Source of the DNA: Sphingobacteriales bacterium
Lineage (GTDB): Bacteria; Bacteroidota; Bacteroidia; Sphingobacteriales; Sphingobacteriaceae
DNA length: 41,484 nt
NCBI GenBank assembly: GCA_013298995.1
Contig: JAAFJW010000009.1
Span: 1 to 41,484, forward strand
Reading direction: 5' to 3'
Positions 1 through 41,484 of the stretch are shown here, piece after piece. The notes under the pieces are model-generated. The model did not search any database, had not been told where the DNA came from, and worked only from the letters and a program-made list of their open reading frames with translations. Numbering within the stretch: position 1 is the first letter of the stretch; the number at the start of each line of letters is the position of its first letter. The translations under genes were made by a program, and so were the position numbers.

Positions 1-98
1 AAGCAGCTTTACGCCAACCGCAGGAAATTTTAGAGGAAATGAAAGCCCTTGACGAAGAAAGTGTCGATATTTTAAATTCAATTTTGGAACTGATATGA
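1..98 (+). CDS. hsdM: 3' end of upstream gene, probably type I methyltransferase subunit HsdM (partial)
   Basis: An open frame runs in from the window edge (first complete codon at 3) and stops at the TGA at 96-98, giving about 31 residues ending in ILNSILELI. Its stop overlaps the start of the next gene in an ATGA arrangement. The tail is acidic and coiled-coil-like. With hsdS and hsdR downstream, the missing partner of this type I system is the N6-adenine methyltransferase HsdM, so I infer that this is its C-terminus. No catalytic motif is visible in the fragment, so the identity rests on context. The last 32 bases before and through the stop recur at the end of the next gene (912-945). Confidence 0.5.
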   Translation, partial: AALRQPQEILEEMKALDEESVDILNSILELI

Positions 99-100
99 AA
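67..100 (+). repeat. 34-bp direct repeat, left copy (flanks rhuM-like gene)
   Basis: This 34-bp segment covers the last codons of the upstream gene, its stop and the ATGAAA start of the next gene. It matches 912-945 at 32 of 34 positions. The two copies lie 845 bp apart and bracket the rhuM-like gene. Confidence 0.85.
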
Positions 101-943
101 GATGAAATTATTTTATATCGCCCAAATGAACTTGCCGAACACATTGAAGTGCGACTTGATGAAGAAAAGGAAACCGTTTGGCTAACTCAAAATCAAATAG
201 CAGAATTGTTTCAACGGGACAGAACGGTAATTACCAAACACATACGAAATGTTTTTGCTACCGATGAATTAGATGAAAAAAGCAATGTGCAAAAAATGCA
301 CATTCCTAATTCTGACAAACCTGTTGTTTTTTATAATCTTGATGTGATTTTATCAGTTGGTTACAGAGTAAACTCTAAGCAGGGAACACAATTTCGCCAA
401 TGGGCTACGCAACGCCTTAAAGACTATTTGCTAAAAGGATATGCCATCAACAACCGAATGAACCGAATGGAGGACAATTTAGAAGCCATAAAAAGCAAAG
501 TAAACGAAATAGACCTACAAATAAGTACACACCTTATACCTACACAAGGCGTGTTTTTTGATGGGCAGGTGTTTGATGCTTATGTGCTTGCTTCAAAAAT
601 AATTAGTACAGCCAAAAAATCAATAGTACTGATAGATAATTATGTTGATGAAACGGTGCTAGTGCATTTAAGTAAAAAACATAAAAATGCAACCGTAACC
701 ATATTGACTAAAACCATAAGCAAACAACTGGAACTGGATGTGCAAAAAGCCAATGCACAATACCCTACTATTACCATAAAACAGTTTACCCAAAGCCACG
801 ACCGCTTTTTGATTATAGATGAAAAAGAAGTGTATCATTTGGGAGCATCTTTAAAAGACCTAGGCAAAAAATGGTTTGCCTTTTCTAAAATGGATAAAAG
901 CTCGGTACAGAATATTTTAAACTCAATATTGGAACTGATATGA
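95..943 (+). CDS. RhuM-family protein with PLD-like C-terminal domain
   Basis: The 282-residue protein has an N-terminal domain of about 120 residues typical of the RhuM ('virulence protein') family. It contains the segment WLTQNQIAELFQRDRTVITKHI (helix-turn-helix-like, residues 29-50) and an FRQWATQRLKDY motif near 100-111. A short coiled coil (about 120-145) leads into a phospholipase-D-like domain (about 150-282). In that domain H235-x-R237-x4-D242 occupies the place of the HKD motif, so the Lys is replaced by Arg. RhuM genes commonly occur inside hsdM-hsdS-hsdR loci; their molecular role is not established. Start and stop are each in 4-nt ATGA overlaps with the flanking genes, so translation is coupled. 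Its last codons duplicate those of the upstream gene. Confidence 0.8.
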   Translation: MKDEIILYRPNELAEHIEVRLDEEKETVWLTQNQIAELFQRDRTVITKHIRNVFATDELDEKSNVQKMHIPNSDKPVVFYNLDVILSVGYRVNSKQGTQFRQWATQRLKDYLLKGYAINNRMNRMEDNLEAIKSKVNEIDLQISTHLIPTQGVFFDGQVFDAYVLASKIISTAKKSIVLIDNYVDETVLVHLSKKHKNATVTILTKTISKQLELDVQKANAQYPTITIKQFTQSHDRFLIIDEKEVYHLGASLKDLGKKWFAFSKMDKSSVQNILNSILELI

Positions 944-945
944 AA
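912..945 (+). repeat. 34-bp direct repeat, right copy (flanks rhuM-like gene)
   Basis: Second copy of the segment at 67-100, with two substitutions. It forms the 3' end of the rhuM-like gene and the ATGAAA start of hsdS, so both genes end in the same peptide (ILNSILELI) and both hand over to an overlapping ATG. Confidence 0.85.
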
Positions 946-2178
946 CAAGGTTGGGAATTAAAAAAGTTGGGAGAAATCTTATCTATTGAACGTGGTGGTT
1001 CTCCACGACCAATAGAAAAATATATGACCAATTCACCTGATGGAATAAATTGGATTAAAATTTCAGATGCAACTGCCTCTGATAAATATATCTATGAAAC
1101 AAAAGAGAAAATAACAAAAGACGGTTTGCATAAAACAAGAGTTGTAAACGAAGGAGATTTTATACTTTCCAATTCAATGAGTTTTGGAAGACCATATATA
1201 ATGAAAACAACTGGGTGTATTCATGACGGTTGGCTTGTATTAAAACAGAATGGTAAAAAGATATTTGAAACTGAATTTCTTTACTACTTATTATCCTCAC
1301 CATTTGTGTTTCAGCAATTCAATTCCAAGGCGGCTGGATCAACAGTTCGTAACTTGAATATTTCATTGGTAAGTTCTGTTGATGTTCCCATTCCACCCCT
1401 TCCCGAGCAACAACGCATCGTAGCCATATTAGATGAAGCCTTTGCTGACATAGCCAAGGCAAAAGCTAATGCCGAACAAAACCTCAAAAACGCCAAAGAA
1501 CTTTTTGAAAGTTATTTGCAAGGGGTGTTTGAAAATAAAGGTGAAGGTTGGGAAGAGAAAACTTTGGGGGAAGTTTTAGTGAAAACTGAAACCGTTGACC
1601 CAACAAAAAAGCCAAACGAAGAATTTACTTATTTAGATGTTTCAAGTGTAAATAAAGAAACAAAAGAAATTGAAAACGCAACAGTTTTGCTTGGCAAAGA
1701 TGCACCAAGCCGAGCAAGAAAATTAGTAAAAACTAATGATGTAATTTTTGCAACCGTAAGACCAACACACAGCAGAGTTGCTTTAATAACAGAAGAATAC
1801 GATGAACAAGTTTGTAGCACTGGTTACTTTGTTTTAAGAGCAAAAGAATTTCTAAGCAATAATTTAGTTTACTATTTCCTTTTGACTTATAGTTTCAATA
1901 AACAAATGGAAAAACTTCAAAAAGGTGCAAGTTATCCAGCGGTAACAGATAGCGAAGTGAAAGGCATTTATATTTCATTTCCAAAATCATTAAAGGTCCA
2001 ACAAACCATCGTTCAAAAACTTGATGCCCTATCCACTGAAACCAAAAAACTAGAAGCCATTTATCAGCAAAAAATAAATGATTTAGAAGAACTGAAAAAA
2101 TCCGTTTTGCAAAAGGCGTTTGCAGGAGAGTTGAAAATGTCTGAATTAGGATTTGATGGATTAAAAGATGATAGATAG
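940..2178 (+). CDS. hsdS: Type I restriction-modification specificity subunit HsdS
   Basis: The 412-residue protein shows the standard HsdS layout. Target-recognition domain 1 spans about 1-150, followed by a conserved coiled-coil region beginning at LPEQQRIVAILDEAFADI (about 155-200). Target-recognition domain 2 spans about 205-345, followed by a second coiled-coil region with VQQTIVQKLDALS and LEELKKSVLQKAFAGEL. The two TRDs read the two halves of a bipartite DNA site and the helices set their spacing. The protein assembles with HsdM and HsdR in the cytoplasm. The ATG overlaps the stop of the rhuM-like gene (ATGA). Length is normal for a complete two-TRD HsdS. The recognition sequence cannot be predicted from sequence alone. 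Confidence 0.95.
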   Translation: MKQGWELKKLGEILSIERGGSPRPIEKYMTNSPDGINWIKISDATASDKYIYETKEKITKDGLHKTRVVNEGDFILSNSMSFGRPYIMKTTGCIHDGWLVLKQNGKKIFETEFLYYLLSSPFVFQQFNSKAAGSTVRNLNISLVSSVDVPIPPLPEQQRIVAILDEAFADIAKAKANAEQNLKNAKELFESYLQGVFENKGEGWEEKTLGEVLVKTETVDPTKKPNEEFTYLDVSSVNKETKEIENATVLLGKDAPSRARKLVKTNDVIFATVRPTHSRVALITEEYDEQVCSTGYFVLRAKEFLSNNLVYYFLLTYSFNKQMEKLQKGASYPAVTDSEVKGIYISFPKSLKVQQTIVQKLDALSTETKKLEAIYQQKINDLEELKKSVLQKAFAGELKMSELGFDGLKDDR

Positions 2179-2199
2179 GATTATATCCGAAACAAAAAT

Positions 2200-2238
2200 C
2201 TTAAAATCCACAAATCTTAAAAATCCTAATTCAGACAA
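2200..2238 (+). repeat. Imperfect 39-bp direct repeat, left copy (upstream of GxxExxY gene)
   Basis: An A/T-rich segment ending in AATCCTAATTCAGACAA matches 2662-2700 at 32 of 39 positions. A shorter partial echo (ATTCAGACAAAAA) follows at 2241-2253. The two full copies bracket the GxxExxY gene. Confidence 0.7.
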
Positions 2239-2262
2239 AAATTCAGACAAAAAGTTAAAAGT

Positions 2263-2691
2263 ATGAAACACGAAGAAATTACCCATAAAATAATTGGTTG
2301 TGCTATGAAGGTTCATAGCACCTTAGGCAATGGCTTTCAAGAAGTGATTTATCAACGGGCATTAGCTATTGAAATGGATAAGCAAGGTATGGGCTTTCAA
2401 CGTGAAATGGAAATGACTATCTTTTATGAAAGTATAGACATTGGAACACGCAGGGTTGACTTCTTTGTGGAAGAAAATATAATGGTAGAACTTAAAGCAT
2501 TGATAAAACTGGAAGATGTGCATTTGGCTCAAGCAATGAATTACTGCCAAGCATATAATTTGCCAATAGGATTACTGATAAATTTTGGAGCAAAAAGTCT
2601 TGAATTTAAAAGGGTTTATAATGTCAATCACCCGGACAACAAAGAGTATATCAAGAATAATCCTAAAATCATCAAATCCGAAAAATCTTAA
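2263..2691 (+). CDS. GxxExxY-family protein (PD-(D/E)xK-like)
   Basis: The 142-residue protein has the family signature near its N-terminus: LGNGFQEVIYQRAL (residues about 21-34) fits G-x-x-E-x-x-Y with Gln-Glu-Val-Ile-Tyr. It then carries RVDFFVEENIMVELKA (about 64-79), where Asp and the E-x-K triad resemble the core of PD-(D/E)xK nucleases. The family is common in Bacteroidota and other environmental bacteria and has no established function. It sits between hsdS and the AlbA_2/HATPase gene inside a restriction locus. Its 3' end overlaps the right copy of a 39-bp direct repeat, so the last codons (about NNPKIIKSEKS) are encoded by repeat sequence. That pattern suggests the gene travels as a cassette. 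Confidence 0.85.
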   Translation: MKHEEITHKIIGCAMKVHSTLGNGFQEVIYQRALAIEMDKQGMGFQREMEMTIFYESIDIGTRRVDFFVEENIMVELKALIKLEDVHLAQAMNYCQAYNLPIGLLINFGAKSLEFKRVYNVNHPDNKEYIKNNPKIIKSEKS

Positions 2692-2700
2692 TTCTGACAA
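2662..2700 (+). repeat. Imperfect 39-bp direct repeat, right copy (overlaps GxxExxY 3' end)
   Basis: Matches 2200-2238 at 32 of 39 positions. It spans the final ten codons and stop of the GxxExxY gene and runs to the first base of the next start codon. Confidence 0.7.
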
Positions 2701-4145
2701 TGAACGACCAACAACTCATAGAATTATTAAACGAATTGGTGAAACAACCCATCGAAAGTGAGTGGGTGGAGTTTAAACTCAATTTTCATTCGGAGCAAGA
2801 AATTGGCGAACGAATTTCGGCATTGGCAAATGGCGCAGCTATTCATAATCAAGAATTTGGGTATTTGGTGTTTGGCATAGAAGACAAAACACATATTATA
2901 AAAGGCACTACATTTAAACCCAAACAACATAAAAAAGGAAACGAAGAATTGGAGCATTGGCTGGCACAACGCCTCGACCCAAGAATAGATTTCCGCATAC
3001 ATGAATTTGCCTACGATGCTACTCGACAAATTGCTGTTTTTGTAATTCCTGCTACCCAAAACCGCCCAATTGATTTCTTTCATCATGCCTACATCAGAGT
3101 TGGAAGCATTACCCGAAAACTTTCTGAGTTTCCCGATAAAGAAGCTAAAATTTGGCGTAAAAAATCAAAACCGTATGAGCAAGAAATAGCAAAAGACAAT
3201 CTAAATGCAAGCGATGTTATTCGATTGCTAAGTACCGAAACCTATTTCGATTTAATGAAATTGCCTTACCCATCCAATCAAAATGGAGTAATTGAAAAAT
3301 TTATTACTGAAAATTTGGTGGTTAAATCTCGTGGCTATGCCATTACCAATCTTGGAGCAATTTTGTTCGCAAAGAGCTTACCCGAATTTGAAACCGTTGA
3401 GCGTAAATCAGTTCGTGTAATCGTGTATAAAGGCAAAAACAAAGTAGAAACAGTTCGTGAACAAATTGGAGCTAAAGGTTATGCTTTGGGATTTTTAGGT
3501 TTGGTAGATTGGATAAATAGCCAACTGCCAGCAAACGAAGAAATAGGAAAAGCATTGCGGAAAGAATCTCGAATGTACCCCGAAATAGCTATCAGAGAGT
3601 TAGTGGCAAACGCACTTATTCATCAAGATTTAGCTGTTAAAGGGTTTCCAATGATAGAAGTGTTTAGCGACAGGATAGAAATTTCCAATCCTGGAAATCC
3701 ACTCATTACACCCGACAGATTTATTGATTCTTACATTTCGAGAAACGAAAAATTGGCGGATTTAATGAGACGAATGGGATTTTGTGAAGAGAAAGGAAGC
3801 GGATTGGATAAGGTGATTTTTTACAATGAATTGTATCAGTTGCCGCCTATAAATGTAATTACCGATGAAAACCGAACACGAGTAATTATTTACAGTTACA
3901 AATCGCTAAACGAGTTAGACAAAAGAGAAAAAATCAGAGCTTGCTATCAGCATTCATGCTTAAAGTGGGTTTCAAACGAAAAAATGACCAATCAGAGTTT
4001 AAGAGAACGATTCCAAATTGAAGACCGTAATTATTCTATTGCTTCACGAATAATTAGAGATGCCTTAGAAGAAAAAGTAATTAAAGAAGTTGACCCTGAA
4101 AATAAATCACGAAAATATGCCAGTTACACACCATTTTGGGCTTAA
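2700..4145 (+). CDS. AlbA_2 (Schlafen-like) / HATPase_c_4 putative DNA-binding transcriptional regulator
   Basis: The 481-residue protein starts with an AlbA_2 domain (about 15-150) containing ESEWVEFKLNF and a glycine-rich GYLVFGIEDK strand. A HATPase_c_4 region follows (about 295-375), with AIRELVANALIHQDL as the N-box and EEKGSGLDKVIF as a glycine motif. A C-terminal winged-helix-like segment (about 410-481) ends in KYASYTPFWA. Proteins of this build are often annotated as ATP-binding or RecG-like transcriptional regulators and frequently sit inside type I restriction loci. Some AlbA_2 relatives are nucleases. Whether this one regulates hsd genes or acts as an effector is unknown. It starts 8 bp after the GxxExxY stop and is followed directly by the 11-bp-periodic array. 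Confidence 0.85.
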   Translation: MNDQQLIELLNELVKQPIESEWVEFKLNFHSEQEIGERISALANGAAIHNQEFGYLVFGIEDKTHIIKGTTFKPKQHKKGNEELEHWLAQRLDPRIDFRIHEFAYDATRQIAVFVIPATQNRPIDFFHHAYIRVGSITRKLSEFPDKEAKIWRKKSKPYEQEIAKDNLNASDVIRLLSTETYFDLMKLPYPSNQNGVIEKFITENLVVKSRGYAITNLGAILFAKSLPEFETVERKSVRVIVYKGKNKVETVREQIGAKGYALGFLGLVDWINSQLPANEEIGKALRKESRMYPEIAIRELVANALIHQDLAVKGFPMIEVFSDRIEISNPGNPLITPDRFIDSYISRNEKLADLMRRMGFCEEKGSGLDKVIFYNELYQLPPINVITDENRTRVIIYSYKSLNELDKREKIRACYQHSCLKWVSNEKMTNQSLRERFQIEDRNYSIASRIIRDALEEKVIKEVDPENKSRKYASYTPFWA

Positions 4146-4149
4146 TAGT

Positions 4150-4301
4150 TTATTTGATGGTTATTTGATAACCTCAAAAATCTTATGTGATGGTTATGTG
4201 ATTAGAAAGCCTAACCAAAGACATAAAACATTGAATATCAATAGTTTTTTATGTGATGGTTATGTGATTGCAGCCAATTTCTTATTTGATGGTTATTTGA
4301 T
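4150..4301 (+). repeat. 11-bp-periodic repeat array ahead of hsdR
   Basis: Four 20-bp elements lie at 4150-4169, 4183-4202, 4249-4268 and 4282-4301. Each is a 9-mer repeated after a GG spacer (9+2+9). The outer two use TTATTTGAT and the inner two TTATGTGAT, so both halves of an element always carry the same base at the variable position. Element starts are separated by 33, 66 and 33 bp, and all eight half-sites fall on one 11-bp register, close to one DNA turn. The array begins 4 bp after the AlbA_2/HATPase stop and ends 22 bp before the hsdR start. A binding array for a regulator is the simplest reading. One frame translates the elements as L-F/C-D-G-Y-L/V-I repeats, which I consider secondary. 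Confidence 0.85.
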
Positions 4302-4323
4302 TTTAAAGTAAAGACGATAAAAA

Positions 4324-6705
4324 ATGAACGAAGCAGAAACAAGAGCAGAACTCATAGACCCAAAGCTAAAAGCTTGTGGTTGGGGCGTTGTGGAGGGCTC
4401 AAAAATCCTTCGTGAATACAACATTACCGCAGGTAAAATTCAAATAGGTGGCATAAGAGCAAAAAAACTTACTGCCGATTATGTGCTGGTTTACAAAGGC
4501 ATTAAACTGGCAACTGTAGAAGCCAAAAGCGATGAATTAGGAGTTGGCGAAGGTGTGGCACAAGCCAAGCAATATGCCGAAAAACTAAATTTAGAAACCA
4601 CATACAGCACCAACGGAAAAAAAATTTACAGCATCTGTATGAAAACAGGCGTTGAAAATTTGGTTGCAGATTACCTAACACCCGAACAACTTTGGAACAA
4701 AACCTTTGCCGAACAAAATAATTGGAGAGAGCAGTTTTCAGCCATTCCGTTTGAAGACAAAAGCGGAACTTGGCAACCACGATTTTATCAAGAAATTGCA
4801 ATCAATAACACATTAGAAGCCGTTGCCAACAATGCCCAACGCATTTTATTAACCCTTGCCACAGGCACAGGAAAAACTGCAATTGCTTTTCAAATTGCTT
4901 GGAAATTATTTCAAACTCGTTGGAATTTAAAACGTGACGGCAGTCGCAGACCACGAATTTTATTTTTAGCCGACCGTAATATTTTAGCCAATCAAGCATT
5001 CAATGCTTTTTCAGCATTTCCCGAAGATGCTTTGGTTCGGATAAATCCGAAAGAAATTCGCAAAGACGGAAGAGTACCAACAAACGGCAGCATTTTCTTT
5101 ACCATCTTTCAAACTTTTATGACCAATGCTAAAGTTGCTAAGACAATAGAAAATAAAGAGCCGTTAAATTTAGCAGCAGAGCCAAGCGTAGCATACAAAA
5201 CCGAACAATACAATTTTGGACAATATCCGAGAGACTATTTTGATTTTATCATCATTGACGAGTGCCACCGTGGTGGAGCAAACGATGAAGGAAATTGGAG
5301 AGGAATTTTAGAATATTTTTCGCCAGCCGTTCAATTGGGTTTAACTGCAACACCAAAACGCAAAGACAATGTTGATACCTATAAATATTTTGGCGAGCCT
5401 GTTTATATTTATTCACTCAAAGACGGTATCAATGACGGTTTCTTAACGCCATTCAAAGTAAAACGCATCAAAACAACGCTTGACGATTATATCTACACAA
5501 GCGATGACCAAATAATTGAAGGCGAAATTGAAGAAGGAAAACTATACACCGAACCCGATTTCAACCGAATAATTGAGATAAAAGCAAGAGAGGCAAAACG
5601 TGTTCAGTTATTCATGGATGATGCCAACCAAAAAGAAAAGGCAATTATTTTTTGTGCTACACAAGACCACGCTACAGCAGTTCGTGATTTGGTAAACCAA
5701 TACAAAAAAAGCAACGACCCAAATTATTGTGTTCGTGTAACTGCAAACGATGGAGAAATTGGCGAACAGTTTTTGAGAGAGTTCCAAGACAACGAAAAAA
5801 CAATCCCAACCATTTTAACCACTTCGCAAAAACTTTCAACAGGAGTTGATGCAAGAAATATTCGCAACATAGTTTTGATGCGACCAGTAAACTCAATGAT
5901 AGAGTTTAAGCAAATAGTAGGGCGAGGCACACGTCTGTTTGATGGCAAAGACTTTTTTACCATTTATGATTTTGTAGATGCTTACCAAAAATTTAATGAT
6001 ATAGAATGGGATGGGCCACCATTGGATCCCGAACCATCAGACCCAAAGCCACCAACACCTCCTAAAGAACCGAAAGAGCCGACAGGTGATGAAGGAGGAG
6101 AAAAAGAAAAACGCAAACGCATTAAAGTAAAACTCAAAGACGGAAAGGAACGTGAAATACAATCAATGATTTCTACTTCGTTTTGGAGTGCAGACGGCAA
6201 ACCAATTTCAGCAGAAGAATTTTTAAATAATTTGTTTGGCGAATTGCCAAACCTTTTCAAAAGTGAAGATGAATTGCGAACACTTTGGAGCAATCCAATT
6301 ACTAGACGAACACTATTAGAAAAATTAGACGCAGCAGGTTTTGGAAAAGAAGAACTGACCACTTTGCAAAAACTTATTGATGCTGAAAAAAGCGACTTGT
6401 TTGATGTGTTGGAATATGTGTTTAACAGCAACATAAAACCAATGACAAGAGAAGCAAGAGTTGCAGCAGCACAAGCGACAATCTTTGCATTGCTTAACGA
6501 CAAACAAAAAGAGTTTATAGAATTTGTATTGAGTAAATACGTTGAAACAGGCGTTGAGGAACTTGACCAAGAGAAACTACCAATCTTGCTGACAAATAAA
6601 TATCAATCGTTAGAAGATGCAAAAGACATTTTGGGTGACGTTGCAAATATCAGCAAACTGTTTATAGAATTTCAACAGCATTTATACAAACAGAAAGTAG
6701 CGTAA
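4324..6705 (+). CDS. hsdR: Type I restriction endonuclease subunit R HsdR
   Basis: The 793-residue motor and nuclease subunit has an N-terminal PD-(D/E)xK nuclease core with D52 and E66-A-K68. This is followed by a superfamily 2 helicase: Walker A LATGTGKT (about 178-185), DECH box at 312-315, motif III LTATPKR (about 340), and motif VI QIVGRGTRLF (about 531-540). An unusual proline- and lysine-rich linker (about 563-605) precedes a C-terminal EcoEI-type HsdR domain (about 610-793). The enzyme uses ATP to translocate DNA and cuts at a distance when HsdS-bound sites are unmethylated. It is read in the same direction as hsdS but separated from it by two accessory genes and the repeat array. Confidence 0.95.
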   Translation: MNEAETRAELIDPKLKACGWGVVEGSKILREYNITAGKIQIGGIRAKKLTADYVLVYKGIKLATVEAKSDELGVGEGVAQAKQYAEKLNLETTYSTNGKKIYSICMKTGVENLVADYLTPEQLWNKTFAEQNNWREQFSAIPFEDKSGTWQPRFYQEIAINNTLEAVANNAQRILLTLATGTGKTAIAFQIAWKLFQTRWNLKRDGSRRPRILFLADRNILANQAFNAFSAFPEDALVRINPKEIRKDGRVPTNGSIFFTIFQTFMTNAKVAKTIENKEPLNLAAEPSVAYKTEQYNFGQYPRDYFDFIIIDECHRGGANDEGNWRGILEYFSPAVQLGLTATPKRKDNVDTYKYFGEPVYIYSLKDGINDGFLTPFKVKRIKTTLDDYIYTSDDQIIEGEIEEGKLYTEPDFNRIIEIKAREAKRVQLFMDDANQKEKAIIFCATQDHATAVRDLVNQYKKSNDPNYCVRVTANDGEIGEQFLREFQDNEKTIPTILTTSQKLSTGVDARNIRNIVLMRPVNSMIEFKQIVGRGTRLFDGKDFFTIYDFVDAYQKFNDIEWDGPPLDPEPSDPKPPTPPKEPKEPTGDEGGEKEKRKRIKVKLKDGKEREIQSMISTSFWSADGKPISAEEFLNNLFGELPNLFKSEDELRTLWSNPITRRTLLEKLDAAGFGKEELTTLQKLIDAEKSDLFDVLEYVFNSNIKPMTREARVAAAQATIFALLNDKQKEFIEFVLSKYVETGVEELDQEKLPILLTNKYQSLEDAKDILGDVANISKLFIEFQQHLYKQKVA

Positions 6706-7092
6706 CAACTACCCTTATTTTCGCTAAAAACCCTTGCCTGTATTTAGTTGTATGCCCTTAAAAAATATTGTTCAGTTAAATTATAAAAAACATTAAACCA
6801 CAGCACACCAAATGTTAAATATAGCCCATAAAACTATTCCTCATAAAAATTAAACCCCCAATAATGTAGCCTTAGCAAGGCTATCAAACTTTAAAATCAT
6901 CCAAACAAAAAATAACATACAGCATAATTTTTTCACTTATTTAGAACTATTATAAATTGTTAATAACAGTCATAATTTTGTCAGCTACAATCAAATAAAT
7001 GATACTTTTGTACATCAAAATCAGCAATTGTTAACATTGCAATTCCTGTTTTGCAAACATAAACGTTAAAATAATAGTATAACAAACTCAAT
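6706..7092. other. AT-rich intergenic region between hsdR and the act operon
   Basis: This 387-bp stretch contains no convincing ORF. Its right third carries the act promoter candidate (6977-7010) and a GCAAT/ATTGC inverted repeat with a 7-nt centre (7024-7040) just downstream of the predicted transcription start, a possible operator. No clear hairpin terminator follows hsdR. Confidence 0.6.
6977..7010 (+). promoter_or_regulatory. Bacteroidota-type promoter for the act-cox operon
   Basis: TTTG at 6977-6980 and TACTTTTG at 7003-7010 match the -33 (TTTG) and -7 (TAnnTTTG) elements of the Bacteroidota primary sigma factor with a 22-nt gap. Transcription would start near 7017, leaving a leader of about 76 nt before actA. 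Confidence 0.7.
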
Positions 7093-8445
7093 ATGAGAAA
7101 CTTCTCATCTGGATTTAAAAATTTGGTAAAGTCGATAACACTTTTCACTTTTTTTATTTTTTCATTACCAACTTTAGTTTGTGCCCAAACTACAGCAGTT
7201 GATACATCGAAAGCAGCCGCAAGCACAGTCGCTACAGCACCAAGTGGCGATGCCGCCGCAGGCGAAGCTCTATTTAAAGCCAACTGTACATCTTGCCACG
7301 CATTAAACAAACGTGTACTAGGGCCAGCTTTGGCAGGAGTTAACAACAGGCATAACGAAGCCTGGTTGATAAAATGGATTAAAAACTCACCAGCAATGGT
7401 AGCATCGGGCGATAAAGAAGCTGTAAAAATATACGAAGAGTATAACAAAGCTGCCATGACACCATTTCCGCAGTTTAGTGATGATGATGTTAAAAACATC
7501 TTAGCCTACATTAAAGTAGAAGGCGATAAGGGACCCGTAGATAAAACAGATGGACCTAAACTACCACCAAGTGCCGATGCTGGTTACAGCAATTATATGA
7601 TTTTTGGTTTGATAGCCGTGGTTATTGTAGCCTTTTTAGTGATACTTTTACTAAACAAAGTAATAGGTACACTCGAAAGATTATTGCTAAAAAGAGATAA
7701 TGCAGGCATCACTTTACTCGAAGACGAACAATTAGATGAAAACCACCAACCTAAAGACAAACTGTATATAGCTAGAAAGCTGGTTAAAAATAAAAAATTA
7801 GTATTTTTTGTGGTACTATGTGGTGTATTAACCTTAGGCTCTTTTGGCTGGATGGATTTATGGAACACAGGCGTACAAACAGGTTACCAACCCGTACAGC
7901 CTATCAAATTTTCGCACCAGTTACACGCTGGTACTAACCAAATTAAATGTCAATATTGCCATTCAAGTGCTTGGAAATCTAAACATGCCAGCATACCATC
8001 GGCCAATGTTTGTATGAACTGCCATAAATACGTACAAGCCACTGAAAAATACAATGGCGAAATTTCTCCAGAAATTAAGAAAATTTATGCCGCTTTAGAC
8101 TATAACCCCGAAACCCAAAAATATGGCGAAAATACCCGCCCTATTGAATGGATAAGGATACATAACCTGCCCGATTTGGCTTATTTTAACCACTCGCAAC
8201 ACGTAAAAGTTGCAGGTATCGAGTGCGAAAAATGCCATGGCCCAATTAAAGAAATGGCCGAAGTTTACCAATACTCGCCTTTAACCATGAAGTGGTGTAT
8301 CAATTGCCACCGTGTAACCGAGGTAAACTCAAAAGGTAACGCCTATTACGATAAAGTATTGGCCGCACACGAAAAAATCAAAAAAGGCGAAAAAGTAACC
8401 GCAGCTGTATTAGGCGGGCTGGAGTGTGGAAAATGCCATTATTAA
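7093..8445 (+). CDS. actA: Alternative complex III subunit ActA, multiheme cytochrome c with fused N-terminal cytochrome domain
   Basis: The 450-residue protein begins with a signal peptide (residues 1-31, cleavage near VCAQ). It has one CxxCH in a class I cytochrome c-like domain (C65TSCH), then two membrane segments (about 166-188 and 235-253). A C-terminal multiheme domain carries five CxxCH motifs (286, 307, 378, 402, 445), making six covalent heme sites in all. ActA passes electrons inside the quinol:cytochrome c/oxidase oxidoreductase that replaces the bc1 complex in many Bacteroidota. The last motif lies two residues from the C-terminus. It is the first gene of the operon, with a consensus promoter upstream. 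Confidence 0.92.
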   Translation: MRNFSSGFKNLVKSITLFTFFIFSLPTLVCAQTTAVDTSKAAASTVATAPSGDAAAGEALFKANCTSCHALNKRVLGPALAGVNNRHNEAWLIKWIKNSPAMVASGDKEAVKIYEEYNKAAMTPFPQFSDDDVKNILAYIKVEGDKGPVDKTDGPKLPPSADAGYSNYMIFGLIAVVIVAFLVILLLNKVIGTLERLLLKRDNAGITLLEDEQLDENHQPKDKLYIARKLVKNKKLVFFVVLCGVLTLGSFGWMDLWNTGVQTGYQPVQPIKFSHQLHAGTNQIKCQYCHSSAWKSKHASIPSANVCMNCHKYVQATEKYNGEISPEIKKIYAALDYNPETQKYGENTRPIEWIRIHNLPDLAYFNHSQHVKVAGIECEKCHGPIKEMAEVYQYSPLTMKWCINCHRVTEVNSKGNAYYDKVLAAHEKIKKGEKVTAAVLGGLECGKCHY

Positions 8446-8480
8446 CAACATTATACAATACTACTTTTTATATAGCTTAA

Positions 8481-11477
8481 ATGGATAGCACAAAAAAATA
8501 TTGGAAAGGTTTAGACGAGCGTAACAATGCTTCTGAATTTGTGGAAAGTAATAAACACGAATTTGCCGAAGCCTTACCTATCGAAGATGTACTAGAAGGA
8601 GCGGGTTTAAGTGCACCTACTCCCCGTAGAGATTTTTTAAAAACAATGGGCTTTGGTTTAGGCGCAGTTTCTTTAGCAGCCTGTACCGTAGCACCCACCA
8701 AAAAATCTGTACCTTACTTAATTAAACCTGAAGAAGTAACCTCGGGCATACCTAACTATTACGCTTCAAGTTATAAAGGAGCAAGTATTTTAGTGAAAAC
8801 CCGCGAAGGCAGGCCAATTAAAGTAGAAGGTAACCCAGCTTGTACCATTAACAGCGGAAGTTTGGATGCACAAGCACAAGCTTCGGTGTTAGATTTGTAC
8901 GATACTGCAAAACTTAAATCACCACTACTAAACGGCGTAGAACACCCTTGGGAAGATATAGACGCTTACGCAAAAGCAGGTTTAAACAAAGCACAAGCGG
9001 CGGGTAAAACCATTGCTATTGTAACATCAACCGTAAACAGTCCTTCAACCAAAGCGGTAATTGCCGCATTTACTGCAAAATACCCAGCTACCAAACACGT
9101 AGCTTACGATGCCATATCGTACTCGGGTATCATCAATGCCAATAAAAACAGCTTTGGAAAAGCCGTTTTGCCACAATATAAATTCAACAATGCAAAAGTA
9201 ATTGTAAGTTTTGGTGCCGATTTTTTAGGCTCTTGGATTTCGCCTCTACAATACACCAAACAATACGTTTCAAACCGTAATGCGGCATCGCTCAAAAGCA
9301 AAAAAATGTCTCGCCACATACAGTTCGAAACAGGTTTAAGCTTAACAGGTACCAAAGCCGATTCGCGTATCGCTTTAAAACCATCCGAAGAAGGTATCGC
9401 ATTAGTAAACCTATACGCCGAGTTATCAGGTCAAGCAACTAGTGCAAAACTAAACAATGCCATTGCCGAAAAAGCCATTAAATTAGTAGCCAAAGAATTA
9501 AGCGCAGCCAAAGGTGCAGCGTTGGTAGTTTCAGGTTCAAACGACGAACATACACAATCTCTCGTAAACGCTATCAACAGCCTATTGGGCAGTTACGGTA
9601 CTACTATAGATTTAGACAATCCATCATACCAATACACAGGTAACGAAGCCGATTTTATGGCTTTGGTAACCCAAATGAAAGCAGGTAGTGTAGGTGCAGT
9701 TTTATTTTTAGATAGCAACCCAGCATACAACTATTGCGATTGTAAAGGTTTTAAAGAAGCCTTAACCAAAGTAGCTACCAAAATTTCTTTCTCCGATAAA
9801 AACGATGAAACAGCCAGCCTTTGCGATGCCGTTGCCATCAACCATAATTACCTAGAAGCTTGGGGCGATAGCAACCCAGTAGAAGGCTATTACGCCATTA
9901 CACAACCAACTATAAACCCAGTTTACAACTCCCGCCAAGCCGAAGAAAGTTTGTTGCAATGGGCAGATAATCCTGTTAAAGATTACTACACTTTTGTAAA
10001 AGCCAATTGGGAGGCTACCGTTTTACCTTTAGCAGGTAAAACTTGGGCAGATGTATTACAAGCAGGTTTTGTAAGCCTTCCTGCCAAAGCAATTACACCT
10101 ATTACCCTTAGCGGGGATATAAGCGCAACCATTGCCACCGTAATTAGCGAAAGCAAAAAAATGGCTGCCGCTGTTGAATTACATTTATACAACTCGGTAG
10201 CCTTGGGCGATGGTAAACAAGGTAACAATCCGTTTTTACAAGAATTGCCTGATGGCGTTTCTAAAGTAACTTGGGATAATTATGCAGCCCTAAACCCTAA
10301 GTACGCACAAAAATTAGGCATCGCCGAGTTTGATTTGGTTACCCTAAAAAGCGATACATATTCGATAGACTTACCTGTATTATTTCAACCAGGCCAAGCA
10401 CACGAAACGGTTTCGGTAGCTTTAGGTTACGGCCGCGAAAAAGTAGGTAAAGTAGGTGATGGCGTAGGTAAAAACGCTTATCCGTTTTTAGCTACAAACG
10501 GAGCCGTTACCATTACCAAAATAGAAGGCTATTACGAGCTTGCACAAACGCAAACGCACCATTCGTTCGAAGGGCGAGATATTATTAGAGAAGCCACCTT
10601 TGCCGAGTATTTAGAAAACCCAGCACACGGAAGTGGTAACCACGGCGAAAAACATAAAACCTACGATTTATGGCAAAAGTTTGAGCAACCTGGACACAAC
10701 TGGGTAATGGCCATCGACTTAAACGCCTGTACAGGTTGCGGTGCTTGTATTGTAGCTTGTAATGCCGAAAACAATGTGCCCGTGGTAGGTAAAGACGAAG
10801 TTTATCGCCGCCGCGAAATGCACTGGATACGCATTGATAGATATTACTCGTACAACGAAGAAAATAAATCAATCACCGAAGAAAAAGAGATTGATGAGAT
10901 AGAAGGTAGGATGGAAAACGTATCGGTGGTACACCAACCGATGATGTGCCAACACTGCGAACACGCACCTTGCGAAACCGTTTGCCCAGTATTAGCAACC
11001 GTACACTCATCCGAAGGTATAAACCACATGGCTTATAACCGTTGTGTGGGTACACGTTATTGCGCCAATAACTGCCCGTACAAAGTACGTAGGTTTAACT
11101 GGTTTAACTACTGGAACGACTCTAGGTTTGATAATTATTTGAACAACGAGTTTACACAATTAGCCCTAAACCCAGATGTTACTACCCGTTTTAGAGGGGT
11201 AATGGAAAAATGCTCGATGTGTGTACAACGCATACAAGCAGGTAAATTAAAAGCTAAAATTGATAAAACAACGCTTAAAGATGGCGATGTTAAAATGGCT
11301 TGCCAACAAACCTGCCCCGCAAATGCCATTATTTTTGGCGATGCCAACGACCCAGAATCGGAAGTTTCAAAAGCACTAACAGACGAGCGTGTGTATTATG
11401 TTTTAGAAGAGTTAAACGTACAACCAGGCGTGGGTTATATGACAAAAATTACAAACACAGGCTCACACGAAGCTTAA
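8481..11477 (+). CDS. actB: Alternative complex III subunit ActB, Mo-bisPGD-like and iron-sulfur fusion protein
   Basis: The 998-residue protein joins two parts. Residues about 75-720 resemble molybdopterin oxidoreductases, a domain known to lack the Mo cofactor in ACIII. Residues about 735-998 form an NrfC/PsrB-like ferredoxin domain with four Cys clusters: CTGCGACIVAC at 750-760, MCQHCEHAPCETVCP from about 822, CVGTRYCANNCP, and CSMC at 911 plus later Cys. An R49-R50-DFLK Tat-type motif sits unusually far in, followed by a hydrophobic stretch and a lipobox-like SLAAC (C68), which suggests export and possible lipidation. ActB relays electrons between quinol-side subunits and the hemes of ActA/ActE. 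It starts 35 bp after actA. Confidence 0.93.
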   Translation: MDSTKKYWKGLDERNNASEFVESNKHEFAEALPIEDVLEGAGLSAPTPRRDFLKTMGFGLGAVSLAACTVAPTKKSVPYLIKPEEVTSGIPNYYASSYKGASILVKTREGRPIKVEGNPACTINSGSLDAQAQASVLDLYDTAKLKSPLLNGVEHPWEDIDAYAKAGLNKAQAAGKTIAIVTSTVNSPSTKAVIAAFTAKYPATKHVAYDAISYSGIINANKNSFGKAVLPQYKFNNAKVIVSFGADFLGSWISPLQYTKQYVSNRNAASLKSKKMSRHIQFETGLSLTGTKADSRIALKPSEEGIALVNLYAELSGQATSAKLNNAIAEKAIKLVAKELSAAKGAALVVSGSNDEHTQSLVNAINSLLGSYGTTIDLDNPSYQYTGNEADFMALVTQMKAGSVGAVLFLDSNPAYNYCDCKGFKEALTKVATKISFSDKNDETASLCDAVAINHNYLEAWGDSNPVEGYYAITQPTINPVYNSRQAEESLLQWADNPVKDYYTFVKANWEATVLPLAGKTWADVLQAGFVSLPAKAITPITLSGDISATIATVISESKKMAAAVELHLYNSVALGDGKQGNNPFLQELPDGVSKVTWDNYAALNPKYAQKLGIAEFDLVTLKSDTYSIDLPVLFQPGQAHETVSVALGYGREKVGKVGDGVGKNAYPFLATNGAVTITKIEGYYELAQTQTHHSFEGRDIIREATFAEYLENPAHGSGNHGEKHKTYDLWQKFEQPGHNWVMAIDLNACTGCGACIVACNAENNVPVVGKDEVYRRREMHWIRIDRYYSYNEENKSITEEKEIDEIEGRMENVSVVHQPMMCQHCEHAPCETVCPVLATVHSSEGINHMAYNRCVGTRYCANNCPYKVRRFNWFNYWNDSRFDNYLNNEFTQLALNPDVTTRFRGVMEKCSMCVQRIQAGKLKAKIDKTTLKDGDVKMACQQTCPANAIIFGDANDPESEVSKALTDERVYYVLEELNVQPGVGYMTKITNTGSHEA

Positions 11478-11499
11478 AAATTATAAATCTGATTAAGAT

Positions 11500-12972
11500 A
11501 TGTCATCACATAACGAATCAATACTAAGAGAACCCCTAATAACGGGTAAAAACATTACTTACGCTAGAATTACCGAAGAGGTTTTATGGCCAGTAGAAAA
11601 CAAGCCTAATAAGGCTTGGTGGATAGGTTTTATTGTTGCTGCAATGGGCGCAAGTTTATGGGTAGTAGCAGTAGGTTACACCTTTTGGAATGGTATAGGT
11701 AGCTGGGGATTAAATAAAACTGTGGGTTGGGCTTGGGATATTACAGGTTTCGTATGGTGGGTAGGTATTGGCCATGCCGGAACTTTAATTTCTGCCGTAT
11801 TATTATTATTCCGCCAAAATTGGCGAAACTCTATTAACCGTTCGGCAGAGGCGATGACTATTTTTGCTGTAATATGTGCGGCAACGTATGTAGTATCGCA
11901 CATGGGAAGGCCTTGGTTGGCTTATTGGCCATTGCCATTGCCCAATCAATTCGGTTCGCTTTGGGTAAACTTTAACTCACCATTGGTATGGGATGTATTT
12001 GCTATTTCAACATATTTCTCAGTATCCCTAGTGTTTTGGTACGTGGGTTTACTGCCCGATATTGCCACCATTAGAGACAGAGCTACTGGTTTACGCCGTA
12101 GAATATACTCTATTATGTCTTTCGGTTGGACTGGGTCGGTAAAAACTTGGCAACGTTTCGAGATTGTGTCTTTAGTTTTAGCAGGCGTATCAACACCATT
12201 GGTATTATCGGTACACACCATTGTATCAATGGATTTTGCAACATCAGTAATTCCTGGTTGGCATACCACTATTTTCCCTCCGTACTTTGTGGCAGGTGCA
12301 ATTTTCTCGGGCTTTGCCATGGTACAAACGCTGTTGTTAATTACCCGTAAAGTATTGGGGTTAGAAAACTACATTACCATGTTCCACATCGAATCAATGA
12401 ACAAAATTATTGTTTTAACAGGTTCAATAGTTGGGGTTGCATATTTAACCGAGTTGTTTATAGCCTGGTACTCTGGTGCCGAGTACGAGCAATATGCTTT
12501 CTTAAACAGAATATCGGGACCCTACTGGTGGGCTTATGCCATCATGATGACTTGTAATGTAATTACGCCACAATTATTTTGGTTCGAAAAAATACGTACA
12601 CATATTGGTATATCGTGGATACTTTCTATTATTGTAAATATAGGTATGTGGTTCGAGCGATTTGTAATTATTGTAACTTCATTACATAGAGATTATTTAC
12701 CATCAAGCTGGGTAATGTTTTATCCTACTTGGGTTGATATATCTATTTTTATAGGTTCTATAGGTGTTTTCTTTACTTTGTTTTTATTATTTATTAGGGT
12801 ATTGCCTTCGGTGGCAATGGCCGAGGTAAGGTTATTAGTAAAAACATCGTCCGAACAAGCTAAAAAGAAACTGTTAGAAGAAGGTAAATTGAAACCAGAA
12901 GAGGCCCAATTTTACAAAGAATCGTTAAATAAATACGACAGTGTTGACCAAGCCGATTACGCAAACGTTTAG
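11500..12972 (+). CDS. actC: Alternative complex III subunit ActC, NrfD/PsrC-like quinol-binding membrane protein
   Basis: The 490-residue polytopic protein has about ten hydrophobic helices. It resembles the NrfD/PsrC family, including an early WWIGF segment and the HxGTL and HMGRPW motifs (near residues 92 and 130), typical of this subunit. In ACIII, ActC is the membrane subunit thought to bind and oxidise menaquinol and to take part in proton translocation. The C-terminus is a charged, probably cytoplasmic tail. It follows actB by 22 bp and precedes actD by 2 bp. Confidence 0.93.
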   Translation: MSSHNESILREPLITGKNITYARITEEVLWPVENKPNKAWWIGFIVAAMGASLWVVAVGYTFWNGIGSWGLNKTVGWAWDITGFVWWVGIGHAGTLISAVLLLFRQNWRNSINRSAEAMTIFAVICAATYVVSHMGRPWLAYWPLPLPNQFGSLWVNFNSPLVWDVFAISTYFSVSLVFWYVGLLPDIATIRDRATGLRRRIYSIMSFGWTGSVKTWQRFEIVSLVLAGVSTPLVLSVHTIVSMDFATSVIPGWHTTIFPPYFVAGAIFSGFAMVQTLLLITRKVLGLENYITMFHIESMNKIIVLTGSIVGVAYLTELFIAWYSGAEYEQYAFLNRISGPYWWAYAIMMTCNVITPQLFWFEKIRTHIGISWILSIIVNIGMWFERFVIIVTSLHRDYLPSSWVMFYPTWVDISIFIGSIGVFFTLFLLFIRVLPSVAMAEVRLLVKTSSEQAKKKLLEEGKLKPEEAQFYKESLNKYDSVDQADYANV

Positions 12973-12974
12973 AT

Positions 12975-13511
12975 ATGAGTAAGATTAAATATATACTAGG
13001 TCTGTTTGATGACCCCGATGATATGATGCATGGCATTGATAAGTTAAAGCAAAATAACTTTAGTGTTTATGATGTTTACACACCAATGCCTATCCACGGC
13101 ATCGAAGCTAAATTAGGTGTTAAACGTAGCCGCTTACCTATTGTAGCTTTTTGTTGCGGTATTACAGGTACTTGTACGGCATTAACGTTAATGTGGTACA
13201 CTTTATCGTACGATTGGCCGATGAATATCGGCGGAAAGCCAAACTTTGCTTTGCCCGATTTTATTCCGATTACGTTTGAGTTAACGGTACTGTTTTGTGC
13301 CTTTGGTATGGTGGGTGCTTTCTTTTTCAAAAACCACTTTTTCCCAGGCAGAGCACCACGTGTGATGGAACTAAGGGCTACAACCGATAAATTTGTGATT
13401 GCTATTGATGCCAAATTAAACACCAACCACAACCAAATCGACGAATTGTTAAGAGAGGCTGGTGCAACAGAAATTAAGCACAATGATAGAAAGTATGTTA
13501 GTTATGAATAA
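12975..13511 (+). CDS. actD: Alternative complex III subunit ActD (DUF3341)
   Basis: This 178-residue protein has the DUF3341 pattern: a soluble N-terminal segment beginning YILGLFDDPDDMMHGIDKL, with VYTPMPIHG near residues 35-43. Two membrane helices follow (about 55-77 and 102-122), linked by a loop with FALPDFIPI, and a C-terminal soluble part. ActD anchors peripheral ACIII subunits to the membrane; a direct redox role is not expected because no cofactor ligands are visible. Its stop overlaps the preferred actE start by 8 nt. Confidence 0.93.
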   Translation: MSKIKYILGLFDDPDDMMHGIDKLKQNNFSVYDVYTPMPIHGIEAKLGVKRSRLPIVAFCCGITGTCTALTLMWYTLSYDWPMNIGGKPNFALPDFIPITFELTVLFCAFGMVGAFFFKNHFFPGRAPRVMELRATTDKFVIAIDAKLNTNHNQIDELLREAGATEIKHNDRKYVSYE

Positions 13512-14082
13512 GAAAATAGCCATTATCGTTTTTGTAATGATTGCTGTATCGGCAATAATTACTTCTTGTAAGGATAAAAGAAGCCGAGGCTTAGAGTACG
13601 CCCCTAATATGTATGAGCCTATTGCCTATAACCCCGACCAAAAAAACGCAAATTTTGCTGATGGTAAAACCGCACAAACTCCCCCCAAGGGAACAAACCC
13701 TATTGGTTTTGCAAGGTTTGATTACCCCGATACCCGCGAAGGTTACGATGCTGCAAGCCTAGCGGCTGTTAATCCTTTGGTTAGAAATAAAAAGAATTTG
13801 GTAGAAGGGCAACAACTTTACCTTGCCATGTGTAGCCCTTGCCACGGCGATAAAGGCGCTGGTAACGGGCATATTGTTGAGTTGGGTAAGTACCCAGCAC
13901 CCCCATCGTATGCCAATGGTACATCATCACGTGGTGGTGCTATGAAAGATTTAACCGATGGTAAAATATACCACACCATACAATACGGCCTTAATTTAAT
14001 GGGCTCTTATGCTTCGCAGCTTTCGCCACAAGAACGCTGGAAAGTAGTTATGTATGTACACGAATTACAAACAATAAAATAA
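13504..14082 (+). CDS. actE: Alternative complex III subunit ActE, lipoprotein monoheme cytochrome c
   Basis: I place the start at the ATG at 13504, which gives 192 residues with a short lipoprotein signal (hydrophobic core then IITSC, Cys about residue 21). An in-frame ATG at 13462 would hide this signal behind 14 extra residues inside actD. The mature protein has one heme c site (CSPCH) in a region with HGDKGAGNGHI and a C-terminal VMYVHELQ helix, as in monoheme class I cytochromes c. In ACIII, ActE is the peripheral monoheme subunit near the exit toward the oxidase. It overlaps actD by 8 nt. Confidence 0.9.
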   Translation: MNKKIAIIVFVMIAVSAIITSCKDKRSRGLEYAPNMYEPIAYNPDQKNANFADGKTAQTPPKGTNPIGFARFDYPDTREGYDAASLAAVNPLVRNKKNLVEGQQLYLAMCSPCHGDKGAGNGHIVELGKYPAPPSYANGTSSRGGAMKDLTDGKIYHTIQYGLNLMGSYASQLSPQERWKVVMYVHELQTIK

Positions 14083-14099
14083 CAAATCAAGACGATATA

Positions 14100-15326
14100 A
14101 TGGGAGCCCATAATCACAGTCACACTTATAATTTTTCGGAGCAATTTGCTTTTGGTGGCAAGCTAAAAATGTTTAGTTTAATTGCTGTTTTGGTAGGCAT
14201 TGCTGCCGTAGCTTACGGTTTTTTAACAGGCCATGCCGAACGTACTTTTCTTAACTTGTTGTTAATGAGTTATTATTTCACATGCGTTTGCGCAGCGGGT
14301 TTGTTTTTTATGTCCATCCAATTTGTGGCACAAGCAGGCTGGTCGGCAGGTTTATTACGAGTACCACAAGCATTTGCCCGCATTTTACCCTATGCAAGTT
14401 TAATTTTAATAGTGGTTGTAGCTGCAGGTTTATTCTCGCACAATTTATACCATCACTGGGCTGGCCACGGTTTAACCGACCCTAAAAGTGAGCATTTTGA
14501 CCCTGTAATTGCAGGTAAATCGGCTTACTTAAATATACCTTTCTTTTTATCAAGGTTGATTATTTTCTTGGGTTCTTACAGCATATTTGCTGTATTAATG
14601 ACTAAATTATCGGTAAACGAAGATTTAGTTGGAGGGTTAAAATCTCACAATAAAAGCATTAAATACGCTGCTATATTTTTAGTAATATTTGGTTTTACAG
14701 CACCTATTTGGTCGTTCGATACCATTATGTCTTTAGAAGCCCATTGGTTTTCAACCATGTTTGGTTGGTATAATTTTGCGGCTATGTGGATTGTGGGTTT
14801 AGCGGCCATTACCTTAACGGTTATATCTCTTAAAAAAGCAGGTTATTTACCTTGGATTAACGAGAACCATATTCACGATTTAGGTAAATTTGTTTTTGCT
14901 TTTTCTATTTTTTGGACTTACATTTGGTTTGCTCAATTTTTATTGATTTACTACGCAAACATTCCAGAAGAAACGGTGTATTTTTATAAGCGCTGGGAAG
15001 GCAATTACTGGAACCTATTTTTATTAAATTTGGTTATCAACTTTCTATCGCCTGTACTAATTTTAATGACACGTGATAATAAACGAAAACTAAACGTAAT
15101 GATGTTTGTTTGTATATTAATACTTTGTGGCCACTGGTTAGATTATTATATGATGATAATGCCAGGTACATTGGCCGCCGAAGCAGGTTTTAACTTTATT
15201 GAGGTAGGTGTTGCACTAGGTTTTGTAGGTTTATTTATTTTCTTAATGTTAAGCGGTTTAAGTAAATATTCGTTAGCACCCAAAAACCATCCGTTTTTAG
15301 ATGAAAGTGTACACCACCAAATTTAG
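14100..15326 (+). CDS. actF: Alternative complex III subunit ActF, polytopic membrane protein
   Basis: The 408-residue protein has about ten predicted membrane helices and a His-rich start (GAHNHSHTY). It is the ActC-related second large membrane subunit of ACIII, with characteristic segments such as FTAPIWSFDTIMSLEAHWFSTMFGWY (positions about 200-225, longer than quoted safely as motif: key W, D, E and H residues) and a YKRWEGNYW loop. It packs beside ActC and is thought to contribute to proton pathways. It starts 17 bp after actE; coxB follows 20 bp later, so complex III and oxidase genes form one transcription unit. Confidence 0.92.
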   Translation: MGAHNHSHTYNFSEQFAFGGKLKMFSLIAVLVGIAAVAYGFLTGHAERTFLNLLLMSYYFTCVCAAGLFFMSIQFVAQAGWSAGLLRVPQAFARILPYASLILIVVVAAGLFSHNLYHHWAGHGLTDPKSEHFDPVIAGKSAYLNIPFFLSRLIIFLGSYSIFAVLMTKLSVNEDLVGGLKSHNKSIKYAAIFLVIFGFTAPIWSFDTIMSLEAHWFSTMFGWYNFAAMWIVGLAAITLTVISLKKAGYLPWINENHIHDLGKFVFAFSIFWTYIWFAQFLLIYYANIPEETVYFYKRWEGNYWNLFLLNLVINFLSPVLILMTRDNKRKLNVMMFVCILILCGHWLDYYMMIMPGTLAAEAGFNFIEVGVALGFVGLFIFLMLSGLSKYSLAPKNHPFLDESVHHQI

Positions 15327-15346
15327 TACTATTTAGTAATTAGGAT

Positions 15347-16552
15347 ATGAAAATTTCGAAATATATAAACACCAAATCCGTTTTTGCTCTTATAGCAATT
15401 ATTGGCTTATTTGTAAATAATTTATTTGCCCAAGCAGCAGCAACCGCAACCACCGCTGTTGTTGACCCCGAAAAAAATGCTTACGTACCTAAAATGGTAA
15501 CGTATTATTTGCTATTATTTTTACTGGTTTGTATTGTTATTGCTTTAATAGGTAAAATTTTATCGGTTTACGATTTAACCAAAAAAGTACAAGGGGCTAA
15601 AGAAGGTTTTTCGTGGGATAAATTTAACGGTATTTTGTTTTTACTGTTTTTGGTAGTAGGGTTGTATGGTGCTTATTGGTCGTACACGGTACAAGGCGCA
15701 CAAATTTTACCAGAGTCGGCATCGGAACATGGTGTAAAAATTGATGAAATGTTTAACGTTACTTTAATTATTACTACCATAGTTTTTGTAGTTACACATA
15801 TATTATTGTTCGTGTTTTCGTACAAATACAGCTATAACAAAAAGAAAAGAGCACATTTTATCCCTCATAACGATACTTTAGAAAAATACTGGACAGTAAT
15901 ACCCGCCATTGTTTTAACTATTTTAGTATTACTAGGCTTTTTTACTTGGAGAGATATTACCAATATATCGCAAGATGGTATAAGAAACGCTATACATATT
16001 GAAGTTACTGGCCACCAGTTTGCTTGGGAGGTGCGCTACGGCGGAAAAGACAATGTAAACGGACGTAAAAACTACAAATTAATTGGAAATTTAGGTGGCT
16101 TAAACAGCTTAGGTTTAGATTTATCAGATAAAAGCAATTATGATGATTTAACAGTTAGTGAAATTGTACTTCCTATTGGAAAGCCAGTAAGGTTTACTTT
16201 AGGCTCAAAAGATGTTTTGCATAGTTTTTATATGCCACATTTTAGGGCTCAAATGAACTGTGTACCAGGTATGGCTACCAGTTTTCAGTTTACGCCAAGG
16301 CTAACCACTGCCGATATGCGAGATAAAGTAAACGACCCTAACTTTAACTATTTTTTGTTGTGTGCTAAAATATGCGGAGGCTCGCACTATAACATGAAGT
16401 TTGCGGTTAAAGTAGTAAGCCAAAAAGAATACGATAAATGGCTAGCCGAGCAAAAACCTTTGGTTACGGCTGCAATGATAAAATCGTACCAAGAGAGTTT
16501 AGCCCAAAAAGATACTAAAGTAGCGGATAACAAAATTGCTTTAAATAATTAG
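15347..16552 (+). CDS. coxB: Cytochrome c oxidase subunit II
   Basis: The 401-residue protein has a signal-like N-terminus (about 1-29), then three hydrophobic segments (about 48-70, 100-120, 137-160, with a further helix near 183-205). A periplasmic cupredoxin domain carries the CuA site: H292, then C339-A-K-I-C343-G-G-S-H347-Y-N-M350. The residue between the two Cys that is Glu in bovine and Paracoccus enzymes (a Mg ligand) is Lys here. No C-terminal CxxCH is present, so this is not a caa3-type fusion and electrons must arrive from a separate cytochrome such as ActE. It is followed 19 bp later by coxA. Confidence 0.95.
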   Translation: MKISKYINTKSVFALIAIIGLFVNNLFAQAAATATTAVVDPEKNAYVPKMVTYYLLLFLLVCIVIALIGKILSVYDLTKKVQGAKEGFSWDKFNGILFLLFLVVGLYGAYWSYTVQGAQILPESASEHGVKIDEMFNVTLIITTIVFVVTHILLFVFSYKYSYNKKKRAHFIPHNDTLEKYWTVIPAIVLTILVLLGFFTWRDITNISQDGIRNAIHIEVTGHQFAWEVRYGGKDNVNGRKNYKLIGNLGGLNSLGLDLSDKSNYDDLTVSEIVLPIGKPVRFTLGSKDVLHSFYMPHFRAQMNCVPGMATSFQFTPRLTTADMRDKVNDPNFNYFLLCAKICGGSHYNMKFAVKVVSQKEYDKWLAEQKPLVTAAMIKSYQESLAQKDTKVADNKIALNN

Positions 16553-16571
16553 ATTTAAGAACGAGGATATT

Positions 16572-18464
16572 ATGGCAACATTAACATTAAACGACACACA
16601 TACTGCACACCACGACCACGCAGCTCACGGAGACCATGGTCATCATAAAGAAACTTTCTTAACTAAATATGTATTTAGTCAAGACCATAAAATGATAGCC
16701 AAACAGTTTTTAATTACTGGTATTTTTATGGGCGTTGTAGCTATGACGCTTTCTATATTATTTCGTATCCAACTGGCTTATCCTGATGAAAGTTTCCCAT
16801 TATTAGAAATGTTATTAGGTAAATTTGCACCCGAAGGAAGGTTAGACCCTAACTTTTACCTTTCATTAGTTACCATACACGGTACAATAATGGTGTTTTT
16901 TGTACTAACAGCAGGTTTAAGTGGTACTTTTTCTAATTTATTAATACCATTGCAATTAGGTGCTCGTGATATGGCATCACCATTTATGAATATGCTTTCG
17001 TACTGGTTTTTTGCTATTGCATCTGCAATTATGTTGGCAACTTTCTTCATCGAAACAGGGCCAGCCAGTTCGGGATGGACAATTTATCCGCCTTTATCGG
17101 CTCTGCCAAAAGCTATGCCAGGTTCGGGTTTAGGGATGACCATGTGGTTAATATCAATGGTATTATTTGTGGCATCATCGTTAATGGGCGGTATTAATTA
17201 CGTATCAACCGTATTAAATATGCGTACCAAAGGTATGGATTTATGGAAAATGCCTTTAACAATATGGGCTTTCTTTTTAACTGCCATTGTAGGTATATTA
17301 TCATTCCCTGTACTGGTTGCAGCTGTAGTTTTATTAATTTTTGATAGAAGCTTTGGTACATCATTTTACTTATCAGATATTTACATAGCTGGCCAAGCAT
17401 TACCCAACGAGGGAGGTAGCCCAGTGTTATGGCAACATTTATTTTGGTTTTTAGGCCATCCAGAAGTTTATATTGTATTAATGCCTGCTTTGGGTATCAC
17501 ATCCGAAGTTATAGCCACCAACGCTAGAAAACCAATTTTTGGTTACCATGCCATGGTTTATTCGTTAATTGGTATTACTATATTATCGTTTATTGTATGG
17601 GGGCATCACATGTTTGTAACAGGTATGAATCCATTTCTTGGAGGCGTATTTATGATAACTACCTTGGTAATTGCTGTGCCATCGGCAGTGAAAACATTTA
17701 ATTACTTAGCTACACTTTGGCGTGGTAACATTAGGTTTACGCCAGCCATGTTATTTGCAATTGGTTTGGTATCTTTCTTTATATCGGGTGGTTTAACGGG
17801 TATATTTTTAGGAAACGCTGCTTTAGATATTAATTTACACGATACTTATTTTGTAGTTGCCCACTTCCATTTGGTAATGGGTTCGGCTGCTATATTTGGT
17901 ATGTTATCGGGTATTTACCATTGGTTTCCAAAAATGTTTGGTAAAATGATGGATGCTAAATTAGGCTATTTACACTTTTGGTTAACCTTTATATCAGCTT
18001 ATTTGGTGTTTTTTCCGATGCACTTTATGGGTTTAGATGGTGTACCACGTAGGTATTATGCGTTTACCGAGTTCGAATCGATGAGCGAATGGTTATCGGT
18101 AAATAAATTTATTACTTGGGCGGCAATATTAGGTGCAGTAGCACAAGTGGCTTTCCTTTACAACTTTGTTTACTCTATATTTTGGGGCAAAAAAACGGTT
18201 CAAAATCCTTGGGAATCTACCACTTTAGAGTGGACAACCCCAGTAGAGCATTTACATGGCAACTGGCCAGGCGAGATACCTACGGTTTACCGTTGGCCTT
18301 ACGATTACAGCAAGCCAGGTGCTGATGCTGATTTTATTCCACAAACTACGCCATTATCCGAAACAATGAGTTCCAATTTACCTCACGATTTTGAGGGTAA
18401 CGAAGAATCGGAAAGAATACAATTAGATTGGGAAAAGCAAAACAAAAAAGAATTAGTAAAGTAA
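16572..18464 (+). CDS. coxA: Cytochrome c oxidase subunit I (A-type heme-copper oxidase)
   Basis: The 630-residue catalytic subunit reduces O2 to water and pumps protons. CuB ligands and the Tyr crosslink motif are visible at H296-P-E-V-Y300. The GHPEVY Glu (E298) marks a D-channel, A1-type enzyme. H345-H346 and H431-F-H433 complete CuB and heme a3/a ligation. About twelve membrane helices are present. The N-terminus before the first helix is extended and His-rich (HTAHHDHAAHGDHGHHKE), which could bind metal. It ends just upstream of a strong terminator-like hairpin at 18481. Confidence 0.96.
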   Translation: MATLTLNDTHTAHHDHAAHGDHGHHKETFLTKYVFSQDHKMIAKQFLITGIFMGVVAMTLSILFRIQLAYPDESFPLLEMLLGKFAPEGRLDPNFYLSLVTIHGTIMVFFVLTAGLSGTFSNLLIPLQLGARDMASPFMNMLSYWFFAIASAIMLATFFIETGPASSGWTIYPPLSALPKAMPGSGLGMTMWLISMVLFVASSLMGGINYVSTVLNMRTKGMDLWKMPLTIWAFFLTAIVGILSFPVLVAAVVLLIFDRSFGTSFYLSDIYIAGQALPNEGGSPVLWQHLFWFLGHPEVYIVLMPALGITSEVIATNARKPIFGYHAMVYSLIGITILSFIVWGHHMFVTGMNPFLGGVFMITTLVIAVPSAVKTFNYLATLWRGNIRFTPAMLFAIGLVSFFISGGLTGIFLGNAALDINLHDTYFVVAHFHLVMGSAAIFGMLSGIYHWFPKMFGKMMDAKLGYLHFWLTFISAYLVFFPMHFMGLDGVPRRYYAFTEFESMSEWLSVNKFITWAAILGAVAQVAFLYNFVYSIFWGKKTVQNPWESTTLEWTTPVEHLHGNWPGEIPTVYRWPYDYSKPGADADFIPQTTPLSETMSSNLPHDFEGNEESERIQLDWEKQNKKELVK

Positions 18465-18480
18465 TTTTTAAATAAAATTT

Positions 18481-18527
18481 AAAAGGGTGTAGCCGTAAGA
18501 TATATCTCTTACCTATGCCCTTTTTTT
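18481..18527 (+). terminator. Strong Rho-independent-type hairpin after coxA
   Basis: AAAAGGGTGTAG pairs with CTATGCCCTTTT (two G-U wobbles). Inside it GTAAGA pairs with TCTTAC around a short loop, and the stem is followed by a run of T's. The next start codon (ctaA, 18540) lies 12 nt downstream, leaving no room for a promoter between them. Confidence 0.8.
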
Positions 18528-18539
18528 ATGAAATAAATT

Positions 18540-19607
18540 ATGTATTCCAAAGTGGAAACTCGTTTTATAACTACTAACTTAATTACCATAATTGCCCTGT
18601 TTGTTTTAATATTAGCAGGCGGTGTGGTACGTAGTTCGGGTTCGGGTATGGGTTGCCCCGATTGGCCTAAATGTTTCGATCAATACATTCCTCCTACCAA
18701 TATCTTGCAATTGCCCATAGGCTATCAAACCAAATATGTAGCGCAAAGAGTTAAAAAAAACGAAAAATTTGCATCGCTATTAAGCAAAATGGGATATGTG
18801 GATTTAGCTACTAAAATCCGCAACGACGAAAGCATAAAAATACCCGAAGAATTTAACGCTACCAAAACCTACACCGAATATATAAACCGCTTAATTGGTG
18901 CTATTACAGGCATATTTTTATTGTTAACCTGTTTTTTTGCTAAAGTGTATATTAAAAATCAACCCAAAATATTTTGGTTAAGTTTGCTTAATCTGGTTTT
19001 AGTTTTTTTTCAGGCTTGGTTGGGTTCTATTGTGGTATCTACCAATTTGCTGGCTTGGGTAATTACCCTACATATATTGGTGGCCTTATTAATTTTAGCC
19101 ATTGCTATTTACACGTATCATCATGCAAAATATAAAAGTTTAGATAATGTGGCTAGCAAACCAATACCAACTTTGGTAAAATTTATAAGCATTATTTTAT
19201 TTTTAATAACCATTTTTCAAATTACCTTAGGCACACATGTACGCGAAACGGTTGATTATGTAGTTACCACTTTCCCAGCTTTAACACGCAACCATTGGGT
19301 AGCCAAAATCGGCGAAAGCCTAAACTACCATAGAGATTTGGCGTTACTAATTTTAATACTTAATGCTGGCTTGTATTTGTTAGTTTTGCAAAACGCTAAG
19401 CGCAACAGCAAAATGGTTAAATACTTAAACATAACCTTAATTTTAATTGTTTTACAAATGGTGGTAGGAGGGGTTTTAAGTTATTTAAGTTTGCCACCTA
19501 CGGCGCAAGCATTACATATTTTATTGGCAAGTTTATTGTTTGGTGCACAGTTTTACCTTGTTTTGCTGCTAATGCAAAAACCATTTATTAATTATACCCT
19601 AGCATAG
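18540..19607 (+). CDS. ctaA: Heme A synthase (COX15/CtaA family)
   Basis: The 355-residue membrane protein has about eight helices and oxidises heme O to heme A for the oxidase. Family marks are GGVVRSSGSGMGCPDWPKCF near residues 27-46, with a Cys pair spaced C-x5-C, the EYINRLIG segment (about 114-121), TLHI, and NYHRDLA and ALHILLA in the second half, which supply heme-ligating His residues. A stretch of about 65 residues (roughly 55-115) between the first helix and EYINRLIG is an extended periplasmic loop, seen in other Bacteroidota members. It follows the coxA terminator by 12 nt and is followed by ctaB after one base. Confidence 0.92.
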   Translation: MYSKVETRFITTNLITIIALFVLILAGGVVRSSGSGMGCPDWPKCFDQYIPPTNILQLPIGYQTKYVAQRVKKNEKFASLLSKMGYVDLATKIRNDESIKIPEEFNATKTYTEYINRLIGAITGIFLLLTCFFAKVYIKNQPKIFWLSLLNLVLVFFQAWLGSIVVSTNLLAWVITLHILVALLILAIAIYTYHHAKYKSLDNVASKPIPTLVKFISIILFLITIFQITLGTHVRETVDYVVTTFPALTRNHWVAKIGESLNYHRDLALLILILNAGLYLLVLQNAKRNSKMVKYLNITLILIVLQMVVGGVLSYLSLPPTAQALHILLASLLFGAQFYLVLLLMQKPFINYTLA

Positions 19608-19608
19608 T

Positions 19609-20472
19609 GTGAAAGCGTTTTTATCAGATTTTAAAAAATTAATTAAGCTACGACTAACTTTTTTGGTAGTTTTTTCGGCATCAATATGTTTTTTAATTGC
19701 CAAAGAAAACTGGGAAACTATAAACTGGCAAAACTGGATAAAATTAATTATTGGCGGCTTTTTAGTTACAGGCGCAGCCAATGGGTTTAACGAAATTATA
19801 GAAAAAGATTTAGACAAATTAATGAGCCGTACAGCCGATAGGCCGCTACCATCGGGCAGTATGACAACTGGCCAGGCCTTAGTATTAAGTTTATTTATGG
19901 GTATTTTTGGCACCTACCTTTTGGGGAGTTTAAATTTAACCACAGGCATATTATCGGTATTTTCGATTTTATTTTACGCATTTATTTACACCCCGCTAAA
20001 AAGAGTTGGCTCAATAGCGGTATTTATGGGAGCCATACCAGGTGCTTTACCACCGCTAATTGGCTACGTAGCGGCACATGGCAAAATAGATACTTTTGCA
20101 TTAGTACTTTTTGCGATACAATTTATGTGGCAGTTTCCGCACTTTTGGGCAATTGCATGGGTGTTAGATGATGATTATAAAAAAGCAGGTTTTAGGTTAT
20201 TGCCCACCCAAAAACGAGACAGAACGAGTGCCATCATTACCCTTTTGTTTGCTATTTTACTGCTACCAGTAAGTTTATTGCCTACTTATTTTGGTTTTGG
20301 TGGGATTGTAATTGCTGGCATATCGGTAATATGTAGTTTGGTATTTATTTATCAAGCACTAATGCTTACCATAAAAATGGATATAAAATCGGCCAAAAGC
20401 CTCATGTATGGTAGCTTTTTTTATTTACCCATAGTACAAATTGTTTTATTGTTTGATTTAATAAAGAAATAA
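19609..20472 (+). CDS. ctaB: Heme O synthase (protoheme IX farnesyltransferase)
   Basis: The 287-residue UbiA-family prenyltransferase adds a farnesyl group to heme B, making heme O, the substrate of CtaA. The first Asp-rich motif is N61-x3-E65-K-D67-L-D69-x-L-M-x-R-T-x-x-R-P, and a second acidic motif, LDDDYKKAGFRLLP, lies near residue 186. About nine membrane helices are predicted. The start is GTG at 19609, one base after the ctaA stop; it places the conserved LIKLRLTFLV segment at the expected distance from the N-terminus. GTG and close packing suggest translational coupling to ctaA. Confidence 0.93.
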   Translation: MKAFLSDFKKLIKLRLTFLVVFSASICFLIAKENWETINWQNWIKLIIGGFLVTGAANGFNEIIEKDLDKLMSRTADRPLPSGSMTTGQALVLSLFMGIFGTYLLGSLNLTTGILSVFSILFYAFIYTPLKRVGSIAVFMGAIPGALPPLIGYVAAHGKIDTFALVLFAIQFMWQFPHFWAIAWVLDDDYKKAGFRLLPTQKRDRTSAIITLLFAILLLPVSLLPTYFGFGGIVIAGISVICSLVFIYQALMLTIKMDIKSAKSLMYGSFFYLPIVQIVLLFDLIKK

Positions 20473-20473
20473 A

Positions 20474-21052
20474 ATGCCAACATACCCACAAGAAACCGAC
20501 CGCTACAGCCTACAACCCAAAAAATTTATTGTATGGTTGTTTATGATATCGTCGTTTATATTTTTTGCAGGCCTCACCAGCGGTTTTATCGTTTACTCGG
20601 GCGATAATTTGGCCAAGCAGCTAAACGTAAAAATGCCCGATGCCTTTATTTATAGTACCATTTTAGTAATTGCCAGCAGCATTAGCTTACAGTGGGCTTA
20701 TATACAAACCAAGCGTTTAAATTTTGCCAAGCAGCGTTTAGGTTTGTGGCTAACCATTGCTTTAGGCGTTGCTTTTACTTGTTCACAATTATACGGCTGG
20801 ATGGTTTTAACAGGTTTAGGTGCTTTTTTTACCAGTTCAAACGCATCTATTAGCTTTGTTTACGTTTTTACATTATTTCATATTTTACACATAATTGCAG
20901 GTTTAATATTGATAATTGGCTCAATAATAAGCAGTTACAAAGCTGTGCCCAACGTATTAAATATTTTTAGAATGGAAATATCAATTGTCTTTTGGCATTT
21001 TGTAGATATTCTATGGATATATTTATATGTTTTCTTACTTTTGAATCAATAA
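20474..21052 (+). CDS. Cytochrome c oxidase subunit III-like protein (first copy)
   Basis: The 192-residue protein has five hydrophobic helices and the subunit III family pattern, including HILHIIAGL (about 137-145) and the C-terminal FWHFVDILWIYLYVFL (about 173-188). It is shorter than the next gene product and begins 1 bp after ctaB. In Bacteroidota a pair of subunit III genes in this position is usual; this shorter one may act with the longer one in the oxidase or stabilise it during assembly. Which copy forms the structural subunit cannot be told from sequence. Confidence 0.9.
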   Translation: MPTYPQETDRYSLQPKKFIVWLFMISSFIFFAGLTSGFIVYSGDNLAKQLNVKMPDAFIYSTILVIASSISLQWAYIQTKRLNFAKQRLGLWLTIALGVAFTCSQLYGWMVLTGLGAFFTSSNASISFVYVFTLFHILHIIAGLILIIGSIISSYKAVPNVLNIFRMEISIVFWHFVDILWIYLYVFLLLNQ

Positions 21053-21084
21053 AAAATTACATAACGCTTACACACATTTTTTAA

Positions 21085-21783
21085 ATGGATACATTACTAA
21101 AATTAGATCAAGTTAAAACCGACCCTTGGAGTGGTGGAAAATCTCCGTTTGCTATCGAGTACGGCAAATTAATGATGTGGTTTTTCTTGCTTTCCGATGC
21201 TTTTACGTTTTCGGCATTTTTAATTTATTACGGCGCACAACGCTTTAGTAAAATGACATGGCCCGACCCTGATATTGTTTTTCAATCAATACCCGGAATT
21301 ACCGAAACTGATGCACCATTAGTTTTTGTAGGTATTATGACTTTTATTTTAATTATGAGCTCCGTAACTATGGTATTAGCCGTTGAAGCTGGTCACCGTA
21401 ATTCGAAAAAAGAAGTAGTTTGGTGGATGATAGCTACCATTATTGGTGGTTTTATGTTTTTAGGATGCCAAGCCTTAGAGTGGACGCATTTACACCACGA
21501 AGGCTTTTGGTGGGGCAGCACACCCGCTTTAGAAGAACTTAAAGCAATGGGTGCCGATGGCGTAAGTGGGCAACAATTTGCCAACCTATTTTTTACCATT
21601 ACGGGCTTTCATGGTTTCCACGTTTTTACAGGCGTAATCATCAATATTATTATTTTAATAATGACAATGCTTGGTGTTTTTGAACGCCGAGGCCATTACC
21701 TAATGGTTGAAAAAGTAGGCCTTTATTGGCACTTTGTTGATTTAGTTTGGGTTTTTGTTTTCACATTTTTTTACTTAGTATAA
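21085..21783 (+). CDS. ctaE: Cytochrome c oxidase subunit III (second copy)
   Basis: The 232-residue protein has about five helices with the subunit III signatures GKLMMWFFLLSDAFTFSAFL (about 27-46), EWTHLHHEGFWWG (about 132-144), FTITGFHGFHVFTG (about 170-183) and YWHFVDLVWVFVFTFFYL at the C-terminus. Subunit III stabilises the core and supports proton uptake into the D-channel of subunit I. It lies 32 bp after the first subunit III gene and 13 bp before the subunit IV gene. Confidence 0.93.
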   Translation: MDTLLKLDQVKTDPWSGGKSPFAIEYGKLMMWFFLLSDAFTFSAFLIYYGAQRFSKMTWPDPDIVFQSIPGITETDAPLVFVGIMTFILIMSSVTMVLAVEAGHRNSKKEVVWWMIATIIGGFMFLGCQALEWTHLHHEGFWWGSTPALEELKAMGADGVSGQQFANLFFTITGFHGFHVFTGVIINIIILIMTMLGVFERRGHYLMVEKVGLYWHFVDLVWVFVFTFFYLV

Positions 21784-21796
21784 TTAGCTTACATAT

Positions 21797-22138
21797 ATGC
21801 AAACCGAACATGCAGAAATTCACCACGCTGGTGACCACGAAGGAATGACCAAAGGAAGAATTTGGAAAGTTTTTTTTATCCTCTTAGCCATAACCGTTGT
21901 AGAGTTTATTGTTGCCCTAGCCATACCACACGCCGTAATGGGCAATGCAGTGCGCAATACCATTTACATTGTTTTAACACTGGTAAAAGCATTTTATATT
22001 ATAGCATTTTTTATGCACCTAAAGTTCGAGAAATACACCTTAAAACTATTTCTCATACTTTCTATAATTTTTATCATTTATTTTATTGTTTTAATGCTTG
22101 TAGAGGGTAATTATTTGAATACACACATGAACGCATGA
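21797..22138 (+). CDS. ctaF: Prokaryotic cytochrome c oxidase subunit IV family protein
   Basis: The 113-residue protein has a short His-rich N-terminus (HAEIHHAGDHEG) and three hydrophobic helices: about 24-42, 50-73 with KAFYIIAFFMHLKFE following, and 85-103. This matches the small subunit IV (COX4_pro/CyoD-like) family. Subunit IV is a small accessory subunit of bacterial A-type oxidases. It overlaps the following SCO-like gene by 4 nt (ATGA), so the two are translationally coupled. Confidence 0.9.
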   Translation: MQTEHAEIHHAGDHEGMTKGRIWKVFFILLAITVVEFIVALAIPHAVMGNAVRNTIYIVLTLVKAFYIIAFFMHLKFEKYTLKLFLILSIIFIIYFIVLMLVEGNYLNTHMNA

Positions 22139-22833
22139 TAAAAAAATTTCCGTTAAAGAAACTAATAATCCTGGTAGCTATTTTAGCCCTACCAGGATTT
22201 TTGTATTATTTACTACAAGCAAAAGGCAAAAATCGGTACAAACCTTTACCCATTTACGGCCCCAAAACGGTTTTAAAAACTTTTACAAAAAAACGTAGGG
22301 TTATTATTCCCGATACCCTTTACCATACCATAAAACCGTTTACAATGGTAAACCAAAATAATGTTAAGGTGGCTTTCGCCGATTTTAAATCCAAAATAAC
22401 GGTTGTACATTTTTTTTACACACGCAATCAAAACCTAAATACTACGGTTAATAAACGTTTAAAAAGTTTGTACGATGAATATAAAAACAATAAAATAATT
22501 CGTTTTGTTACTATATCTATTGATGAGAAATACGATAAGCCAGCCCAACTAAAAACCTATGCCAACGCTTTAAATGTAAACGCCAATAAATGGGATTTTT
22601 ATACTGTGGATAGCAACCAAGTATTTGACATAGCCAAAACCCAATTTTACATAAATGCCAAAAAACTAAACGATAACGATTTTATAGTTTCCGAAAAATT
22701 AATATTGTTAGATGCCAACCAGCGCATAAGAGGCTATTACGATGGCACATCGGTAAGCGCAACCTTACAATTAAGCGACGAAATTAAAGTACAAATAACC
22801 GAAGAATTAAGAAAAATAAAAGCCGAAAACTAA
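22135..22833 (+). CDS. SCO1/SenC-like protein lacking the copper ligands
   Basis: The 232-residue protein has one N-terminal membrane anchor (about 8-27) and a thioredoxin-like SCO fold: VVHFFYT at 90-96, RFVTISIDEKYDKP near 122-135, and LILLDANQRIRGYYDGTS near 189-206. In functional SCO proteins, FFxTxC-x3-C supplies two Cu ligands and FIHSE supplies the His. Here these positions read N98 and N102 instead of Cys, and V185 instead of His. The fold is recognisable but copper binding as in the family should be impossible. Genes on both sides and the ATGA overlap are intact, so this is a substituted, probably expressed protein rather than debris. Confidence 0.85.
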   Translation: MIKKFPLKKLIILVAILALPGFLYYLLQAKGKNRYKPLPIYGPKTVLKTFTKKRRVIIPDTLYHTIKPFTMVNQNNVKVAFADFKSKITVVHFFYTRNQNLNTTVNKRLKSLYDEYKNNKIIRFVTISIDEKYDKPAQLKTYANALNVNANKWDFYTVDSNQVFDIAKTQFYINAKKLNDNDFIVSEKLILLDANQRIRGYYDGTSVSATLQLSDEIKVQITEELRKIKAEN

Positions 22834-22839
22834 AACCCT

Positions 22840-23412
22840 ATGAACGATAAATTAATATTTAGAATAATAATGAGCATATCTATTTTTGTGTATGTAGTAG
22901 TAATTATACTTAACCGCAAAATAATACCCGTAACCATACCCACACCCAGCTTTGTATATTTATTTCCAAAGTTTAACGCTATTATAAATGGTACTTGTAG
23001 CATTTTACTTTTAACATCTTTATATTTTATTAAACAAAAAAATATTGTAGCACACAAGCGAATTAATATTTTAACGTTTTTACTATCGTCGCTGTTTTTA
23101 GTATTATATATTGTTTACCATTATTTTGCTCCCGATGTTATGTTTGGCGATATTAACCATAATGGTATATTATCTGATGAAGAAAAAATGCTGGCAGGCA
23201 AACTTAGGTACGTTTATTACGTTATACTTATAAGTCATATTGTACTTGCAGCAATTGTATTACCACTTATATTATTAAGTTTTCAAAAAGGCTTACAAAT
23301 GCAGGTACAAAAGCACCGCAAATTAGTGCGCTGGAGTTTCCCCGTTTGGCTATACGTTACCATAACAGGTGTAGTGGTTTACGTAATGATTTCGCCCTAT
23401 TATCCATTTTAA
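22840..23412 (+). CDS. DUF420 family membrane protein with an EF-hand-like loop
   Basis: The 190-residue protein has about five membrane helices and His residues at helix ends (H72, H94, H133, H159), typical of DUF420 (CtaG/CtaM-related oxidase assembly proteins). Between helices, residues 104-115 read D-I-N-H-N-G-I-L-S-D-E-E, which fits the 12-residue EF-hand loop pattern (D1, N3, N5, G6, L8, E12). DUF420 proteins act in heme-copper oxidase biogenesis in Gram-positive relatives; here that role is inferred from family and neighbours. It starts 6 bp after the SCO-like gene. Confidence 0.85.
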   Translation: MNDKLIFRIIMSISIFVYVVVIILNRKIIPVTIPTPSFVYLFPKFNAIINGTCSILLLTSLYFIKQKNIVAHKRINILTFLLSSLFLVLYIVYHYFAPDVMFGDINHNGILSDEEKMLAGKLRYVYYVILISHIVLAAIVLPLILLSFQKGLQMQVQKHRKLVRWSFPVWLYVTITGVVVYVMISPYYPF

Positions 23413-23426
23413 ACCCATAAGAGGTT

Positions 23427-23699
23427 ATGAAAAATTTAAAAATATTATCAATTACAATTTTTGCAGCCATACTTTTATCGGCAACAGCCAGCCCTGCCCA
23501 ATGCCCCATGTGCAAAGCCAGTGTAGAGAGCAATTTAAAAGACGGCGGAAACACAGGTAAAGGCTTAAATAGTGGTATCATGTACCTTTTAGCTGCACCG
23601 TATTTAGCAATGGCAGGCATTGGTTTTTTATGGTACAAAAAATTTAAAAAGAAAGATGTAGGTGTTGATGTGAAACAGGAGCGGTTAAATCTGAATTAG
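23427..23699 (+). CDS. Small exported CxxC membrane protein, last gene of the oxidase cluster
   Basis: The 90-residue protein has a signal peptide (about 1-25, ending SPAQ) immediately followed by C26-P-M-C29. A short loop with GGNTGKGLNSG comes next, then one membrane helix (about 51-67) and a basic tail (WYKKFKKKD). The CPMC pair right after the cleavage site would sit outside the membrane and could bind a metal or undergo thiol exchange. I know of similar small ORFs at the end of oxidase clusters in Bacteroidota but not of any assigned function. Copper delivery is a reasonable guess given that the SCO-like protein next door has lost its ligands. Confidence 0.7.
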   Translation: MKNLKILSITIFAAILLSATASPAQCPMCKASVESNLKDGGNTGKGLNSGIMYLLAAPYLAMAGIGFLWYKKFKKKDVGVDVKQERLNLN

Positions 23700-23828
23700 G
23701 GGAGGAGCAAAATGACAATTACTAAAGGCAAAAAGATACAAATTAATTTGAGTTTGATGATTAAATAATAGTATAATTTACTGTAAATCAATGTTATTTA
23801 CGGTTTAAAAGCGTTAACGACGATAGCG

Positions 23829-23848
23829 GCCTGCCTGCGCAGGCAGGC
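23829..23848. repeat. Perfect 20-bp GC palindrome, possible terminator of the oxidase operon
   Basis: GCCTGCCTGC is followed directly by its exact reverse complement. Four bases later comes a run of six T's, so on the + strand this could terminate transcription after the oxidase cluster. The same core recurs at 23950-23967. Confidence 0.75.
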
Positions 23849-23949
23849 ATCCTTTTTTATGCCAAATCTCCCCCTTTGGGGGGCGAGGGGATAGACAAAT
23901 AAAAAAAGATATAGTCCTTCTTTTGTCAGGATAAACTCCCAGCGTGTTA

Positions 23950-23967
23950 CCTGCCTGCGCAGGCAGG
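23950..23967. repeat. 18-bp GC palindrome, second copy
   Basis: CCTGCCTGCGCAGGCAGG is identical to the core of the palindrome at 23830-23847, 120 bp away. Related imperfect versions occur at 34823-34838 and 34868-34892. Confidence 0.75.
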
Positions 23968-24089
23968 AAACGCCCCCTAATCATTATAAAAAACAATATT
24001 TATTAATCGAACTCATGCTAGTATAATTTAATAAAGAGAAATAAATAGGCTGTAATACATTGAAATAAAATAAATCCATTTTAATCAAC

Positions 24090-24479
24090 ATGAAATTATC
24101 TTTATTAACCTTATTATTAGCCTGTTTTGGCATTGCCCAAGCGCAGCAAGCTAGCGATAGCGTTATGGTTATTAAAACCGTAAAAGCATCGTACTACGCC
24201 AATAAATTTGAGGGACGTAAAACCACCAGTGGCCAACGTTACCGCCAAGCCAAACTTACTGCTGCCCATAAAACCTTGCCTTTTGGTACACAGGTTATGG
24301 TAACCAACCCCGCAAACGGTAAATTTGTAAGGGTAGTTATTAACGATAGAGGGCCTTTCGGCCGAGGCCTTAGTTTGGATCTTTCTAAATCGGCGGCCAA
24401 GGCAATTGGCCTGTTTGGCAAGGGTGTGGGCATGGTAGAAATTAGCTACTGGGTGTATAATGTGCCCGCCACAAATTAG
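24090..24479 (+). CDS. RlpA-like double-psi beta-barrel protein, secreted
   Basis: The 129-residue protein has a signal peptide (about 1-18, ending AQAQ) followed by one RlpA-like double-psi beta-barrel: ASYYANKFEGRKTTSGQRY (about 34-52), TAAHKTLPFGTQVMV, VINDRGPFGRGLSLDLSKSAA (about 88-108) and VGMVEISYWV. RlpA proteins are septal peptidoglycan lytic transglycosylases that cut naked glycan strands; the conserved Asp in NDRGPF is present. There is no SPOR domain, so septal targeting by that route is not expected. It ends 3 bp from the convergent ABC ATPase gene. Confidence 0.88.
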   Translation: MKLSLLTLLLACFGIAQAQQASDSVMVIKTVKASYYANKFEGRKTTSGQRYRQAKLTAAHKTLPFGTQVMVTNPANGKFVRVVINDRGPFGRGLSLDLSKSAAKAIGLFGKGVGMVEISYWVYNVPATN

Positions 24480-24482
24480 CAC

Positions 24483-25460
24483 TTAATCAACCTCCATAAA
24501 CTCAATAATGGTAAACCAAATATTTTCGCCAGGGCTAAAATTACGCATCAGGTAATCGTAGGCTGTAATTTTTGTGTTTTCATAAACAAGTTCTACCTCG
24601 TATAAATTACCACCAAAACACACATTTTTTACCCTTGCGGGGATGCCTGTACCCTCTCGGTTTAAAATAACCTGATGTGGGTAAACCGCATACGTTTGGC
24701 TACTATCGGGTACTAAATTAGCATGGGTTATAATGTTTGCTTTGCCCAGCAATTGGGCCACATAAGCGTATTGTGGGTTTTGGTAAATGGCTATGGGTGC
24801 GCCTTGGCGTATAATTTTTCCGTTATGTAAAATCACCATTTTATCGGCCATTGATAGGCCATCAATAGGGTCGTGTGAAACCATAATTACTGTAATGTTT
24901 AGGTATTTTGCTAGGCGTTGTACATCATCTCGCAATTGCTTTTTTAGTATTGCATCTATTTGCGAAAAAGGCTCGTCGAGCAGCAATACCTCGGGTTCGG
25001 TAATTACGGCTCGGGCTATGGCAACCCGCTGTTGCTCGCCGCCGCTAAGGTCCACAATGCGCTTATCGGCAAGGTGGCTAATGCGCAAAAAATCCATGGT
25101 TTGTAGCGTTAATTCCCGTTTTTGGGCCAGGTTTATATTTGCTATTAAGCCAGCAATATTATCATAAACCTTGGCATATAGGTTTAAGGTAAAATCCTGC
25201 GTTACCATTTTCATTTTATCGTGGCCGGGTATTAGTTTTTCGTCGGGCCCCATAATTTGTACCCCATCAAACAGTACCTCGCCACTTTGCGGTAGCAATG
25301 TACCGTAAATAAGTTTTAGTAAAGTGCTTTTACCACTACCGCTTTGGCCAATAATACTTACAATTTGCCCCCGCTCGATTTCTAAATTAATATTACTTAC
25401 ACCCGAGTGTGTGTGTTCGATGTGGTTTTTGGTAAGATTATGGAGTTGGATAAGGGGCAT
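24483..25460 (-). CDS. ABC transporter ATP-binding protein, CysA/PotA-like, without visible permease
   Basis: The 325-residue ATPase has Walker A GQSGSGKST (about residues 38-46), a Q-loop near TQDF, signature LSGGEQQRVAIARAV (about 139-153), Walker B VLLLDEPFSQID and an H-loop VSHDP. A C-terminal extension of about 90 residues resembles the TOBE-type regulatory domain of CysA/PotA importers (AVYPHQVILNREGTGIPARV). It should energise an importer, but no permease or binding-protein gene is adjacent, so the substrate is unknown. It lies on the minus strand, converging with the rlpA-like gene. A perfect-core palindrome (25493-25515) sits in its upstream region. Confidence 0.88.
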   Translation of the reverse strand: MPLIQLHNLTKNHIEHTHSGVSNINLEIERGQIVSIIGQSGSGKSTLLKLIYGTLLPQSGEVLFDGVQIMGPDEKLIPGHDKMKMVTQDFTLNLYAKVYDNIAGLIANINLAQKRELTLQTMDFLRISHLADKRIVDLSGGEQQRVAIARAVITEPEVLLLDEPFSQIDAILKKQLRDDVQRLAKYLNITVIMVSHDPIDGLSMADKMVILHNGKIIRQGAPIAIYQNPQYAYVAQLLGKANIITHANLVPDSSQTYAVYPHQVILNREGTGIPARVKNVCFGGNLYEVELVYENTKITAYDYLMRNFSPGENIWFTIIEFMEVD

Positions 25461-25492
25461 AATTATTGGTTAAAATATTTTTTTAGATTGTA

Positions 25493-25515
25493 AGCTATCG
25501 ATAATATCGATTGCT
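25493..25515. promoter_or_regulatory. 23-bp palindrome, candidate operator for the ABC ATPase gene
   Basis: The core ATCGATA-A-TATCGAT (25497-25511) is a perfect inverted repeat around one central A, extended on each side to AGC/GCT with one mismatch. It lies 33-55 bp upstream of the minus-strand start codon. It overlaps the predicted transcription start of a -33/-7-like pair (25541-25544 and 25514-25521, 19-nt gap, one mismatch in the -7 box). Confidence 0.55.
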
Positions 25516-25565
25516 AAATTACCTATTGAAAACTATCATTCAAATTTTGTTACCCTTTAGGCCGC

Positions 25566-26360
25566 TTATAGGTTATTTCCTTTAGCCAAGCTATTTGCTA
25601 GCATTTGTAAAAATGGAAGTGCCTCATTATAATTTAATTCTTCATAATCAATTCCCAATCGCCTGATATTGTTATAATAAGTTTGATGATTGTTGTAATA
25701 GTTTTTTTCTGACTGAACAAACCAAGCATTTTTGCCTAATTTTTGAGACAAAAACCATTTTTCTAACAGTCTTGCTGTTCTGCCGTTTCCATCATCAAAG
25801 GCGTGAATTTTTACAAAAACCAAATGCACCATTGAAGCAAAAAATAAGGTTTCTTCAAAAGATAAATCCGTTTGAAGCAAAACCTCCACATCATTATAAA
25901 ACTGCTCCATTTCGAATTTTACTTTATCAGCAGAAGCTGCCACATATTCAATTTTTCCGTTTTGGGTTATTACAAACATATTGCCAACTCTAACCTTGCC
26001 TTGCTGTGCTTTTTTTAAAATGTGTTTGGTAATTTGCGAATGAGCTAAAGCTATATTTTTGGCGTTAAGTTTATTTTTTTGAGCAAATAAATAGGCGTCG
26101 TACAAATCATCAATTTTACGTGTATAATCTGGCAAGTATTTAATACCAAACCGCTTGTGCTTTATATAAGAATCCAACTCAATTTGTTCGCCTTCGATTT
26201 TGGAAGAAAATACAGCTGAAACCGAAGTGTAAAAGCTAAACGTATCTATACTCAATTCACTATCATTTAAAGCATCAAAATCTTTTTTTAGCAATGGGGC
26301 AACACCACTTCTGTATTGCTCCAATAAATCTGTTGGAATTATTTTTAAATCTAATTTCAT
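25566..26360 (-). CDS. Fic family protein (class II, N-terminal inhibitory motif)
   Basis: The 264-residue protein has a complete Fic motif, H186-A-F-D-D-G-N-G-R-T-A-R197, expected to transfer AMP to hydroxyl side chains of target proteins. An N-terminal S52-x3-E56-G57 fits the (S/T)xxxE(G/N) inhibitory motif of class II Fic proteins, whose Glu blocks productive ATP binding. The FVITQNGKIEYV flap segment (129-140) is also typical. The target is unknown. A short, frameshifted ORF ends in a TAATG overlap with its start (26360-26498), and crtI lies just upstream of that, so all three could be co-transcribed on the minus strand. Confidence 0.92.
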   Translation of the reverse strand: MKLDLKIIPTDLLEQYRSGVAPLLKKDFDALNDSELSIDTFSFYTSVSAVFSSKIEGEQIELDSYIKHKRFGIKYLPDYTRKIDDLYDAYLFAQKNKLNAKNIALAHSQITKHILKKAQQGKVRVGNMFVITQNGKIEYVAASADKVKFEMEQFYNDVEVLLQTDLSFEETLFFASMVHLVFVKIHAFDDGNGRTARLLEKWFLSQKLGKNAWFVQSEKNYYNNHQTYYNNIRRLGIDYEELNYNEALPFLQMLANSLAKGNNL

Positions 26361-26498
26361 TATGATACTTTGTACAATTCGTTTTCTAATTCTTTAATGG
26401 CTTTGTCGTATGCTTCACTACTGCCAAATATTTTTATGATTAATTACTAACCCGAAATTGCTAATTGGTAAATGAGTTAAATTTTGAATGTTCTCCAT
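26360..26498 (-). pseudogene. Tiny frameshifted ORF directly upstream of fic
   Basis: On the minus strand an ATG at 26498 opens MENIQNLTHLPISNFGLVINHK, then hits a stop after four more codons. Removing one A from the A5 run at 26431-26435 restores an open frame through IFGSSEAYDKAIKELENELYKVS. That frame ends in a TAA overlapping the fic ATG (TAATG). The joined product would be 45 residues. It starts 4 bp after the crtI stop. The close junctions on both sides suggest a real small gene that has suffered a frameshift, or a sequencing error at the homopolymer. I recognise no domain; by position it could have been a small partner of Fic. Confidence 0.5.
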
Positions 26499-26502
26499 AA
26501 CA

Positions 26503-27984
26503 TTAAGCCTTACTCAAATAAGTTCCCGCTTCTTTTGCCACCACCTGCCCCGATATAATGGCTGGCGGTACACCTGGCCCAGGTACGGTTAATTGCCCAG
26601 CAAATAAAAGGTTGGCTACTTTTTTACTGCGCATACTGGGTTTAAAAAAAGCCGTTTGGCTAAGGGTATTTGCTAGGCCGTAAGCATTGCCTTTGTACGA
26701 GTGGTATTCGGTTTCAAAATCGTTCATCGCAAAACTGCGTTTCACCACTTCGTTGCCACGGATGCTGTTGCCTGTTATCCGCTCAAACCTATCTAACATT
26801 AAATGATAGTAATTTTCTCGTAGTTCATCAGTATCAACTAAGCCAGGTGCAAGGGGTATCAAAAAAAACAGGTTTTCCATACCTTGGGGAGCTACCGAAG
26901 CATCGCTAAGCGACGATGCGCACACATAAAACAGGGGCTTAGTGGGCCATTGTGGCGTATCGTAAATTTCTTTGGCATGTTGGTCTAAATCTTCATCAAA
27001 AAATAAATTATGGTGTTTAATATTTTTAACTTTTTGATTTAAACCTATATAAAACAATAAACTAGAGGGCGACATGGTGCGGCTTTCCCAGTATTTAGTG
27101 TTATAGTTTTGGTAGGGTTTGTCCAATAATTTTTGGTCTATATGTTGGTAATCGGCGGCAGCCACTACAAAATCTGTTTTAAAGTTTCCCTTATTGGTTT
27201 TAATTTCTACGGCTTTATTGTTTGCTATTTTAATATTTACAACCTCGGTATTTAGTAAAATTTGTACGCCATTTTCTTCGGCTACTTTTACCATTGCCTG
27301 CACAATTTGGTTCATACCGCCCATGGGGTACCAGGTGCCTAAGGCAAGGTCGGCGTAGTTCATAAGGCTGTACATGGCGGGTATTTTTTGTGCCGTTGCC
27401 CCTAAAAACAGTACCGGAAACTCTAATAATTTTATGAGTTTGGGGTTTTTAAAGTACGATTTTACGTGTTTACTCATAGGCTTTAGCATGTGTATGCGTA
27501 GGCTTTGTAAAATTAGTTTTAAATCTAAAAACTCGGTAATGCTGTGCGATGGCCTAAATACATAATCGCTCATGGCGGTTTTGTATTTATAAGCGGCTTG
27601 CGCCATAAATTTTCTTAATGCAAGGGTACTGCCAGTTTCGTAGCTTTCAAATAATGCTTCTAGTTGCTGCATATTGGCCGGTATATCCATTATTTCATCG
27701 CCACCAAAATAAATACGGTAGGCGGGGTCTAGTCTTTTTAAATGGTAATAATCACTTGGTTTTTTACCAAATAGGGCAAAATAATTTTCGAACACATCGG
27801 GCATCCAATACCAGCTAGGGCCCATATCAAATTTAAAACCTTGGCTTTCCCATACGCCAGCCCTGCCACCAGGCTGCGTGTTTTTTTCTAAAATAGTTAC
27901 TTGATAACCTTGCTTGGCTAATAGGGCGGCGGCGGTTAAGCCAGCAAAGCCCGAGCCTATTACGTGTACGTTTTTACTTTCCAT
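26503..27984 (-). CDS. crtI: Phytoene desaturase-like FAD oxidoreductase (CrtI family)
   Basis: The 493-residue protein opens with a Rossmann FAD site (VIGSGFAGLTAAALLAKQGYQV, G-x-G-x-x-G at about 10-15) and EKNTQPGGRAG. It ends with the CrtI signature LLFAGQLTVPGPGVPPAIISG near residue 455-475. Family members desaturate phytoene or later carotenoid intermediates; a CrtD-like or other carotenoid oxidoreductase role is equally possible from sequence. Carotenoids are common in Bacteroidota, but no crtB, crtY or crtZ is next to it. It is transcribed away from argB. Confidence 0.85.
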   Translation of the reverse strand: MESKNVHVIGSGFAGLTAAALLAKQGYQVTILEKNTQPGGRAGVWESQGFKFDMGPSWYWMPDVFENYFALFGKKPSDYYHLKRLDPAYRIYFGGDEIMDIPANMQQLEALFESYETGSTLALRKFMAQAAYKYKTAMSDYVFRPSHSITEFLDLKLILQSLRIHMLKPMSKHVKSYFKNPKLIKLLEFPVLFLGATAQKIPAMYSLMNYADLALGTWYPMGGMNQIVQAMVKVAEENGVQILLNTEVVNIKIANNKAVEIKTNKGNFKTDFVVAAADYQHIDQKLLDKPYQNYNTKYWESRTMSPSSLLFYIGLNQKVKNIKHHNLFFDEDLDQHAKEIYDTPQWPTKPLFYVCASSLSDASVAPQGMENLFFLIPLAPGLVDTDELRENYYHLMLDRFERITGNSIRGNEVVKRSFAMNDFETEYHSYKGNAYGLANTLSQTAFFKPSMRSKKVANLLFAGQLTVPGPGVPPAIISGQVVAKEAGTYLSKA

Positions 27985-28341
27985 ATATACTGTGAAGGTA
28001 AATCTAAAAAATTAGTTTTTTGTTTTGGGCTATTGTGATAAAAATTTTAGTGATTAACTAAATTTTTGGAGGAACTAAATTTTTGTAAACAGAATATTTG
28101 CCACTTAGATTGGTGTATTTGTGGCAAATAAATAAAGGCGAAGCCTTTGCGGGTAAAAAAAAACAGCATAATTATAGCCACCAATACACGAATATTGGCA
28201 ACAAAGATTTCTGTAAAGTTTTATTTGCGCCGAAACTTTAGTAAACTAATTTATTATAGTTTAATTTGGCTTCAAAAATTTAAAACATAAATAACAAAAA
28301 ACAAATTTTTTAAGCATATAAATCACTATTTAAAAAAATAC
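27985..28341. other. Divergent intergenic region between crtI and argB
   Basis: This 357-bp region carries no ORF. It contains two copies of AACTAAATTTTTG 17 bp apart (28056-28068 and 28073-28085), a perfect 10-bp inverted repeat (28095-28104 / 28121-28130), and an AAACTA/TAGTTT inverted repeat near 28243-28262. No clear TAnnTTTG promoter was found for either flanking gene. Confidence 0.6.
28095..28130. repeat. Perfect 10-bp inverted repeat, 16-nt loop
   Basis: TATTTGCCAC at 28095-28104 is matched by GTGGCAAATA at 28121-28130. It sits in the crtI-argB divergent region and could be an operator or an RNA hairpin in the argB leader. Confidence 0.6.
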
Positions 28342-29187
28342 ATGAACAAGGCAGCATCACACCAAAAACCCACGCTTTCCATTATCAAAATTGGCGGAAA
28401 CGTGATTGATAATACCGAAAAACTAGCAACATTTTTAACTGCTTTTTGCGGTTTGCCCGGATTTAAGATTTTAGTACACGGTGGTGGAAAAATGGCTACC
28501 AAACTATCGCAAGATATGGGTATAGAGGCTAAAATGCTAAACGGCCGTAGGGTTACCGATGCCGAGATGCTTAAAATGGTTACCATGGTATATGCAGGTT
28601 TAATCAATAAAAACATAGTGGCACAGTTACAAGCACAACAATGCAACGCCATAGGCCTAAGCGGTGCCGATGGTAATTTAATACTTGCCAAAAAACGCCC
28701 TATACAACAAATAAAAAATAGTGAAACGGGCGAAACAGAAAACATAGACTTTGGCTACGTGGGCGATTTGGATGCACAATCGGTACATACAAAAAACCTT
28801 TCTGTATTGCTAAACAACGGGTTTATTCCTGTTTTTTCGGCCATTACGCACAATGGCGAGGGGCAGTTATTAAACACCAATGCCGATACCATAGCATCGG
28901 CATTGGCGGTTGCGCTATCGCAAATTTACGATACATCACTCATTTATTGTTTCGAAAAAAAAGGGGTTTTGCGTGATGTGGATGACGAACAATCCGCAAT
29001 AAGCGAAATAAACCCAAGCATATTTGAAACTTTACAAGCTCAAAATATAATACATAGCGGAATGTTGCCTAAATTGCACAACGCTTTTGAGGCCATAAAC
29101 AATGGCGTAAAACAGGTTTTTATTGGCCATGCCGATGAATTACATTTGTTACACACACAGCAATTTGGCACACGTATAACAATATAA
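28342..29187 (+). CDS. argB: Acetylglutamate kinase (possibly N-succinylglutamate kinase)
   Basis: The 281-residue amino-acid-kinase family protein has IIKIGGNVIDN (about 11-21), LVHGGGKMAT (about 46-55), the GRRVTDAEMLKMVTMVYAG segment (about 68-86) and GLSGADGNLI (about 112-121), as in ArgB. It phosphorylates N-acylglutamate in arginine synthesis. In Bacteroidota that have a succinyl-type transcarbamylase the substrate is N-succinylglutamate, but the discriminating argF gene is not in this window. proC follows after 3 bp and argE after a further 3 bp, so the three form an operon. Confidence 0.92.
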   Translation: MNKAASHQKPTLSIIKIGGNVIDNTEKLATFLTAFCGLPGFKILVHGGGKMATKLSQDMGIEAKMLNGRRVTDAEMLKMVTMVYAGLINKNIVAQLQAQQCNAIGLSGADGNLILAKKRPIQQIKNSETGETENIDFGYVGDLDAQSVHTKNLSVLLNNGFIPVFSAITHNGEGQLLNTNADTIASALAVALSQIYDTSLIYCFEKKGVLRDVDDEQSAISEINPSIFETLQAQNIIHSGMLPKLHNAFEAINNGVKQVFIGHADELHLLHTQQFGTRITI

Positions 29188-29190
29188 AAA

Positions 29191-30009
29191 ATGGAACAAT
29201 CAACCAAAAAAATCACCATTATAGGTAGCGGTAATATGGGCATATCGCTTGCCAAAGGATTGGTAAAAAGTGGCTTATATACAGCCAGCAACATTACCCT
29301 AACCCGCCGAAACAGCAGTTTATTAGCCCCTTTTGCTGCCGAAGGGTTTGCCACATCGGTAAATAATGTGGAGGCCATTAAGGCAGCCGATATTATTGTG
29401 CTGGCCGTATTGCCCAAGCATGTTAATGGCGTTTTAGATGAGATTAAAGCCAGCATAAACACCAAAAATCAGGTATTTATTTCGATAGTATCGGGGCTTA
29501 CTTGTAGCCATATCAAAGAAAAATTATTTGCTGATTTAGAAGTGCTAAGGGTGATGCCCAATACCGCCATTGCCATACAGCAAAGTATGACCTGTTTTGC
29601 AACCGATAACGCATCGGCGCAAAGCCTAAAAATAGTAAAAGAAATGTTTGATACCGTAGGCGTAACGGTACAAATAAACGAAGATTTAATGACCGCCGCC
29701 ACGGCTTTGTGCGCTTGTGGCGTGGCGTTTTTTTTACGGGCGGTTAGGGCGGCAACACAGGGTGGGGTAGAGGTAGGTTTCCACGCCCACGATGCGCTAA
29801 TGATGGCCGCACAAACGGCCAAAGGAGCAGCCGATTTGTTGCTACAACTGGCATCGCACCCCGAACACGAGATTGATAAAGTAACATCGCCAAAAGGTTG
29901 TACCATAGCAGGTTTAAACGAAATGGAGCATAACGGCTTTAGCTCGGCAATGATAAAAGGCATCAAAACATCGGCAAAAATTGCTGGCGAATTATATACC
30001 AAAAATTAA
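29191..30009 (+). CDS. proC: Pyrroline-5-carboxylate reductase
   Basis: The 272-residue protein has an N-terminal NAD(P)-binding site (IIGSGNMGISLAKGLV, about 10-25) and the ProC signature in the C-terminal dimerisation domain (TSPKGCTIAGLNEMEHNGFSSAM, about 231-253). It makes proline from pyrroline-5-carboxylate. It is embedded between argB and argE with 3-bp gaps, a placement seen in arginine operons of Bacteroidota, which may link proline and arginine synthesis from glutamate semialdehyde pools. Confidence 0.93.
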   Translation: MEQSTKKITIIGSGNMGISLAKGLVKSGLYTASNITLTRRNSSLLAPFAAEGFATSVNNVEAIKAADIIVLAVLPKHVNGVLDEIKASINTKNQVFISIVSGLTCSHIKEKLFADLEVLRVMPNTAIAIQQSMTCFATDNASAQSLKIVKEMFDTVGVTVQINEDLMTAATALCACGVAFFLRAVRAATQGGVEVGFHAHDALMMAAQTAKGAADLLLQLASHPEHEIDKVTSPKGCTIAGLNEMEHNGFSSAMIKGIKTSAKIAGELYTKN

Positions 30010-30012
30010 TTT

Positions 30013-31074
30013 ATGCACCTAAACGAATTGTACCCACAAGCGGTAGAATTATTAAAATCGTTAATCAGTACTTCGTCTTTTAGTAAAGAAGAAGACCAAA
30101 CAGCGGCCATTATTGCCGTATTTTTAAAAGCCAAAGGGGTAGAAATACACACCAAAGGCAACAATGTGTGGGCTTATAACAAATATTTTGATGCTGGTAA
30201 GCCTACCATTTTATTAAACTCGCACCACGATACCGTAAGGCCTAATAAAAGTTATACCCGCAATCCGTTTAGCCCTGATATTGAAGATGGTAAAATTTAT
30301 GGCTTAGGTAGCAACGATGCTGGTGGCGCACTGGTAGCCTTAATTGCCACATTTTTATACTTTTACGAGCATAAAAATTTAAAATATAATATTGCTTTGG
30401 CGGCTACAGCCGAAGAAGAAAACTCGGGTAGCGGTGGTTTAGAATCTATTATACCCGAGTTAGGCGTTTTAGATTTTGCCATTGTAGGCGAGCCTACTTT
30501 TATGGATTTGGCTATTGCCGAAAAAGGATTGTTGGTATTGGATTGTGTGGCAAAAGGAAAATCGGGCCATGCTGCCCGCGAGGAGGGCGATAATGCCATT
30601 TACAAAGCCCTGCAAGATATTCACTGGTTTAAAACTTACCAATTCGATAAAGTATCAGAAAGCCTAGGGCCTATAAAAATGACGGTTACCATTATTGCCG
30701 CTGGTACACAGCACAATGTAGTACCCGATACCTGCCAGTTTACTGTTGATGTGCGGGTTACTGATGTTTATACCAACGAAGAAGTAATTGCTAAAATTAG
30801 AGAATGTGTGGCTTGCGAGGTTATTCCACGGTCGGTACGGTTAAAGCCATCATCAATACCTAAAAACCACTTGATTGTGCAAGCGGGCATTGCCTTGGGT
30901 AAAAAAACGTATGGCTCGCCTACCACATCGGACCAAGCATTGCTAAGCATACCATCGCTAAAATGTGGCCCAGGCGATTCGGGCCGCTCGCACACTGCCG
31001 ATGAGTATATTTATTTGCGAGAAATAGAGGAAGGTATTGAGGGTTATATTAAGATGCTGGAGGCGGTGGTGTAA
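30013..31074 (+). CDS. argE: M20 family amidohydrolase, N-acyl-ornithine/citrulline deacylase
   Basis: The 353-residue M20 metallopeptidase has the first metal ligands in LLNSHHDTVRPN (about 68-79), GLGSNDAGGALVA (about 96-108) around the bridging Asp, the catalytic Glu pair in ATAEEENSGSGG (about 131-142), and GEPTFMDLAIAEKG. The dimerisation domain includes SGHAAREEGDNAI, and SGRSHTADEYI supplies the last His ligand. By operon position it should remove the acyl group in arginine synthesis (ArgE); a DapE activity cannot be ruled out by sequence alone. It converges with mqnD, 55 bp apart. Confidence 0.9.
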   Translation: MHLNELYPQAVELLKSLISTSSFSKEEDQTAAIIAVFLKAKGVEIHTKGNNVWAYNKYFDAGKPTILLNSHHDTVRPNKSYTRNPFSPDIEDGKIYGLGSNDAGGALVALIATFLYFYEHKNLKYNIALAATAEEENSGSGGLESIIPELGVLDFAIVGEPTFMDLAIAEKGLLVLDCVAKGKSGHAAREEGDNAIYKALQDIHWFKTYQFDKVSESLGPIKMTVTIIAAGTQHNVVPDTCQFTVDVRVTDVYTNEEVIAKIRECVACEVIPRSVRLKPSSIPKNHLIVQAGIALGKKTYGSPTTSDQALLSIPSLKCGPGDSGRSHTADEYIYLREIEEGIEGYIKMLEAVV

Positions 31075-31129
31075 TTTGTGAGGTGTTGCGTGTGGCGATA
31101 TTGTTTGCGCTAATTTTTGGGAATTAATC

Positions 31130-31957
31130 CTATAAAAATAGTTCTTCTTGTATCTCATCCACCAATCCCAACGCAATAGCCCGCTTAAATAATAGCTCAA
31201 TAGCCTTTCGGCCATCAACACCTAAATCAAGCGAATATTTATTTACATACAAGTTAATGTGCTGGTACATTACCTCTTCGCTCATTTCTTGGGCATGTTG
31301 GCGTATAAAAGCTAAGCCAGCTTTGGGGTTTGCAAATGCGTATTCGACCGATTTTTGTAGCACCCGCTGCACTTTTTGTTTAACCTCAATAGGCAAACTG
31401 CGCTTAATAACAATACCACCTAAGGGTATTGGGCAATGGGTTTCTTGCTCCCAATACTGGCCTAAATCTACCACTTTGTGTAAACCTTTATCTTGGTAAG
31501 TAAACCTGTTTTCGTGTATAATTACGCCCAAATCTATTTCGCCTGCCAATAATTTTTGCTCGATAGTATTAAAAACAAGTGCTACCTTATTGCCAAGCTG
31601 CGGGTAAGCCAAGCTCAATAAAAAATTAGCCGTGGTAAATTTTCCAGGAATACCCACTTTAAGTTTGGCATCTAAAACCTTAAAATTCTGTTGCTTTGAA
31701 ACTAACAAAGGCCCCACGCCAAAACCCAAAGCACTGCCAGCATTTAATAAAACATAATTTTTTAATACGTGGGCGTAAGCAAAATAACTAAGTTTAGTAA
31801 TATCCAGTTCGGTGGCAAAAGCCTTATTATTAAGCGTTTCTACATCTTCAAAACTTACCTCAAATTGTAAGCCTTCGGTATCAATTTTATGGTGAATTAA
31901 GGCATCAAAAATAAAAGTATCGTTGGGGCAGGGCGAAAATCCGAGGGTAAGTTTCAT
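31130..31957 (-). CDS. mqnD: 1,4-dihydroxy-6-naphthoate synthase
   Basis: The 275-residue protein starts LTLGFSPCPNDTFIFDAL, the hallmark N-terminus of MqnD. It continues with DVETLNNKAF, DITKLSYFAYAHVL and GFGVGPLLVSK, then HENRFTYQDKGL in the middle. It converts cyclic dehypoxanthine futalosine to 1,4-dihydroxy-6-naphthoate in the futalosine route to menaquinone, the quinone feeding ACIII. mqnB, often its neighbour, lies 1.6 kb away on the same strand with two unrelated genes between. Confidence 0.94.
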   Translation of the reverse strand: MKLTLGFSPCPNDTFIFDALIHHKIDTEGLQFEVSFEDVETLNNKAFATELDITKLSYFAYAHVLKNYVLLNAGSALGFGVGPLLVSKQQNFKVLDAKLKVGIPGKFTTANFLLSLAYPQLGNKVALVFNTIEQKLLAGEIDLGVIIHENRFTYQDKGLHKVVDLGQYWEQETHCPIPLGGIVIKRSLPIEVKQKVQRVLQKSVEYAFANPKAGLAFIRQHAQEMSEEVMYQHINLYVNKYSLDLGVDGRKAIELLFKRAIALGLVDEIQEELFL

Positions 31958-32053
31958 AATTTTTATAGCAAAAAATATTATTGTTTTTTAGGCCTCAAAA
32001 TATTTTTAATGGTTCTCTTTTTTTGTTTAAATTGTTAATCTTTGAATTTTTTG

Positions 32054-32086
32054 TTTGCATTTATCTTAACATTTATTGTACATTTG
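32054..32086 (+). promoter_or_regulatory. Consensus promoter with no downstream coding gene
   Basis: TTTG at 32054-32057, a 21-nt gap and TACATTTG at 32079-32086 match the Bacteroidota -33/-7 consensus. Transcription on the + strand would begin near 32093 and run into a hairpin at 32138-32164, antisense to the 3' end of the minus-strand gene there. Confidence 0.65.
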
Positions 32087-32092
32087 CAACAT

Positions 32093-32168
32093 CTCAGTAA
32101 CCAAGTAGTAATACTGTAAGCGTTAAAGGAGTATCAGAAACCGTTTAGTTCCGCTAAGCGGTTTTGGC
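32093..32168 (+). ncRNA. Candidate small RNA between an orphan promoter and a hairpin terminator
   Basis: If the promoter at 32054-32086 is active, a transcript of about 70-75 nt would form. It has a CAGTA/TACTG stem near its 5' end (32095-32116) and an 11-bp hairpin at its 3' end. No start codon with a meaningful frame lies inside. It resembles no RNA family I can name. The alternative is a relic promoter cut off from its gene by the adjacent insertion. Confidence 0.35.
32138..32164. terminator. Hairpin at the 3' end of the DUF3800 operon, probably bidirectional
   Basis: AAACCGTTTAG (32138-32148) pairs with CTAAGCGGTTT (32154-32164) with one G-U wobble and a 5-nt loop. The stop codon of the minus-strand gene (32154-32156) lies in the stem. 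Short T-runs flank both sides, so it may end transcription from either direction. Confidence 0.6.
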
Positions 32169-32651
32169 TTTAATATAGTTTTCATACTCTTTTAGTAAGC
32201 TCCTTTTTCGGTGTTCGGTTTCTATTAAGTAGGCAGTTATAAACATATAATAATCTTTACGGTCGGTTAATATTGTTATATAATTTTGGGCTTCGTTAAA
32301 TAATACAATTCGTTCGTCTTTACCTCTTTTGTTTTTCCAAATCAGTATTTCATTGTGGGCGTTGTTATCAATTACAAATTTCGGAAAACAAATACGCTCC
32401 ATTCTTCTAATATCGGGTTGTCGGTTGTTTTCATCTTCGCCTTGGTGGGTTATGTGGTAAAAGGTACGGTGTAGCCCATCTACTTCGGGATATTTACGTA
32501 CTGCTACTTTTAAGTTATTAAAATTGGGTTGATTTTTTATGAAATGTGTTTCAAAAATACCGTAAACAGCCTTAAAATAATTTTGAAAATTGCCAGCAAA
32601 ATTATTCAACTCTATTAAATCAGGGAAAACCAAATATTTATCTTTTATCAT
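32154..32651 (-). CDS. Uncharacterised protein paired with DUF3800, possibly a toxin-like nuclease
   Basis: I prefer the ATG at 32651, which forms an ATGA overlap with the stop of the upstream DUF3800 gene and gives 165 residues; an earlier in-frame ATG at 32678 would overlap by 31 nt. The protein has a conserved-looking block, RRMERICFPKFVIDNN, followed by WKNKRGKDERIVLFNEAQNYITILTDRKDYYMFITAYLIE and a C-terminal basic helix (about positions 105-160). This strand-then-AYLI-helix pattern recalls barnase/RelE-like endoribonucleases encoded in phages and polymorphic toxins, but the match is by eye only and the catalytic residues are unproven. I do not assign a function. Confidence 0.7.
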   Translation of the reverse strand: MIKDKYLVFPDLIELNNFAGNFQNYFKAVYGIFETHFIKNQPNFNNLKVAVRKYPEVDGLHRTFYHITHQGEDENNRQPDIRRMERICFPKFVIDNNAHNEILIWKNKRGKDERIVLFNEAQNYITILTDRKDYYMFITAYLIETEHRKRSLLKEYENYIKAKTA

Positions 32652-33394
32652 AAAAAGTATGGCTTTTGAGGTTCCCAAATAAAAATATTGAACTTACTTT
32701 CCCTCAAAAGTGTAGATTTTGTTAAAGAGTATTTTGAGCGGTGTTTGATTAATTGTATCAAATCATTTTTAGGCTTACTGTCGTTTTTGCCTCTGTTTAT
32801 ATAAGCCAATGCGCCTACAAGCAAATCAGTCAATTGTATCATTTCTACTTCATTTGAACGTACCTGCTGTACTTGTTTAATTATTTCCTTTGCATAATCG
32901 TATTTATCGTTGCGTAATACTTGTTCTAATTTATGCACTTTATCTTTGCTTCGGGTGTCTTTAATATCAATATAAATATAGTGCGCTAATTCAGGGTTGA
33001 GTATTGCTTTTAACATTCCGAAATACATTTTGTAATAAAAAGTATCGTGGGTGTGGTTAAATTTTTCGTAATCAATTTTAGCTTTGTTCGCTACTATCAA
33101 AGTTCTAAAATGCAAATCATCATCATCAAAAAAATAATTAACTACATCTTTATAATAGTCTAATTTAGATTTTGAAACTTTATTCCATTTCAATTCATAA
33201 TAAGTTCGATTGTCTTTTTCGTTCTTTTTATGCTTTGGTATTAAATCATGTTTTTGTTTAAGCTCAAACAATCGTTCAAAAATTTTATTTTTTTTAGATG
33301 CAGGGCAATAGACAGCTCCAATAGCCATAACAGCCTCGCCATCGTTTTGTAAATGACAACTTTCGTCACAATATATATTTACTATTTCTCTCAT
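32648..33394 (-). CDS. DUF3800 domain protein
   Basis: The 248-residue protein has the DUF3800 start (VNIYCDESCHLQNDGEAVMAIGAV, with the acidic DES of an RNase H-like strand), an acidic IYIDIKD strand in the middle (about 139-145), and IQLTDLLVGALAYINRG near 186-202, where a late Asp completes the family pattern. DUF3800 proteins are predicted RNase H-fold nucleases and are often found in mobile or defence contexts; a biochemical role is not established. It is translationally coupled to the next gene (ATGA). The pair sits between mqnB and mqnD, as if inserted there. Confidence 0.85.
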   Translation of the reverse strand: MREIVNIYCDESCHLQNDGEAVMAIGAVYCPASKKNKIFERLFELKQKHDLIPKHKKNEKDNRTYYELKWNKVSKSKLDYYKDVVNYFFDDDDLHFRTLIVANKAKIDYEKFNHTHDTFYYKMYFGMLKAILNPELAHYIYIDIKDTRSKDKVHKLEQVLRNDKYDYAKEIIKQVQQVRSNEVEMIQLTDLLVGALAYINRGKNDSKPKNDLIQLIKHRSKYSLTKSTLLRESKFNIFIWEPQKPYFL

Positions 33395-33578
33395 ATTTCA
33401 TACCCAATTCTAGCAAAGTTTATTTTTGATGCATCGCCTAACTTATTCGTTTTTTAAATTTATTTAGTTCGTGTTTGCATTTTTTGTAGAAATAATTTCA
33501 TCATCGGCAAGTTGTTTTTATGAAAATGCCACCTAAAGAAACAAGTAATTCGTTTTTTAATCTCAGTTTCATAACATA
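33395..33578. other. Short intergenic gap, no gene recognised
   Basis: AT-rich spacer between mqnB and the DUF3800 gene. A 70-codon + strand frame (33520-33732) overlaps mqnB antisense and has no recognisable content. No consensus minus-strand promoter for the DUF3800 pair was found, only a near match (TA-3nt-TTTG) around 33414-33422. Confidence 0.5.
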
Positions 33579-34241
33579 CTATTTTCCAAACGATTTAAAA
33601 AACCTAATTAACACCGCATTTACACCACTCACCGCTTTTCGCACATCCCAATTATCGGTATTGCGTTTTTCTATAAAATTAGATATGCCTCGTACCTGTA
33701 CACAAGGCGTTTGGCTTTGCTGGCAAGCGTAATAAAAAGCGGCACCCTCCATAGTTTCAATATCGGGGTTTAAGCGGTGTATTGTTTTTTGGATATTTTT
33801 AAAATTACCACTTACCTTATTTACCGTTATGGCATTTGCAGGTTTTAAGCTAGCTAACCACTTGGTAATTAACTTATTTTCTTTATCAATTAATGGTAAA
33901 GTAAGGGCTTGGCCAAAGCCTAAATCATCAATAGATAAAAACTGGCTATCGTTTTCGGCACCTAGCTCGGCAAAAATATCTTGCTTTACCCATACCACAT
34001 CACCCATATTAATATTGCGGGTAAAAGTACCCGCAATACCCGCATTAATAGCCAAATCGTACTTTTTAGCCGCAAGTTTTTGTGCCAACACAAAAGCCGT
34101 AGCCACCATGCCCACACCTGTAATCAATACTTCTACATCTACACCCTCGGTAGTAAACGACGAAGTATCTTCTTTAAAATGAAAAAAAGAAATTACATTT
34201 TTAAGCTCGGCTTTAGTTGCAGCAACCAATAATATATTCAT
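33579..34241 (-). CDS. mqnB: Futalosine hydrolase
   Basis: The 220-residue protein belongs to the nucleoside phosphorylase/hydrolase family. It has MNILLVAATKAEL at the start, ITGVGMVATAFVLAQKL (about 60-76), INAGIAGTF (about 85-93) and the substrate-binding IETMEGAAFYYACQ segment (about 171-184). VRGISNFIEKRN (about 194-205) with its Asn distinguishes futalosine hydrolases from MTA nucleosidases. It removes hypoxanthine from futalosine in menaquinone synthesis. It is divergent from queD across an 82-bp gap. Confidence 0.92.
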   Translation of the reverse strand: MNILLVAATKAELKNVISFFHFKEDTSSFTTEGVDVEVLITGVGMVATAFVLAQKLAAKKYDLAINAGIAGTFTRNINMGDVVWVKQDIFAELGAENDSQFLSIDDLGFGQALTLPLIDKENKLITKWLASLKPANAITVNKVSGNFKNIQKTIHRLNPDIETMEGAAFYYACQQSQTPCVQVRGISNFIEKRNTDNWDVRKAVSGVNAVLIRFFKSFGK

Positions 34242-34299
34242 AATTCAAACTTACACACAATTAGCCTAATTATAGGTTTTAGCTTGTAAATGCTTTGTT

Positions 34300-34307
34300 T
34301 ATATTTG
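34300..34307 (+). promoter_or_regulatory. -7 element upstream of queD
   Basis: TATATTTG matches TAnnTTTG and lies 17 nt before the queD ATG, implying a very short leader of about 10 nt. No good TTTG -33 box is found at the right distance, so the assignment is tentative. Confidence 0.4.
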
Positions 34308-34323
34308 CAATTATTTTAACAGT

Positions 34324-34737
34324 ATGATTTACATTACAAGAAAAGAGCATTTTAATGCTGCCCATAAACTTTACCGTAACGATTGGAGTGCCGAAAAAAA
34401 CGAGGAAGTTTTTGGCCGCTGTGCCAATGCCAACTGGCATGGCCATAATTACGATTTGTATGTAACCATTAAAGGCGAAGTAAATTACGAAACAGGTTTT
34501 GTAATGGATTTAAAAGACCTTAAAACCATTATAGTACAACACGTTACCGATAAACTCGACCACCGAAACCTAAACCTCGATGTAGATTTTATGAAAGGCA
34601 AAATGGCATCGACCGAGGTTTTAGCCATAGAAATTTGGAAACAATTAGCCCCACACATACAACAACGTGGCGCCACCCTACATTGCATAAAACTATACGA
34701 AACCGCTAATAATTTTGTAGAATATTTTGGCGAATAA
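34324..34737 (+). CDS. queD: 6-carboxytetrahydropterin synthase / 6-pyruvoyltetrahydropterin synthase family protein
   Basis: The 137-residue protein has the zinc site H14 in HFNAAH plus H39-G-H41 in NWHGHNY, a catalytic Cys (C33) just before, DHRNLN (about 79-84) and the late Glu in YETANN (about 126-131). QueD makes 6-carboxy-tetrahydropterin for queuosine and other deazapurines; pterin synthase activity for another cofactor is possible since no other que genes are adjacent. The length is typical. Confidence 0.9.
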   Translation: MIYITRKEHFNAAHKLYRNDWSAEKNEEVFGRCANANWHGHNYDLYVTIKGEVNYETGFVMDLKDLKTIIVQHVTDKLDHRNLNLDVDFMKGKMASTEVLAIEIWKQLAPHIQQRGATLHCIKLYETANNFVEYFGE

Positions 34738-34822
34738 CACATTCGCTTATGGCACATTTTTTATTTGAAAAACCAAGGCCAGCATTTTATAACCAAGGCT
34801 AGCCCCGCCATCCGCTCACCCG

Positions 34823-34838
34823 CCTGCTGGCCGGCAGG
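34823..34838. repeat. Imperfect GC palindrome of the CCTGC/GCAGG family
   Basis: CCTGC and GCAGG arms flank a GGCC core (one mismatched pair). The arms match the ends of the palindromes at 23830 and 23950. Confidence 0.55.
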
Positions 34839-34867
34839 TACGCACACAGGCCTTAGGCACAAGGCCG

Positions 34868-34892
34868 GCCTGCCTGCTGACCGCAGGTAGGC
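34868..34892. repeat. GC-rich hairpin of the CCTGC/GCAGG family
   Basis: GCCTGCCTGC (34868-34877) pairs with GCAGGTAGGC (34883-34892) with one G-T pair and a 5-nt loop. The left arm is identical to that of the 20-bp palindrome at 23829. Confidence 0.65.
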
Positions 34893-34976
34893 TGTCGGGT
34901 TTAGATACTCAGGCTGTGCTTTTTAATGCGGTTTTATCTTGCCCGTTTTTTACACCCAGCTTTGTGTGCTTTGCGC

Positions 34977-35010
34977 TTGCTGTGCTTTGCGGTAAAAATT
35001 ATTACATTTG
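34977..35010 (+). promoter_or_regulatory. Promoter candidate for the GH2 gene
   Basis: TTG at 34977-34979 and TACATTTG at 35003-35010 (23-nt gap) fit the Bacteroidota consensus. Transcription would start near 35017, downstream of the in-frame ATG at 34926, which supports the start at 35043. Confidence 0.55.
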
Positions 35011-35042
35011 AACTTTTGCTTCAATCCTCAAAAAAAACCAAT

Positions 35043-38000
35043 ATGAATAAATTTTGTGCTGCCTTATTTTTATTTACCCAGCTGTGCCTATTAAGTTTTG
35101 GCCAACAAAGTATCAACAATAATTATAAAGAAGTAATACTTACACCCAAGCGGGCCGAAATGGTGCTTAATAATAAATGGCTTTTTCAGCCAGCTATAAA
35201 CCAAGCCACCGAAAACCCCTTAGCCGCTAATTGGGATAGCATACAAGTACCTTCATCTTGGTACTCCAAATTTGAGGTCGATTCGTTTAAAGCCAGCAAT
35301 ATCCAAAACCAGCAACAACTCAAAAACCTTTCAAGGGCATGGTACCAAACTACCGTATTTATCCCAGCCAACTGGAAAAATAACAGTACCATTTTACAAC
35401 TGTGCAAGGTTTCTACCGATGCCATTATTTACATAAATGGTAAGCAAGCAGGTACAATACAATGGTACACTGGCCAAGTAGATGTTTCTAAATACGTAAA
35501 ATACGGGCAGCAAAACCAAATACGCATATTGGTAATAGCTACCGCCAATGAGGGCGAAATCCCAGTATTAATGGGTACAGCCACCACACAAGTTACGTTT
35601 ACAAAAGCAACGCTTGAAACCCGGGGCATTACAGGCGATGTAATTTTATCATCACACCCAAAAAATACATTTATTAACGATGTATTTGTACAGCCATCAA
35701 TAAGGCAAAGCAAAGTGGCGTTGGATGTAGAAATTGTGGGCATAAAAAAAGCCGAAACACTTATGGTACAAGCCCAAATGTGTAACCAACAAGGCTTTGC
35801 CGAAAAAACATTTACAACAAGCTTAAAGGTATTGGCCAAAGATACCCAAACCGTAAAACTAGCTTTCAACTGGCAAAACCCCCGTTTATGGGATTTGGAT
35901 AAACCCGAATTATATACCCTAAAGCTCAAAATAGAAGGTAAAAATAGCATCAACGACGAGTATGCGCAGGAATTTGGCTTCCGCGAGTTTTGGATTGATG
36001 GAAAACACTTTTATCTCAACGGTAAAAAAATAAACCTTCGTCCGCATTTATTTGTAGGCGGTAATGGGATGGATGAATTGGTAGATGCCAGTATAGAGGG
36101 CATCCGCAAAAATGGTTTTAACATTAGCGAAATATGGCCCAATAATTTCGATAAACGAGGTTTTTTAGAACACTCGGAGCAAATGATGGCCCGGGCCGAT
36201 AAAAAAGGCTTTTTATTAATGGGTGTAGCCCTGCCTTTTATCGATTATTTGTTAGATAAAAGCTGGAAATTTCAGTGGGATAAACCCGAGGTAAAAATAG
36301 CCTACGAAAAACGTATGCTTATTGATTTACGCCGCAACCGTAACCACCCATCGGTGGTAATGTGGACCACATCGGGCAATTTTTTTGGCGATACGCAAGA
36401 TCAAAACCCCTTTAATATAGGCCGTACCAATTGGATAAAAAATAATCCACCGTTTCAAAAAAATGCCACTGCGGGTATCGAAGCCATTAATATTATCAAA
36501 AAAAACGACCCTACCCGCCCTGTTTTTACCCACCACGGTACTTATGTAGGCGATGTGCATACGCTTAATTTTTACCTCGGTTTTTCGCCCCTGCAAGAGC
36601 GGGAAGAGTGGATGTCGTTTTACTCCCAAAACGGGCAAATTCCTTTTATTGGGATAGAGTTTGGTACACCTTTGTATTGCGATTTTTTGCGTGGCCGCAA
36701 TGGTTTTGGCAGCAATATTAAAACCGAGCCTTTGATAACCGAATTTACAGCCGCTTATTTGGGCGATAAAGCCTATCAAACCGAGCCCTCGTATTATAAA
36801 AACTACATAAAAAATAATTTTATATCGGGGCAAACGTACCGAGAAATGGGGAGTTCGTCTATCGAAAAAAATTGGTCGTTCCAGCAATTACAAGCCCTAT
36901 TTACTAAAAATACTTGGCGCAGTTGGCGGGCTTACGATATGCCAGGCGGTATGCTACCTTGGGCAAGCGGACACGGCTACACCCGCACCGATAGTGCCAA
37001 TAAGCTAGTAAAAATGCCCCCTTTTACACTCGGGCGAAAAGGCTGGTATTATCCTACGGCCACCTACGCAGATATTTACGAAAAACAACAACCAGCCTAC
37101 ACCGTACAAGATGGCGGCAAGGCATTGGTACAAAACAATAATGCTACGCTGGCCTATATTGCAGGTGCTAGCCAGGCATTTACCGAAAAAGCGCACTCGT
37201 TTAGCCCCAGCCAAGTAGTCGAAAAACAGTTGTTCTTTTTTAATGATACCCGCCAAATACAAAAATGTGTATGGAATTACAGCGTTTCTGTAGCCGATAA
37301 AATTATCTCCCAAAACGCTGGCGAATGCTTGCTGCCTGTGGGCGATAAAAAAGCCGAACGTATTTTATTTACTATTCCTAATCAAATTACAGGCTTTAAA
37401 GCCGATGGCAACATTATTCTTCATGCCCAAATAGCGGGCATTAACCATAGCGATACCTTAAATTTTAGGGTTTTTAGTAAGCAAGCCATTACTGGCGATA
37501 GGCAAGTTTATGTTTTCGACCCTGTGGGTAAAACCAGCCAAATGCTTGTAAATTTGGGCTATATCTTAAAACCTTGGGCTGGCGAGGCCAATATTCCTTT
37601 ATTAATTATTGGCCGTGAGGTGCTTTCGCAGCAGTATAAATTACCATCGTCTTTGCAAGCATTTATACAAAACGGGGGCAAGGCAATTGTGTTTAATCAG
37701 CAAGATAGTGTGTTGGAAAAAAGTGGTTTTAGGGTAGCCAAATATGTTTCTCGCTACGTTTTCCCAATCAAAAATAACCCCATTACCCAGCAACTCGACG
37801 AGCTAGATTTACGCAACTGGGCAGGCACAGGTACTATAAATACCGCCTATCCCGATTATATGAACAATAACTACCAAAAATCGCCCGACGATTCGCCCAT
37901 TTACGGCTGGCACTGGGGCAACCGAGGGAGCGTAGCCACTAATGCCATAGAAAAACCACACCATAGCGGTTGGACACCTTTATTAGAATGCGAATTTGAT

Positions 38001-39317
38001 ATGGCCTACTCGCCCTTAATGGAATTAAATTACGGTGCAGGTAAGCTAATATGGTGTAGCCTAGATGTAGAAGACCACGCCGATAACGACCCCGTAGCTC
38101 AAATACTCACCAAACAATTAATAGCTTACGCCCAAAAAACCAAACCAGCAATACGCAACCGTAAAACAATTTTTATCGGCAACAGCCACCAAAATAAATT
38201 GCTGGATGATATAGGGCTTAACTATACCCCAACCAATAATGTAGAAACCAATGCCGATTTAATTATCTGCGGAAGCCTAAACCCCCAGCAACAAAAAAAA
38301 CTATTGCTATATGTGCAAAATGGAGGTAAGGCTTTTATAATGCCACAAGAAAAAGCGGGTAATTATTTTGGTGTTGATTATGGTTTAGATAGCCATTTCG
38401 ATGGAGGTAAAACTATTTCTAATGGGCCATTAACCAATGGATTGTCCCTGTCCGATATAAGGTACCGCACCCAAACGGCATCAATCATATTAAATAAAGG
38501 TTGCACCATCGCTTTGGGCGGATTGTTGGGCGAAAAACAAATAGGCAAAGGCCAGCTGGTATATTGCCAGCTAAACCCCAATCGCTTTAATGCCGATAGC
38601 CTTACCTACAACCGTTATACCCGATGGCGACAAACACGGGCTTTTACCCAGATATTAAGTAATATGGGGGCTTCGTTTGTATGCGATAGCAATATTTTTA
38701 GAGAAGAAAAAAAAGAGGTTTACAGTATTGATTTGGATAAAACCGTATGGAAAGCTAAAATGACACTTACCCTACCCGCTGTAAAAGATGTAGCCGATAA
38801 ATACAAAGACCCAGGCATAAGCCCCGCCGCACTCGAACTGCTTAAAACCGATGCCGATGAAACAGGTATGATAAATACCAATATACCACTTACGCCCGCC
38901 GATGAATTGTACAACAACCTACAATCCAACGATGGCGAAGCCGTGTTTAGAAAAACCATAACCCTGCCCGATAACATGGCGGGTAAAGATTTACTGCTAC
39001 ACTTAGCCGTAATTGACGATTTTGATAATACCTACTTTAATGGCCAACAAATAGGCTATACCGACGATAAAACTACTGATACTTGGAACTTTAACCGAAC
39101 CTACACCATACCTGCCAAACTGGTAAAAGCAGGTAAAAATGTACTTGCGGTGCGGGCTTTTGATTGGTACGGCGGCGGTGGTATGTTAAGCGTATCGCCC
39201 AAGCGAGAAATTGTTTTAAAAGACATAAACGTAAAAAAACCAATAGGGCTATACCACAACGATTATAAAACCGATTTCGAGCTGGGTGATAATCCGTTTA
39301 GGTATTTTAGGTGGTAG
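35043..39317 (+). CDS. Large secreted glycoside hydrolase family 2-type protein with altered catalytic site
   Basis: With the start at 35043 the protein has 1424 residues and a clean signal peptide (MNKFCAALFLFTQLCLLSFG, cleavage near FGQQ); the longer ATG at 34926 would bury it. An N-terminal GH2 sugar-binding domain (about 30-190) and an immunoglobulin-like domain precede a TIM barrel (about 320-620) with LNGKKINLRPH and NHPSVVMW. The nucleophile candidate is E539 in GIEFGTP. Where family members have an acid/base Glu after Asn (GNE), this protein reads G-N446-F447. Middle segments resemble class I amidotransferase-like folds (IQNGGKAIVF; VQNGGKAFIM), and the C-terminus (about 1290-1400) is a second jelly-roll sugar-binding module. 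The substrate is unknown. Confidence 0.85.
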   Translation: MNKFCAALFLFTQLCLLSFGQQSINNNYKEVILTPKRAEMVLNNKWLFQPAINQATENPLAANWDSIQVPSSWYSKFEVDSFKASNIQNQQQLKNLSRAWYQTTVFIPANWKNNSTILQLCKVSTDAIIYINGKQAGTIQWYTGQVDVSKYVKYGQQNQIRILVIATANEGEIPVLMGTATTQVTFTKATLETRGITGDVILSSHPKNTFINDVFVQPSIRQSKVALDVEIVGIKKAETLMVQAQMCNQQGFAEKTFTTSLKVLAKDTQTVKLAFNWQNPRLWDLDKPELYTLKLKIEGKNSINDEYAQEFGFREFWIDGKHFYLNGKKINLRPHLFVGGNGMDELVDASIEGIRKNGFNISEIWPNNFDKRGFLEHSEQMMARADKKGFLLMGVALPFIDYLLDKSWKFQWDKPEVKIAYEKRMLIDLRRNRNHPSVVMWTTSGNFFGDTQDQNPFNIGRTNWIKNNPPFQKNATAGIEAINIIKKNDPTRPVFTHHGTYVGDVHTLNFYLGFSPLQEREEWMSFYSQNGQIPFIGIEFGTPLYCDFLRGRNGFGSNIKTEPLITEFTAAYLGDKAYQTEPSYYKNYIKNNFISGQTYREMGSSSIEKNWSFQQLQALFTKNTWRSWRAYDMPGGMLPWASGHGYTRTDSANKLVKMPPFTLGRKGWYYPTATYADIYEKQQPAYTVQDGGKALVQNNNATLAYIAGASQAFTEKAHSFSPSQVVEKQLFFFNDTRQIQKCVWNYSVSVADKIISQNAGECLLPVGDKKAERILFTIPNQITGFKADGNIILHAQIAGINHSDTLNFRVFSKQAITGDRQVYVFDPVGKTSQMLVNLGYILKPWAGEANIPLLIIGREVLSQQYKLPSSLQAFIQNGGKAIVFNQQDSVLEKSGFRVAKYVSRYVFPIKNNPITQQLDELDLRNWAGTGTINTAYPDYMNNNYQKSPDDSPIYGWHWGNRGSVATNAIEKPHHSGWTPLLECEFDMAYSPLMELNYGAGKLIWCSLDVEDHADNDPVAQILTKQLIAYAQKTKPAIRNRKTIFIGNSHQNKLLDDIGLNYTPTNNVETNADLIICGSLNPQQQKKLLLYVQNGGKAFIMPQEKAGNYFGVDYGLDSHFDGGKTISNGPLTNGLSLSDIRYRTQTASIILNKGCTIALGGLLGEKQIGKGQLVYCQLNPNRFNADSLTYNRYTRWRQTRAFTQILSNMGASFVCDSNIFREEKKEVYSIDLDKTVWKAKMTLTLPAVKDVADKYKDPGISPAALELLKTDADETGMINTNIPLTPADELYNNLQSNDGEAVFRKTITLPDNMAGKDLLLHLAVIDDFDNTYFNGQQIGYTDDKTTDTWNFNRTYTIPAKLVKAGKNVLAVRAFDWYGGGGMLSVSPKREIVLKDINVKKPIGLYHNDYKTDFELGDNPFRYFRW

Positions 39318-39406
39318 ATGCTACCATTTTTTGAAGCAAAAAATCCCGACAGAAGTCATTGAAACCAACAAAAAAATAGAAAGCGAAAATTTAATTCCCA
39401 TACATA

Positions 39407-40495
39407 ATGAAAAACACTGCATTGTATCAAACACACATTTTATTAAATGCAAAAATGGTACCCTTTGCGGGATATAATATGCCTGTACAATACGAAGGCA
39501 TTAATAAAGAACACGAAACGGTACGCAATGCCGTAGGTGTATTTGATGTGAGCCACATGGGCGAGTTTATAATTACGGGGTCCAATGCCTTAGATTTAAT
39601 ACAACGAGCCATATCAAACGATGCCTCACAATTATTTGATGGCAAGGTTCAATACGCTTATTTGCCTAATTTAACAGGAGGTATTGTAGATGATTTATTG
39701 GTGTACCGTATTAACGAAAGTACGTATATGCTGGTAGTAAACGCATCAAATATTGATAAAGATTTTGCTTGGTTGCAAAGTCTAAACAGCCATAATGTGG
39801 AAATTAAAAACATATCAGACCGCACCACATTATTGGCTGTACAGGGGCCATTGGCCACCCAAGCACTACAAACTTTAACCGAAATAAACCTACAAGCCAT
39901 GGATTATTATACGTTTACCAAAGGTGTTTTTGCAGGTATAAACAATGTGTTAATTTCGGCAACGGGCTATACAGGTGCTGGCGGGTTCGAAATTTATGTG
40001 GATAACCAACATGCAAATACCTTATGGGATGCTATTTTTACAGCTGGCCAGCCTTACGGCATAAAGCCCATAGGCTTGGGTGCTCGCGATACATTGCGCC
40101 TAGAAATGGGCTTTTGTTTATACGGAAACGATATTAACGATAATACTTCGCCCCTTGAAGCGGGTTTATCTTGGGTAACTAAATTTACCAAACCATTTAC
40201 CAATTCGGTAAACTTAGAAGCACAAAAAAAAATCGGCCTAAGCCAAAAACTAGTTGCTTTTGAAATGATTGAAAGAGGAATACCTCGCCACGGTTACGAA
40301 ATTGTAACCGCCGATGGCCACAATATTGGCTGGGTAACATCGGGTACACAATCGCCATCGTTACAAAAAGCCATTGGATTGGGCTATGTTAAAACCGAGT
40401 TTACAGGCTTAGATACCGAAATTTTTATTCGTATTAGGGCAAGTAACATAAAGGCAAAAATTGTAAGATTGCCTTTTTATAAAACACAATCTTAA
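39407..40495 (+). CDS. gcvT: Aminomethyltransferase (glycine cleavage T protein)
   Basis: The 362-residue protein begins in the family manner ([24 protein letters not shown]). It continues with [10 protein letters not shown] (about 45-54), [19 protein letters not shown] (about 97-115), [14 protein letters not shown] (about 183-196) and the [19 protein letters not shown] segment (about 225-243). It transfers the methylene group from the lipoyl H protein to tetrahydrofolate in glycine cleavage. The other gcv genes are not in this window. An earlier in-frame start is not needed; this ATG gives the standard length. It is followed by comB after 7 bp. Confidence 0.95.
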
Positions 40496-40502
40496 ATTTA
40501 GT

Positions 40503-41219
40503 ATGTTAAAAAAAGTTGAAGTTTGCTTCACCCCTTCCTTATTGCCATTATATGAAATCGAAAACGCTATTGTGGTAGTTATCGATATTTTTAGAGCTAC
40601 ATCATCTATCTGCTACGGTTTCGAAAACGGAGCCACAGCAATTATCCCCGTAGCAACGGTTGATGAATGCTTGGCTTACCAAAACCAAAATTATTTATTA
40701 GCCGCCGAGCGGGATGGGCAAGTGGTTGATGGTTTTGATTTTGGAAATTCGCCTTTTTCGTACACCAAAGAAAAAATTGAAGGTAAAACCATTGTATTAA
40801 CTACCACCAATGGCACACATGCCATTAACCAATCAAAGGCCAAAGCGTATCAAATTATAATAGGCTCGTTTTTTAATTTGGATGCTGTTTGTAATTATTT
40901 GAATAACCAAGGCAAAAATGTGCTTTTACTTTGTGCTGGCTGGAAAAACAAATTTAATTTAGAAGATACCCTTTTTGCGGGTGCCGTTGTAGCCCAATTA
41001 AAACAAAATGGCTACACCAGCGATGATGCTGGCACTGCCGCACAAGATTTGTACAACTTAGCTAAAGCTGATTTATACGCCTACACCGCCAAAACATCGC
41101 ATAGCGAACGCCTAAAAAAACTAGGCATCGAAGAGGATATTAAGTTTTGTTTAAAATTAAATATTACCCAGGTTATTCCAGTATTAGAGGGAGATAGCTT
41201 GGTTAAGTTAAGCGTTTAA
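40503..41219 (+). CDS. comB: 2-phosphosulfolactate phosphatase family protein
   Basis: The 238-residue ComB-family protein has VVVIDIFRATSSI (about 24-36) with the Asp and Arg of the active-site loop, AAERDGQVVDGFDFGNSP (about 69-86), LTTTNGTHAI (about 98-107) and LLCAGWKNKFNLEDTLFAG (about 136-154). ComB hydrolyses 2-phosphosulfolactate in sulfolactate and coenzyme M synthesis. Coenzyme M is not expected in Bacteroidota, so the true substrate here may be different. It lies 7 bp after gcvT. Confidence 0.9.
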   Translation: MLKKVEVCFTPSLLPLYEIENAIVVVIDIFRATSSICYGFENGATAIIPVATVDECLAYQNQNYLLAAERDGQVVDGFDFGNSPFSYTKEKIEGKTIVLTTTNGTHAINQSKAKAYQIIIGSFFNLDAVCNYLNNQGKNVLLLCAGWKNKFNLEDTLFAGAVVAQLKQNGYTSDDAGTAAQDLYNLAKADLYAYTAKTSHSERLKKLGIEEDIKFCLKLNITQVIPVLEGDSLVKLSV

Positions 41220-41387
41220 ATGGGGCTTCTATAAAAAGCTAATTCGGTGTTCTGCCTATATTTGGGCAGGTGGGGTAAGGCGGTGTAAGTGATTTAGGTT
41301 TTCAAATAACGGTTTGTTGTTGTAGATGTAAAAAATAGGCAATAACTATCCAATCTATTTCCTGTTTTGTGCGCTGGGACACCCGAG

Positions 41388-41484
41388 TTAAATTTTAAGT
41401 TGAAACAGGTCGATTAACTCTGTTTGTTCTTTATTTTTCAGAATTAATTTGGTGTGTAACGTATTCGAGTATGTGGTTATAAAG
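41388..41484 (-). CDS. Possible 3' end of a gene running in from the right edge (partial)
   Basis: On the minus strand an open frame runs from the window edge to a TAA at 41388-41390, with about 31 residues ending KEQTELIDLFQLKI. It is too short for homology judgement, and 32 open codons can arise by chance. It is listed because no other gene explains the end of the window; 41220-41387 shows only a weak CTGCC/GGCAG hairpin (41252-41269). Confidence 0.25.
   Translation of the reverse strand, partial: FITTYSNTLHTKLILKNKEQTELIDLFQLKI

Follow-up and report, generated by a model that had tools for sequence, protein, structure and literature searches.

The stretch of Sphingobacteriales DNA analysed here (41,484 nucleotides, called the window) carries an array of short repeats between a gene for a SLFN_AlbA_2/HATPase_c_4 protein and hsdR. 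The question raised by this locus is what reads the array. An original prediction, made from sequence alone, proposed an operator for the winged-helix protein encoded upstream. We consider it very likely that this AlbA_2/winged-helix protein does read the array, which would serve as an operator within or ahead of defence operons, because the two are adjacent, the repeats are phased at 11 bp and residue 445 of the protein follows base 5 of the repeat. There are no binding or expression data. To our knowledge, this operator has not been reported before (open-access literature searched).

The array and its neighbouring genes

The RhuM, hsdS, PDDEXK_3, SLFN_AlbA_2/HATPase_c_4 and hsdR genes lie on a common strand, and the array sits in the 178-bp gap (4146-4323) between the stop codon of the AlbA_2 gene and the ATG of hsdR. 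The features, in window coordinates, are listed below; L173 is a locus encoding a relative of the window protein that is nearly identical outside the recognition helix.

95..943, + strand: RhuM-family gene, first of the operon part inside the window (Pfam PF13310)
940..2178, + strand: hsdS, same operon (Pfam Methylase_S)
2263..2691, + strand: PDDEXK_3 nuclease-like gene, after hsdS and ahead of the regulator gene (Pfam PF13366)
2700..4145, + strand: predicted reader, 481 aa, SLFN_AlbA_2 + HATPase_c_4 + C-terminal winged helix (Pfam, AlphaFold)
4023..4070, + strand: codons for residues 442-457, the predicted recognition helix (helix in the AlphaFold model; covariation)
4032-4034, + strand: Tyr445 codon, within the predicted recognition helix
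4150..4169, + strand: outer T-type pair 1, TTATTTGAT-GG-TTATTTGAT (exact match; also in L173)
4183..4202, + strand: inner G-type pair 1, TTATGTGAT-GG-TTATGTGAT (exact match; missing from L173)
4203..4248, + strand: 46-bp linker of the inner module (column counts, 38 bacterial elements)
4224-4226, + strand: conserved TAA in the inner linker (column counts, 38 bacterial elements)
4230-4242, + strand: dyad ATTGAATATCAAT in the inner linker (column counts, 38 bacterial elements)
4249..4268, + strand: inner G-type pair 2 (exact match; 66 bp from inner pair 1)
4282..4301, + strand: outer T-type pair 2 (exact match; 132 bp from outer pair 1; also in L173)
4324..6705, + strand: hsdR, EcoAI/FtnUII family, next gene after the array (Pfam; NCBIfam restrict_EcoAI above its cut-off)

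The phased array is real. Eight half-sites TTAT[T/G]TGAT start at 4150, 4161, 4183, 4194, 4249, 4260, 4282 and 4293, and 8/8 fall on a single 11-bp register. Together they make up four exact 9-GG-9 pairs, whose start-to-start steps are 33, 66 and 33 bp. Named by base 5 of the half-site, which is identical between the halves of all four pairs, the order along the array is T-G-G-T. The half-sites, pairs, steps and register of the original prediction were all confirmed by exact matches, as were its 178-bp gap before hsdR and its A-B-(gap)-B-A order. With up to three mismatches, the pair pattern occurs four times in the window, compared to a mean of 0.04 and a maximum of 1 in 100 dinucleotide shuffles. 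The whole genome contains six such matches, the four exact array pairs and two with three mismatches; a whole-genome search found no pair match beyond the array at two mismatches or fewer. No match to a Bacteroidota promoter consensus was found within the array, a point against the operator reading.

The 9-mers could also be codons, forming a small peptide or repeat protein with an L-F/C-D-G-Y-L/V-I repeat. The frame is open throughout the window array, and in 23/38 two-pair elements against 9.7 expected from fully shuffled linkers. However, 15/38 of these elements contain a stop in the L-F/C-D-G-Y frame, and column-shuffled elements give a mean of 19.5 open frames, 63/500 shuffles reaching 23 or more. 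Moreover, 25 two-pair elements are spaced by a non-multiple of 3, and there is no in-frame ATG between the AlbA_2 stop and the array. The peptide reading, which the original prediction named as a refuting condition, thus fails on stops, column shuffles and spacings, and this explanation is practically ruled out. Mini-ORFs within the pairs (ATG-GTT-ATK-TGA) were dropped by inspection, because other half-site classes lack the ATG.

In the window protein, SLFN_AlbA_2 (PF04326; 70.7 bits, curated cut-off 25.3) and HATPase_c_4 are the only Pfam matches at E 0.001. The AlphaFold model has a pLDDT of 89.6. A separate model of the C-terminus (pLDDT 89.2) is ordered helix-helix-helix-strand-strand, and its top Foldseek matches are Fur, ZitR and other winged-helix proteins, none below E 0.001. 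Residues E19, E24 and K26 are invariant across 43 sequences. By analogy to the Schlafen RNase, these residues would be catalytic if the protein is a nuclease. The best full-length structural match is DIP2311 of Corynebacterium diphtheriae (3lmm; Foldseek E 1e-19), which is listed as uncharacterised. In a sequence comparison with the PDB, nothing else matches at E 0.001 (DIP2311, 1e-9).

Other repeats are present in the window. Two short tandem repeats with the consensus AAAAATCTT and AATTCAGACAAA lie at 2194-2253, in the intergenic stretch that separates hsdS from the PDDEXK_3 gene, and tandem repeats of period 21 and 17 lie away from the array at 25664-25704 and 28042-28083.

The element in other bacteria

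Computation shows that the window array is one instance of a widespread element tied to SLFN_AlbA_2/HATPase_c_4/predicted winged-helix genes. The K-type motif (T or G at base 5) was found in at least 117 stretches in genome contigs. Taken together with the viral matches described below, removal of near-copies left 114 bacterial and 61 viral distinct loci. Equality of the T/G variant in both pair halves, also part of the original prediction, holds in the window and nearly everywhere else (112/114 distinct bacterial and 59/61 distinct viral pairs). Phased arrays, which were to be looked for at related loci, do exist there.

The geometry of the window recurs as well. Among 92 second pairs within 140 bp, 38 are 66 bp away and 13 are 65 bp away, with minor distance classes at 76-78, 86-89 and 97-101 bp. 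The offsets of exact half-sites have a best period of 11.0 bp (R 0.83; R 0.65 for the 42 outside the main peaks); phasing, like adjacency to the gene, is a computed result. In the bacterial loci, base 5 agrees in 56/56 comparisons of pairs 63-68 bp apart and differs in at least 14 comparisons at other spacings. The 46-bp linker of two-pair elements contains a conserved TAA and, near the second pair, a dyad TTGATnATCAA. Two particular layouts were also seen. Behind the AlbA_2 gene of L276, six pairs follow each other in exact 67-bp steps (2951-3305), the units being nearly identical, and in L164 and L233 a two-pair element separates two genes that by eye resemble the modification and restriction genes of a type III system.

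A homologue of the AlbA_2 protein is present in 72/119 motif-selected genome loci (tblastn, E 1e-4), five of the 72 being just 23-31% identical. With one exception these genes are on the same strand as the motif, and they are mostly immediately upstream or downstream of it. The gene was also searched for independently of the motif in 296 genomes of the phylum, 321 of the class of a gammaproteobacterial search centre and 395 of a further class, where it was present in 23, 13 and 12 genomes, respectively (counts that include the search centres and the window's own genome). Within 200 bp of the 51 genes obtained with their C-terminus, a K-type pair was detected in 22 cases, any phased self-pair in 31 and either kind in 32. 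Control windows 600-800 bp away from the same genes gave no K-type pair, and one had either kind. No pair was detected automatically for 19/51 genes; several pair-negative loci show repeats of other sequence by eye.

Members of the family are encoded within defence operons (type I R-M and others), on plasmids and by some phages, with DUF1156/phospholipase-D anti-phage genes as well as type I R-M among their gene contexts. By eye, such repeats also accompany the AlbA_2 gene on Desulfosarcina, Providencia, Aliarcobacter and Pseudosulfitobacter plasmid records and, in weaker form, on a Burkholderia and two Cupriavidus plasmid records. Where the left gene is clear from simple ORF calls, 85/97 bacterial sites follow it in the same direction. 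The second pair is kept in 38/66 loci with the gene vs. 17/40 without it, only a slight difference (Mann-Whitney p 0.04), which weighs against the operator reading.

Residue 445, base 5 and the nested array

The covariation between protein and array, shown by computation, concerns one residue and one base. Over 99 loci, Tyr445 goes with G-type pairs only in 14/14 cases, and other residues go with T-type pairs only in 60/60; the remaining loci are 5 mixed ones and 20 that lack a K-type pair. The 14 include the same G locus two times (L141 = L209), and six of the 60 T loci match only with 2-3 mismatches. The association (Fisher 2e-15) is uncorrected for kinship. When mapped on a tree built from residues 1-425, the Tyr label has to change 11 times, and well-supported branches force 7 or more of these changes. 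Phylogenetically independent contrasts agree with the rule in 5/5 cases, with a p value of 0.0625 for the contrast test alone.

A later, motif-independent set of 25 loci was also compared with the rule. Its Tyr loci are L408 (G), L412 (inner G, outer T) and L418 (G, read by eye), and the non-Tyr loci with a K-type pair have T in 7/7 cases; wherever a locus was readable, it followed the rule. Outside base 5, the match between half-site class and residue 445 is imperfect. The half-site TTGCTTGAY is found with Arg or Gln at 445 in L268, L270, L389, L397 and L399, with Ser445 in L398 as the exception, and half-site classes shift with the AlbA_2 clade. In the proposed reading, residue 445, located where the predicted recognition helix starts, would read base 5 of the half-site, Tyr recognizing G and Ala or Ser recognizing T. 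This would provide a one-residue/one-base rule and a predicted DNA target for a large uncharacterised family, which is directly testable.

The T-G-G-T order of the window can be examined with the same rule. Between the window protein and that of L173, identity is 98.3% over residues 15-430 but only 64.7% over residues 436-470. L173 has Ala445 and the outer T pairs (T-66-T) without the G module. The window has Tyr445 and the same outer T pairs, plus a G-66-G module between them. In L412, where AlbA_2 is intact and residue 445 is Tyr, the 33-66-33 nesting is identical, with no mismatch in either half-site of the inner G pairs and with 2 and 1 mismatches in the outer T pairs. Nesting, which is a computed result, was also found in five loci (L158, L204, L236, L259 and L261). 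Based on the comparison of the window with L173 and on the nesting in L412, the inner module is assigned as the current operator and the outer one as older. The 'recent duplication' originally suggested for the A-B-B-A order is not the best account; a G module inside an older T module fits better.

Given a relative with Ala445 and T pairs only that is nearly identical outside the helix, the nesting in the window probably reflects a switch of specificity, in which the helix would have turned to the Tyr type and the G module would have been placed inside the older T module. The persistence of perfect T pairs in the window despite its Tyr-type protein is a point against the operator model, of which this switch is a part. 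If the switch is correct, the window and L173 represent a regulator-operator pair caught in the middle of a change of specificity, which is rarely seen.

The five nested loci just named are among six (L148, L158, L204, L236, L259 and L261) in which an IS200-like TnpA ORF of 149-153 aa occupies the position that AlbA_2 has in the window, with the array and hsdR retained; the ORF in L204 (125 aa) is cut by the contig end.

Such changes of neighbour bear on another explanation, that the array is a recombination site, with arm repeats and a core for a tyrosine recombinase or cassette system that swaps accessory genes beside hsdR. The pair-dyad-pair layout would suit this reading, as would the variable neighbour (AlbA_2, other AlbA paralogues, RhuM, IS200-like TnpA) next to a constant array and hsdR, and the presence of the element in viruses. 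On the other hand, no recombinase family common to the loci was found (ORF clustering by eye, without an integrase profile), this genome has a single site, and base 5 tracks the helix of the adjacent AlbA_2 protein. A recombination site is therefore considered very improbable.

Loci without the gene raise the possibility that the operator has another reader in many genomes, the AlbA_2 protein being one of several users of a common site. In 48 genomes (50 loci), the site is unaccompanied by a close homologue, and in 40 of these 48 no homologue was found anywhere at E 1e-40; many of the 48 are metagenome assemblies. There, the site adjoins hsdR, type III R-M, toxin-like and other genes, as judged by eye from ORFs. 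Some sites thus exist without this reader, or are read by another protein. Against a general role for other readers stand the residue-445/base-5 rule and the change of half-site classes with the AlbA_2 clade. In addition, some gene-less loci look like remnants, the last AlbA_2 codons persisting before the array in L204 and others. This reading is held to be unlikely.

Proposed mechanism, related systems and viral copies

The preferred model, a cognate operator with bridged pairs and a specificity switch, is likely as a whole, its physical binding and regulation being inferred. Each 9-mer would be the landing site of one winged helix, and a 9-GG-9 pair would carry two winged helices, spaced by a single turn and facing the same side of the DNA. 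Two such pairs, separated by about 66 bp (six turns) and flanking the dyad, would be bridged into one complex. This complex would control the transcription that runs into the following gene (hsdR in the window), and probably also that of the regulator itself. Binding, bridging, the sign of regulation and the roles of the ATPase and AlbA_2 domains are all inferences. The original suggestion of a balance between nuclease (hsdR) and methylase expression that is set by the array remains conjecture, also in its direction, without supporting data. With this geometry of paired sites, operators of the kind could be recognized in any genome.

Among the closest known systems is RptR, a repressor of type I R-M defence islands that is encoded with the type I R-M operon and binds three 9-bp direct repeats, regulator and site being conserved with type I R-M (PMC12255303). 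The window regulator is likewise encoded with a type I R-M operon and associated with 9-bp direct repeats. RptR, however, is a small regulator, whose minimal site is the palindrome TAGCTA in its own operon promoter (PMC12255303), whereas the window regulator has 481 residues with an AlbA_2/GHKL/winged-helix architecture and adjoins paired 9-mers at 11 bp, grouped into modules at a distance of about 66 bp that in most cases follow the regulator gene directly. TAGCTA is absent from 4146-4323.

BrxR/CapW WYL-domain regulators are found in BREX, CBASS and other defence operons (PMC9122588, PMC9122589, PMC9122601), a comparable case of a single regulator family associated with defence operons of different kinds; unlike them, the window protein has no WYL domain (Pfam, E 0.001). 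Two traits of defence-regulator operators are met by the array, gene linkage and residue-base covariation, while binding and an effect on transcription are inferred. In TIGR-Tas, an array of tandem short units also adjoins a protein gene, in bacteria and phages (PMC12045711). TIGR-Tas constant repeats carry variable guides; in the window, by contrast, it is the 9-mers that stay constant, and the search for a conserved RNA fold gave none.

In 2.9 million viral contigs, the exact motif with a free base 5 occurs in 102 stretches and the reversed pattern in none. The two free positions are T-T in 90, G-G in 11, G-T in 2 and T-C in 1. Eleven of the 61 distinct viral sites were excluded, as they lie within ORFs or in one exonuclease-gene cluster, where the motif is a coding coincidence (68 relatives examined). 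A further half-site lies 64-67 bp upstream in 12 of the 50 intergenic sites. The linker signal (z > 1.64) is present in 10/12 of these (mean z 2.95), compared to 1/38 of those without the half-site (mean z 0.02). For these 38 pairs, which lack a dyad signal, no claim is made. The 12 sites, which have the complete element (distal half-site, dyad and pair), are located on eleven contigs, and their records yielded no gene of the AlbA_2 type. Their neighbours include terminase, O-like replication protein, RusA resolvase, endolysin and DNA methyltransferase genes.

A homologue of the AlbA_2 protein was found in 0/101 viral loci (tblastn). HATPase_c_4 was detected in none of 49 whole viral records and in 5/14 control genomes, but fragments cannot show absence. 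A winged-helix profile found nothing in 50 viral records, which carries little weight as this search had no positive control. For named phages, a BLAST search with the array in 50,697 records returned only weak matches (33), of which none covered more than 21% of the query. AlbA_2 itself is present on a few phages; in L488 and L521 an array comes after the stop codon of the gene. A single pair-like repeat is seen in phage Musica, and satellite phage Javan328 has a repeat in front of the gene.

Other half-sites were scanned in the viral contigs as well. The scan with TTGCTTGAYNGTTGCTTGAY (at least 120 stretches vs. 2 for the reversed control) is unusable because 49/67 distinct sites lie inside ORFs. 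TAATTGAYGGNTAATTGAY gave 24 stretches (reversed control, 4), among them one or more repeated clusters that are probably coding, and TTATGTAACGGTTATGTAAC gave 2 stretches, without a control.

In tandem gene contexts, viral sites tend to oppose their flanking genes (24 against, 7 with), and bacterial sites tend to run with them. Orientation matters for a last alternative, in which the array acts as RNA, that is as a guide, an antitoxin or a 3'UTR regulator transcribed with the operon, by base pairing or by binding of the AlbA_2 domain. Such a reading would draw support from the strand bias of the bacterial sites (85/97 in the direction of the left gene), from the bias of the tandem viral contexts and from arrays made of near-identical 67-bp tandem units, as in L276. 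It is contradicted by the absence of consensus base pairs (0 in 38 elements), by fold z-scores of -2.06 to 1.51 (8 elements), by the lack of any Rfam match, by a spacing quantised at 11 bp and by the fact that base 5 tracks a residue of the DNA-recognition helix. We regard an RNA role as highly implausible.

With the operator reading retained, the viral copies may be decoys, the phage's own regulatory sites or relics of a lost gene, none of which is excluded. A bolder reading, which is no more than possible, is that viruses carry decoy operators against the host regulator, and that through this arms race helix residue and operator base have switched again and again. The nested T-G-G-T array would then be a host caught changing its code, and a phage could disarm restriction control with DNA alone. 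Complete elements of both types occur together on one 60.7-kb viral contig (IMGVR_UViG_3300033143_005582; L045, L099), the G-type at 13957 and the T-type at 35697.
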